From assembly GCA_910589415.1 (NCBI GenBank), contig OU342639.1:19848268-19912267 (forward strand): a stretch of DNA of 64,000 nt, read 5' to 3'. Positions 1 to 64,000 of this stretch are shown here, piece after piece; the first letter of the stretch is position 1; the number at the start of each line of letters is the position of its first letter. Origin of the DNA: Malachius bipustulatus. Lineage: Eukaryota; Arthropoda; Insecta; Coleoptera; Melyridae. Below the pieces are notes generated by a model. That model did no database searches. It was not told the DNA's origin and was given only the letters and a program-made list of their open reading frames with translations. The translations under genes and the position numbers were made by a program.

Positions 1-973
1 TTTAACAACTTTATTCAGGGTGGTGAAATTGAAGAATGGCTAACAACTGGCAAAACCCACCTAATATTGAAAGATCCAAAGAAAGGTGTAGTGCCCAACA
101 ACTATCGGCCAATAACCTGTCTGCCAACAACATTCAAACTTCTAACTGGCGTAATTGCAGACACAATCCAACAACATCTGGTAACGAATAAGCTCTTTCC
201 ATCAGAGCAAAAAGGAAATCGCCCAAACAGCAGAGGAACAAAAGACCAGATACTTATAGATAAGATGGTTTTAGAAAATTGCAAGAAAAGAAAGACCAAC
301 TTGAATGTAGCATGGATAGACTACAAGAAGGCGTTTGATTCACTACCACATGACTGGATTTTGAAATGCCTCGAAATAGTAGGAGTCAGCAATAACATCA
401 AACAATTTATCCGAAGATCAATGGCGCAATGGAAAACTCAACTGACTGTGAATGGGGATAAATTAGGACAAGTTAACATCACGAGAGGCATCTTTCAAGG
501 AGACTCGTTATCACCACTATTGTTTGTCATCTCAATGTTTCCTCTCACAACCATCTTAAACAAGACAGGCTTCGGCTACCAAACATCAAAAACATCTGCC
601 AGGCTGAACCACCTACTATACATGGATGATCTCAAGCTATACGAAAAATCACCATCTGAAATTGAATCTTTGCTTAATACTGTCCGAATTTTCAGTCAAG
701 ATATAGCCATGGAGTTTGGGTTAGAAAAATGTGCAATGTTTGCAATGAACAGAGGAAAAGTAACAGAAACGAATGGAATAAAGATGCCATTTGGGAATAA
801 CATCAAAGAATTAAAAGAAGACGAAACTTACAAATATCTGGGCATACTACAAGCAGAAAACATCAAACACAAAGGAGTGAAGGTCAAAATCACCAGGGAA
901 TATACCAAACGAGTACGAAACATCCTGAAATCCAAACTCAATGCAGGAAACACCATCACTGCAATCAACAGCA
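1..973 (+). pseudogene. RLE-type non-LTR retrotransposon, reverse transcriptase part (5' cut by window edge)
   Basis: The frame is open from base 1, so the protein continues left of the window; the first in-window ATG is not a real start. RT landmarks run in order: NNYRPITC near base 97, the first catalytic Asp in AWIDYKKAFDSL near 310-345, FQGDSLSPLLF near 495-530, YMDD at 619-630 and KYLGIL near 832-847. This is the RT of a non-LTR retrotransposon that reverse-transcribes its RNA at the insertion site. The following part encodes a restriction-like endonuclease, which places it with R2/NeSL-type elements rather than APE-type LINEs. Homology ends near base 970 at AIN, after which the frame runs to a stop at 1056 without family similarity. 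That fits an internal deletion. It is dead as a protein but not strongly decayed. Confidence 0.85.
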
Positions 974-1615
974 AAAGAACACAAACTACACAAAGCAATA
1001 GTGCATACAGACAAGAACTACACACCGCTGAATCTTCATTCACAAACACCAACTGATCAACATCCAAGAACAGTCGAAGTCGAACAAAAAAAAGAGTTAT
1101 GGTCCTCTAAGGCTCTACATGGCAGACACTACAATCAAGTCAATAACTCCAACATTAACAAAAAGCTGTTGTATAGATTTTTGGAAAACGGCCTTCTCTT
1201 CCTTGAAACCGAAGGCTTTCTTCTTGCCATCCAGGACCAAGTAATTTCTACCAATAACTACAGAAAGCACATATTAAAAGATGCAACAATAGTCAGTGAC
1301 GCATGTAGAAAATACCAACAATTTCCAGAGACAATAATAGATCACATCACCTCTGGTTGCAAGCTCATTCCAGGAACTGCATATACTGATAGACACAACA
1401 CAGTAGCAAAAATAATACACCAAGCCATTGGACTCCACTACAATCTTCATGCAGACACTCAACCCTACTGCAAATACACACCGCAAACAATACTGGAAAA
1501 TCAGGATCACAAATTGTATTGGGACCTCACCATCCAAACTGATAAAACAATCATGCACAATAGGCCAGATATCACGCTTGTAAATAAAAAAGAACTTTTC
1601 TCACAGGTATTTTGA
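974..1615 (+). pseudogene. RLE-type retrotransposon, zinc-finger and endonuclease part, frameshifted from the RT
   Basis: This reading frame differs from the RT frame and picks up the C-terminal part of the same element. DKNYTPLNL lies near 1018-1045 and LHGRHYNQ near 1115-1140. A CCHC-type finger follows at 1300-1365: a first Cys, then Tyr where the second Cys is expected (CRKY), then His and Cys in DHITSGC. The restriction-like endonuclease signature is visible as LYWDLTI near 1515 and NRPDITLVNKK near 1558-1592, a PD-(D/E)XK core. The frame stops at 1615, just after the catalytic Lys region, so the end of the endonuclease is lost. A linker of perhaps 60 residues between RT and this part is missing. 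The Cys to Tyr change and truncation make activity unlikely. Confidence 0.8.
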
Positions 1616-2770
1616 AAAGGCTACAAAAGGACCGATTATAGTTTCAAATTCCTTACACTTGGGGTCTAGATACATTTTTTTTTATCGTATAGCAAATGTA
1701 TTTCTTGAATTGTTAGTCCCAGGGTACTTATTTCAAATTATTTTAAATTTATGGAAGAGATCGAATGGTTAAAGAATGTAAAAAACGATCAGGAACAGAT
1801 TCTTTGTAAAGTATTAATATACTTATATGATATGCATGTACTATAAAGTCGATATTCTCGACTAAAGTCAAGGTACTCATAGTTTCATACTTCCGCTCTT
1901 TTTACTCTAAAATATGTGAGTGAATCAAATTATTTGTAAAATTACTGAAATGAAATATCCAATTTTATAATTTATAAATTAATATTTTATATGAAGTTCT
2001 ATCTACTCTAATACGCCTGAACTGAGTTCTATAATAGGGGTGAATGGTTGAAGTGCTGAGTGCCAGCACTGGACGATCTTTCGTTGCGTGCAATTGGCAC
2101 GAGTTAAATTGATGTAGTATTTTTAAGGTATTTAATTAAATAGAGAAATGAAGCGATTATACAGGGGTAATTTTCGTCACAAAGCTTTGAGCGGCCAGTA
2201 AACCCTTCACATTTTACAAAGCGTCATGCATTAATATATTAAATATATAGATTAATGAAGGGAGATGATTGTTAAATGTTGAATTGTAAATGATGTATGA
2301 TGATATTGAAAAGAGAGAAAATATATGAGTTATTTATTAGACAGAATTACCCAGGCTGACCTGTCATTCGCACATCCTTTCCATAACTAACACATAAATC
2401 ATTAGAAAAAAATTGACCATGTAAAATGACAACAAGATATATTATACTGGTATAGTTTTTACAATCTCAATTGGACCAGTCCAAAAATAAAAAGGGGGGG
2501 ATAATCTGTATTTTTTTGAGAAAACATAGGCGGTAAACAATTATTTTATAATAAATTTTATATAAATGCTTATTTCAAGATTTTTAGAAACACAAAATTA
2601 TTATCCTGATTTATATTGTTTTCTGCTGTCGATCTGGTTTTGGTCAGTTTTGTTATTGAAAAAACGTCTAACTGAATTGCCATTGTGAAGAGCAACGGTT
2701 TCCTCTTCTTTTTTTTTGTATTTGAGAACATTTTCTCATAGTTCGCAAAAAGGTTCTGGCCCTATATAAG
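1616..2770. other. AT-rich spacer, no gene seen
   Basis: Mostly AT-rich DNA with many stops in all frames. A short G-run lies near 2493-2500. I see no RNA gene, transposon terminus or coding-like frame. It may hold the lost 3' UTR of the RLE element, but no poly(A) tail is evident. Confidence 0.5.
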
Positions 2771-2774
2771 CAGG

Positions 2775-3860
2775 GTTCTTCCTCTTCTTTTACTAGGTTG
2801 CCAGCTTCTTCATTGGCTCATATACCTGTGTGTCCTGTCACCCAAAGGAGAGCAGCTTTGCATTCTTTGACTAATTTATTTAGCTCCATTAGGCATTCCC
2901 ACACCACTAACCTGATGACGTATGAACTCAGTGCTTTAATGGCAGCTTGGCTATCCGTTAAGATAGCGATTTATTGCTTTTTATAATTCATGTCTATACA
3001 TTGAATTGAGCACATCTTTCGATAGCGCATGCTGGTGTAAGTCCCCATCTGCTCAAAATGTTTCGTCACAGGTCCAAAGACTCCTGCACCTGTTCCTTGG
3101 ATGCTTTTTGATCCGTCTGTGTACATTTTATAGTATGCTGTTTGAGATTGCAGTTATTAGACCCATTTAAAGTTCTACTCAAAGCTGTATTTCTTAGAAA
3201 ATGAGTCCCTAGGAGCGCTAGTAATGTGTTTCTCATTTGATAGGTAATTTTGTTCCCTTCTCCCAATGGATATTCCTGTTTCGTCTCTAGCAGCTATTCC
3301 ATGATAAGCTTTTTTTCGGAAATTTTTACCACAAGGTGTAATGGTGTGAGGTTTAAGATTACCCCCATTTCCGCTGTGGAGCAAGTTTAAATGGCTCCTG
3401 TTATGCATAGGCACGGAAGCCTTTGAATTTTTTCAAGGTTATTCCTCGCAGTCTTCATAGTTTGGTCTGCCCAAGCCACAGCTCCGTAAGTGACTAGAGG
3501 TCTCATATCATGGTGTATGTCCAGTAGATTGCAGTGTACCTGAGTTACATTCCCAGGTCTTTACTGTAATGTTCCTGCACACCATGAGCGTTTGAATGGC
3601 TCTCCTGACCTTCTCTTCCATATGCTTCTTCCACAGGAGCTTGCTGTCTAGTGTAAGTCCTAGAGATTTAGCCTCTGGGTTCCATTCAATGTTTACCGCA
3701 TCTAGGTGGATTGTTTTCAGTCGAAGATTTCTTTTCCTGGTCTTTGCTGGATTTATGTTCAACTCCCCTGGCAAGCGCCATCTTCTTACGATGTTTATAA
3801 TTTTTAGGGTCAATAAAATGAACAAATGGAACCCTCGTATTGTATACTTTGTCAATCATA
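2775..3860 (-). pseudogene. Jockey/R1-like LINE remnant: RT thumb plus RNase H
   Basis: Read on the minus strand from 3860 down. The end of a non-LTR RT comes first, with NINPAKTRK near 3745-3770, LGLTLDSKLLWKKH near 3615-3660 and EEKVRRAIQTLMVC near 3570-3615. After a connecting stretch (3410-3180), an RNase H domain follows: YTDGSKSIQGTGAGVFG near 3070-3125 carries the first catalytic Asp, LTDSQAAIKAL near 2930-2965 the third, and LLWVTGHTGI near 2820-2850 the His loop. Frameshifts separate the pieces, and an in-frame stop follows GHTGI. The expected Glu region between the first two motifs is scrambled. The copy is 5'-truncated inside the RT and ends near 2775. APE-type LINEs of the I/Jockey/R1 group carry this RT plus RNase H arrangement. 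Confidence 0.82.
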
Positions 3861-5335
3861 GGTGAATTTTTCTATCTGCATGAACTAATGGATGAAGCTA
3901 TAATGTTTTTTCTATTAATTAGTCTACTATTATGGCAATGTCACAAATTTCATACCTGTGTGTAACTTGAACCAGGGACGTACGGTAGACAGGTCGGTAT
4001 CCATCAATTTTTACGCCACTGAAATCAATATCTTTTTTGTACAAGAAGTGCATAAGTTTTCAACAAATTGTTGCACAAATTTTGTAATAATTGACAGATT
4101 TGACGTTACTCTGATGACGAAATATTTGGACACGATTCTTAGCGCTCTGAGCTCTAATTTAGGAGTCCTATGAGATGAGAGGATGACTTACCGCTGTGAG
4201 ATAGTTTCGTCAGCGAATAGTTTTTAAATTCCAATATTACCGAACTTACACCTACTTTTGTACATACCTCAAAATATGGAGAATTTACGGAGCAGCCCTT
4301 CTCTATTTTATATATACCAGAAATGTCTAGCTTTTGGAAATTTATTCAGTGGCGTAAGAATTGGGGAGTAGTAGGTACACCATGTTGGACCCCTATCGAC
4401 CTTATTTTCCAGGTTCAAGTTAGACACAGGTAATTATTTTTGCAATAATATCCTAATTAAGAAATGGACATAAGCAATTTAATTAGAAAAAATTAATCAG
4501 TTTTTTGAGTTACGTATAATTTGAAAATATAATATGGAGTGTCAACATTTTGGAAATATTTTCATTCAATAGGCCGTAACGGTCGTCACCAACATCTGAG
4601 ATATGTAACTTTTTTGACTCTTTATATTTACAAAAGACCATTAAAAAGCACCCCGTATTTTCAGTGTATAGGTAATTTGTTAACAGGTTAAATATAAATA
4701 AAATCGAATAACTTTTATCTTGCATGAGTGAGCTAAATGAATTCGATATTGCAACGCTGATATTCAAATACATCTCAAACGATTAAACTGACAATTTAAT
4801 GGCCATAGAATTTGATTGCAGGTATACATCATTTCTATGAAGTGACAGTTGTGATATTGTGTCAAATAATGATTTTCTTTTACGGCCTGTGTAATACACA
4901 TATCATGTACAGACATTAATAATATAACGGGTTATGGAGCATTTTAATAATAGTATCACGTCATAAACGTGTCAGATTTAATATGATTGTATATTGTATA
5001 ATAGAATAGCTTGACGTGAAAATATACTTTTTTATTTTCAATATATGAGTTTCTATTACTATAATCCTGACTGTTATTGTATATTTCTTAGTTTAATTGC
5101 TTCTATGAAACATAAAGTACCTACATTTTTTATACATAAAATTCTACTACAACTAAAGCAGATATCAGCAAAACTAACGCTTTTTTCAAAGAAAGTTTTC
5201 TTCAAGGTTTCGATTTATCATGCTTTCGTTAGTTTTTTATTGACCTCATTGTCTTCATTATTTATGGTTAGAAATACTTAAATTGAAATTATCCGACTGA
5301 AGTATCGGACTTTTATTCCAATTTAGAATACTTGT
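3861..5335. other. AT-rich spacer, no gene seen
   Basis: No reading frame here resembles a known protein. Two short stretches near 4360-4420 and 4260-4330 resemble dispersed insect repeat DNA but show no clear ends. A chance CUGAUGACGAAA string at about 4111 lacks the middle stem of a hammerhead and is not called. Confidence 0.45.
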
Positions 5336-5770
5336 ATGTCAAAGATGGGGATTTTCCGCGCGCGGAGGAAAAAAGAAGCTCTCCGGCAGGGTGATGCTAG
5401 CACAGTTCAAGCAGTATCAGTACTGACACTACTGACAGTAGTTGGTACTCAGAAGAGGAGAACGCTCATTATGCTAGAGCTGCTTGCACTCGTCTTTACA
5501 GTTCAACATGCAGTTCACGGTCAAGAGAGGTACATGAGAGTAAGCGTCTTATTAAGAAACTTATGCTAGCCTGGGAGGGGTAGATGTAACGGAACTTCGT
5601 ACTGATGGCATATCATATCATGCATGAATCCGGGTATGGATAAGCCAAATCCTAAGACTCTTGAGTATAGAAGGAGACTCCATAGAAACACCATAGATAG
5701 GACACTTGTAGGTTCTAGGATTTCTGTGTACGTTACGTATTATGTAGAGTAGCGCTTACAAGAGTGTATT
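5336..5770 (+). other. GC-richer, coding-like island of unknown nature
   Basis: This stretch is clearly richer in G and C than its surroundings, with three overlapping open stretches. One frame reads 77 codons from an ATG at 5336 to 5569. A second frame over the same DNA gives a Ser-rich peptide containing SEEENAHYARAA and HESKRLIKKLMLAWEG, which looks more like a natural protein. A third gives 43 codons from the ATG at 5624. None is recognised. The pattern would fit a decayed exon or transposon ORF with one or two frameshifts, but I cannot assign it. Confidence 0.3.
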
Positions 5771-6020
5771 AAAATTCATGTAACACTCCGTAACCCGACT
5801 CCGTCATCTTCGCAGTTTTAATTATAAAATAAATAATCTATCGATGATAATATGGAATAATTAAATTTTAAGTTATTCTCAGTTATTTGCGTACCAATGA
5901 AATTCAACATGCGAATGGCTTCGGGACCCCACAGACCAACAGGAGAAAACTAATGATTCTGATAGGAGATCACTAAATTGAAAGATCTTTGATGAGAAAA
6001 TTTTCGCTAATTTTGCAAAA

Positions 6021-6380
6021 AGGCCTGACAACGAGTACACGAAGAGTCGCTGTGATCTTTTTAGTGAGCCATGCAAGGATCTAGAGCCTTTTTTCAAGAC
6101 GAGCTTAAACTATACTCACAGCATCTAAAGAATATTGATTTTCAGCATCGAATCAATTGTGTAAATAAAAGCATGGTCAGTAAATTCAACCAACTTATAA
6201 AGGCCTGACAACGAGTACACGAAGAGTCGCTGTGATCTTTTTAGTGAGTCATGCAAGGATCCAGAGCCTTTTTTCATGATGAGCTTAAACTATTCTCACA
6301 GCATCTAAAGAATATTGATTTTCAGCATCGAATCAATTGTGTAAATAAAAGCATGGTCAGTGAATTCAACCAACTTATAA
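6021..6380. repeat. Tandem duplication of a 180-bp unit (two copies)
   Basis: Unit one is 6021-6200 and unit two 6201-6380, both starting AGGCCTGACAACGAG. They differ at about six positions, mostly in the first half. Each copy contains the same plus-strand frame from an ATG at 6072 and 6252 (MQGSRAFF, then ELKL, then NIDFQHRINCVNK). Because 180 is divisible by three the frame is kept, but stops precede each ATG. The identity suggests a recent duplication. The parent sequence is not recognised. Confidence 0.85.
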
Positions 6381-7960
6381 AGACATGCTAGTAACTTTAG
6401 ATAAAAGTTTCACCAAGAAATCGATCTGCTTTTAATCCACTTGACTTGTTTTGCTTGGTAGAAATTGAGCTCTTGAATATGAGTGTATTCCGTATCTGTT
6501 TCGAATGAATTTTCGAATAGAAAAGGCGCAGGAAAATGGTGTTCCTTTGGAATGCTACACTCCGCTGGTTTTATAGTCTGAGGCATTGTAGCGAGGTCGA
6601 ATTATGAGTCTGTCAGTCAGAGTCTGTCACCTGCCACTCGGCGAAGTGACCGAGCGATGTAACGGATAACCGACCATGCGCTTATTTATCGATTTAGGAG
6701 TGGGAGGTCGGAAACCAGTGGAGTTGAACGTCTCATCTTTCTTCGTCCCTTTTCCTTTGAGATGCTGGTGAAGTAAACTTGGTTCAGTGAAGTGATTTTA
6801 TTTAGTTATTGTTTCATGTAGTGGTGGTTTAAAACGCAGGTATGAAGTTGTTGTTTTAGTTTTATTTAGCAAAGCTAATGTTCTATGTCGTTCCTAATTA
6901 GGTAGGATGAGTTTGTTGATGCTGATTACCATGGAGTGGATTGAAGAAGCCTGATTTGGATGAGATAATTCATTTCGGTAAGAAAAGATGGCGTTTGGTA
7001 AAATTTCAGATAGTGATTATTTAATTTGATTTCAGGGCCTTTCCGTTTGGCTTTTCCTTTTGGTTTTGGCTTTTGTCTTCCGTTTTCGTTTCGAAATGTC
7101 CCGATTGTAGTTTCTGGTATGGGATCATCATTTACTCAAGAGTTTTCCTGATGTGAGCATTTTGGAGGAATGGCGTTCCTTGGATAAAGCGGAGCCATCT
7201 TCTTTTGTTTTTTATGGCCTAAACCGATGATGGTGGTCGGACATTATCAACGATGGAAGGAGGAAGCGTGGTTTTCCATCCTACTTTTGGATCTTCCCGT
7301 TTCACTTGCTTTTCAACTTGAAGTACAAATTGGACTGCAAGGTACCTTATCAGATTTATTTTGTAATTCATTTATGTTCTCTAAAATGAGAAACACATCA
7401 ACCAAATGAGGTTATTGGAGTGATTTAATTTGGAACTTTGTTACCTGTAATTGAGTTTGAGAATATCTAATCGATATTACAATTTTTGTATGTTGCTAAA
7501 CTTAATTATTGAAGCTGGTATAATGTTGTCATTATTTTTTTATTAAGGTAAATTTTTAATTTAGTAAAGTTATTATTTGGCCAAATTAAGTAAGGTTAGA
7601 TGTGTAAATTTTAGTAAATGCCTATTGAAGGTGGTATGGTGGTCACTTATAGACTAATTATCTTTTAAATTGAATAATGAATTTGTCTAATCTTTGATGT
7701 TATGTATAATGTTTAGTTGATAAGTGGAAAAATCCTAATTTTAAGTAAATAATCTCACGATACACTACTATCAATTGCTGGAAATTTAATTTTGTTTAAT
7801 TGGAGCATTCCAATAAATTGTTAATTATTAGTGTGCCTTTTATTTTAGTGTTTGTGTGACCTGTAATTTAAATATTCACAACGGTCAAGGTTTTTGAAAA
7901 CTTTTTAGAGACAAAATTGATCTAGACGATCACCGAAAAATTTGTAAATTCATTTTAAGA
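6381..7960. other. T- and G-rich spacer, no gene seen
   Basis: From about 6540 to 7430 the plus strand is rich in T and G, including a pyrimidine-rich run near 7035-7100. Open stretches such as 7227-7409 have no family resemblance. The composition could be an old LTR or a gene's untranslated region, but I found no direct-repeat partner, primer-binding site or splice pattern. 7430-7960 is plain AT-rich DNA. Confidence 0.4.
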
Positions 7961-7966
7961 TCTTTA

Positions 7967-8097
7967 ACACCCTCTGTTCCGCTTTGGGTTCAAATAAATT
8001 TAAGTACCCGAACGGAGCCAGAGGGAATAGCACCCTCTGCTCGCACATTTTTCTTTTGGCATATTTATCTGAAATTTTAAATCAAGCGAGCAGAGAA
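7967..8097. repeat. Two neighbouring imperfect hairpins built on CCCTCTG / CAGAGGG
   Basis: ACCCTCTGTTCCGC near 7968 can pair imperfectly with GGAGCCAGAGGG near 8013-8025. CCCTCTGCTCGC near 8033 can pair with GCGAGCAGAGAAAGGG near 8086-8101. The repeated theme suggests one degenerate structured unit occurring twice. Function is unknown. Confidence 0.4.
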
Positions 8098-8100
8098 AGG

Positions 8101-8733
8101 GCTACATGAGACTGAATTTAATTGAGACTGGAGAAGATGTTGTATGGACCAATAGTACCAATAAAAAAATCAAGCTTTGTGGAGGGTACGCGTCAGGGAT
8201 ATTCTTTTGAACAATTTTTTAATTCAAAAATAAGCTCATCTCAATACGATTTACGCTCATTGCAGTGCTACTACTTTATCTAAAAGCGGTCGAAAAAGTC
8301 TTATTTTATTAAGGGTTCCAACAAGAGTACATCCAGATTTATTACAAAATCAATAAAACTGATAATAACTCGTACGTTCATATTAACAAATATTCACAAA
8401 TAATATCACTAACTTCGCAGCTCGGCACGATGGCCTAAAATAACACCTCCCTTTATCCAAGGTGCGATAAACTGCATCGCTGTTCGAGGTGTCTAAATAG
8501 CTAGGAAATCGAAACGCTGAATACATCATCATATGCCGCACCGATGTTGCTTTAAGTCACATAATATAGCAGGAAATTTACAGTTAACAAAAGTTAGAGC
8601 GCTTAGAACTAAACTCGGAACAAGGAAAATGCCTCCTCAAACTTATGCATAACACACTAGTATTTCGGCATGACGGAGCTAAAACTGTTTAGAGCTAGCA
8701 CAATAAGCACTTGGGCTACGGCTAACACCTCCA
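8101..8733. other. Spacer, no gene seen
   Basis: No coding frame or repeat terminus was recognised. It lies directly downstream of the minus-strand ORF that ends at 8734 and could contain its 3' untranslated region if that ORF is real. Confidence 0.4.
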
Positions 8734-9036
8734 CTAAATATCCTCAAGAACATGTATATAATATTCATTCACAGAGTTGATATCAACTTTGACAGCGTCT
8801 GTTATATGACTGTATTTTATACTGTTGTGCATTACGTCTAAGAGTGCTTTGTTGAATATCTCGAGCAAGTATAAATCCGGAGAGTGGTTCAGTTCAGAAG
8901 CGGGCTCAACTTCGGCATTAATACATTTTTTAAAACATTTCCCTCTACACGCTCTTACTTCATATGAAGATCCTTTAATCATGAATCTAAGTTTCTCCAT
9001 CAAGGAGGCACTATAATTTGGCCTAATATTGTGAAA
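8734..9036 (-). CDS. Orphan ORF, unknown protein, possible terminal exon
   Basis: A minus-strand frame is open from just after a TAG at 9037-9039 to a stop at 8734; the first ATG is at 9003, giving 89 residues. The peptide looks natural in composition, with a cysteine cluster C-x3-C-x3-C in ACRGKCFKKCINAE near residues 19-30, an acidic middle (EVEPASELNHSPDL) and a helix-like stretch LLEIFNKALLDVM. Upstream, ATATTAG at about 9043-9037 could serve as a splice acceptor feeding this frame, so it may be a last exon. I do not recognise a family. It is flanked by transposable elements and could equally be an unrecognised transposon ORF or chance. Confidence 0.32.
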   Translation of the reverse strand, partial: FHNIRPNYSASLMEKLRFMIKGSSYEVRACRGKCFKKCINAEVEPASELNHSPDLYLLEIFNKALLDVMHNSIKYSHITDAVKVDINSVNEYYIHVLEDI

Positions 9037-9170
9037 CTAATATCAATTTTATGAAAATTTAGGTATTCGTCCCACTGGATTCGACTACTTATTTTGCGAC
9101 AGACGAATATTAGAAAAAATAATATAATTGAACTGGAAAAAATCCAATTCAGTTTGTCAAAACGACACTA

Positions 9171-10593
9171 TAGTAGAGAGGGTCTAACTTTCGAACCGCC
9201 TTGGACTCGAGAATTTTTTTTGATTTTTTTTTTTCATAAAGTTGGACCCCCTCTTCATTTTGGTGGCATTTTCAAAAATTTAATCGACGCCCTGGCGGAG
9301 AAATGTGCATGCGAAGACATCGGCAATGGGTTTTTTGCACATAACTCGCTTAATTCAACTCTGAGCATAGTAAATATTGTCGAAAAATGAAGAGCTCTCG
9401 AAGACGCGTAATTTGAACTTTGACTGGTCCAAATCGGTCAAACGGTTCTCGAGATATCGCATTTTCAATTTTAAGGCCCTTTCTTCAGGGTTCCGCCGCG
9501 GTGCGAATACACCGCCGTCCGTGTTCGCGTGTTTTGCATGGAAAAAATGATATGTAAACCAATTAATCTAGCGTGTGTGTCTGTGAGAGAAGAGTGAAAG
9601 GAGAGGGAGCGCTAAGCTCCGCCCCCGGCTCTCGCTGCTCCGCGGCTAGATTATTCACGTCCGCGTGCAGGCCCTAATTGAGATAGCGACATGGGGTAAG
9701 AAAATCTTGAAAGGGGACACTTAGCCCTAAAAAATGCCGGGTAGCGGAACCCGCTAACCCTAATCCTTGCCATTCTACAGAACCAAACGCGTTTGGTGAC
9801 CCTGTGACCTTAATAATGGTCCGATCGAGGTCTACTGGGACTCAAATCAAAGATAAAAAAAATTCCCGTCTGATAAAAAAAAATTTACCCCCACCCACTT
9901 CTTTCATGGCAAAAAAACAGTTTTAAGAAAAAAAAGGGGGGAGGGAAATCGGTTTTTCTGCGGGCATCTTGCCAATATTGGCGGAATCGAAAAAAAAAAA
10001 CCATTTTAAAGTAGGCATTCCAAAGTGTCATCTCCAATTGGTTGGGCCCGACGCCCCAATATTAGCGAAACTTATAGGAATTTGAATTTTAATTATGATT
10101 TCCCCTCCCCCTCCCCGTTTAATCGAGATAGCGACTTCAAAATTTCAGGCATCATTGAGGACACTGCTGTCTGTCGATGAAAAAAAAAATTAAGTCCCTA
10201 AGTCGATTTTTTCCATGCAATACACGCGAACACGGACGGCGGTGTATTCGCACCGCGGCGGAACCCTGAAGAAAGGGCCTTAAAATTGAAAATGCGATAT
10301 CTCGAGAACCGTTTGACCGATTTGGACCAGTCAAAGTTCAAATTACGCGTCTTTGAGAGCTCTTCATTTTTCGACAATATTTACTATGCTCAGAGTTGAA
10401 TTAAGCGAGTTATGTGCAAAAAACCCATTGCCGATGTCTTCGCATGCACATTTCTCCGCCAGGGCGTCGATTAAATTTTTGAAAATGCCACCAAAATGAA
10501 GAGGGGGTCCAACTTTATGAAAAAAAATCAAAAAAAATTCTCGAGTCCAAGGCGGATGGAGCCTTTTTTTTGACAGACCCTCTCCACTACTAG
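9171..10593. mobile_element. Foldback element, ~380-bp inverted repeats, no transposase
   Basis: The left arm (9171-9549) and right arm (10206-10593) are near-identical inverted repeats. Their ends read TAGTAGAGAGGGTCT on the left and, reverse-complemented, TAGTAGTGGAGAGGGTCT on the right, differing by a 3-base insertion. A TA flanks or begins each end, fitting a TA target site. The arms share CCGCCTTGGACTCGAG and GGTTCCGCCGCGGTGCG. The middle 656 bp is noncoding, with a GC-rich patch at 9595-9660, homopurine and homopyrimidine runs, and a repeated GAGATAGCGAC near 9680 and 10123. This is a nonautonomous DNA transposon, likely of the mariner/TA-targeting kind. Open frames inside the arms are by-products of the repeat. 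Confidence 0.85.
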
Positions 10594-11415
10594 GTATTCA
10601 TATTTTCCTGAAATTCAATAGTCAAGTTACAAAGATCTACAATTTCGCTCATATGACACCCACTATTAATGGATTATCTCAGAAAATATGATGAAAATGT
10701 GATCAACATACAGGGTGCTTCTTTGATTTTTTTTTAAGTTGGTCACACTAACGGGATATACTGTTATAAAAGGCTCATTATGCTTATTTACGTAGTAATA
10801 GTTTTTTTTTCTTTCATGAAAAATAATCTTTAGTTTTTGAGAAGTTCTATTGGAACAGAATATTTGGATTTGTTTGGCAGAGTAGATTAGAAAATAATGT
10901 AATAATAAGGTGAAATGTCATAGAATAGTTTTTGTAAAATAATTCATTAGAATAATTAGAATAAGTTAGCTAGAGTGTATGGGAGAAATGACAGGCAGAA
11001 AATGATAAAAAGTCACAAATTAGAAGAAAGGAACACCAACTCTAGTAGCAGGAAAATTGGCTGTTAGAAGGGGGAAAACATAACATGTCCAAAGAGGATT
11101 TTGTGTGTTGTACTCCAGAAGAGAAATGAATTTCATAGATGTTGATTGGAAGGAAAATACAAAAATTATTGGCTGCCATAGTGAGAAATAATATGTTGTC
11201 AAGCAGATAACAATCGAATTTACATAGTTACAAGAAAAACTATAAATAGAAAAACAACGATTATTTGAGGAGATTCCTAAAACACAAGTTAAGCAGTGTA
11301 GACCACTAAATCATAACCAAACATCGTGAACATCAAGAAAATTTCGAACATCAAGAATTTGGAAAAGAACAGAGGCCGTAGCTGACTACTAGAAGAAACA
11401 TATAGGTTAGAAGGA
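10594..11415. other. AT-rich spacer with a MITE-like scrap
   Basis: ACAGGGTGCTTC near 10711 looks like a transposon end, and TATAAAAGGCTCATTA near 10763 resembles the terminus of the small element at 51413. No complete element or gene is visible. Confidence 0.4.
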
Positions 11416-11640
11416 GAGATTTGGTTAGCTGGTAGCTGAGAACTGCAGTTGATTTGGATACAGCCGTGCAGAGATTTGGTTAGCTGGTAGCTGACAACTG
11501 CATTTGATTTGGATACAGCCGTGCAGAGATTTGGCTAGGAGGTAGCTGACAATTGCAGTTTGATTTGGGTACAGCCGTGCAGCGATTTGGATTCTGCGAT
11601 TTTGACATTGAAGATAGAAAAACGTAGCAGCGAATTGGAT
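11416..11640. repeat. 55-bp tandem repeat, about four units
   Basis: Units begin GAGATTTGG at 11416, 11471 and 11526 and GCGATTTGG at 11582, so the period is 55-56 bp. Each holds GTAGCTGA and ACAGCCGTGCAG. The fourth unit is degenerate. The minus strand reads through in one frame (recurring SARLYPNQ and SLHGCIQIK peptides), but a 55-bp period shifts frame each unit, so coding is unlikely. Confidence 0.8.
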
Positions 11641-12590
11641 ATATCCGTGCAGAGATCTACATTGAAATTGCTGACACACAAACAGCAAGGCTACTAGAGT
11701 TGACTTCAAGCTTTGTTCAACAGCTGATTCCGTGGGTTATTCCTGTCGTTAGCCTACGAGGGACTTCTGTCAAAAATTAATGACAGAAAGTCAGTAACGA
11801 AGAAGATTCATTAAGGGAACAAACTGTGAGTAATTTTAAGTTATTTTTAAGTTAGTTGTTGTAAGTGTTATTGTTGGGAAAATTTTTTATTGTAATAAAA
11901 CCCAAACAAATTTAAATTGAGTTTCAATAGGAGTTTATAGGTTATGAAAATTAAAAAAAAAAAAAATACTTGAACTCACTCTGAGTCACAGAGGTCTCAT
12001 ACAGACTAAACTTTTATTAGTTTTTAAAAAAGAAAGGCCCCCTAAATAAATAAATTGTTTATGGTAAGAGGGAATCAAAGAGGAAAATAAATTTTCAAAA
12101 AAGAGTAGAGAAAGCACAGTCCCTGCGAACCATAACAATACCTACCCTTACAGGGTGAGTCAAATTCGAGCTACATTATTGAGATCTCAGAAACTAGAAG
12201 TGATATGGACTCGGTTAAGGCAAAGTTGCTAAATTTGAACCTCAATAATAATCTGAGAAAAAAAAATTAGTGATCTCTGATAGTTTTTGAAAAAACTGAA
12301 AAAAACTTAAGTTTTTAAAATTTTATATTCCCGTCTAATTGGCTTATTTGAAAGGATATCAAAAAACCGGGGAAGGCGCATTTACACGACCACTTTTTAT
12401 TACTTAGCTCAAATATCCAAATATGTAACAAGATTAAGGCTTACACGTTTCGAATCACGTTTCGAATTTCCGCTGCCATCAACTTTATTTAATACGGACC
12501 TGGAAGTTTTTTTTTGGAAGGAAATGGTGCCCTTAGTTTATTCTATTCAGTTTTTTATATGCTGACATGTGAAATGTCAATTAAAAAATA
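11641..12590. other. Spacer with A-run and MITE fragment
   Basis: AATAAAACCC near 11896 and an A-run at 11950-11964 could mark the 3' end of an inserted transcript. From about 12153, CAGGGTGAGTCAAATTCGAG resembles the end of an insect TA-targeting MITE; its other end was not found. No gene is seen. Confidence 0.4.
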
Positions 12591-12599
12591 AAGTAAATA

Positions 12600-13110
12600 T
12601 ATTCTCTCAAATACAAAGCACGGAAAGAAGAGGAAACCCAAAGATAAAACCTCTGACAAGAGATTAGAATATAGCTTGGGAAATACAACCAACAAAGATT
12701 CGAAGCCTGCATTAACTGAAAAAATATGTTTTGAGAATGCTAACAGGCTTTCTCACAGGGCACTATAGACTTGGAGCATAGATTTGTAGGGTTGCAGGAT
12801 TGGCTTACAAAACGACAAAACATGCAGATTCTGCATGGAGAGAGACCAACTCTTAGTCAAGTGCCATGCAGTACCACAAAGAGGATCTTCTCCGAGAACT
12901 GGAACTGGATGGGCTGCTATAATCAAGTAGTCACTAGAAGGGGAGACACAAAATATTTCCTAGGTCGTAGTGCAACAACATCCTCAATAATTAATACAAT
13001 ACAGTGCAAAATACATTCAGAGAGATGATCTTCCATAGCCACAAAAACCTAATTAACTTAACACAATCCATTTCCAGCTATCTTTCTGTTTTCTATCGTG
13101 ATGTGAAGTA
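12600..13110 (+). pseudogene. LINE remnant: region after RNase H
   Basis: Fragments spread over two or three plus-strand frames match the C-terminal end of I/Jockey-group LINE proteins. VLRMLTGFLTGHYRLG (about 12730-12775) corresponds to the conserved LTGH-x-L motif downstream of RNase H. The following DKTCRFCMERDQLLVKCHA (about 12810-12865, another frame) corresponds to the Cys-x2-Cys ... Cys-His finger. Frameshifts and stops show it is dead. RT and RNase H are absent, consistent with 5' truncation. Confidence 0.6.
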
Positions 13111-14170
13111 AATCTCCATTATCTAAAATAAATTTGACTTAAGTAAGAGTTTTTGTAATATTGTTTGTACTTCTACAATACTATAAAACAGAAAAAGATC
13201 CAGGAGATATTTTTCCTTAATGGAATTGGGTGAACAAGATTGTAGTTCAAGGATGATCCAATCGGGACTGTTATAAATATTTTTCCATAGGAAATGGGTT
13301 TAGCGGGTTAACACCTTGTGTGTAATTGAGTTTACCGCCGCTTTTATTGCGCGAGCGTTTGCAAATAGAGAGAAAAACGAAAATAAAATAAATCAAAACC
13401 GTATCCCAGTTGAATAAATGAAATAAACGTAAACCCGCTATAGTGTTGTAACATGTCCGGGAGTAACTGGGTATACCGGGACTGGGCAGATACTGGACCG
13501 TACAGTCGAGTCCAGAAAATAACAATAACATGATCTAGAATTTCGAGCCTTTTAAATACTGGAGAGCGATTCGACTTTACTGAGTAAATTAGCATGTATT
13601 GTACCTATACACGAGATCTTGGATGTGATGTTCAAAAATATATAATATTTTCATTGAAATATTATATCAAGGTATGCATTTTTGGAAGTAGATATGCATG
13701 TGAGAATGAGAGATGAAAATAATTATGTACTAGAATGTACCTATACGTTCATAGGGTGACTCGCCCAAGAGTGGGATTAAATCGTCGGGCTACCCTTTTC
13801 CAAGTTTAACTGGAAATATGCTCGAAGCAATAATTTAATATTTAATAATTTGATGACGCTTGAAACCGGGAACCCCTTGTTTAATTATTACAATTATTTT
13901 CACTTCGTCCTTTCCACAGTGAAAAATAGGTGATATACAACAAACAATATATATCACATTTCCTGGGTGTTAGTCTGTAAAATCCTCATACCTATTTATT
14001 AATAATTTTAGAATTTATTAATACCCATTAATTAAATAACTGACAGCCACTTGAGCTAAAGATATCGGCTTATATCGATAAAATGTTTATCTCCTCAACA
14101 TTAAAATATTTTTGTTGCGTGTATTCGATTCCATCTTTTGGAAATTTTAACTACCTATATTACCTCATTT
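13111..14170. other. AT-rich spacer, no gene seen
   Basis: Two overlapping minus-strand open stretches at 13271-13595 have no recognisable similarity. No repeat ends or RNA genes were found. Confidence 0.4.
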
Positions 14171-14172
14171 TA

Positions 14173-14399
14173 GCCCTAAGGATCAAATTAACAGTTTAAA
14201 AGGGAATATTCATTCTGAAAGGCAGATGACTAGTAGTTGTTCTGATCTGGCCCGTGTTTCCAGAAGTGCACCTAAAACAAGTAAATCCTCCAAGATTTCG
14301 AGAAAAAGCATGCCCGCGGAATTTAAGATTTATCCACAGGTTGTTAGTGTAGATTTGCCGGGGAAAAGTTACTCAGAAATTCTTCAGCTGAACACTTGA
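14173..14399 (+). pseudogene. Coding-like frame, possible LINE ORF1 end
   Basis: A plus-strand frame is open from about 14173 to a TGA at 14397. It encodes roughly 75 residues that look natural: a Ser/Lys-rich middle (SAPKTSKSSKISRKSM) and then PAEFKIYPQVVSVDLPGKSY. The only long-enough ATG is at 14226. It lies about 400 bp upstream of the endonuclease remnant of the LINE that follows, in the same orientation, which is where ORF1 of such an element would end. Alternatively TTTTAG at 14167-14172 could be a splice acceptor and this a host exon. No family was recognised. Confidence 0.35.
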
Positions 14400-14779
14400 G
14401 AAACCAAATCGTAGTCCACTGGTGTGCGCATTAACAAGTTTTTTTTCTTTTTCGGGGGAAATGAAAACAAATGATAATGAATTGGTGGTTAAGTTGGAAA
14501 TAAATTATTTATTAAGGTTTTTTTATTATAAAACATTTTAAGTTCGTACAAAAAGTGCGATGCTTTAATGTTGTACTTGAGTTATTCTGTTATTTCGCGA
14601 AAGAATTGACTTTCAATCCTTGGATGTTGCAGCTTTCTGTGCTGAGATGCATGCTGAATTCTGTTCTATGCGTTTATTGGAGATGAGATATAAGAATAGT
14701 TATTATAACATTTTATTGGTCACGGTATTTTTGAAATATCTATTAGAAATCTTGAATCGTTATTGGATTTTATAATCAA

Positions 14780-17700
14780 TTAAAAGTGTGATGGAATGAC
14801 CATCGCCGGCCGGGGATTTCAACGTTTATTTCAACTTTATTAATGACCTGAGGTGAGGGAACTAATCCAACTCATGAACTCGTATGGCCTTACTCGTAGA
14901 GTTTTTTTAATTCTAGAGTCACCGCCACTGGGGCTAGTTGCATTAATAATGTATTTTCTAATATTGATCAATCAAGTCTGTCAAATAAATCAATGCTGTC
15001 AAGTTATTGAAGCTAAACCATCCTACATTCCGATCAAAAAAGGCCGCATACAATACGTCCAAAATAAGTTGGCCGTTTGATGAGGAAGTGAAAGGTCTTT
15101 AAAGGGAGCGCAATGCTATTAGATCAGCCCACCTAACCGGTTCTAAGTACATTCCATGGCATAAGTTTTAGACTGCTATATTATTTTTACGTGTTTTGCG
15201 AATCGCCAAGGATCACAATCCTTCAATAACAAAAAATAATACTGTAATTCTAGGAAACTGAAGGGTGCTGTAATAAAATGAACTCGATGCACACAGTTCG
15301 GCCGTGGTTCGGTTGAAAAAACCATTATTAATAATTTCACGGCTTTGTCCGGAAAGTGTTTTATGAGCCACTTTTGTATCAAAATTTGCCATACTTTAAA
15401 AAAACTTTTAACTATTTAACAGAGTACACAATTTGTACCATTTGCACAAACAATTTGCAAGTTAAAATTAGGAAGTCATCAGTAAAGACAGAAGTAGTAC
15501 CTATTTCAATAGACTGAATATTTTACCTTTTACCTACAATATCTGGAAAATTAAAAAAAATTATTAACCGGACTATACCCTGCTATAGCCACGCCTGAAA
15601 TCTGCAATGACCAATACAGTACATTTCTAATATAACCCGTCTTCAACAGTAATTCTCAGAACCAGAGGCCAAGTTATTCTGGTCCTATTGTACGAGGAAC
15701 GCATCCGGCGGTTATTTCTGATGACCGGATACGGGAATTAAGGGATGTTTTGACTAACGTTGACTGGGAAGCTTACTTTAGTCAAACGAATGATCTTGAT
15801 GATGTGACGCAATTTATATTGAACATTTATAGCAGCTTTTTGTCAAAATCAAATGCCCATTGATTGAACGTACAGCCAGAAAAAACGTAGTTAAATGGTT
15901 TACAGCAGATTTACACACAATGAGAAACACTCTGCGTACCTACACTAAAGAATATCTCTGAGGGATCGGGGATGATATTAGGATGTTCAGAAGTTTCAGA
16001 AAAATATATTTAAGACGTGTTAGGGACGCGAAGCGGACTGCCTACAGTGGTTTTCTGACAGACTTTAACATCAGTTGATCAGCCTGTAAATTGATAAAAT
16101 AAGAAACTTATAGAGCACAGGCTAAAGAGTCTTGTTCAATATAGGAGCTGAAAGTTTCAATAACTTTATTGATCAGGCAAAACAAATTTTAAAACCTTCT
16201 ATCTAGAGTCCATCGTAGGGTTTTAAGTTTTAAATGCCATCATGACTAGGAGTAATAGTTCTACAACAGACTATTATGAGATTAATATAAAACTCGTAAA
16301 ATGCACGACTGATATTATAGCACCGATCTCTATTCCTATTTCTATTGCTTGTTCAACAAGGTGTTTTCCCACACCCTTTAAAATTTCCAAAGTTATTCCG
16401 ATTTACAAGAAAGGCGATAAGAATGTTGCTTCTAATTATCGACTAATTGCGATGACCTCAATAATAGTAACTTTGAAATTGTACTTAAGACAAGAATTGG
16501 CAGATATTTCGAAACTTAGAACCTTTATTATAGTTCATCACAATTTGGATTTCTTTCGAGTCGCTCCACTTATGATGCGTTAAAGAGTGTTATTGATGAG
16601 GTTGTCGGGAACTTTGAAAAGAGTAAGCCTTCTTGTGCAAGTTTTTTTTATTTGAGAAAGGCATTTGATTGCATCTCGCATGTTCAACTTATTGAGAAAA
16701 TGAAACGTTACGGGATACATGGGCTACCATCACTTGAACTTTTACGAAGCTATTTAACGAACCTATTCCAGTATGTTTTATGTTAATAACAGGGTTTAAA
16801 ATATACGTTGTATTAGGCTTGGTGTCCCACAAGGGTCTATCCTAGGTTCGATTCCATAAATGATTGGTTCCATGCCAACTAAATACAAGTAAATGTATGA
16901 AAAACCCAAAATATAACGTTCTCAACTAATGCCAGTATTCATCATGGATATGTGGTTAAGCTTCTTGGCATCTGGTTGGATGATTTGCTTAGGTGGGGTG
17001 AGCACATTCACCGTCTTTGTAATAGACTCTCGGTCAGATATATGCCTTAAGGCGTCTACGTGAGCTGGTTAGTCAGGAGGTGTTGCTTTTGGCTTATCAC
17101 TTATTGGTTCACTCTCACATAAAGTACTGTATTTTAAGACTTTGCATTGGGAAGCTCGACTTCAGCTATGCATGTTTTTAGGTTACAAAAACGAGCTGTT
17201 CTAATAATAATTAGGGCGTCACAAAGACAGTACTATCGGTGTTTATTTAAGCAATTGGGTATAGGTATAGTTACAGTTGCCTCGGAGTATATCTTCTCAT
17301 GTGTGGTGGAAATACACAAAAGCAGACAACTAACAACTATACAGGTTCACTCGGGATTTCATACATATCTGACGCGTAACAGATCCGATCATTAGAATGC
17401 CAGTTAACAAACTTTAGAAAGAAAGTCAGAGGTTATCTTCTGACGAATTCATTCTACTCGTGTCATGAATATTTGACTGCGCCTTCATGGTCATTATAGT
17501 GGATCACCATGACTTTATTCAAAACATAGCATATATAATGTAATGTTATTATCCATGGCGTATGCTGTTCATAAGAATTTTGTGTGTCTTGACTCTTGTC
17601 TTATTAAAATCATTAGGAAATGTAACAATTTTTGACGTTCATGAATGTATTATTAATGCGTAATATGAAAATACATTTCTATCTATCAATCTATAATCTC
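14780..17700 (+). pseudogene. Jockey/CR1-group LINE, endonuclease plus RT, heavily decayed
   Basis: Pieces in several plus-strand frames follow the order of an APE-type LINE ORF2. GDFNVYFN (about 14812) and LIQLMNSYGLTRRVF (about 14862-14906) are from the apurinic endonuclease. RIRELRDVLTNVDWEAYFSQ (from about 15728) and RKNVVKWFTADL belong to the linker before RT. FKISKVIPIYKKGDKN (16378-16430) and the following SNYR open the RT, and LRKAFDCISHVQLIEKM (about 16653-16700) is RT motif A with its Asp lost. GVPQGSILG (about 16820) is motif B; the YADD segment is deleted. VKLLGIWLDDLLRWGEH and YLLTNSFYS (about 17433) are from the thumb and C-terminus. An ATCTATC-rich tail near 17690 may be the 3' end. 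No RNase H is visible. Many stops make it non-functional. Confidence 0.75.
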
Positions 17701-18555
17701 ATTATCTCATAATCTTAAATATATTCACAGCAATTATTATTCAAGCACCAATTCTTCTTAATACGTTCTTTTGGGAACTCATAGGTGTGTCATTTACGAT
17801 TATCTATCTACTTACGACTTTTTTGAAGAGGAGTAGCGTTGGATAAGTTCTGGCTAGAATACACATGATACCTAATAAACATGACGGCTAGTCAAGCCAA
17901 TCCTTCTTAGGATCCGTGGGCGAGAAACCTTGGACCATGTTTATGGATTAATCCACTAAATATTGAAATAATAAGCTAGACATTCAAATGACAGGTCCTT
18001 TGTGATATTTGAGTAGGTTTTTAAGAGACTAGTGCTGAGAGTGAAGAGCAGCTTTCTAAAAAAATAGAATATCAGGATACAAGTTAATGGCGGTTAGAAG
18101 CCTTCGAACTTATGTGGTAACTCATCTGTTGAACAGGTCGAGCTTTGTCCAGCATCCAGAACAAACGATATTCAAGGTCAGATAAATAACCATCAATAAC
18201 AAATACTGTCGTCTGGAAGTCAATTTATGACTAGGTGGACTTTAAATATTTCACAATATAGATATAAAAGCAATGGGAAAAAGGATGAAACTATTGGTGA
18301 ACTAAATAGATGATAACAGAAGGTACGTGAATCTTTTAAATCGGCTGCTTGAAATCTGAAGTACAGTCTTGATCTTATGCTTGTTGAGCATGCATTACGA
18401 GAACATACCACTCCGAACCATCTGCACAATCTTGTCAGATTTCCTACACAGAAATCGACTAGGTATCAGACTTTAAAAGTTTCTCCTACTGCATACATAC
18501 ATTTTGCTGCAACTCTTATGATTATCTTGATATCTTTCGGTGATTTTTTTTAATT
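17701..18555. other. Spacer, no gene seen
   Basis: AT-rich DNA with stops in all frames. The minus-strand open stretch 18220-18429 is not recognised. No repeat structure was seen. Confidence 0.4.
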
Positions 18556-18559
18556 ATTT

Positions 18560-18785
18560 CCGATATATTGAGCTGTTTTCAAAAAAAGCTGCTTTGAAAA
18601 TGAAAAACTGCGATTTTCATTTGTTTATAACTCATAACTCACTTTAAACTTCAACTGTGAAAACCATTCTTACTGGATTTTCTCAGACAATCTGAATATT
18701 TTTTAGTTAATATTAATATACAGGATGTCCCATTTAAAAAAATAGACAATGTCGTGATTACTGAGTCAAGGAACATCCTGTATAA
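18560..18785. repeat. MITE family A fragment (right-arm type)
   Basis: This stretch carries the core of the family seen at 53.5-54.3 kb and 30.3-31.0 kb: GAGCTGTTTTC, GCGATTTTCATTTGTTTATA, AACTCATAACTC, then TCTCAGACAATCTG, and a terminal CAGGATGTCCCATTTAAAAA. CATCCTGTAT at 18773-18782 could be the opposite end of a further small insertion. It is a diverged partial copy with no coding capacity. Confidence 0.65.
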
Positions 18786-18840
18786 AAAAATTACAGTCAA
18801 TATTAATTAGATAAATAGTTTTATAGACGAAAAACAACAC

Positions 18841-18935
18841 CCAAGACACAAGTAGGATTTTAACCCATGCACGTAGTGACAGCCCCAACGGATTAGTAGA
18901 CTGCTCGTTTGATCCATTAGGCTATCAGCCGTTCC
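18841..18935 (-). tRNA. tRNA-Ser-like sequence (pseudogene or SINE head)
   Basis: Read from 18935 down, the strand has an A-box-like TAGCCTAATGGATC (18924-18911), then GTCTACTAATCCGTTGGGG, which parallels the anticodon arm and long variable arm of a serine tRNA with ACT in the anticodon position. A degenerate B box, GGGTTAAAATCC (18866-18855), follows. The B box lacks the normal TTCGA core, and the acceptor ends do not pair well, so it is unlikely to be a functional tRNA. It may be a decayed tRNA gene or a tRNA-derived SINE head. Confidence 0.4.
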
Positions 18936-18939
18936 ATAT

Positions 18940-20270
18940 ATACCTGCCTATAATAGTCTCTATAAGCAACAATAATAATCATTATCGAAATTATCATCCG
19001 AAAAACTTGGATGTCACATTTTTCTTCAGGAAATGTAAGTGCAGGTAGTATTTATCAAAAAACCAAAAGAGTCTCAGGCGGTGCCGCGTCCCCACCACAA
19101 AAAAACACTCCTTTGGTTGAAAAACCCTTATTTAACTAGAAACTGGTTAACCGTTGAAGATATTGAAACATTGCTTAGGTATTACAAAAAAACAAAGCTT
19201 AGGTAATTTTTTTTAAGTATTTTTTATTTTATTATATGCCCGGTTCTCGGGAGAATGGCTACTCAGGAAAAAATTGCAAAATATTAATTTTGAATGCGCG
19301 TGAATGTTCTTTTATTTGAAATGTTTTAGGCAGCTTATCGAATCAATTCAATTACCTGAAAACCAAGGAGACTAGGTTGAAAAATCATAGTGAATTCTCA
19401 AGGGGACATGAAATATTTACATTTGTTACCATTATTCGCATTTTTTTTTTCAATAATATTTATTAGTATACCTATATGTAGTCAAAACATTGTGTCGAAA
19501 ATAAAAGATATGATTTCTTACTTCGTTTAAGAAAAAAAAAACCTATTAACATGAGTCAGCATACGTACCGTTTTCGAGCTATATACGCAGGGTGTCAACA
19601 AAGTTTTTTTTTCTTTTTTTTTGATAATATTTCGAGAACCGTCCAAGTTTTTTTTATAGAAAAAAAAGGTACTCTTCGTCAAAAGCTCTGATCTGAACTG
19701 CTTTATAGAAAAAGGGCTTTTATGAGGAAAGTCTTTAAAAAAGTATCAACGTAGTTTGTTGTTGACAGATATATTTGTTCTTAAGTTACTTTTTTAAGTA
19801 ACTTAAGTTTTTCACTATGAAAGTTCACATTAGAACTTCTGACGAAGAACCTTTTATCTCTATAAAACAATAATTTGTTTTGAAAACCCAATTTTACCAT
19901 CGTAGGAATTAGAGCCCAAAAAACCTCGCGAATATGGAAATAAAGAGTAAGTAAATAAAATTAACAATTATTAACAAAATCAACAAAAACTTAACAAAAA
20001 ATTAGTTCTATATTTAAAATAGTTCCTCAGATATTGTCAAAAAATTGAAAAAAAAAATTTTCATGAAAGTATTTCGAAATAGATACGTTATAGCGGACCC
20101 ATGTTATTGAGAATTTTGTTCTTAGAACGAGGCAGGAAATCACAGCTTCCATTTTTCGACCAATATTTTTAAAAAGTGTAAAGTAAAATAGTAATAAACC
20201 ATAATCTAATATATAGTTGTCACTGGATTTTTTTGAGATTTACACTTTTTAAAGGCACATGTGAAATGGA
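18940..20270. other. AT-rich spacer with MITE family B piece
   Basis: No gene is recognised. At 19545-19640 the sequence CCTATTAACATGAGTC...CCGTTTTCGAGC...GCAGGGTGTCAA matches the piece at 44595-44655 with some changes, marking MITE family B. The rest is T-run-rich DNA. Confidence 0.45.
19545..19640. repeat. MITE family B fragment
   Basis: It shares CCTATTAACATG, ACCGTTTTCGAG and CAGGGTGTCAA in order with 44595-44655. The CAGGGTGT resembles the terminal motif of TA-targeting insect MITEs. The opposite end of this copy was not identified. Confidence 0.55.
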
Positions 20271-21190
20271 TCGCACCTAGGTAGGATGAGAAGGAAAATA
20301 TTTCCTTCGGCCTCATTAAATCAGCCCAAATCGAAAAAGCAAACAGTGCAAGAATTAGGTAAGGTAATTGAAACGCAGCCACCCGCCGTTACATCAAGTA
20401 AACGATCCCCGTCCGCTCATTAAATATTCATAAAATAGAAGCGCTCTAGCTAGTGGAGTTCCAGCACTTTTAACAAACATCCGAGAGAGCGGCCACCGCA
20501 AGGGTAAACAAACCATTGCCAGATGTGTTTATAAAAGCGCCTCGCACCGATTGAAAGAAAAGAATTACCTAGATACCGCCGGGTGGAAGATTTTGTGAAA
20601 TCATGATTTCACATAATAAATTCATGCAAGGACAATAGCAACTCATTAGGTATACTAACTACGATAATGAAAACTTCACCAATCGATAAAGCGAATTAAT
20701 AAAGGAAGGTGGCCCGAAAAGCATCACGGTCCCTAAACGGCAAGCAGGTGCAAACGCGAAATGAAAGTTCTTCTTCAAGTGCCATACCCGCATATCGGGC
20801 GTAGGCTACCTCTCACATATGTCTGTGGTGCGCGAGCTCTCAGTTTACACAGACATATGAAATGAAAGTTAAACCGGTGTAATTATAATAGCTAGACACA
20901 ATGGAAAGTTATAGAACGCGTTGACCGATTTGAAGGAAAATTTAGGTAGTTCAGGTTTAGGACAATTCAGTAAGGTAGCCGCGAGGTCAAAGCGCTAAGT
21001 CTCGTAATTAGGGAAATACGATTAAGGCATAAATCACGACATGAGGCATTGTCAATAAGGTGCATTGTTGCGTCGTGTTTTAGAAAGCGGGCGACTGCTT
21101 CTATAAAAGCAGACGTCTTAGAGCAAACCAGGCAGATGAAGATCAGCTTCCGAGCAGGTCGCATCTGACTCCTTAACCCTTTAATTGTTG

Positions 21191-21409
21191 GCCAGAGATG
21201 ACGTTATGTGAACTCCGGCCTACAACTCCTTCTTAAACCTAAAATTCAGCCAGAGATGACGTTATGTGAACTCCGGCGAGTTTTCCTTAATCTACCTGAG
21301 AATTTCCATTGCCAATTTAGTTAGGGTCAACTCGCACCCGAACAAACTTCTAAATCACACTTCTTTACCCGATAACTCAGCCAGAGACGACGTTTATGTG
21401 AACTCCGGC
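21191..21409 (+). repeat. Three copies of a 29-bp motif with a TGACGT core
   Basis: Copies lie at 21191-21219, 21249-21277 and 21380-21409. Each reads GCCAGAGATGACG followed by TTATGTGAACTCCGGC; the third has one base change and one insertion. Spacing is 58 and 131 bp and the DNA between copies is unrelated, so this is not a simple tandem array. TGACGT is the core of cAMP-response-type bZIP sites. A cluster of protein-binding sites is one reading. Confidence 0.75.
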
Positions 21410-22188
21410 CGAATTTCCCTCCTAAACCCAGAAAACCCAATGAGAAAATAGTTAGGGAAGATCCCTCTTCGAAACAAAATCAACATAAATAAGGAATCAA
21501 ACAGATTCACCAAATCCACGAACTCAGATCCCATTTTAAACCAAGTAAAATAATCAGCTAGGAATTAGGCGGCATCAGCAGCAAATACCTAGTAGGTACC
21601 TACTCAATCACGTTAACCAATAAAGAGTCCGCGGCAGAAAGCAATCCCTCAACAACAAATAATTTATGAATAGGAAATTGAGATAGAGCTAGGAAGAAAA
21701 TGGACCCAGGTCAGGAATGAAATAACCTGTGAATAATATTTAAAGCGGCACGTTATTAGAAATAAACCAAGTTAGGCAGGAAGCAGTCCCTTTAAATAAT
21801 ACGATTTAGAAAGTGAAAACGAGTCATTCTTCCCATTGTGTGGCGCTATATGACAGGAACTCGCAACAGTAGGTTGCACTCTCAGATAGAACCAAGCAAG
21901 CTAAGGCAGGGTTGTCAGATGTAGCACCCGCTACTCGCATACATTATTAGGCTATACCAGTACATTACAATATTCGATTAGGATTTATAATAGGTACTCG
22001 AATACCAAACGTGGGGGAGGCATTCATCTCGATGTCCAGATGGAGACCTCAGGGGGCAGGAAAAAGAGCATGACTCTTTAAAGTGGAAAATCGTAGCACG
22101 CCACGGGGCAATAAAACACCCGCAGTTGTAGGATGGGCAAATCGGCGAATAGAGAATCGGAATCACCAAAATTAGACCGGCCTCGAGA

Positions 22189-22437
22189 ATGGGTAAAGCC
22201 AATTTAGAGTCAAAAACCAAATTGATCATTATAAGGTCGTTTTTCCGAATCTCTTCTAACCAGATTTTATACACACCTGAATCTTATGTGACAAACGCTA
22301 TTATTATGTTTCTCATCATACTATCTACGCTCTTTGGGGTGATAGGCCGACGTACTCGTGTTACTGGCGGACCGGTGTGTTGGTACCGATACAAAAGATT
22401 AAGTAATTTGTCTGTAAACAAGCCTAAACACGAATGA
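22189..22437 (+). CDS. Small ORF with one predicted membrane helix, unknown
   Basis: An 82-codon frame runs from the ATG at 22189 to a TGA at 22435. After a basic N-terminus it holds a hydrophobic stretch NAIIMFLIILSTLFGVIG at residues 37-54, followed by a basic tail (RRTRV, WYRYKR). That is the layout of a single-pass membrane anchor with a cytoplasmic tail. Since the block may be a retroelement, an envelope-like C-terminus is conceivable, but there is no supporting neighbour. It may well be chance. Confidence 0.2.
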   Translation: MGKANLESKTKLIIIRSFFRISSNQILYTPESYVTNAIIMFLIILSTLFGVIGRRTRVTGGPVCWYRYKRLSNLSVNKPKHE

Positions 22438-23600
22438 TAAACAAAAGTCCAGCATTTTCAATCATTAACTAGATTAATGGTTAAAGAGTCGTGGTCTGTA
22501 GTATGGTCAGCTAATAATCACGTTGAGGAACAAAGATCTTCGAGAAAGAACGGAGCCAACATGCTCTGGGTAATTAATTAAGGTGTGTAGAAAAATCCAC
22601 AATAATACAGTTGATTAAGGTTTCAATCTGAAAAGCACTCGAATGACGAGTAAGGTAATATATTTATGTGACGTAAAAGTCGCCTTACGGGGCAGCATCG
22701 ACAGGTGCAATAAAAGGTATAACAGTGACAAATAACAATAAGGTATACAAAGTGATAACTAAATACAGTATCACCCAGGTTATGAACTAAATAAACGGAG
22801 GTGAAATAATTCACACTCCTAGGTAAATCAACTGTGAAAATAAAATCATTAAATAAAGGAGAATCGGAAGGAACGATTTTATAAAAGATACGAATCAACA
22901 TTCATGAGAATGGTAACCCCTTACTCGAATAACCCGAAAGGCAAACAAGACAGACATTTCCGCCATATCCCGGATCGTCTGTAACCAACATGGTTGTATT
23001 CTTTAATTAATTCAAGCTGTTGCTTGAAATGAAATCAAAGAAAATAGAAACAAAAACAAAACGAAATAATAAGAAAGCACAGGTGTGCAAAAGAGTGGTT
23101 ACTGAAATAGATAGAAGTGTGAAAGATATATGAAATATATCTATCTTCGTTTTCGACTTTTTTATGCTCTCTATGCTAATAGGGATCTCTCTTCGCTTTC
23201 CATTTTTTGTACTCTCTATGCAAAATCACAGCCCATCAATCCCTTCACCATTTTACGCCCTTGCAAACGAATTCTCTCGCTCTTCATTCGCTTTTAAACT
23301 CCCTGACAGGAAGTCCACAGTAAACAACAAGTCTCAGTTAAACTCCCCGCTTTTCCGAAAGAAATCCCAATCAACCGAGATAGAGGAAAATCCCAGTAGG
23401 TTCTTTTGCGCATCCGTTTCGGCCATAGTAATCCTGGCATACCTCAATCAAAGAGCAGGGGTGACTACGGTAGCAACTACGGTAAACACAACGAGGAAAA
23501 CACAACGGTCCTATTAGGGGAAACCCCGAGGTAAATAGACGATCACACGGTGGCTTTTCGCTACAGAGCAACGGGCCCGGCTCATCTCCGTTACACATGC

Positions 23601-26600
23601 ATAAAAAATAATCGAGTACCTATTATGTAAGTTAGCATTAATAAATTAATTTTATTTTGAGTTCAACGTAATAATATGATGCAGCGAAAGCTGTAAATAA
23701 ATATGTTTATAAGCTATAAATTTATTTAGTTTTCATTTATAAATCTAACTTTGGTAGTTTTATATTTTCCTAAAAATGTGATTTTGTAATAAATAAAAAA
23801 ATGCAATAAGATATATCATAAATCTGTTGTTTTAATCATCTTCGATTTGGAACATATTGAATCTAGAAAATATTTACACTTTAGGATAAAAAATACTTAA
23901 ATTTAACAAAATTTTGCAAATTTCAACATGCTGTTTAATTTTATATATTAAATACATTTTAATTTCCAATTTCCCCTGCATTGAATCAACGCATAAAAAT
24001 ACACTATTTATGAGATTGATGCACTAGAAGATTTTATTATTTTAAATGGACAATAACCAGGAATAAGCAAAATGAAAGTATATAAAGTTGTTGAAAAAAG
24101 TAAGGTAAGAAGGCAAATAAACAGGTAATAACTCTATCGGTACGTACAACTTTTTCTTATCCTCATATAATAAAAACCTATATTTTTGTATGTGCTGGTT
24201 AAATAATAGTAAGTAAGTATTACCTATTACATTCTTGAAGAAAAATGATATTCAAAAATTACAGAGAACAAGAACTTATTTCCGTTGAAAATAATATTTC
24301 CTGCAAGCTTACAAAATTCCAAGGAAGGAAAAATAATGTGGATATCTTTTCCAGCTTGATACACCGTCTCATTCACAATGAATGAAATAGTTCCTCATCA
24401 ATCCATTCCATTATTTCAGTCAGGTTTTGTGGAAGACGTAACTATATTTCATCAAGTACCTACTACCACTACCACTGCGCTCGCTTATAAGAAATAGAAA
24501 GAGAGACGACCGTACGTGATGAATTTACCGGCTTATGTCTTCGCATAGGTGCTAATATGGAACTCCCCTATTTAATCATTTCATATAGAAATCTTTTCCC
24601 ACGACCACATTTTAGATTTTATAGGGGGCGTTTCATGAGGGAAAAAATTTAAGAGGTTCAGTGGTGTAAAAATACTGATCAAGAATGTAATTTTGCGTAA
24701 TTAATTTTTTTCCGAACAGGTAGTCTAAAAGAAACATCACTTTAACATTTGAAAATTGTTACATTGTATCCACTGCTGCAAATCTGTACATAGAAATAAT
24801 TTGTAGCAACGACTCGTATATTTTTAGTCTTAAAACACGCTTCTTAGCACCTTAACCAGCCTGTATAATATGAAACCTCAAATACGGGGGTAATGATCAT
24901 AAATAATTTATTAAACAATAACTATCAGTAATCTCCAATGTAGGTAATATATCACGGAGATAATTGAAAATCAATGAATTTTATTACACTTCTGCTTCAA
25001 GACTTCGATCCTTCAAAGTTTAGTAAACTAACAGTTTCTTGATATAGTTAGAATTTCAAATAAGTCCACGGCACCTATCTATATACACCTACACGTAAAT
25101 CTATACTACCTCGCAGCACAAACAAGTTGAACCGAAGTTTATGCCCTTATGACATACATATTTCTTAGACACGGAACAGGAATTGCATCCTCAAGGGTAT
25201 AGTTATGGGAAAGAAATTTTATGTCCCGAAGTGAAATAAAATTTAAGCGACGTAGGGTTTATTCCGGCGCGCTATAGAGATTTGTCTGTATAAAAATAGC
25301 GATGATACTTAAACGTTACTTTGTAACTGGTACAAAAAAATCTGAAGGTAAGATTCGTCTAAGAAACGCTTAATCAACAAGTGGGACAGGATAAAACAGA
25401 AATCAGGTTACACGAAATTTTGATTTGTTGAAATATTTTGCGGAAATTTTAACTCACGAAGAAAATGAAATCGATGTCTAATCTCCTTATTGGTCTAGGA
25501 GTAGGTATGCAAGAAAAAGTTTTTTGAAAAAAAAACAACCAACGAAGCTGCATTCTGAAGATTGATTTAACTTTTCTGAAACATTTATGAAAAACAATGC
25601 TGTTACTATTTTCCGCGTCGTGGGAATAATTGAACGAAATAATATCTTCCATAAACTTGATAAAAAAAATCGATGCATTTTGATTGAATCAGACCTAATG
25701 TAAAAATGTATAAAGGGTGAGTCTTTGATGGCGACTTTCCTCTTGTTGTATTATTATAAGGGGCAATTCGTATACAGCACAGGAAAAATAGTAAAAAAAG
25801 AAGAATTTTCTTGTAAATCGACCGAAATAAAATATGACGATATAGAGTTGAGAATTCAACTTCTTTAATATTTGACAGTTTTAAATAATTTTTTGCTAAA
25901 AATAGAGACTGCAGCCACTTTTTCACATAATAAGTATCATATAATTTATTTTTTAAAAGCCTTATTTTATTGAAAATACTTCAATTTTCTGGTATTCCGC
26001 CAATGAAAAAGAAAAACTAAAGTTATAAATTTCATTTACATAAATTTAAACCGAGTTCTTGAAAAAATTATTTTTATGATGTTTGAAAAAAAGAGGCCAT
26101 AGTCTTCATTTAAAGCAAACAAATTCTTTAAAACAACTGTCAAATAATAAACAAGTTCTCAACTTTATATCGTCAAATCTCGGTCAATTTGCGCCCTACA
26201 ATATACCAAGAGCTAGGAAATTCGCCATTAAAGAATCACCCTGTACACCTAAACTCGAATTTGGCTTGAGAGATTGAGAGAAAACCATTTTGAGTGATAC
26301 AATTGCTTAATATCATGTGAGCGTTCGTTAATAAAGAGTTTATACATCCGAGTTATGTGTAGATCAAAGCGTTCGTATAATGAGTTTCGAATCTGGAAAC
26401 GTCCATCAGAATTGAGTCGCCTACCCTTCACTGTTACGGGTTTCAAAAATAAAATCGTGTAATAATTTTAAAACTATGAACCGTTGGTGAGTGCTAAAAA
26501 AATTTTAAGACGGAAATAAAGTCCGAAAATAAAATAAGAAAACGAGTGATTTGGGTGTTGTGGTTGTTCTTGACACAAAAGTGGAAATTGATTCACAAAC

Positions 26601-29020
26601 CCTATATACGAGGGGATCATCCAAGGCAACCCTAATCTTATTGTTGACATGCAGTTAATGGATTAACATTATGAACTGTAAGTTTTTCGCGAATCGGATT
26701 TGAACCCCCATATTGTTGTTTTTCTCTTGATTTATCCTATTTTTCGATTCACGTTTTACCTTAATAAAAGCATAGTTTTAAAAAAATTTCGAGAAATATT
26801 TTCGAAGCTACCTAATAAAATTTTGAAGAAAATTCCAACTTCTTTTAAAGGAAGTACAAAAGATTACACAAGATAAAAATGAACATCATGGGATCAGAAA
26901 GAGGTTCCAAAAATTATTTATAACAAAATTTCCAATTTTAATTTTTTTTTTTATTAATTGACGTTATTACTGAATATTGGTAAAAACTGAACGCACATTT
27001 TCATTGCAGTTACTGATCAGCTTTTTTCAGATTTGACTGATTTTTTTATCTGACGGTTCATATGAACTTCGATTTTTTAAATATGGCGCTGTGTCATTTA
27101 AGAGACTACTTAAGACTACTTAAAAGGCTACTATTATCAAATAAGTAGATTTTAATTAGATTCCGTTTAATTTTTCGCTTCACACACAGCACACAGAAGT
27201 TCACACAGGAACTTATACGCCAGAAAAGTTATTTGTTTTATATTTTTTGCAAGCAGCTAGCCAAGATAATACGGTCAAAATAAGCTGCCCTTTAGAAAGT
27301 AAATAAGCTTCATCTATTATTTTTATGTTCTCTGATCTCTTGACCACGTATGCTCGTTATCTTACGTCTGGCGTACAGAGCGTTGTCGCTACCAAGCTAG
27401 AGAACATCTTTGGCGTTTTATACCAACAGTAAGGGTATTGTGCAATGCCAGGTAATGCGATTAAAAAAGCTCGACTAGAAAGCAAATAAGCAAGGGCATT
27501 TTAATCTATTCCCGCACATCGGGTCCAAAGAGCCAACCAAGGAAGGAAGCGAGCAAGCAAGAGAGCGCGGCCCGGGTATGTTTGCTGTATGAAGTGATCG
27601 ATGAGTGGGAGCACTGGGAGCGAACTCGGACGCCAGAATGTCTCCACAACTAGGCCACTCTAAGCATCTTTGGTTAAAAATACCCTTTTATTTGGTTTTA
27701 AACCTGCACCATAGCTAGCCGGTACACAAAGAATCAGACGGAGACGGTAGCCGTTACCAAGAAGGAGACTATATCGCACATCTTTACGGTTATTTTTTAA
27801 ATTTTTTACAGGACTTACAATAAGAATAGCTCCGGAAAAGATGTACCGCAATACTTTATAAAGGATTATGAAGATACTCAGTTGTATGTATGTGTATTTA
27901 CTTTTAAACCGATGAAAAATAAATATATCCAGGTCCGAGAATAATACTATAAGTGATCCTGAAAAGCCAAAAGAAATGATACAAGTCCCCTGCTTCCCTA
28001 ATTCCTTTTCCAATGCCCGATTTCGAGTACGCAAGCTCTCCGTTATAAGGATTTTCATTTTCCGAGGGAAGACAATAACTTACCGGCTGTATTGTGTATG
28101 ATATAGAATATAATGGAATAATATTCTCCCTGTCTTATGATGGCTACTTCAGAAGAGGACAGCTAGAGACAACCGCTAAGTGCTAAATAGAATAAAAATC
28201 TCCCATGCGGTTGACAGTCCCGCTCTTATAATGCAATGTCCACCCATCTCCGCAATGCATACTCCACAACATATCCATTGGACACTGGATAAAATGCTCT
28301 CTTACGTCGAACCTGTCAGAATTATGCTGCGGTTCTATATTTATATGGCCACTATCTATGGAAATACTTAACAAGAAACTCAACATTATAATAGATGGCA
28401 TATATGGAGAGTACCTATTAAATAGAAAAAGCCTGAATTCAATTTTGCGCGAGATGCACATTATACAATGATAGGTATACATACAGAGTGTTCCTAATCT
28501 GAAACTAGAGGTGGTGCTTTAATAAACAAAACAACGTTTACAATACTATGCAAATTCGCTATGGCCCGCTTGGGGAGTGTGGAAAATCAACACACTGTAT
28601 CTTCGGATGCAAACATAAAAAATAATTTAAAACAACCCACTCTCCCGCAAATGAACAAGTATAATGTACAAGGCAGTAAATAAGAGGAGTTGATTGGAAT
28701 TTGTTTTCAATTCACTAAGTACAAATGGTGTTGGTGTTACAGATGAAAAACGTTCAACTGGACGTTATTTCATATTATTAACAATATGCCGACATTCATT
28801 GCCAACCGCTTCGTCGAGGCTTGTATAATGGTCTTCTTACACCTGCCCTCTGCTAGCAAATTCTACGTCAATAGCATAAAGACAATTTAGAATCGGATAT
28901 TAGGACCTCTCTAGGACAGCTCCCCCGAATAATGTCGAACTTCGTGTCAAGTTTCAACCCAGTAGACTATTGGGAAATACAAAAAATGTGCTATGAGAGG
29001 GCTAACATTTTTCACAATGA
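23601..29020. other. Long AT-rich stretch, no gene recognised
   Basis: Mostly AT-rich with only shadow-like open stretches. A GC-richer patch lies at 27500-27660. A minus-strand open frame of 132 codons at 27660-28058 has an AT-biased middle and no family resemblance. A perfect donor-like GTAAGT occurs on the minus strand at 28083-28078, with no gene model around it. 28485-28520 looks like a MITE end (ACAGAGTGTTCC). No RNA genes were found. Confidence 0.4.
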
Positions 29021-30335
29021 TATACAGGGTGTCCCAAGATTTCTTTATCAAGGGATATCCGCGTTATTTCAAAAAATAAACAAATGAAATTCGGGAAATA
29101 TAAACCATACCCCTAAGGCTTTGCAGCTGCACCCTCAATGCCCCTTTACGCCTTTCCACTCCTAAGTAATCATCCCCTACTTTTTTTTTCAAATGACACC
29201 CCCTATATTTTTTTTGCTCGGCAGGATTACTGACTTCTTTCTGAATACAATGTCATACGATTTTTTAAATCGAGACATATCTAGCACGCCGAAAACAATA
29301 TAATATCATAACAAACGAGAGTTGTCATGGAATAACAATTAACATTTAATATGACATTAAAATCACAGAAGCAATTATTATTATTAACGCCTATACCAGT
29401 ATCACCGGTATTTACTAGTTAAGGTGGTTGGAGGAAACAACACACAAAAGACAAGCAATTTGATTTCAAGCTGAATTATTAGAGAAGATTTTCGAATTGT
29501 GCACCTCTCAACTCTAGACAGGTTTCACATCTTTGCTGTAGTGCCCGTGTGCAAGCAGATAAAAGCATAGCTGGTGTAAGCATATCGCAAGCTTGACGAA
29601 TCCTGTTAATAAGATCACCTTGAGTTTCGATGCGCTGTTGGTATACTATATTCTTTAAATAACCCCACAGGAAAAAATCCAGCGGGGTGAGGTCAGGTGA
29701 ACGAGCTGGCCAAGGGATTGGACCTCTGTTGCCGATCCATGCAAAAGAGGAAACAAATTATTTAAATATTGTGTAACAAGCTGAGAATTATGCGGAGGAG
29801 CACTGTCTTGCTGCCACACCATTCCAATCCTTTCTGACAAAGGAATATCTTCAAGTAGGGCAGGCAATGTCTGCCGTAAAAGATCCAGGTATCGTTGGCC
29901 TGTTAATGTGCCTTGATAAAAATGTGGCCCAATCAAATGTCCATTAAATATACCACACACCAAACATTTATGCTCCACACTGTCTGGAACCGAGTCTCCC
30001 TGATCCATTGGGGATTATTGGCAGACCAATAATGCACGTTGTGCTTATTAACTACGCCATTATTGGCTTAATTTGGATTCATCGGTCCAACAAATCTGCC
30101 TTAGGACTTCTGGATTATCTTCTATCAAAATTTGCATTCGAGCAATAAATTCTAGCCTACGTTCATGGTCATTGGGCTGCAATCCTTGTACCAAATGCAG
30201 TTTAAAAGGATGATACCTATGGTTTTTCAATATTCTTTGAACGGTACTCTTACTAACTCCACTTTCTTCTGCCAATGCTCTGACGGACACGTGTGGATTT
30301 AGATGAACATACGCCTAAATGTTTACTACGTTGTC
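29021..30335 (-). mobile_element. Mariner-superfamily element, 3' side intact to its terminus, 5' side cut
   Basis: TATACAGGGTGTCCCAAG at 29021 is the left terminus with a TA target. Noncoding DNA follows up to the transposase stop at 29479. The transposase reads leftward, and its N-terminal part is lost near 30335, where MITE family A begins. The matching right terminus is not seen, so the element was truncated or interrupted. It belongs with the IS630-Tc1-mariner group. Confidence 0.75.
29479..30325 (-). pseudogene. Mariner-superfamily transposase, frameshifted
   Basis: The enzyme family cuts and pastes DNA flanked by terminal inverted repeats using three acidic residues. Here a helix-turn-helix NPHVSVRALAEESGVSKSTV is near 30310-30250. 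The first catalytic Asp is in CWTDES near 30085, and the second in VWQQDSAPPHN near 29820-29790. The third is in RSPDLTPLDFFLWGYLK near 29710-29655. The protein ends with GAQFENLL. About 36 residues separate the second and third Asp once the frameshift near 29750 is allowed for. A second disruption lies between CWTDES and the VCGIFNGHLIGPHF block. The N-terminal domain is missing. All three acidic residues are present, but the copy is broken. Confidence 0.85.
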
Positions 30336-30960
30336 TACTAAGTTTTTGAGTTATAAACAAGTGAAAATCGTCATTTTCCAAGTTCAAGGTCCTGTACAAT
30401 GAAAACGGTTCAAGATAGAGAAAAACGGCTTACATGTCCCTATTTTAACTTTTTATGTACTATCCTATGGTATAGAAAAATTTTTACTTTCTTTGATTTT
30501 TTTATTTGGCGACGCGTGGAGAAATCTCAGAATTTTTCAAATTTTTTATCACCCTGTATAAACATTTCATCTACATGGTAGGATAGTACATGAAAAAGTA
30601 AAATAGGGACATGTGAGCCGTTTGTCTCTATCTTCAGCCGTTTTCGTTGTACAGGGCTTTGAACTTGAAAAATGACGATTTTCACTTGTTTATAACTCAA
30701 AAACTTCTGAATTTAAACACCAACTGTAAAAGTCAATCTTATTTTCTCTTCTCAGACAATCTAAAAATGCAATAACATAGGAGCATTCCATTTAAAAAAC
30801 ATAACTTTGATATGCCACTGTCATATGGGACACTCTGTATACTCCAAAATAATTTTAAATTATGGCCATTGTGATCCTGTACTTGAATTTGCAAAAATTT
30901 TTTCGAAAAAATCAATCGTTTGGCCTACAGAGACCGCTTCGAATAAGCTGGGACAGCCTG
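30335..30960. mobile_element. MITE family A copy, left arm shortened
   Basis: Two inverted arms surround a centre near 30510. The left arm (30335-30478) has GAGTTATAAACAAGTGAAAA, then ACGGCTTACATGTCCC. The right arm repeats these in reverse and continues outward to GGGACAGCCTGTA at 30948-30960. CACCCTGTATAAA lies near the centre at 30550. An internal GGGACACTCTGTATA (about 30827) resembles a terminus well inside the arm. The outer left part is missing where the mariner element joins. Confidence 0.75.
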
Positions 30961-30962
30961 TA

Positions 30963-32157
30963 TACAGGGTGTCCCATAATATGTGGGCAATCTCCCGGAT
31001 TTGGGTAAATTTCGTAAAAATAAATGAAAAAATAGCTATAAAATTAATTCCTCAGAGACACCCCTACAAAGATATTAGATGTTGAAGTTGAGGGTTGAAA
31101 ATCAATTTTTTGCAATAACTTTTTTATTGCTTGACCGATTTTGATAATTTTTGGTGTTATTTTGTATTATTTTGAACTGTTTAGAATAGTGTTTCTTAAT
31201 CTTTGGTAGCACATACATAGACCTCGGGATGGCATAACCCCCTCATTCACTTGAAATAAAACAATAAAAATAATAATTTTACAGTTTTTTAAGGTTAATT
31301 TTCTTTTTATTTGACATTTTTTACATAAAAAATGTATCTTTATTTATTTCGATAGAGCGAACCGTTATCGAGATAAACGTCCTTCTAATAGGTGATGCGT
31401 CGCAAGAACTTTCTAAATTTCAAGTAAATTTTAACAAGATGGCTGACCTTTGACAGTAAATTGAGCAGGAAACAAAACAATAACTTAATGAAATACACGT
31501 CAGTGTCAAAAGATTTCGTTTCATGCAGATTCAATTCTAACTGATTTTCTGCGTATTCAGCGTTTCTGTAACTCATTTTAAAATCAGTTAGAATTGAATC
31601 TGCATGAAATGAAATCTTTGACACTATTTAATTAAGTTATTGTTTTGTTTCCTGCTCAATTTACTGTCAAAGGTCAGCCATTTTGTTAAAATTTACTTGA
31701 AATTTAGAAAGTTCCTGCGACGCATCACCTATTAGAAGGACGTTTATCTCGATAACGGTTCGCTCTATCGAAATAAATAAGGATACATTTTTTATGTAAA
31801 AAATGTCAAATAAAAAGAAAATTAACCTTAAAAAACTGTAAAATTATTATTTTTATTGTTTTCTTTCAAGTGAATGAGGGGGTTATGCCATCCCGAGGTC
31901 TATGTATGTGCTACCAAAGATTATGAAACACTATTCTAAACAGTCCCAAATAATACAAAATAAAACCAAAAATTATCAAAATCGGTCAAGAAATAAAAAA
32001 GTTATTTCAAAAAATTGATTTTCAACCCTCAACTTCAACAGCTAATATCTTTGTAGGGGTGTCTCTGAGGAATTAATTTTATAGCTATTTTTTCATTTAT
32101 TTTTACGAAATTCACCCAAATCCGGGAGATTGCCCACATATTATGGGACACCCTGTA
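30963..32157. mobile_element. Near-perfect 1.2-kb palindrome (foldback MITE)
   Basis: Left arm 30963-31548 and right arm 31580-32157 are inverted copies with only scattered mismatches and small indels; the loop is about 31 bp. Ends read TACAGGGTGTCCCATAATAT on both sides, with TA flanks. Shared internal marks include CGATAGAGCGAACCGTTATC and ATGGCATAACC. There is no coding frame. A transcript through it would fold into a hairpin of more than 550 bp. It abuts the preceding MITE copy with no more than a TA between them. Confidence 0.9.
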
Positions 32158-32159
32158 TA

Positions 32160-35100
32160 TGAACATTTCATAACGAACTTCCTAACGAAAATTATTTAAG
32201 ATTACTTTTTTGGTGATCACTCCACGTTATAAGCTTATACTTATTTGATATACTTCAAAACAGGATTTCTGGCAGAGTATTTTCCATACCTAGACATATA
32301 ACCTAGAACTCTCCATAGAGAATTAGTGGAGAAACTATTAACAAATGCCTGATATTTTGTTTATTTTAGAAAATGTTTAGGTTTAAAATTGCGAATATTG
32401 ATGAGCGTGCGCTGTGCGCTGTGCTGTGCGTAGACTAATTTTTTTTAACTTTCTAAACAAACATTTGAGACATTTCCTAGTGAGTATAAACCTCATTATA
32501 TCGTTGATGAAGAGGAATCTATTTTATTGAAGGTTTCTTCATCTCTTATGGTATTGGTTTTGTACAAGGATTTTCTATTCATTCTCGATTATTAGAATTG
32601 GTGAATTTAAAATTTGGTTTCATTTGTTTAGTAATCCTTATCTTTATAGCTTGACAATACAGTTATTACGGAAATTTCAGCTAAATGTTCGTTTTAATCC
32701 AGTGCAGTTATATCCAGTGCAGTGTTGTAGTTATTTTTTCCAAAATGTTTGATATCTTCGTAAGGAACTAATGTTGGAGAGATAAGTAAATGAACCCAAA
32801 TCAACAGCAAATAATGTGGTAGATACTATCACAATATCTGATTTTTATTCCGACTTTAGCTATTCTTTGTAATCTGATGTTGGCGTTTTACAGAATATTT
32901 GATGACTTAAGTAATATTGATTCAGAAAACGGAAAAATATGTTGCTGCTTATCTTCAAAACAATTCATGTATAATCTGCTCTCATGTAAGATCCACATGA
33001 CATATTAAGACATTTCCTCGAGATTAAGTTTCTTTTTCAAACTATATGGTGGATCATGAGATCATGCGAGGTAGGTAGATTATCTTTTGATTTCAACTAG
33101 GTAGGTACAGGGATTAATTGATGTAATTTATGCTTTCTGAGAAGGAATGTTCGTATATGATGATCGGACTGGTCCAAATCTAATGATATTTACAAATGAG
33201 TAGAAAAGTGGAGTTAATTAATTTGACACGGTAAAGTACAATCAAGATCAAATGACAAAAGTAGCACCCAAAAGCAGAACTCAAAAACTCAGTTTCCTAT
33301 TTGGTCTGTCTACTTTGCTTATAGTCAGGATATGTAAAAACTGTTTTACAGGAAATATCGCAGGAAATATCGCAGGAAATAGCAGGAGACCAAAAGCTCA
33401 TAAAACAATGAAGATACTGTATGTATAATATTTTTCTCTTTTGCTAATCAAAAAGGCGTTTCATTATATTTAGGTTTGATTAAAAGGGAAAAAAAAATGA
33501 TTTATGTTCAAATCTGAATTAAAATTATCTGCATAGAAAACATGAGTATTCTACAAGAGTATTTCTTTGATAAATAATAGTATCCTACCTGCTTTCATTT
33601 ATATTGAAAGTCGCATTTCAATTATCCGTTGGAATGCAGAAGTTTTATTCGACGTTCCCTATCAATTAATTTCGCATTCGAAAGTACGAATCGACAAATT
33701 TTAATTGCCAGGTTTTGTACAAAAGGCATTTTTTGTATTTTTATTCTTATTTACTAGAGGTGCCCTTTCTACTGCGATGAAAAGCTCTGGTAGTTACATT
33801 GTTGATCCCGACATTTACGTGCGACAGCATTGGGGAAATGTTCAATTACACTAACGGTTTAGATATAACATGGGGAGACCACATTGTATTAACAGGAAAG
33901 TTTTTGCGGTTTGTTATATAATTACTTTTTAAAAAAATGTAGGTACGGCGATTATCTCAAAAACCACGATCCTAGCTCAGAATGTTGTTGTGATCATTGT
34001 ATAACGTTTAATTAGTTCTTGAAAAAATTCCCTTACTCCTCTTTTAAAAGAGTAGCAGGAGGTATACCGTATAGGTAAGGTACTACTCAGACCACACGAT
34101 AAAAAAAATTATGTTAATAAACGATGTCGGGAAAATACATCACAGGGTTATGTTCTATGATATGTACAAAACAAATTTCCCTTTTAGTGCATGTGTGCCC
34201 TTTCATATAAGCCAACAAGCGTAAAATGTATACCGAGCTAAAAGTAAAAAGAGTGAAAATTTATAACGTCCTGACTTGGGCATTATTTCAAGTTTGCATG
34301 ATAGATCATATTGCATAAGCAATTCTAGTAAATATTTGTGTAAAAACAAAGTAGGCATGTGTATTATATTGCAGAGCTAAAAGAAACAATCAATCAAATC
34401 TGACGCGCTCCGCTCAGGAGGTCCGACACGAGAACAGGACAGATAGCCCCATATGAAATCGCATCCCTACTAGGCAATATTCACGTGGCAAGGTGCTCTA
34501 TATCATCCTACTACGAATAGGTTATTACAATCTAGCCTCTGTATGTTATTATACATTTTCTATGACGACCGCCGAGTATCAACATAGGTATCTGCAACCA
34601 TCTATGCATCTATTTCAACAGTGAACAAGTCGACTAAATTTTCAACACCGAATCTTAAGAAATTTCTGAAGCTGCTCCGAAATATCTAAATCTGGTCCGG
34701 AGGAATGGTTAGTGTATTTAGTGGACTAATTCGTTTGGAAGCTATCTTACCACATGAATTGTGATCGTTTGTTTTAAAATATTTCTATAACAAAAAAGTG
34801 TGCGGCTAAATGTGCTAGTTCTCGAAGCCAAAATTACCAGAATGGAACGGACTGTTTTAATAATAAAAAAATATATTACTTCTGCAGAATGTAGAAGTAT
34901 GGCGAGTTTATCCGGGTATATCAAAAACGGTGAAAAGAAGAACCGGTATACCATGCAGGTTTGTTTTCTCGCGGTCGTCTTCTTCTAAAAGCAATTTTGA
35001 ACGAAAATTGCTGAGGGAAAATTTGTCGGTATTTTCAGAAATGGAAAAATTTTTTTGTAGGCAGCTTATTGCAGCTCGATCCAGGAATATTACAGTAGCG

Positions 35101-35470
35101 CTAAAAGTTTTCCTTTCGAAAACAAATTTGTATTAAACAAATAGTTTTCACACTTTTCTGAAGATATTTTGTGGTGGTCTTTTGTGACATTTTAAAGATT
35201 TATAACTCATTAGTCAAACCTCATCTATAAAAATTTGGAATAAAATTTATTCCAAATCTAAATATTAATTGAAATATAGCATGATCTAAAAAATTGAATG
35301 ATCAAAAGCGAAAAAGGTACTAAAAAATTCTGAAGAAATTTTGCCAATCAAAAATCATGAAAAAATTAGACTAAGATAATTCTGTTACAGTTATTAATGT
35401 TATTGTTGCTCTAAATAATCGCATATTTTGGAAATAAACGTTTAAAAATATGTAGAAATATGTGGAAAAA
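32160..35470. other. Spacer, no gene recognised
   Basis: AT-rich DNA. A short run of three 13-bp units (ACAGGAAATATCGC type) lies at about 33349-33386. 34785-34865 carries a piece shared with 40145-40230. Open frames at 34742-35136 have no recognised similarity. Confidence 0.4.
34785..34865 (+). repeat. Dispersed repeat piece (partner at 40.2 kb)
   Basis: CTCGAAGCCAAAATTACCA is shared exactly with 40177-40195, and the flanks match partly (GGCTA before, TGGA-CG-ACTGT after). Both translate to LEAKIT in the plus frame. The shared core suggests fragments of one unidentified mobile element. Confidence 0.55.
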
Positions 35471-35474
35471 CATG

Positions 35475-35674
35475 TGGAAATATTTAGAAATATTTAGAAA
35501 TGTTTGGAAATATTTAGCAGTATTTGGAGATATTTGGGAATATTTGGCAATGTTTGGCAATATTTGGAAATATTTAACTAAATTTGGTAATATTTGGCAG
35601 TATTTAGAAATATTTGGAAATATTTGGCAATGTTAGGAAATATTTGGGAATATTTGGCAGTGTTTGTCAGTGTT
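35475..35674. repeat. 10-bp minisatellite, about 20 units
   Basis: Units of exactly 10 bp with consensus GGAAATATTT follow one another almost without indels; variants are GGCAATATTT, GGCAGTATTT and GGAAATGTTT. A looser start is visible from about 35430. The period is close to one turn of B-DNA, so the AT tracts fall on one face of the helix. Confidence 0.9.
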
Positions 35675-35679
35675 GTACA

Positions 35680-36690
35680 CATTAATTGTCTTAATCTTAC
35701 CTCTCGCATGAGACATGAGACCTATATGGTTAAGAAGACTCTCAATAACATACTTCATCAAATCAACGGTTGAAACCATCACCATATCAACAAAAGAAGT
35801 TTTTCTGGATATTTCGAAAATAGAAATAAATATAAGATCGAATTCCAGTTTCCAGTTCCTCACTAAAGATTTTAAAATTTAGATATAAATTAAATAAAAA
35901 TATATAAATTTTCACGATAATCAGTGTCTTTTTCACTAAGTATAGTATGCTGAAGTCTATCCTCAAATCAAGTTCTTATTCTATAAATAATTGGTTAAAT
36001 TGGCAGTACACAAAACATGTAGAAACAAAAATAATTTTTTCATACTTTGTTGGAAAAATGAGGGACTCAAACAGCGAACATAATAAAAAGACAGTGAAGA
36101 CAATGTGCAGACAACGTTGCAGCAAAAAATCTAAAAGGATGAGAAACATATTGCGCATCTTCTCCGACCGGTTCATCTAAGACGTGTAACTATAATATCA
36201 CTCGTTTCTTAAAAGTAGAACAATAAAACTTTATATAAATCTTACAAATAATACGAAAATACAACCTGAGTCCTTATAAGAAGAGAGTTTTTCATTAGTA
36301 TTTAGTTAGTACCCAGGCTAACCTGGAAACACAAACAACCTGTCACCCTGTCATATGAATTATGAAGATATAAGTTCAACAAATTAACTGAATACCTACT
36401 TATAGTAAAATATTTCGGAAAGCCTGCCAAGAATGGAATTATTATTATTGGAAGACAGTGGTTGGTTCGACATAATAATGTGAAACCGTATATTTGCTCA
36501 TGATTTGATTGTTTTAATAAAAAATATCATTGAAGCGAATGCTGATGTCTCTTTTATTTTCAAAGTTAATTAAAATCTTGTATTATGCCAAGATGAGCCG
36601 AATTAAGCGCAAAGAGGAAATTAATTGAGTGATGGGAGCTATAAAGGAGACGCAGTCGTCCGTTGGGTGGCGCACTTATCTTTCGCGTTT
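35680..36690. other. AT-rich spacer, no gene recognised
   Basis: Open frames on both strands at 35633-35863 and 35947-36180 overlap each other in antisense and have no known relatives. No termini or RNA genes were seen. Confidence 0.4.
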
Positions 36691-36756
36691 TCTGTTCTTT
36701 ATAAATAGTCTCGATTGGGAAAATTATAAAATCCAATATTGCAACAGAGAAACGAT
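36690..36756 (+). promoter_or_regulatory. Candidate RNA polymerase II promoter (TATA box)
   Basis: TATAAATAG at 36700-36708 is a strong TATA match. It is preceded by a GC-richer stretch (GGGTGGCGCACTTATC) and followed within 60 bp by an ATG with a splice donor. No initiator can be fixed by eye, and such boxes also occur by chance in AT-rich DNA. Confidence 0.3.
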
Positions 36757-36780
36757 ATGGCAGGAACGGTTCATGGAAAG
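36757..36780 (+). CDS. Candidate first coding exon, eight codons
   Basis: ATGGCAGGAACGG starts a frame reading MAGTVHGK, followed at once by GTAAAT, a reasonable donor in phase 0. A possible acceptor after CCTAATTCATGGTTCAG ends near 37276 and continues in frame as GLIQFESFKRRVETSLQQLK before a stop. The putative intron contains a LINE tail. The predicted product is too short for any family call, so this is only a hint of a host gene. Confidence 0.2.
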
Positions 36781-36819
36781 GTAAATTTATTAATTCCTTA
36801 CTAATAACTCGAGTTAGCC

Positions 36820-36915
36820 TTCTGATTCCGACTGATGAAACGTTTTGGAAATGTTCTGTGGCTAATGAACAATGTTCGAGGCCAACCCAACCTTACACAC
36901 ACACACACACAAACT
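36820..36915 (+). repeat. 3' tail of a LINE of the type at 57.7-61 kb
   Basis: TGTGGCTAATGAAC followed by TGTTCGAGGCCA, then a CA repeat at 36894-36911, corresponds to the reverse complement of 57735-57765 and its adjacent G and GT runs. That sequence is the 3' end of the minus-strand LINE. Here only the last ~60-90 bp survived, as expected for a strongly 5'-truncated insertion. Confidence 0.65.
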
Positions 36916-39540
36916 CAAAGAGTTATATTCTTATATGATAAAATAGACTGATTATTTGTTACTGGAATATATAAATTTGAGATGCAAGATTGGTCGAATA
37001 TTATTTTAGAGAACGAAAAAGTTGAAGCGAAAGTTAATTCTCAATGAGATTCTCAACTTAATCTTTTATGATTAAGTTTAAGGTAATAATTTTTATGAAA
37101 AGTTTAACTGTGAAGCACATTTTTTAATTTAATAGCCCAATTAAGTTGCTCTACGATCACATTTACTTGAAATACTCTACTTGAGTGATGTAATTCCTTG
37201 GACGTGATCGCTTCTAAAAGAAGTTATGATACAAGAATATTTAATGTCAAACATATCTGTTCCTAATTCATGGTTCAGGGTTTGATTCAGTTTGAAAGTT
37301 TTAAGCGCCGAGTCGAGACGTCACTTCAGCAGCTTAAATATCTGTGATAGGGAAAGTTGCATGCAAAGGAATGAAAACTTTACTTTCCCTCTAATATTGG
37401 GTAGCGCTATAGAAAGAACAGATAAGGATAAAGCCGGCCGAGAGTTTCTGTCCAAGTTTCACTCAAGAAAGAATATATCGGTTGTGCTATAAAAATAACG
37501 ATACAATCTTAATTTCGACTTAAAACTTCCTACAGTTGCCAACGTATTAGAGCTCAACTTATCGGATAGTCGAGTATTCCTCAATAGTGAGTTCCATAGG
37601 GCGAACAAAAGAAATAACACCTTTGTGTATCTGAGAATTCGACGTATCTCCTTTACGACTACCTATAAAACTTATATATGAAATTTGCTCAAGAAATGTA
37701 ACTATGTACATAATTGAAGTGAACTTTATTTTATATGCCGTTAGGAAGGCTATAAACAAATCAAACTGTACTTATAAAGTTCACCTAGTCCACCTACATT
37801 ACCAACTAAAGTACCTATACTTTATGACTTGAATTTGAGGACTTTGCTGCTGCATGAAAAATATTTGGTGATAGAGTTAATGTTTGTCTCCAAATAAAAC
37901 TACCGCGGTAAAAAGAAATAGTATAAGGGGTTATTTTTTTTTTTAATATTATGTATCATTCGCATAAAAACTATGTAATACATATACAGTATGTTTTTAT
38001 CATCAAAAAAATTCATATAAATTATTATCATCAGGCTATTTTATAAATATCCGATGACATTATAGATTTTCTTCCCGAGTTCTTCATGATTGTAAAATTT
38101 CTCACCCTTTGTTATCTAAGTTCACATACCAAACGCACTATGTAAAAAAACCACATTGCTGCAGCTTTGAATACGAAGACTTTATTTCATCTTGAAAGCA
38201 CAATTTGTGTTTACACTTCACTGTTTTAAATATTTGTAGTGTAATTATTTAAAAGCATAATTAATGAAAAACACTGTACACAAAACTATTACACTTTCCT
38301 TTCGATGGTGTATCAACTCCGGTTTACATTCAGTCCAGGGTTCCGAAAAGCTCAAATAATCATTTCAGATGTACGAACAAAAGAAATACGGTAACAAGAG
38401 GCTTAATGGAATATATACATTTGCGCTGAAAAGGCATGTAGGTATATGAGGAAAAATATACAGGAGCTACATAATAATTACTTTCCACCTCTGTTTGCTT
38501 TTCCCGTATTGAAACGCCCATTTCATCCTTTCATCAATTTTTTTTTGTCCGGCAAAAAATACATTAAAGTTCAATTTTTTTTATTAACATTTAATAATAA
38601 TTAATCATGACAATTAATCATGACTGAATGACTGGCGACAGTGTGTTGCTGTTAATAATATGAGTTTTACATGTTTCGCGTCACAAAAAATTTTTTTACA
38701 AAGGATAAAGAAAAAAAAGCAGCTCAGAAGCAGCAATTTTGTTTCGTATATTAATGTAGGTAAAACGACATTATTAAAAGTGAAATATTAAAACATGTCA
38801 CCGAAACGGACTTGAAAGATTTATATGCGTCGGCTAGGGTTGTTGTCGCACAAAAGATTTCTGATGGTTTCTGTCCACGAAAATTTTGCTCAAAGTTCTT
38901 TAATCTGTTGCATCCTTTGATCATTTTCTGAATAAAGCTATGTTTTTATTTGTAAACGCTTGTTTTCTCTCAAGTTTCACCGCAATTCATCTCCATTATA
39001 AAAGTTATTTTCCAACAATATAGGTTACCTGCAGGCTGATGCTGTCCTGACTTTCTAATTCAGTACTTGATTTTCTTTTCTATTGTTTATCAATTATGTT
39101 ACATGAGATATTAAACTCAATTTATATAAAAAAAAAATTATCCATTAATTATTACTTTTGACACTTTAATTTCGATACTTTAATGCGAAAAAAACCCAAT
39201 TCGTATATTAACTTCCAGGACTGCGATAATAATTAATCATAGTCAATAACTTTTACAAAGCAAAAAAAAACCGTATCTAAAAATCCAGCAACTCGAAGTA
39301 AGTAATTAATCCTGAAGATTCCCATAATTTCCAGCCAAGTCTTCCATCTCACTATGTACACACCGCTATTACCAAAAAATTTTAAACTATATATTAACAT
39401 CCAATCAGAGCGAGATATACCTGAAATCTAAACCGTCCCGTCACAGTTCAAATGTCTTCGAACCTCTCATTTCCAATCGAAGCAATAATAGTCACTTATT
39501 GGGAAATTTTAACGCGGAGTTAATCACCACAAAGAAGACA
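36916..39540. other. AT-rich spacer, no gene recognised
   Basis: Open frames at 37292-37492 and 37559-37759 are short and not recognised; the first overlaps the possible second exon mentioned at 36757. The rest shows long A and T runs and no termini apart from CACCCTGTATATCG at about 39540. Confidence 0.4.
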
Positions 39541-39559
39541 CCCTGTATATCGCTGCCTG

Positions 39560-39760
39560 CTAGTTGTCACTACGGTGTCACATTGCATGCACGCGTGCAG
39601 GAGAACGGGGCTGAAACCGGCGGTGGCTGGACACGCTGTCGACTGCTAAGCACTGCCGCACGGCCCGGCGCTACGGACGCCTAACGGCGCAGTCGGCGCG
39701 GAACGACGCTTGCGTGTAGACGACGCCGCGACGGCCCTTCGTGCAGAATCTTAACTACCG
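39560..39760. promoter_or_regulatory. GC- and CpG-rich patch
   Basis: About 170 bp (39590-39760) are far richer in G, C and CpG than anything nearby, with strings such as GGCCCGGCGCTACGGACGCC and GTCGGCGCGGAACGACGC. A weak open frame (39499-39684) crosses it. It could be a promoter or first exon of a host gene, or a fragment of a GC-rich transposon. The end of a CACCCTGTATA-type MITE is just upstream. Confidence 0.3.
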
Positions 39761-40640
39761 TCTAGTAATGAGTTTATAACTGTAGTAGGTAGGCCCGATT
39801 AGGAAGGTGCCGGTGGATGATAATATTATCCGACTGAGAAAACTTCTCCCTCATGTACCTACATACTAACGTAAAAAAAGTGCTGAAATTGTTAGATAAG
39901 TTTCTCATCTTTAAGTAATTTCAATGCCGTTAAAAGTTGGAAAAACTAAAATCCTTTTTGATTGATATCAAGAGATCCAACTTTTTGGGATCACAGTTTA
40001 GACACTAGAATCTTTATTATCCAAGAAGGACGTGGCAGAGATGGATAATGGAGAACAGGGGGGGGGGGTTAAACTCAACCATTTTACATGCTTTATGATT
40101 ACCAAACTACTGGCATCCTTGGTTGTTGTGTTTATCTATACAACTATTTATATAAATAAAATTATTCTGTGGCTATATGAGCTAGATCTCGAAGCCAAAA
40201 TTACCATAGTGGAGCGACTGTGTTTTACCTACATAGTTAAGACCTTGACATAATAATGTTTAAAATACATTAAACATAGATATAATAAACATAGGTAAAC
40301 AAAATTTTGGTTAGGTAAATAGGAAGAATCCCAACCAAGGTATCGTATTCGCAAAAAAAAAGTTTTGAAAAATTTGTAAAAACTATTTACTACCTAAATA
40401 CTTTTACAGATACAGAGGACGCAGGCCGTACTTTCGGGAAAGCTGCACATATAGGTATTGTAATCAAATAACACTGATAAAAACCTTCTTGCGCATCAAT
40501 CGCAGAAATAGTGTATTTTTATGCGATTCAATTATGAAAATTTTTGCCGCCTTTAAAAAAAAAAAAATTAAACCAAAAAAAATTTACAAAATTCAACAAT
40601 TTCGTCCCTTTTCCTATACCCGCCACTGACTAACTTTAAA
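39761..40640. other. Spacer with a G-run and a shared repeat piece
   Basis: An 11-base G-run sits near 40061. 40145-40230 is the partner of the repeat at 34785. A run of As lies at 40555-40568. No gene is recognised; the 73-codon frame at 40032-40253 includes the repeat. Confidence 0.4.
40145..40230 (+). repeat. Dispersed repeat piece (partner at 34.8 kb)
   Basis: It shares a 19-bp exact core with 34785-34865 and reads LWLYELDLEAKITIVERLC in the plus frame, against VLVLEAKITRMERTV in the partner. Partial preservation at the peptide level hints that both derive from a coding part of an unidentified element. Confidence 0.5.
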
Positions 40641-42052
40641 AAGTTACAGGCGAGTTCTGAAAATCGAACATTTGAAATTTTAGAGAAATAAACATCATGT
40701 AAAAAATTCGAATAACTCCGCCATTTCTCTTATTTGCTTCTTGAAATTTTGGAGAGTTAAAGTTTATTAGTGTAGTTGTCTACTCTGAAAATTTCAGGTA
40801 AATTTTCTCGAAAATGTGCTCAAAATTAGTTAAAGAAATTTAGCCATTTTTACCATTTTCTTACCCACGCCACTAGCTTATTATTAAAAATAATTAAAAT
40901 TTTATTGCATTAATTCAAATTTCAAATCATTTTAATCCAATCTTGTTAATAGGTATAGTTGTGTAGGAGTTTTTATTTTCTGCAATTGGGGTTGGCAGGA
41001 GCAGGCATATCTGCATGGGTGGTCCCGCCCGAGCCGAGCGCGATGAAAACGGTGCCCTGGTGCTGGTGCTGGTGGGTACACGACGCATCGCTGATGGGCT
41101 TTTCCTCATTTTTATATTATTCTAATAATGAACATTCAATCGTTAAGTTATTAGACAAGCCTTTAGTTGCCATTCTCATTATTTTGTTCGGCGAAAACCA
41201 TGCCACATGGACCGGTTTTTTCGAAATTTTAAAGGACACCCTGTAGAAGTAACGCGACTTTTGAAAATTTTTTTCAACGAAAATTTAACGTCATCCCAAA
41301 GTTTCACAAGAGTAAAAAATTTCTTTCACTAATCTTGAAAGATGAAGCTACTAGAACGTTTATAAAATTTTAGAGAAATTAACATCATGTAAAATAAATT
41401 CGAATATCTCCGCCATTTCTTTTATTTGATCCTTGAAATTTTTGAAGATTAAAGAGTATTAGTATAGTTGTCTACTGTAAAAAATTTAGTTCAATTCCTT
41501 CAAAAATGTGCTCAAAAACGGTTATAGAAATTTAGCCATTTTTACCCTTTTCCTACCCACGCCACTGGCTTATTAATAAAAGTAATGTAAATTTTATAAA
41601 ATTAAATCAAATTTCAATTAATTTTCCTCCAATCATGTTGATTTAGTTTCAAAGTTATTTTTCCATCTTACTCATACAGAGGTTCAAAAAAAAGCAATTT
41701 TTCCAAAAATTCAAATGGCCGCCATTTCGAAACGGCTCGGCCGATTTTGCTCAAGTACAATACCAGACCAGTTCTTATAGATATCTTACTCCCACAAAAA
41801 TTTTAGTCCCCTAGATTGAAAACTGCGACCTGAAATGAGATGACAAAAACGGGATTTGGGGAATTTTGAAAGGACACCCTGTAGAAGTAACGTGACTTTT
41901 GGAAATTTTTTCAACGAAAATCTAAAGTCATTCCAAAGCTTTATAAGGATCCAAAATTTCGTTCACTAATCTTCAAAGATAAAGCTACAGGAGCGTTTTG
42001 AAAATCAAAATTTCGTGATTTTGGAGAAATAAATATATATATATATATATAT
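40640..42052. repeat. Direct repeats of a ~320-bp unit, three copies or part copies
   Basis: Copy one (about 40640-40955) and copy two (about 41230-41650) share CATCATGTAAAA, CTCCGCCATTTCT, ATAGTTGTCTACT, GTGCTCAAAA and CCCACGCCACT in order. Copy three (about 41872-42030) shares GGACACCCTGTAGAAGTAAC and GACTTTTGGAAATTTTT with the front of copy two. An AT microsatellite (42033-42052) ends it. The units look like insertions of one noncoding MITE-type element next to each other, or one element duplicated. CACCCTGTAGAAG marks an end. Confidence 0.75.
40972..41106 (-). other. Coding-like GC-rich insert, possible exon
   Basis: Between two repeat copies lies about 135 bp of GC-rich DNA. The minus frame from 41106 reads EEKPISDASCTHQHQHQG, then TVFIALGSGGTTHADMPAPA and NPNCRK before a TAA. 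A second minus frame is open for 60 codons (41109-40927). The first looks more like real protein, with an HQHQHQ run. No acceptor or donor is obvious and I do not recognise the peptide. It may be an exon, or captured host sequence in a repeat. Confidence 0.3.
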
Positions 42053-42059
42053 CGTGGGC

Positions 42060-42500
42060 AGGTGAATTTTGGAAAACCACTTTTTCGTGATCTGGGGGTC
42101 ATGATCGGTGGACATTTGATGAGTTTGGGTGATTTTCGAAAAGTGATGTCGTCCTCAATAGTGTATTTTTTTATTAAAAAATACACTAAAAAAAGGCTAA
42201 CCTAATCTGACACAACCGATGTTATGATATTAAAGTCATAGATATACGGAGGGTTATTCACGGTATGCGGGTTGAGTTTAGGAAAACTTTGTTTTTGGAA
42301 TGGATAGAGGACCGTTAAAGTGACATTTTAAAATTATATTCATATTGTACAAATGTCCCAAAAATATGAAACATATCAAAGTTATATTTTTTTTAACGGC
42401 ATCATCCTATGGTATTGCATTTTTTGACCATTTTTAGATTATATGAGAATAAAAATTTAGAATGGTTTTTACAGTTAGTTTTTGCAGTAGATTTTCCTTG
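42060..42500. other. Spacer with MITE-like ends
   Basis: GGAGGGTTATTCACGGTATG near 42249 has the look of an insect MITE terminus. No gene is seen; this part lies just 3' of the minus-strand LINE remnant. Confidence 0.4.
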
Positions 42501-42501
42501 A

Positions 42502-43560
42502 TTAGAAGAGCTCCGTTCCTTTGACAAGGTTCAGCAGTCCGCTAACCAAGGTCTTTTCCGCTAGCAGGCTCCCGGGGCTGAGAAGTCCCAGGAACGCATA
42601 GCGCGTTCTTGCGAGTGCTGGACACTCGAATATCACATGAGAAGCTGTCTCATCTTCTTCATTGCAGAGTCTACAAACTGGTTCTTCTCTGTATATCCCC
42701 AGTTTATGTAGGTGTACTCTTAGGTGGCAGTGTCCTGTGAGAAGACCCACCACCGTTCTGATCTGCATTCTGTTTAGTTGCAGTATCTGTCTGGCAAGGT
42801 TTTGAGAGGGCTCCTTGATCATCACCTTACCATATTTGTTTCCGGTTATACGGTTCCAGTGTGTTATGTGTTGGGTTCTTACCCACTGAGCCACCGCCCC
42901 GCCTACAGTGTTCTTTGGGATGGCAAACACTGGTTCGGGCCCAGTGTAGTTCATCCCAGCACCTTTCTTGGCTAGTTGACCTGCAGCCTCATTACCAAGC
43001 GTCCCACGGTGACCCGGAACCCAAACTAGTGTCACCGCGTTGCACCTGGCTAAGTCAATGAGGTCTTGCAGGCATTCCCAGATCAGTTTTGATGTGATTT
43101 CGTAAGCTGCAAGGGCTTTCAGGCTAGCCTGACTGTCGGAGAAGATGTAGATTACCCTACCTCGATAGTTCCTTCTGGTATTCTCTCCAACGCATAGCCT
43201 AATTGCATTTATTTCAGCCTGGAAGATGCTGGCATGAGTCCCCAGTGGCACGTAAATATTGCATCCGGGGACCACACCATGCACTCCAGCTTAGGTACCC
43301 CTGTCCCTGTCTTTGAACCGTCTGTGTACCAGACCAGCCATTTTTTCAGGCACAGGTGTTCCATTTGTTGCCATTCTCTCCAGCCCATTAGGACCTTAAA
43401 TGATTTTACAAATGATATCGTAGTACTCATACCATCGGATTGCATTTCCATGATAGGATCTGCGATGGTATCAGTTATTCTGGAATGCCCGGTTTCGCCT
43501 TCTACAGGTGAAGATTCCAGGTCAGTTTCGCATCCGCAGGGTTATGTCCAGATATTTGAC
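42502..43560 (-). pseudogene. Jockey/R1-like LINE remnant: RNase H and C-terminal finger
   Basis: Read on the minus strand, RNase H motifs come in order. WYTDGSKTGTG (about 43330) carries the first Asp, FQAEINAIRLC (about 43200) the Glu, and FSDSQASLKALAAYE (about 43105-43150) the next Asp. VWVPGHRGTLGNEAAGQLAKK (about 43030-42965) holds the His loop. In the last one the Asp normally seen after GNEAA is Gly, so the active site is incomplete. LLTGHCHLRVHLHKLGI and the finger VCRLCNEEDETASHVIFECP (42685-42625) follow. One frameshift near 43280 splits the domain in two frames (260 and 80 codons). The RT is absent. The 3' end is close to 42500. Confidence 0.85.
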
Positions 43561-43589
43561 CCGGTCATTGCAGTGCTACAACGGAAGTA

Positions 43590-44526
43590 CCTACGGCTCC
43601 GAATACTAAAACATTTTACATGTTCCTATTTTAACTTTTTATGCTATATCCATGATGTAGATGAAAAATATTTATACAGGATCACCCCACTTTCTTGCAA
43701 TATGTATACATTCATTACTAATTTCCTATGTCTCTACTTTGCAGTTGTCAAAAAACTACAGAGAAATGTCAACTGAAAACAAAATGACAGTAGCGACTTT
43801 CGATGGGGGCGTGACTTTTGCTCCACCTGGTATTATAGTAATATTTTTGTAGATTATTCATGGCTGTTTTGCTGTGGTCCTAGAAGATTTGCTCTAAATG
43901 TTTTCTCCCCAACTGCGGTAGACATCATCAATGTTGACAGTGTTTTCACTAGTTTTTACAGTCGGGGCTTAATTCAAATTTGAGATCAATTTACAGTGAT
44001 AACGGCTCAATTAAGAGGAAACCGGCTTATATGTTTTAAGTGTTAGTGTTCTATTCCACGCTACAGAGACATTTGTACTATTTTTGTTTTTGTTTTTTTG
44101 TTATCCAGCACTTTGCGTAAACATTTCAACTACATTATTATAGGACAGTACATAAAAAATTAAAATAGGAACTTGTAAGCTATTTTCCTCCATCTTGAGC
44201 TGTTTTCGCTGTGCACTTGCCTTGAATTTTGAAAATTTCGATTTACACTTGTTTATACATAACTCATCGAAACTTCTGAATTTGAACTTCAAATTAATGT
44301 CGTATTTTATTCTTTTCAGAAAATCTAAAAATGCAATTGCATAAGGCATGAGCATTCCATTTTAAAAAACATATAAGTATATCATATGGGACACCGCCAT
44401 AGCTCAAACTAATTTAAAATTATAGGCATTGTGAGCTTTAATATGAATTTGTAATCAAAATTTTCATCGAAAAAATCCATCGTTTGGCCAACAGAGACCG
44501 ACTTTAATGAGTTGGGACACGCAGTA
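43590..44526. repeat. MITE family A, split copy
   Basis: 43590-43690 has the inner left-arm core (TTTTACATGTTCCTATTTTA, then ACAGGATCACCCC), and 44100-44526 the right arm with CTTGTTTATA, TGAATTTGAACTTC, ATCTAAAAATGCAAT and the end GTTGGGACACGCAGTA. A GGGACACCGCCATA-type motif near 44388 is the internal terminus-like site. About 400 bp of unrelated DNA between the parts may be an insertion. It is diverged and noncoding. Confidence 0.6.
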
Positions 44527-44529
44527 TAC

Positions 44530-44700
44530 AACGTGTTTCCAAACATGTGTCGGAAATTGAAAGGTGTAATTTTGGCGCATTCTGCGAAAAAAATTCCTAT
44601 TAACATGGGTCCGCAAACCCACCGTTTTCGAGATACAGGGTGTCAAAGTAATATATTTTGTTTCAATTTTTTTAACGAAATCTTAGGAACAATTTAAGAT
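44530..44700. repeat. MITE family B fragment
   Basis: CCTATTAACATGGGTCCGCA, CCACCGTTTTCGAGATACAG and CAGGGTGTCAAAGTAA match the piece at 19545-19640. It starts right at the end of the family A copy, so the two elements sit nose to tail. Confidence 0.55.
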
Positions 44701-45990
44701 TTAAAACTGAATTTTTGTACATATCTGATCATTAATATTATTTTATGCAGAGTAAATCAAAAATTTACTCTGCTCATATGTCAAAAAATTATTTCCATAG
44801 GGTTGCTTGAAATAATTTTTTCCTCCAATTTCTACGTCACTGGGATATTTTGGAAGCGTACTTTAAACTGTCATTGTTTTCTACATAAAAAAGGTGCTCT
44901 TGGTCAAAAGCTTTAAGCTCAACTGTTTTCGAGAAAAACAACATTTTACGATGAAAAACATAAAATTAGTAACATTTGCTGTGGACAAAAACATTACTTG
45001 TTTCGTGATATTTTTTTATGATTTAATTCACTGTCGCATAAAGAAAAATTCATTAGCTCTCAAAAAGTTAATAATATTAATGACAAGATGTGTACAAAAG
45101 CTGGGTTCTGTATCTCAAACGTTTTCCTAATATGAAAGCGTGAAGCAACTAAAAATAATTTAGTTTTTATTTTCTGATTATAACTGATTTCTGCAGAGTT
45201 TGAAAAGGTTCAAATGAGAGAGAGTTATATGTAAATAGAAAAAAAGCAAGAGAAAGCATAGAATAAATTTTGTAGTTATCGATTATCAGTTATCAACGTT
45301 GAAGCACATCAAAATGAATAAAATTGAGTAAATATATAAAATGACTCAACGTACGATAAGATTTGGCTAAAATATTTCATAAAAGTCGTAGTGACTCCTA
45401 CTCCAGCCCCGGTAAATGAAGCGCCAGAAGTGAATTAATGTCCTCGTTAAAAAATGATTTAGGTTACTTCCGAGAAATTTACTTTTCAAATTTTAATCAG
45501 TTTTAATTTCTGCGAAATTAGGGTCAACGGTCAAGTGCACAGAGATACAATTGCTTAAATATTTATGATTTGTTAATACGATCATATATTAACTAAACAG
45601 AGATACAAAAATTTGCAGAGAGTACCGTGTACTTGAGCAAATACCTACATCACAATTTCATTGCTGCTTTTTGCATGCGTATTATACTGTATAATCATGC
45701 ATTGCTAACTTGTTTTTGATGACTTCTTTGTGCTGTGTGAACAATTCCAGCAATTAAAGAATTTAAGAAGAAAATCTGGCAATAATATTTCTCAGATAAG
45801 AATCAAGGAACCTCCCTTCATCGTTATCCTAATTGGTTGCAATCGCATAATAAGATATAACGAACTTTCCATAATTGAGAATTTGCAGGCTACTCGCTCC
45901 TGATAAGTGCACTTACTGCTAGGCAAGAGCAATTAAAATTTTTTACATATCCAACTACCTTGAAAAGTAACGATCAAAACGTACCACCTC
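44701..45990. other. Spacer, no gene recognised
   Basis: AT-rich DNA with a short inverted pair around 44755-44775 (TTTGATTTACTC type). Nothing resembles a gene or element terminus until 45992. Confidence 0.4.
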
Positions 45991-45991
45991 T

Positions 45992-48184
45992 TATACAGGG
46001 TGATTCATGAGTGACCTTACATAGACCAATGGTGATAAGCGGACTTCAAGGCGGGTCGAAAACCACAAAAGAAATTTTTTTTTTTCGTGATTGGTTACGA
46101 AGTTACAGGGTGTTTTATGTCTCAGGTACAAAACTTTGATAGGTGATATTTCTGAAACGGCGGAGATATTTTGTCGAAATTTACTAGGAATGGTGCATTC
46201 CGGAAACTCATCAAAACCGCATTCTGAGTTAATTAAAAATCCAGGACCGGACTTGAAATTTTTTGCCCCCATAGTCTTTGTTGAAAAAGTTAATTTTGTG
46301 ACGATGTTTCTGAAAAATTGTCATCGAATTTGAAAAGATAAGAAAAAACTCTATGGAAATCATTCCTCAATTTTGACGGCACACCCAAACCGTTTCGAAA
46401 AAAAAAGTCAAAGTAAAACTTTTCTGTAAATTATCGTTTTCGAGCAGACATATTTTACTTAATGTTCGTCTGAATTCCTTCAAATTTATTTTTTGACTTG
46501 TTTCTGTGGAAAAAATGTCAGTGTAAATTAAATGTTATCAATATTAATGTTATAAACGGTTCTCAAAATGTCCTTTACCAACTTCAATACATTTCCTGCA
46601 GCGTTTCCATAAATTTTGGTTTGCTTTTTGAATTATTTGCCTGTTGTTTCTAATTTCATCAGCAACTACCAGTATTCGCGTCCTGAGCTCCTCTCTGGTA
46701 CTTACTTCCGTTTTTTAGACTTCCTGCTTCATATGGCCCCATGGGTAATAGTCTAAAACAGTGAGGTTGGGGGACCTAGGTGGTCAGGAATGAGGACCGC
46801 CGCGCCCGAACCAACGATTGGGGTACTCATTGTGGAGATGCTCTCTGACTTGTCGAGAAAAATGCGCTGGTGCCCCATCTTGCTGGAAGGAAAGAGCACG
46901 CCTGCTCAAGTTCGCCTCTGCAAGCAAGCCGGGCAAAATGACTTGTAGGAAAAGTAAATAAATTTCCCCTCTGAGCCGCCCAGCAAAAAAATGGGGTCCT
47001 ATTAGGGTATCATTTGTAATGCCACACTACACATTTATAGAAAATCTGTTGCGAGTTCTTCTGAACAACAGAGCGCGGATTTTCATATGCCCATAGGTGG
47101 GAGTTTTTTTTATTCGTTACACCATCCCGCGTGAACTGAGCTTCATCAGTAAACAAAATTCTACGCAGTCCATTCAATGGAACTTCATTGAATGGTTGAA
47201 GCCTCTGTACGCTTTGTACGTGACAGGGATGCATCCGCGCTCTTCTTTTTTTCAAGGTTCCCCATACTCTTGATTGAGAAATGCCCAGTGCTTGCCCAAT
47301 TCTTCGCGTAGTTGTACTTGGATTTACTGCCACCATCTCCACGATGTTTCGATGGTTCAGATTTTCCAATTGAGGTTCAGCATTCCTTTGAACTCAGGGA
47401 AATATGCCGTGGTTTCGAGAAAATTGGAAAACAGACGCGAAACGTTACATGGGCCGGTGTTCTTCGATTGTGATCTTCTATGGTATTCTCTCGCAGCTGC
47501 TCTTGAATTTCCATTGCAGAAACCATACACAAACATAATGTCTGCGTATTTGTTATTAGTGAAATGATTTGTGATTAATTATTATTAGTGAAATCTGAAA
47601 ATTTTGTAGTTGACACCTGATTTCCCAGTAATAAAGCTTGGCCTTCTGTCAAACATTTTCCCCACAGAAACAAGTCAAAAAATAAATTTGAAGGAATTCA
47701 GACGAACATTAAGTAAAAATATGTCTGCTCGAAAACGATAATTTACTGAGAAGTTTTACTTTGACATTTTTTTTTTTCGAGACGGTTTGGGGTGTGCCGT
47801 TCAAATTGAGGAATGATTTCTATAGAGTTTTTTCTTATCTTTTCAAATTCGATGACAGTTTTTCAGTAGCACGGTCAGAAAATAAACTTTTTCAACAAAG
47901 ACCATGGGGGCAAAAATTTTCAAGTCCGGTCCTGGATTTTTAATCAACTCAGAATGCGGTTTTGATGAGTTTCCGGAATGCACCATTCCTAGTAAATTCC
48001 GACAAAATATCTCCAGCCGTTTCAGAAATATCGCCTATCAAAGTTTTGTACCTGAGACATAAAACACCCTGTAACTTCGTAACCAATCACGAAAAAAAAA
48101 AATTCTTTTGTGGTTTTCGACCCGCCTTGAAGTCCGCTTATCACCATTGGTCTATGTAAGGTCACTCATGAATCACCCTGTATA
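45992..48184. mobile_element. 2.2-kb mariner-superfamily element with ~530-bp inverted repeats
   Basis: Both ends read TATACAGGGTGATTCATGAG and the arms (about 45994-46523 and 47655-48182) stay closely similar along their whole length. Marks include CGGACTTCAAGGCGGGTCGA, GAAACGGCGGAGATATTTTG and TTCGTCTGAATTCC. Inside each arm, about 115 bp in, sits a second ACAGGGTGTTTTATGTCTC. The middle holds one transposase remnant on the minus strand. Ends with TA fit TA target duplication. Both ends are present, so the insertion is complete even though its enzyme is dead. Confidence 0.9.
46550..47575 (-). pseudogene. Mariner-superfamily transposase with catalytic Asp replaced by Asn
   Basis: The N-terminal part reads ADIMFVYGFCNGNSRAAARE (about 47555-47495), the start of the helix-turn-helix domain usual in this insect family. 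After a frameshift near 47370 comes NPSTTTRRIGQALGISQSRV. The first catalytic Asp is in ILFTDEAQFTRDGV (about 47165-47120), and the second in FQQDGAPAHFSRQV (about 46890-46850). At the third site the sequence is RSPNLTVLDYYPWG, so Asp has become Asn. A stop lies just before it (GGPHS-stop-PPRSPN) and another after MKQEV. The end is KGHFENRL and TAA at 46552-46550. A deletion just before ILFTDEA is likely. The enzyme cannot be active. Confidence 0.88.
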
Positions 48185-51100
48185 TGAAATCAGCTCCTAA
48201 CGTATAGAAACAAACATTTCGACTCGGAAAGAGCGTTTAGATGAAATCAAGGTCATCCCTGGAATACAAGGATTCACTCTGAAGCTTTTTCAGAGCATCT
48301 CAAAAGAAAACCGATCAGATGTGAATGACAAAGCGAAATAGAGAAAGCAATGAAACAGCAGATTGAACATGCGGTTGGATTTCCTACTCGAACAATATAC
48401 AATAGATAGGTAGTTTTCCCTCATATGCAGGAAGTCCCAACTAAAATTGTCGATCCTGAATGAAATGTTCCTGAATTTCTAAATCACACTTTTGTTATAC
48501 ATATATAACAACTATCTCAAATAAATTGATACATTATTAGGTATAGGTATTAGCCAAAAAACATTACATATTTGACAATAATTTTAAGTAAGAATTTTTA
48601 TTAAGAACCTTCATGGATATGCGGGCAAAAGTAATTGAAGTTCTGAGAAAATGATGTTCTCGATGATGCTGAAGTGAGATTAGTATACCTATACATTTGG
48701 GCTCCACGTTGGTCTCCAGGATGACAACTTTCTCATGAAAACTAGTACGGTATTGAATAAAGATTTATAACTGCTTTTATAAAAATATTCATTTTTAATA
48801 GTGTATTATTCAACAATTATTTGTTATTATCTCCGAAGATGAAAATTGCAGCACGAGCTTCTGGCGAGTGGTGTAACATCTAAGCGGATAATAACCATTA
48901 CTGTACTTTATCTACGAATATGCTTGAAAAAAAATTCACTTACTGTAGAATTAAAATTCTTATGCCAAAAAAGGTTGATGGAAAGCAGTTTAGTTTATGT
49001 GTTAAAAAATGTCGTTCTCTTTAGATAAACATTTTTGTTATTGAATTATTTCAGGAATACAGAAAATAGTACATACTTCAATGTCGACTAAAAATTGTAA
49101 AATAACTTAAAAAGACCAAAATCAAAAATTACAAACTCAGGATGAAAGAATTCTATTCTAAAGAAAATAATATTTTAATTTAAACTGACAGGAATGATAA
49201 TTTTGACACATGAGAATTTTAACTACCTACTAAAGTTATTTTAAAACTATTGAGCTGAGACATGACTGTAATAGCCATCTCTCTCTTCGAAAGCAAGATT
49301 TGATGAAATATTTACATATTAGATCGCACGATCGGAAGCGGGAAGCGCTATTGCTTGACCTTCTCACAGAGTTCATTCTCTCTTTGTCGCACGTGACACA
49401 CTTGACACAGTACGTACAGAGTGAAGAGAGAGGGTACGAGATGTACGAATAGGATAAGACTACTAGGGTCTTCCTGGCAAATCAACTGCTTTCTAAATCA
49501 AATGATGACCCTGGTATTGTTGGAATTAATTATGACTTTGCATTTATAAATTTTTTTTCCCGGATTCTCTGAAATAATTATGTGGATCTGTTAGATTTTT
49601 AAATAATACCAATTCATTTAATTACAAATCGAAAATCTTGCAGAAATGAATATTTGATTGATTACTGAATAAAAACTTTGCGTTAAAAACCTAAAAAACG
49701 GGGTATGAAACTTGTTCTTTAATGCTACTCAAGTAGCCTATAAATAATCCACCATAAAAAGACAATCATGTGAATCAAACATTAAAAATAATGGAAATAA
49801 CAACACGCAAGCCAACTTGGTATCGCGAGTGCCTACATCATGAATTGCTGCATAAAACATTATTTTTATGTTAACTTGCTTTTTTGTTATATATTTATTT
49901 GACTTTCTGTGAGAGCTTTCAGGAGGCAGTTTTCATTATTAATATGTGATGGCATCATCGACACATCGACATGTGACTATCAATCGCATGCATTTAGATC
50001 GATTGAGTAATGAAACACTGATTATTTTAAAGTAAAGTAAAAATAAAAATGGAAAAAAGTAACAATGTATACAGTGAAGGGTTGACATATTAAATAAATT
50101 TGACGTTGACATGTTATATCATTAATGAGTCGTTGTGTAGGTCGTGTGCGAGCGATTAAATTTTAAAATTTCAGCAGGCGTCATGTTTTATCTCTTTTGC
50201 TGAAAAGCAGACCGTGTTTTGCATTGTATCTCTCTAATAACCGATTTTATTTACATTCCCTTAATGATTATCATAATCACTCATGCATATGCAGGAAGGT
50301 GTACACGCAGATTATAAAAATCTATCCTATGGTATGAACATTGTGTCAATAAAAATGTTACGAAATTAACAGCTTGATCGACTTTCATCCATAAAGATAA
50401 TTGATCCACCTTATTCTAGCTGTTGTCCGGAATTATTATTTCACCCTGTGAATTGTTCATCGACTCATGCAGACCATCTACAAATATCTACTAGGATAAA
50501 AACTTAATCAGCTTTTTTCTAGGAAACTAAGATTTCTACGAACGTAAAACGCATTAATACCGTTAATCCATTTCAAAACAGTTTTATTTCTCGTTTTAGT
50601 GACGTGTCTATTTTGTGACCATTGGTAAGAGAACTTTTTTAATCGGTCTGCATATCTGAGACTCTTTACCTGTTTCTACGTGCTTTCCAAAATTTCGAGA
50701 ACTGTTAAGTTTTCTATAGTCATATTTCTCTGATCGCTTCAAAAACACGACTATGAGTTTATATTTGAAAGCAGGTTCACTGTATTGTTTATTAACAAAC
50801 TGGAAAATTTAAAAATTCTCTTATCTTAACCTCATATCGATTAGGGATTGACCTGACCTGCCGATCCGATAATAATTCAGTTAGCTAAACAAGTACAGAT
50901 GATACAGGCAACTTGTACATATTTTTTTGATTTTTTTGACTTGTACTTGATACATGAAAATTCAGCCACAAAAAATAGAGACCATACAGTTTCCGTAAAT
51001 CTTATAGAACCTTTTTTAGGTACAACGGCGGCAAAATTGCCTAATCGTCATACAGGGCGGATAGATAAAATGGACACAGCCACACCGCAACGACGGGAGT

Positions 51101-51412
51101 CATAATCGACGTCTTGCGCAATTCAGTTCGAGAAACGGAATCCACAAAAAATATCAGATAACGGCCATTGATTCATAAACACGAAATTCAAAGACTTCTT
51201 ACGAACATCCAACATTCTTAGATTTAGATTCATTTTGAGTGGGGCATTGTGACACCTCCACTACGACCGAAGGTCTATTATTGTGGCTATCCAACTTTCT
51301 TACACACCATCTAATCCGCATACTCACTACGTAATACCAACTAGTAGAACTTATATACTTATGAACAAATTACTAAGAAATAAGATATACACAATAAAGT
51401 ATTACAGCGGGT
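48185..51412. other. AT-rich spacer, no gene recognised
   Basis: Open frames at 48846-49028 and 50899-51105 are short and unlike known proteins. A purine-rich patch lies at 49395-49445. No termini or RNA genes were found. Confidence 0.4.
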
Positions 51413-51616
51413 TATATAAAGGCTCATTAAGTTAACGGGCAGATTTCTGTGGCCATTTCTGGAGAAGGTATCGAGTCTAAATGGAAATTTTTTTAAATTT
51501 ATCTATTCTTGACACGAAAGTAATTACAAAAATGTTGATAAAAGTCATTTGACGTCGATATGGGTTCAAAAATGAGCACAGAAATCTGCCCGTTAGCCTA
51601 ATGAGCCTTTATAATA
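51413..51616. mobile_element. Small MITE with ~40-bp inverted ends
   Basis: TATAAAGGCTCATTA, followed by ACGGGCAGATTTCTGTG on the left (to about 51452), is repeated in reverse at 51576-51616. The ~125 bp between the ends is unrelated. It has no coding capacity. A stretch near 10763 has a similar outer end. Confidence 0.8.
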
Positions 51617-51667
51617 TTGGCTGTTAGTCTCTTAGAAGGCCATTCATAAAAGTACAGTGATGTCATA

Positions 51668-52515
51668 TACAGTGTGTGTCACAGGCATGGTACACCCCCT
51701 TTTTTTCTTTATTTTTTGAGATAATTTTTTAAAATTTGGTACGTCGCATATTCTCGATAGAGCGCACTTTTTAGCAGAAAATTGAATTTTTTCCCACATC
51801 CGGTTTTTCCGGAAATGTTACCAACTTTTTATTTTTAAATGGGACACCCTATATATTATTATATTTTTGGATTCTATACACTTGTGCTAATCCAACAATA
51901 CCACATAAGTACCATTTTAAATGTCAAATTTGTTTCAATTTAATTTTTTATTTCTCAATTATAGTGTGCCATGACTGTTTCGTTTTACTCCAATTGGATC
52001 ATCTAATGCTAGAAAAATCGAATTTTTGTTCAAAGTACTAAATTAAGAGTGATTTATGGATAAATTATGCGCACCGGAATGATTTTTTGAGCTGGATTCA
52101 TTTTTTTCAAATGGTACCATATTGGTACCGAGGTACCATCTACTAGTACTCTTAATAAGGGACATTTTGGTGTACCCATTTTGCATCTGTGACGAACACA
52201 ACTGAAGTCATGGCACACTATAATTGAAAAATAAAAAATTAAATAAAAACAAATTTTACATTTAAAATGGTACTTATGTGGTATTGTTGGATTCGTACAA
52301 GTGTATAGAATCCAAAAATATAATAATATATAGGGTGTCCCATTTAAAAATAAAAAGTTGGTAACATTGCCGGAAAAACCGGATGTGGAAAAAAATTCAA
52401 TTTTCTGTTAAAAAGTGCGCTCTATCGAGAATATGCGACGTACCAAATTTCAAAAAATTACCTAAAAAAATAAAGAAAAAAAAGGGGGTGTACCATGCCT
52501 GTGACACACACTGTA
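51668..52515. mobile_element. Foldback MITE with ~310-bp arms
   Basis: Arms 51668-51976 and 52206-52515 are inverted near-copies with ends TACAGTGTGTGTCACAGGCA and TA flanks. Shared marks include TACGTCGCATATTCTCGATA and CACATCCGGTTTTTCCGG. A second terminus-like AAATGGGACACCCTATATAT lies about 170 bp inside each arm. The 229-bp centre is unrelated and noncoding. The 94-codon frame across the right arm is a by-product of the repeat. Confidence 0.88.
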
Positions 52516-53473
52516 TATTACCGTTTTGTTCAAAACAACAAAAAAAAACAATATATAGGGACTTCCATGCAGTGCACGTGCATCAAAACAAGGCCGGGAA
52601 GTTAAAGTTAACAATTAGGCAATATGCACTCGTGTGCTCTTACGTACTGGGGAGACTAAAAAACTAGCGCATACTATTTTTTACTAGATTTACTATACTA
52701 AGGATAAGGATGGGATAACATTGGGATATTGCGTAAACTGTAGGAGTTACAGTTTTGTTTAAATTGTTAAAAATCTCGCCTAAAAAGTGAAAATGAAAGT
52801 TTTATTTTTTTCCATATTTAGTAAAATAGGGCCCGAAGATAATAAAAGCGAATTTCGTGAAAACTCATTATTCAAAAAAAAAATCTAAATTAGTAAAAGA
52901 TAGCTCATTTTTAAAAACTTCACGTGATATCTATAGGCATCTAAATTGCACAACCTTTTCATAATTTATACAAAACTGTAACCCCTACCATTTACAATAT
53001 GCCAGTGCTATCCCATCCTTGTCTTAGACAAAAAATATACACTGGATTTTACTAGAGAAAAAGTTTTTATTTTATATAGGTAAAAGAAAACTTCTAATTA
53101 TAACAGTGAGAACCAAAAAAAGGCAAATGATGAAATCCTCCTGAATACATTGACAGGAATTTTTTTATGTATATTTTGGGTTCGTTTCCAGCATTCCTTG
53201 GCCAAATGTTAAAAGATAATTTTTAAGGTCTAAAGGAAAACATTTAATAATTAATGTGAATTGTGAAGTAAGGTTATTGGGTGGGCTGCTGGATCTGGAA
53301 TATTAAATCGAAGGAAGCTAAATTTGTAGATAATGAAGAGTTTTTTTGCTCTTGCTAAAGCGTAATTAATATTTCAAGATTAGAATCCTTAATTAGACTA
53401 ACAAAAGAACTGATACTAATTCGTCATGCTTAACTCTATCAAACTTTTTTTTTGATAATCAATGAAACATTTG
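52516..53473. other. AT-rich spacer, no gene recognised
   Basis: Inverted short stretches near 52695-52760 and 52975-53025 (ATAAGGATGGGATA versus TATCCCATCCTTGTC, and TGTAGGAGTTACAG versus CTGTAACCCCTAC) show that 52690-53030 is itself a small, diverged foldback. No gene is seen. Confidence 0.45.
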
Positions 53474-54331
53474 TACCGGGTGGGCATCTAAGAATGAACA
53501 GCGGCCATATCTTGGGAAATATTGATCCTACAGTTTCAAAAAAAAATTTTCCAGACATAAGTGACTATGCGAAACGCAATGAAAATATTTTCAAGATGGT
53601 CGCACTTCCGGAAATACCGGAAGTTGACACCTACTTCGTTATTTTAACGGGGACACCCTTTATATTATTGTATTTTTAAATTGCCTGGCAAAATCGAATA
53701 CAGGTGGTTTACACAATTGGATTTTAGGTTGAGTAGTTTATGAGTTATAAACAAGTGAAAATCGCAATTTTCAATTTTCAAAGCATCTCACATTGAAAAC
53801 GGCTCAAGATATTTAAAAATGGCTTACATGTCCCTATCTTAACTTTTTACAAGGTATTCTATTATGTAGTTTAGATTTTTCTACAGGGTAATGAAAAATC
53901 TGTTAATTTTCATCACCCTGTATAAAAATTTAAACCACATGGTAGGATACCTTGTAAAAAGTTAAGATAGGGACATGTAAGCCGTTTTTAAATATCTTGA
54001 GCCGTTTTCAATGTGAGATGCTTTGAAAATTGAAAATTGCGATTTTCACTTGTTTATAACTCATAAAACTACTCAACCTAAATTCCAATTGTGTAAACCA
54101 CCTGTATTCGATTTTGACCAGCAATTTAAAAATACAATAATATAAAGGATGTCCCCGTTAAAATAACGAAGTAGGTGTCAACTTCCGGTATTTCCGGAAG
54201 TGCGACCATCTTGAAAATATTTTCATTGCATTTCGCATAGTCACTTATATCTGGAATTTTTTTTTTTGAAACGGTAGGATCAATATTTCCCAAGATATGG
54301 CCGCTGTTCATTCTTAGATGCCCACCCGGTA
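53474..54331. mobile_element. MITE family A, complete palindromic copy
   Basis: The element is an almost uninterrupted palindrome: outer ends CCGGGTGGGCATCTAAGAAT on both sides with TA flanks, centre at about 53902, arms ~420 bp and a loop of only a few bases. From outside in, each arm carries GCACTTCCGGAAATACCGG, then a terminus-like GGGACACCC (about 53651), GGTGGTTTACACAATTGG, TGAGTTATAAACAAGTGAAA and TTACATGTCCCTATCTTAAC. Near the centre lies a further ACAGGGT / ACCCTGT pair. No protein is encoded. Partial relatives occur at 18.6, 30.3-31.0 and 43.6-44.5 kb. Confidence 0.9.
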
Positions 54332-54879
54332 TATGACGAGTCTACGTCCCTAAAACATTGCGGAAGAAGCCGGATTGCAAACAATGTCTCTCTCGTATCC
54401 AAAGGGTCTGTTAAGCCAAGAATTGTTCGCAATATTTTTCTTGGCATCTTTGATGTGTTCTTTTGTGTTGTGTACTATTATCAAAAGGTGAAATTTAAAT
54501 TAAGTATTCCTAATAAACCTTTCTAAAGAATATTCAATATATTTCAGATATCACTAAGTTTACTATAAAAAGAGTCTACAAGAATTTATTATTCTCGATT
54601 AATTTAGCTAGTTGGCAATCATACTGCAGAACTTCGAATCACTATTGAAGTTTTATCGATGAAAATACAAGCCTTACACAAATATTAGATTATATATCCG
54701 TGTTCTTATAGAGTAGGTACCTGCAATATACGCCAGTACAGAGGTATTTAGATTAATATCTTGGAATCTGAGATATTCCTTAAGATTATGATTATGTTCT
54801 CAGGAATTCGACAGCTCTTCTAAGCTTGATTGCATTGCAGTGTGATTGATCCAGCTGCGCGAACCTCTTGCATATTGCG
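54332..54879. other. Spacer, no gene recognised
   Basis: Plain AT-rich DNA downstream (in minus-strand sense) of the Penelope-like fragment. The GIY-YIG endonuclease expected after a Penelope-type RT was not found here. Confidence 0.4.
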
Positions 54880-55960
54880 GACTTTGAATTAATCCTGTCT
54901 TGTTTTAAGTTTGTGTGTGGACAGGGAGGTTGGAGGTAACAAGTCATGATAGCAATAATAGGAAAGGAATGGAACTGTTGTTCTCATCCTTAATCGTGAA
55001 CCTAATTTTTTCATGGTAACTATTGAAAACTGACAATACTTCATGAAGCTTGTCTGCCGGTATAGCACACGGTATATCGTCGACATACGTCTTGATAAAT
55101 GATAACTGAAAAGGCAACTTTAGGATTTGTTTTTGTTCGTCCAGTACATCATTCATCACGTATTGTGGTATAATTGGAGAGATCACTAAACCCATCAGTG
55201 AGCCGGACAACCCTAGAAAATGTTTTTTCGAAATATTGCAAAATTGTTATATGTTTGTCCAGTGTTTTTTGATGCTGTATTTCGCCAACTCCACTAGCAT
55301 ACTTGTAAATAGCGATTCGACATCCAAACTGATTAAACAAGGGTTTTCTGGTAAAATTTGAATATGTAATATAAGTAGGTATTATCCTTGTCATATGCTG
55401 CGGTAAGGGTATCTGTGAGTAGTTTAGCGATTTTGGAATTGGGGTAATTTAAGCATGAGTTCCTTAGCTTGTTCTTCAGTGGCGTAACCCTTTTGCTTCA
55501 TTTTGCTTCCTAATTTATTGGAATTTTGTTTTAGGGAATTAGTGGGATTCTTAGTGAGTGATTTATATGTGTTCGTGTCCCGTGCGACATTTCCCTTATC
55601 TGACTTGGTGATAAATAACTGTGGGCTATTTTTTTTTATTTATGCGTGTACTCATGTAAAGAGCATTAAGAGGGCCTACTGTTTCCTCCTTGTGAGTATA
55701 GTTTGTGGTTATATTAACAAACCTGCATGGATGAAAACAAAACCTTCTTCTCAATCTCCGCGCCCTGATTCAGACCTTCCCAGCTGGCAAGTACCTTTGG
55801 AACTCTGATATCACATGCTCTAGGTTCCACACTGAATTTTGGTCCCCATCCCAAAAACTCACTGATCTCAGCAGGTTTATCTTGATTTGAAATATTTCTA
55901 AACTAACTTCCCTTTGTGGCCACTGTACTGCGCTGTGCATTGTAAAGTATTTGATATTTT
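54880..55960 (-). pseudogene. Penelope-like element, RT fragment
   Basis: Read on the minus strand, PAEISEFLGWGPKFSVE (about 55900-55850) corresponds to the conserved N-terminal GPKF region of Penelope-type proteins. ITKSDKGNV (about 55620) and KSLTKNPTNSLKQNSNKLGS (about 55585-55525) follow. Then come the RT landmarks ISLDVESLF (partly frameshifted, about 55310), GSLMGLVISPI (about 55200-55165) and FIKTYVDDIPCAIPADK (about 55100-55050) with the YVDD catalytic pair, and NSSIPFL. The frame breaks at several points (near 55200, 55400 and 55620). Penelope elements use a telomerase-like RT and a GIY-YIG nuclease; the nuclease is missing. The copy is dead. Confidence 0.8.
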
Positions 55961-56059
55961 TTACGTTTTAGATTATCTGCAATCATGTGATACTGTGTGC
56001 CGCACCTCATTCCAATTAACTCTATACCTGAACTTTATATCCAACTAGAGTGGGGGTGG

Positions 56060-56230
56060 TGCGGCAGATAGTATCACAAGCTGATGGTTTAGACATTTTC
56101 AAATGAAGATATACCTGCTGAGATTAGTGAGTTTTTGACATTGGGACAAAAATTCAGTGTAGAATCAGGGTCAAAATCATTTTTCACATATTTCTTGGTT
56201 GATCTACGAATATGCAATTAAGTGCATCCA
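56060..56230 (+). pseudogene. Penelope-like element, second fragment in opposite orientation
   Basis: The plus frame reads NEDIPAEISEFLTLGQKFSV (about 56104-56163), matching PAEISEFLGWGPKFSVE of the minus-strand copy, and continues to FFTYFLVDLRICN before a stop. At the DNA level 56060-56167 is an inverted match of 55822-56005; the left copy has an extra ~85 bp. The two Penelope fragments therefore meet head to head, with about 55 bp between them. Only the N-terminal coding region survives in this copy. Confidence 0.7.
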
Positions 56231-57288
56231 ATTTTTTATTTCGAAAACGAATCTACATAGGTACGAAAAAAAATCAACAGTCATGAAAGTTTTATTTTTA
56301 GTTTCTTTATCTGGAAAATAAAATGAAATTTTAAAAGCCGTTGGCGTACATATTTTAAAAGTTTTTCCAAAATAATATTCGTTGAAGTGCTTACCGGGAG
56401 GGCACTGAACTTAATAATTTTATTCAGAGTTCAATTAGCCCCTTACTACAGCAAACGAAACTGACAAATTTCAACAATATTGGGTAAAGTACCTGTATTT
56501 AAGATATTTCGAAAAGACGATTTTTGAATAAAAGTTTAACACGTAAAAGAATAAAGCGTTTTCGAGCAATACTTTATAGAAAAAAACACAATTATTATTT
56601 TTACGTCGTGTTCCACCGCTTGCAGGAGCCATGAACATACAAACTGGAACACCCTGTATATGTAGATGGAGAATGGAGGCTTCACAGGTAGGGTTTGTAA
56701 ATCTCTAATCGTAATCGTGTTAATAATTCTTACGCGAAATCTGAGAAAGGACAGTTATAATATTTCAGAGCTAACAAGTAGAAATCTTATTTCTTGATCG
56801 TATAAATTATTTTACGGTAGCTAATAGTTCTGGTAGATTTATTTTACACAGACTTAAATGGAAAGAAGTCATAAAATAGCAAAGACTAAGCCTTAGATAA
56901 CTATATACGTCATTCCAGAAAACTAATAGCGCATCAGTTTTGCGGAGGAGCTTTTGTTTTATGTTAAGACTTCTGAAAGGATATATACAAGAACAGAACG
57001 GGAATATCTGGCAAAAGAAACGTAAGTGAAACTGGGAATGGTACAGCAGGCCAGGTATATTAAATGTCAGCTCAATTGTGAGTATCCCCATAAATTATAT
57101 TTGTTCAATCTACTTTCATTAGTTACGTAAATGGGCTTTATTTTCGCCCAGGAAAACAATCAAGGAAATAATTAATTTTTTGTACAACCGTATTCAAAAA
57201 AATATAATAAAATTTTTTGTGCTCTTATTATAAAACTGAATATATGAGAAAAATATAAGGGATGTAATAACTAATAACTTTTTTTTTG
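56231..57288. other. Spacer with MITE end
   Basis: GGAACACCCTGTATATG near 56647 is the end of a CAGGGTG-type MITE; its start may be near 56440, but the other terminus is unclear. The 94-codon minus frame at 56807-57091 is unrecognised. Confidence 0.4.
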
Positions 57289-57321
57289 GATTTATAATTA
57301 TTTTTATTGAACCACTAATTA
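57289..57321. repeat. 33-bp direct repeat, copy 1
   Basis: This 33-bp sequence (starting GATTTATAATTATTTTTATT and ending ACCACTAATTA) recurs without change at 61125-61157. Between the two lie the LINE and the hammerhead motif. It could be a long target-site duplication. Confidence 0.85.
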
Positions 57322-57437
57322 TTTGATTATATAATATTTGATGAATTTTATTGGGATTTAGGTTCTAATTTAAATTTGCCACTAAAGATTCTTTACAGAA
57401 CAAATTAGAAAAACTTTCGTACAGCATGCGAGGAGAA

Positions 57438-57501
57438 GACTGAAGACATGGGCGGTACCGTTTCGTCCTTATTATGGACTCATCAGCATATCATATCAGT
57501 C
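57438..57501 (-). ncRNA. Type I hammerhead ribozyme motif
   Basis: On the minus strand the invariant core CTGATGA lies at 57486-57480. Stem II GTCC (57479-57476) pairs with GGAC (57468-57465) around a 7-nt loop ATAATAA, and GAAA follows at 57464-57461. Stem III is minimal: CG(G) pairs with (C)CG across GTAC or TA (57460-57453). Stem I closes the motif: GATATG (57492-57487) with CATGTC (57450-57445, one G-U pair) and, past an asymmetric internal loop, GACTGA (57501-57496) with TCAGTC (57443-57438). Open stem I with a tiny stem III is the layout described for Penelope-like retroelements, which self-cleave their RNA. The base before the cleavage nucleotide is C (57452) where U is required, so this copy reads GCC instead of GUC and is probably inactive. 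Fragments of Penelope-like elements lie 1.2-2.6 kb away. Confidence 0.85.
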
Positions 57502-57836
57502 AGATCCAAACCACACATGATATACGAAATTTGGAAGTTATATCTATTCTAACTGGTGTTTTCGTTTTGTGATGACTTTTAATTTCAATGAGTAAGTAGG
57601 CAACCAGAGAAACGTGCGTGTCTTTATATAGTATTATCCTCGCTATAACAGTAGAGTTGTCATGGATTTATGAACTTTTACACTACTAATGCAGAGGTTT
57701 TATTATTTGTGTGTGTGTGGGGGGGGGGGGGGGTGGCCTCGAACAGGGTTCATTAGCCACAAAATATCAAACATCATCTATCTAGAAAAAATAGACTCTA
57801 AATAAAATATAAAAAATTAAATATAACTCGAAGAGT

Positions 57837-58952
57837 TTAGAGAGGTAGCTTTATAGCTATAAAAAAGTCAGTTAGAGCCTTGTAGATGTCCATATTTGCC
57901 AGTGCAAGGACATTTGTCAAGTTTGTGGGCCTATCCACCTTGTTTTCGTCTAAGGTCTTCCAAAGTCTTTCGGTGGCTTGAGAATTATTCCTGCATTTAA
58001 ACAATATATGGTTCAGGGAACCAACTTCTGAAGGGCAATGTGGGCACATAGGAGTATCATTTATCCCTATCTTATTTAAGTGTTCGGGAAATCTACCATG
58101 TTGAACTTTAAGCCTAAGTATAAGCGTTGTAGAGAAGCGACCTTTTTCGCGATACGGAAATGAAGATGGCAATATTGTGTGCAGAAGTGCATATTGGTTG
58201 TTTGACTGGTTCGTGAATTGTGCCCATTTGTTACTCCAGGCCACGTTCTCCATTCTCCAGAGGCAGGAACTAATATCTTTATGAGATACCAGCTCGACCC
58301 CCTCGCCAGAAGTCAGCGCCTCCCTCGCATATCCGTCTACTGTCTCATTTCCCGTGATACCTGCGTGACCCCTAGCCCAAATAAAGTGAACGCTGCACCT
58401 GGTAAGTTTCAGTAAGTAGCCAAGTTCTAGTATTTCTACAATTAAGTTGTTTTTGATGTGTTTATATATATTGCTATTTAATGCTTCGAGGACGGATCTG
58501 GAGTCTGTTATTATGGCTATGCTACCTATTGAATTGAGGTAGGCCCACTCTAATGCTTTTCGTATGGCACACGCTTCAGCGGTAAATATTGAGCAAATGT
58601 TCCCCAATTTGTATTTCATACTCAGGTTATAATCAGGACAGTATATCGCACAGCCAACTCCGGACTCCGATTTGGAACCATCTGTGTATATTGGGATGGC
58701 TTCGGGAGTTTTCTCCAACACATCTTTGATAATTATTGTGTTATTTATTCCGCCGTGGAAAGAGTACTGAGGGAAGGTAATCTTGGGAGTGTAATGAAGG
58801 AGTTCATATGGTTTCTGGAATAATAGAAATTTTGTTTGCGGTTGTGGAGTTTGCTGCAGGTTTTTAACAATCAAGAAACCCTGGCAAAGTAAGGGAATCC
58901 CCCTCTTTTCCCAGTATTTATCTGTTAGGGTGACAGTGCTTAATTTGGACAT
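57837..58952 (-). pseudogene. LINE ORF2, RNase H and C-terminal finger (continuation after frameshift)
   Basis: 371 codons are open in the frame overlapping the end of the RT by about 35 bp. The ATG at its start is not a real start; LSTVTLTDKYWEKRGIP joins the RT C-terminus once the shift is allowed for. RNase H shows all four acidic positions: IYTDGSKSESGVG (residues 88-100), FTAEACAIRKALEWA, IITDSRSVLEALN and WARGHAGITGNETVDGYARE. This enzyme removes RNA from the RNA-DNA hybrid. A finger MCPHCPSEVGSLNHILFKC (about residue 305) and a short C-terminus follow, with the stop next to 57837. RNase H appears catalytically complete. Confidence 0.9.
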
Positions 58953-60965
58953 GCAGTAAGTTTATTATATCGCTAGAGTTAAATTGTAGTAGCTTTGCTG
59001 CAAATTTGTTAGCCATATACTGTCTTCTATGTGCTAGAGGGATTTCGCCCGATTCCGCCAAAAGGATGGGACATGGAGTACATGGAGTACTCTTCATCGC
59101 GCCCAAGACAATTCGAAGGCATTTAAACTGAACGCGACCCACGTGGAGTAGCCTCGCCCTCGATGCCGTGCCATACAAGAATTGTCCGTATTCAACTATG
59201 GACCTGACAAAGGCTCTATAAAACATAAGAGAGATATGCACGTCTGCTCCCCAGTAGTGCTTGGTGGTACACTTAAGTATATTACAGGCCCTCTCCACTC
59301 GCGTTTTAATGTAATTTATGTGATCTGACCAGAGTAGTCTATTATCGATAATTAGCCCAAGGTACTTAAAGCGTTTCACAACTGGGAAGGTCATTCCACT
59401 CAAAGATACTGTTGTTTCTGCCTTATGATGATATTTTCTGCTTCTTGTGCATATCATTACTGCGCTTTTTTGTGGTGACAATTCGAACCCATGATTTGTC
59501 ATCCAGACTTTGAGTTCGGATACAATATTGTCGAGTTCAGTCACGCATTCTTCTACTGTGTTCCTAGCAGTTAAGAAGCATACATCATCAGCGTATTGTA
59601 TACAGGTGGGACCCTCTCGCAAGTTGTGCAGATTGGCTGTATATACGTTAAATAAGATTGGGCTTAGTACTGAGCCTTGCATTAGTCCTTGGGCTAATAT
59701 TCTAGGGCCATGAAGAATTCCCTTGTGGTCTCTTAAGAAAATTTTACGATTGGAGAAGAGCTGTAGTATACCGTTCACCACATTCTTTGGGCAGTGTATT
59801 TTAAACAGCTTTCGTGATAGCAAGTTCAGGTCGACAGCATCATACGCCCCCTCCATATCAATAAACAGTAACCCCACTGATTGTTTGTTTGTTAATGCGA
59901 GTTGAATGCTACTTACCAGGCACGTCAACGCATCCAAGGTACCCACACCACGTCGAAAGCCAAACTGATTACCGGGCAGCAAGGAATTAAACTCCAAGTA
60001 CCACTCCAGTCTCGCCTTAATCATTCTTTCGAACGTTTTGGCAAAGCAGGACATAAGCGAGATCGGGCGATAAGATGAGGGGAGCTCACCGTCCCTGCCA
60101 GGTTTCAGAAACAGACACACAGTTATTTCCTTCAACTGTTCAAAGGTTTCCCCTTTCGTCCACCAGGAGTTAAATATTTCCAACAAAATTTCTAAACAGT
60201 TATGTGGGAGGTGTTTGATGATAGGATATGTGAATTGATCTTTACCAGGTGCAGTGCTTTTTGAGTCTTTGATGGAGTTTTTCAGTTCTTTAATAGAAAA
60301 AGGGTCACCTAGCATTGAGCCTCTATTATGTAATGAATGATCGGGTTCGAACTTTATACTATTCTGAGCGGATGCTGGTGCCAATCGGTCCAGTATCATA
60401 TCTCTACGTTCATCAGACAAGACGGGGGACGCCTGAGTTCGGTAAGTATTTGAGATACGTTTCACCATTTTCCAGATTTGTGTGATAGGGGTTCTTCTAT
60501 TTAATTTACTTACATATGACTTCCAGCTCTCCCTACTTTTCTGCTTAAAGGTACGCTTAGCTTCGGCCTCTATGTTTTTGAATGTTAGATAGTGCTCTAA
60601 GTTGGATGTTTTCTTATAATTGGACAGGGCTAGTTTTCTTTTCCTTACCGCAGCCGAACACTCATCATCCCACCAAATGGGTTGTCGTTTTGTTGGGTAG
60701 GCTGCTCTTTTTTCTGGTACAGAGAGATTACAAGCTTCTTCTAAATGTGATAAGAGTCTCGAATATTTGGAGCAGTTGTTCTGTGAATTTGAGTCAGGGA
60801 GGGGAAGTTCGGTGAGGTAGTCGGAAAATTTAACCCAATCGGCCTTTTCCTCTTTCCACCTGGTTTTGGGGGGAGTGGGGTCGTGTTTATACTTTATATC
60901 TATCTTGATTACGATAGGCAAGTGAAAGGAACCCAAGGAGTCTTGATAGATGTCCCAAGTTTTAT
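58918..60965 (-). pseudogene. LINE ORF2, end of endonuclease and reverse transcriptase
   Basis: The minus frame starts upstream of the ATG at 60936; the preceding codons still read DIYQDSLGSFHLPIVIKI. This matches the final endonuclease motif S-D-H-x-P-I, with Phe in place of Asp. A linker follows (PIWWDDECSAAVRKRK near residues 89-104). The RT runs from about residue 235: STAPGKDQFTYPIIKHLP, ITVCLFLKPGRDGELPSSYR, LFIDMEGAYDAVDL with the first Asp, AQGLMQGSVLSPILFNVY, and IQYADDVCFL with the catalytic pair (YADD at 59595-59584). ELSPQKSAVMI and FKYLGLIID come next. The thumb follows (EYGQFLYG, FKCLRIVLGAMKS). 672 codons are open without a stop. A frameshift near 58945 cuts it from the RNase H frame. 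RT residues look intact. Confidence 0.9.
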
Positions 60966-61124
60966 TATTTCAAGAACTACACATTGATTCTCATTCATAA
61001 GTATATACCTACCCACATTCATTTTCAAGCTAATTTTATTGAATTTTTACTAGTGTATTTATAAAGTAGATGTTAATACACGAATTAAGATGTTATGGCA
61101 CATTCTTTCACCCTGGGCTTTTTA

Positions 61125-61157
61125 GATTTATAATTATTTTTATTGAACCACTAATTA
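61125..61157. repeat. 33-bp direct repeat, copy 2
   Basis: Identical to 57289-57321 and in the same orientation. It lies about 160 bp beyond the 5' end of the LINE. The extra flanking DNA on both sides means a simple LINE target duplication is not certain. Confidence 0.85.
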
Positions 61158-61159
61158 CA

Positions 61160-64000
61160 AATTTGTTAATTTGTAAAAATTGTTGATTATGTTAATTTAC
61201 TTGTTATATTAATTTTCATCCTTAGTCGAAATCGAGTTCAGTAATCTTTGAGTATGGAAAACCGCAGAGAACGACTCTAGAACTTGAGTTTCATGGAAGA
61301 GTAGAAGATATGTGTGCTGTTAGTTGCAGTGTCAGTGGTTTTTAGTACGAAGTATTGTGTTAAGGTCAAGAGTAAGGTTCGTTGGAGGAACAAACTTTTA
61401 CTGGAAACGAAGAATATATGGTTGCCTTTTCATATTTTCTCTAATATCGATTGTGGTGTTTCTAAAATTCCTGGAGTTTATATAGAAAAAGCAATATGCC
61501 TTGTTTTCTCTACAGATGGAGGTAGGAGAATGGTCTTCGGCCAACGATGTAGAAACGAGATAGGAAGGGTTTTAGGTTCAAGTCTAGTATAGTCATTTAT
61601 CCCAAGATGTAACCTCTATCTTGTGTATGTATTATCTTTTACCTATCAATCAGTCAACTCCTCCATTACCTGGTTATCTTTAAATCGAATGGGTAAAGTT
61701 CCAGACTGGTCTCATGATTGGATTACGACTTTAACTTTAACTTTAACTCATTTTAATGAAATACATCTTCCTTTGAGTGAAAAACCATTGTACATAATAG
61801 TCCAGAAGAAAAATATTAGCTAGCAATTAAGGGGTAATTAAATGAGCGAGAATCAGCGTTTGTTTGTTTTCTTATGCACCTGAACCCTCTACGAAAATTC
61901 AAGCCTTGACGTTTCCAATTCTAAATATGTCTCTTCAGTTCTTGACAGTTTTATGCTAAACATAGATATGGTTGTTCCATTTTCATTAAACATCTCTAGA
62001 ATGTTCAAGGTCTTTCTACATGGACGTTATATCCGGTGGCGCGAAGTGACGTTTGGCTTTTTCGCCATGTTGTTTGTTTAAATTGTTCGTGTTTGTTTTT
62101 AATTTATTTGTGATTATTATCACTATTAATAATCAACTTTTTCACACTAATTTATCATTTCTTAGCCATTCATGAAGTCAATAGTAAATCATTTTCCACT
62201 TACTCACAATTATGAAGTATCGGCCCAGCTTTAAAAACAATCTTCCTAGACGCTCTCTACGCTAAACCAACAACATAAACATTCCATTACACAATCGTTC
62301 CGAGGAGAAATTACGTCCAAATAGGGGAATATTCATGCTGGAGGAAGATAAGTTTCTGACATGGGTGTCAAATGCAACAAAGACAACTTTTTTGGAAGAA
62401 ATAGTTGTCATTAAATGAGACTTGATTCCAAATACCCCATTATGGCGGATCAAAGTGTAGTAGTCAAACTTTATACTTTCGTCGAAAATATGAGTCACCT
62501 ACTGGAGCATATATTCATGTGTAGGGATGACAAAATATAAATGTACTTTTATCGTTTTATCGATAAAAAAAATGTTACAACCACCTACAACAACTATTGT
62601 TGACCTCATTTCTACCTGTTTCTTCCGTGTTTATGTGAATAGATATTTATTTTTTATTTCATGATGGGCTTGATCCACTGCAGTGACCCCGATGATTAGC
62701 TGCAGCAGTGCCAGGTCAAGTTTTATGTCAATAACAAGGATAAAAAAGTATAAATCTTCCATTTAGGTACGAGCAGGAGTCTCTTTCAAACGTTCGAAGC
62801 TCAATTTGTTGCACACGTGTATTTTCGTAAGCTCGTATGTATGAAAAGTTGTTGTTAAAAGGCAATCATGACCAAAATTAAAAGTGAGTCTGCGATTAAG
62901 TTATAGATTGTTTAATTGTTTAAAGCATCTTTCTTATCGATCCAGTTTAGCTATTACATTAGTTGGTCAATTCCTTTGACAAATTGACGGCATCGCTATA
63001 ATCTTGCCTTTGCATTCACGCCCATGGTCTGCTACAAAGTGCCTTTTAGGCTTCAACAATCTTACGGTCAACAACAGTGTGACATTTAATGACCCCAAGA
63101 CAGGCGCGCAAACTAATTCTATCAAGAACACATGGTGGCATGCTAAGGCAACCATGACTAGGTAAATCTACAACCAGGAAGATGTTTTATTATGGTTACT
63201 TGGCTGAATCCTTTTTGTTTAGTGAAATTGGTCTCCAGTATCCATAATTCGGTATAAATTCTTTTCCTATAGACGAATATTCCGAAGGAGACGGAATAAC
63301 GCGCAGGACGTGGACTAATAATTGGAAAAAGTTTTCTCCAATTTACAGTGACTCATAACTAGGCTCACAAATAAAATAGAACATCCAGTAGTAGCGTTAT
63401 AAAGGTAAGTAAAAGTACCCATTGAATTATTCTATTCCGCGTCTTCTATGGTGTCATGTTCTACGACTTCAGAAGACATCAGCCTTCACCATTTAATACA
63501 CACCGTGTCTGTAAAGTCCATCCTTAGCCTTAAAAATTTATTATAAAGGATCTCATTTTTATGCGATACTGCCTGAGTTCCTAAAACTCCTGGATCACGA
63601 TCGGAAGTAAACGCTAACCGAACGGGGGCGAGAGATAGCCATACTTCCGAATAGTGCCGCCGACGTACCACACAATGCAGCCGACACTATACACAGTGTT
63701 CCACAAAGGCATTATTATACAGTGGGACTAAAACAATCGTTATAAAAATAATTAATTAAATGAAAAGGTAAAGTCCCGGAATGGTTACTGGAAGTGTTAG
63801 AAGAACCTTCGTTACACAATAGTGATTATTTAGCCAAATTTTATGTTACTGGTAAATCTTGTTTCACACCACTTCTTCAATTTCATTGTTTCTTTCAGTG
63901 GTTTTTGAAAAGTATATTAAATTGTATATTCGTCGGCTTTTAAATAGGTATAACTGGAGCCTATATTAAATACAAATATGTAAAGGTAGATCTAAGGGAA
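61160..64000. other. Spacer to window end, no gene recognised
   Basis: The longest open frame, 61314-61592 (92 codons, plus), has a natural-looking but unrecognised peptide (KSKVRWRNKLLLETKNIWLP). A TTAACT-type hexamer is repeated at 61730-61750. GTGGCGCGAAGTGACG near 62036 is a GC-richer spot. Near 63690 an ACAGTGTTCCAC motif may be a MITE end. No RNA gene or complete element was seen. Confidence 0.4.

Follow-up and report, generated by a model that had tools for sequence, protein, structure and literature searches.

Metazoan non-LTR retrozymes, as described in the relevant sections of PMC7229834 (Cervera and de la Pena, 2020), have monomers of ~170-400 nt, and the same source describes invertebrate hammerhead ribozymes (HHRs) in which helix III consists of 2 bp capped by a tetraloop. 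The HHRs of Penelope elements are of a minimal form, i.e., without helix III or without loop-loop contacts, in the parts of PMC7761336 and PMC6155905 that deal with them. In its account of Penelope structure, PMC3846280 describes direct pseudo-LTRs (pLTRs) with an inverted pLTR at the 5' end, one pLTR that bears a 31-bp tail, duplications of 8-10 bp, and head-to-head copies as the commonest inverted arrangement. For an Anolis Penelope element, the pertinent section of PMC11167929 reports that insertion in vitro does not require the HHR and that the ends of insertions coincide with the start sites of reverse transcriptase (RT). What moves animal retrozymes is left open in the corresponding part of PMC7761336, where no conserved motif points to one mover and Penelope and Terminon elements are considered likely candidates.

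The window, i.e., the whole stretch of 64,000 nucleotides analysed here, contains a single HHR motif detected by a descriptor scan, at 57438-57501 on the minus strand. Its stem I is open and has two parts, an outer helix of 6 bp (GACUGA/UCAGUC) and an inner helix of 6 bp that includes one G-U pair (GAUAUG/CAUGUC), separated by a UAU/U internal loop. These are followed by CUGAUGA (CUGANGA in the consensus core), by a stem II of 4 bp (GUCC/GGAC) closing a 7-nt loop (AUAAUAA), by GAAA, and by a helix III of 2 bp (CG/CG) with a GUAC tetraloop on top. All of the core segments and stems listed in the initial annotation are thus present, as is the C in place of U that it placed at the cleavage triplet (position 16.1, window 57452): CC replaces the usual U-H, so that the triplet reads GCC rather than NUH, a change that we infer should abolish or strongly slow cleavage. 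That annotation also considered the layout to be of the Penelope type, which is not borne out, since the published minimal form differs from the closed helix III found here (relevant parts of PMC7761336 and PMC6155905).

Scores with covariance models were low. The initial annotation had treated a sub-threshold score as refutation and, formally, that is what was obtained, with no match for the window HHR at Rfam gathering thresholds. The best-scoring families, Hammerhead_HH9 (RF02275) and Hammerhead_1 (RF00163), share the same core and topology. Hammerhead_HH9 gave 21.9 bits against a gathering threshold of 52 (E = 0.0039 over 351 bases, or 0.71 over the whole window against 4227 families), while two genomic copies with a GTC triplet (L047 and L059) reached 28.1 bits with Hammerhead_1, below its threshold of 34. 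In the unconstrained minimum-energy fold of the HHR strand alone, stems I and II are predicted to form and the core to pair otherwise. When window-length order-2 Markov sequences were scanned on both strands with C permitted at 16.1, none of 2000 matched with an inner stem I of 6 bp, and one of 2000 with 5 bp. At the level of sequence, 57438-57501 is confirmed as a genuine type I HHR motif.

Relatives are abundant in the host assembly (544 Mb in 52 contigs). The HHR core with up to three mismatches occurs at 889 places (reversed control, 0), and an exact 22-mer carrying the GTC triplet occurs 591 times. A search with 241 bp around the HHR (1469 candidates, 40 scored) listed 44 matches of which, besides the window, 40 were full length at 95-98% identity. 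A 200-kb random sample of the genome gave no match to 57440-57700, although other HHRs were present in it. We aligned 27 pieces representing 20 loci, which had been selected from the 40 candidates scored (1469 in all); one piece misses the triplet, and in the remaining 26 it was GTC (25) or ATC (1), never GCC, so that NUH was found in 26/26. Relatives with the usual triplet, expected in the initial annotation, therefore exist, and their paired stems are conserved, which goes against the second refuting condition of that annotation, namely unconserved stems in genomic relatives. Bases departing from the majority made up 10/1664 within the HHR and 119/5564 in the flanks (Fisher p = 7e-6), a lower variation that would be expected if source copies need the HHR. 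This is not proof of such a need and may be overstated, because the aligned copies are the best matches to a query containing the HHR, a selection in which old copies are under-represented. Two loci (L064 and L054) have further core changes in the HHR.

Comparison of copies indicates that the HHR belongs to a non-coding unit of ~573 bp, which in the window runs from 61157 to 57290 on the minus strand and is split by a LINE. The right part (57290-57708) begins with the LINE's target-site duplication, includes the HHR and closes with a tail, and the left part (60959-61157) matches DNA upstream of uninterrupted copies in the 3/3 that were read; without the LINE, the two parts (61157-60959 plus 57708-57290) make an element of 606 bp. 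The tail is present twice on the minus strand, as 32 nt at 57290-57321 and at 61126-61157, with no mismatches between them. The LINE itself (57709-60958, minus strand, 3250 bp) encodes RVT_1 and RNase_H domains and is flanked by a 12-bp target-site duplication, AAATAATAAAAC, at 57697-57708 and 60959-60970 (both minus strand). The initial annotation was right that the HHR adjoins the 3' end of a LINE, and the reason is that the LINE was inserted inside the HHR element. Upstream of the HHR, at 57623-57630 on the minus strand, lies TATATAAA, which from its sequence we take to be a TATA-box-like motif and hence a candidate promoter element. The unit has a GC content of 0.309, and the circular fold predicted for a 572-nt monomer has a z-score of -3.5 against 60 shuffles. 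No stop-to-stop frame longer than 68 aa was found in a three-unit locus (L059), and an open reading frame for RT with GIY-YIG was absent both from the unit and from 4 kb beside three copies, where the longest frame was 156 aa.

The arrangement of the copies was examined in the first 100 listed of the 889 places. Neighbours within 3 kb numbered 29, of which 13 were direct, 16 head-to-head ('-+') and none tail-to-tail ('+-'). The period of the direct tandems was 571-574 bp in 13/13 spacings, and the largest array in this set combines three units in one orientation with four in the opposite one; dispersed single copies also occur. In seven of nine stretches the outer flanks of head-to-head arrays could be compared, and they shared 9-13 bp in 7/7, against a mean of 5.7 and a maximum of 8 in 42 cross-locus comparisons. 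The automated search detected no inverted outer end in the other two stretches (C13 and C6), though C6 does carry an inverted piece; the direct copy at C13 has, by eye, an 11-bp flank duplication. The tail (~40 nt) was found on exactly one outer end in 7/7 arrays, with the other end stopping about 40 nt earlier. Given the shared outer flanks and the single tailed outer end, each array appears to represent one insertion. At seven loci with both arms readable, none of the 14 inner-junction coordinates fell at the cleavage site, the nearest being 15 nt off. The location of insertion ends at RT start sites in the Anolis element, as given in the cited section of PMC11167929, fits these junctions. 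The window copy shares six flank bases, with no clear duplication.

Further HHRs were observed in the same genome. A second family consists of tandem units of ~320 bp (L002, L007, L009-L024) scoring up to 60.1 bits with RF00163; all 74 scored matches (of 73468 candidates) were above the cut-off of that model, and among 57 listed places on C1 there were five '-+' and no '+-' neighbours. Descent of the ~573-bp unit from this family is not supported, since only short matches were found: 29 A/T-rich nt at 86% identity in opposite orientation (E = 9e-5) and 27 nt at the HHR core at 81% (E = 0.05) between the units, and at best 34 nt (E = 0.003) against fetched loci. At two loci of the ~320-bp family (L012 and L013) the arms stop 0-2 nt from the HHR cleavage site, and visual inspection shows an 11-bp flank repeat at L013; in this family, RNA ends created by HHR cleavage may in some cases determine where insertions end. 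A third family (L034:8054-8465, and the minus strand near 1910) gives weak RF00163 matches (32.6 and 29.7 bits) within a 787-bp palindrome. Inverted pairs of HH9-like matches, up to 38.7 bits and below the cut-off, at C16:11469742-11470197 and C7:40970888-40971098 are possibly another HHR family; the same search also gives matches in 11/14 control genomes. A repeat, CTGATGA...GACGAAAC, at L026:5822, at L032:8705 and on the minus strand of L032 at 1693 resembles an HHR core and fails the descriptor. The window also holds inverted-repeat elements at 30363-30683, 51918-52264 and 53661-54144, some of them repeated elsewhere, whose sub-threshold matches to miRNA families are probably spurious.

The initial annotation had placed the HHR near Penelope-like fragments, and upstream of one RT fragment in particular. 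Such a fragment does exist nearby, at ~55.6-54.9 kb (RVT_1, E = 1.8e-5, 25 bits, under the Pfam threshold of 29.6). It gave no match at E 0.001 in a protein database and a single, chance-level match in the PDB. However, it is not one element with the HHR: membership of the HHR in this fragment is rejected because the element ends at 57290 in its tail, which is the outer end of other copies too, leaving the fragment outside. The 150 matches obtained with the fragment in its own genome, out of 724 candidates (those other than the fragment itself being 44-58% identical), include Penelope frames open up to 865 aa. Within 8 kb, the RT neighbours in this set were 28 '-+', 2 '+-', 7 '++' and 5 '--', and most tandems were spaced 3065-3374 bp. 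Open frames of this kind are many, e.g., at C2:44403013-44409397, and lie in direct tandems of ~3.1 kb and in head-to-head pairs; one locus (L069) is a near-perfect palindrome of 4.3 kb. The Penelope pieces contain RVT_1 and GIY-YIG domains, the GIY-YIG match in L069 being below the Pfam cut-off. Comparison of the unit with 16 such pieces, which may cover the pLTRs only in part, gave a sole match of 17 nt (L075, E = 0.004), a result that so far speaks against a partner with shared sequence. None of the 16 contained an HHR satisfying the descriptor (L068 has an imperfect one) or a convincing tail: forward scores never exceeded the largest of 20 mononucleotide shuffles, and on the reverse strand L073 (27 versus 26) and L076 (27 versus 24) were slightly above the shuffle maximum.

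The unit resembles the metazoan non-LTR retrozymes of PMC7229834, in the features covered by the relevant sections, in its type I HHR with a 2-bp helix III and tetraloop, its tandem non-coding units, its GC content under 45% and its dispersed short arrays. It differs from them in length, and also in its head-to-head arrays and one-sided tail, the words "inverted" and "head-to-head" being absent from the main text of that paper. With Penelope-like elements, as portrayed in parts of PMC3846280 and PMC11167929, it shares head-to-head inversion, a tail at one end, short duplications, a TATA-like motif and a type I HHR; unlike them, it has no RT/endonuclease frame, and its helix III is closed.

We consider it likely that the window element has decayed from a retrozyme-like family of short retroelements, non-coding and non-autonomous, which carry a type I HHR with a closed helix III and were inserted in the manner of Penelope. 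The unit, its tail, the direct tandems, the head-to-head arrays, the flank duplications, the conserved HHR and the LINE insertion can all be read directly from the DNA, and the case draws on the number of genomic copies, HHR conservation, the tandem period, array polarity, outer-flank duplications, the one-sided tail, the matching Penelope geometry, the lack of long frames in L059 and the circular fold predicted for the monomer. Points against it are a unit of 572-574 nt that exceeds the published ~170-400 nt, a window copy without a clear duplication, and the lack of a partner Penelope, or of an HHR satisfying the descriptor, among the 16 pieces. Penelope-type insertion as such is nevertheless supported by the architecture, even without a partner, and the Penelope link drawn in the initial annotation remains plausible by that route rather than through the neighbouring RT fragment.

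On this reading, the HHR would cut array transcripts into RNAs of ~573 nt, with a Penelope-type RT/GIY-YIG protein, provided in trans, copying circles or uncut multimers. Of these two templates, the present data favour neither over the other; on a linear RNA cleaved by the HHR, copying from the tail end could cover about 162 nt at most. Reverse transcription would have two fixed start sites close together, one where the tail ends and the other ~40 nt short of that point, each serving one nicked strand of the target. Both cDNAs would extend around the template and then be linked head to head, so that just one outer end retains the tail. Such a mechanism would explain why multi-unit arrays continue across the cleavage site, why orientation is biased and why the tail is one-sided. 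Alternatively, head-to-head copies could arise by self-priming on an antisense template, which is preferred for Penelope in the corresponding section of PMC3846280.

A different origin, which we regard as unlikely, is that the unit is the pLTR of a full-length Penelope family and the arrays are solo-pLTR products rather than an independent lineage. The tail, the inverted arrangement and the TATA-like motif are all features of rotifer pLTRs, and solo pLTRs and captured non-coding DNA have also been described there (sections of PMC3846280). Against this, the unit sequence is missing from the 16 Penelope pieces apart from the 17 nt, no frame above 156 aa lies in the 4 kb beside three copies, and 0/13 listed direct spacings of the unit are near 3 kb, where most Penelope tandems have spacings of 3065-3374 bp.

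Returning to a decayed retrozyme-like copy, cleavage in the window copy has probably been lost, since GCC was never found in the 26 fetched copies, and the suggestion in the initial annotation that it may be a fossil holds up well. Synthetic hammerheads have given rise to an NHH-type cleavage rule, under which a GCC triplet could still be cut. That the window copy is such an active ribozyme is very unlikely: its other 63/64 HHR bases do equal the majority of the copies, but 0/26 copies use GCC and a LINE splits the element. Slightly less probable again is a satellite that was propagated through recombination or in the form of DNA circles, with the HHR as a passenger; tandem units in many copies would suit it, but dispersed single copies, outer-flank duplications, a one-sided tail and strict head-to-head polarity would not, nor would an HHR that varies less than its flanks. 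A chance motif, for which the sub-threshold Rfam scores might speak, can be dismissed given a Markov null near zero and 889 relatives against none in the control.

HHR retrozymes and Penelope architecture are each already known; what we did not find in the open-licence literature searched is their union in one large non-coding family. Here a large retrozyme-like family has the insertion fingerprint of Penelope, and open Penelope frames that share this geometry are numerous in its genome. This brings the question of which autonomous element moves animal retrozymes within reach of a test, and hints at the origin of head-to-head insertions. We propose, tentatively, that Penelope RT/GIY-YIG proteins mobilize the HHR retrozymes of animals by means of two target-primed starts on HHR RNA in circular or multimeric form, one at the end of the tail and the other ~40 nt short of it, with each cDNA passing around the template and the two being joined head to head. 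If this is true, divergent arrays, one-sided tails and the duplication around the whole array would all follow from a single step, for retrozymes and Penelope elements alike.
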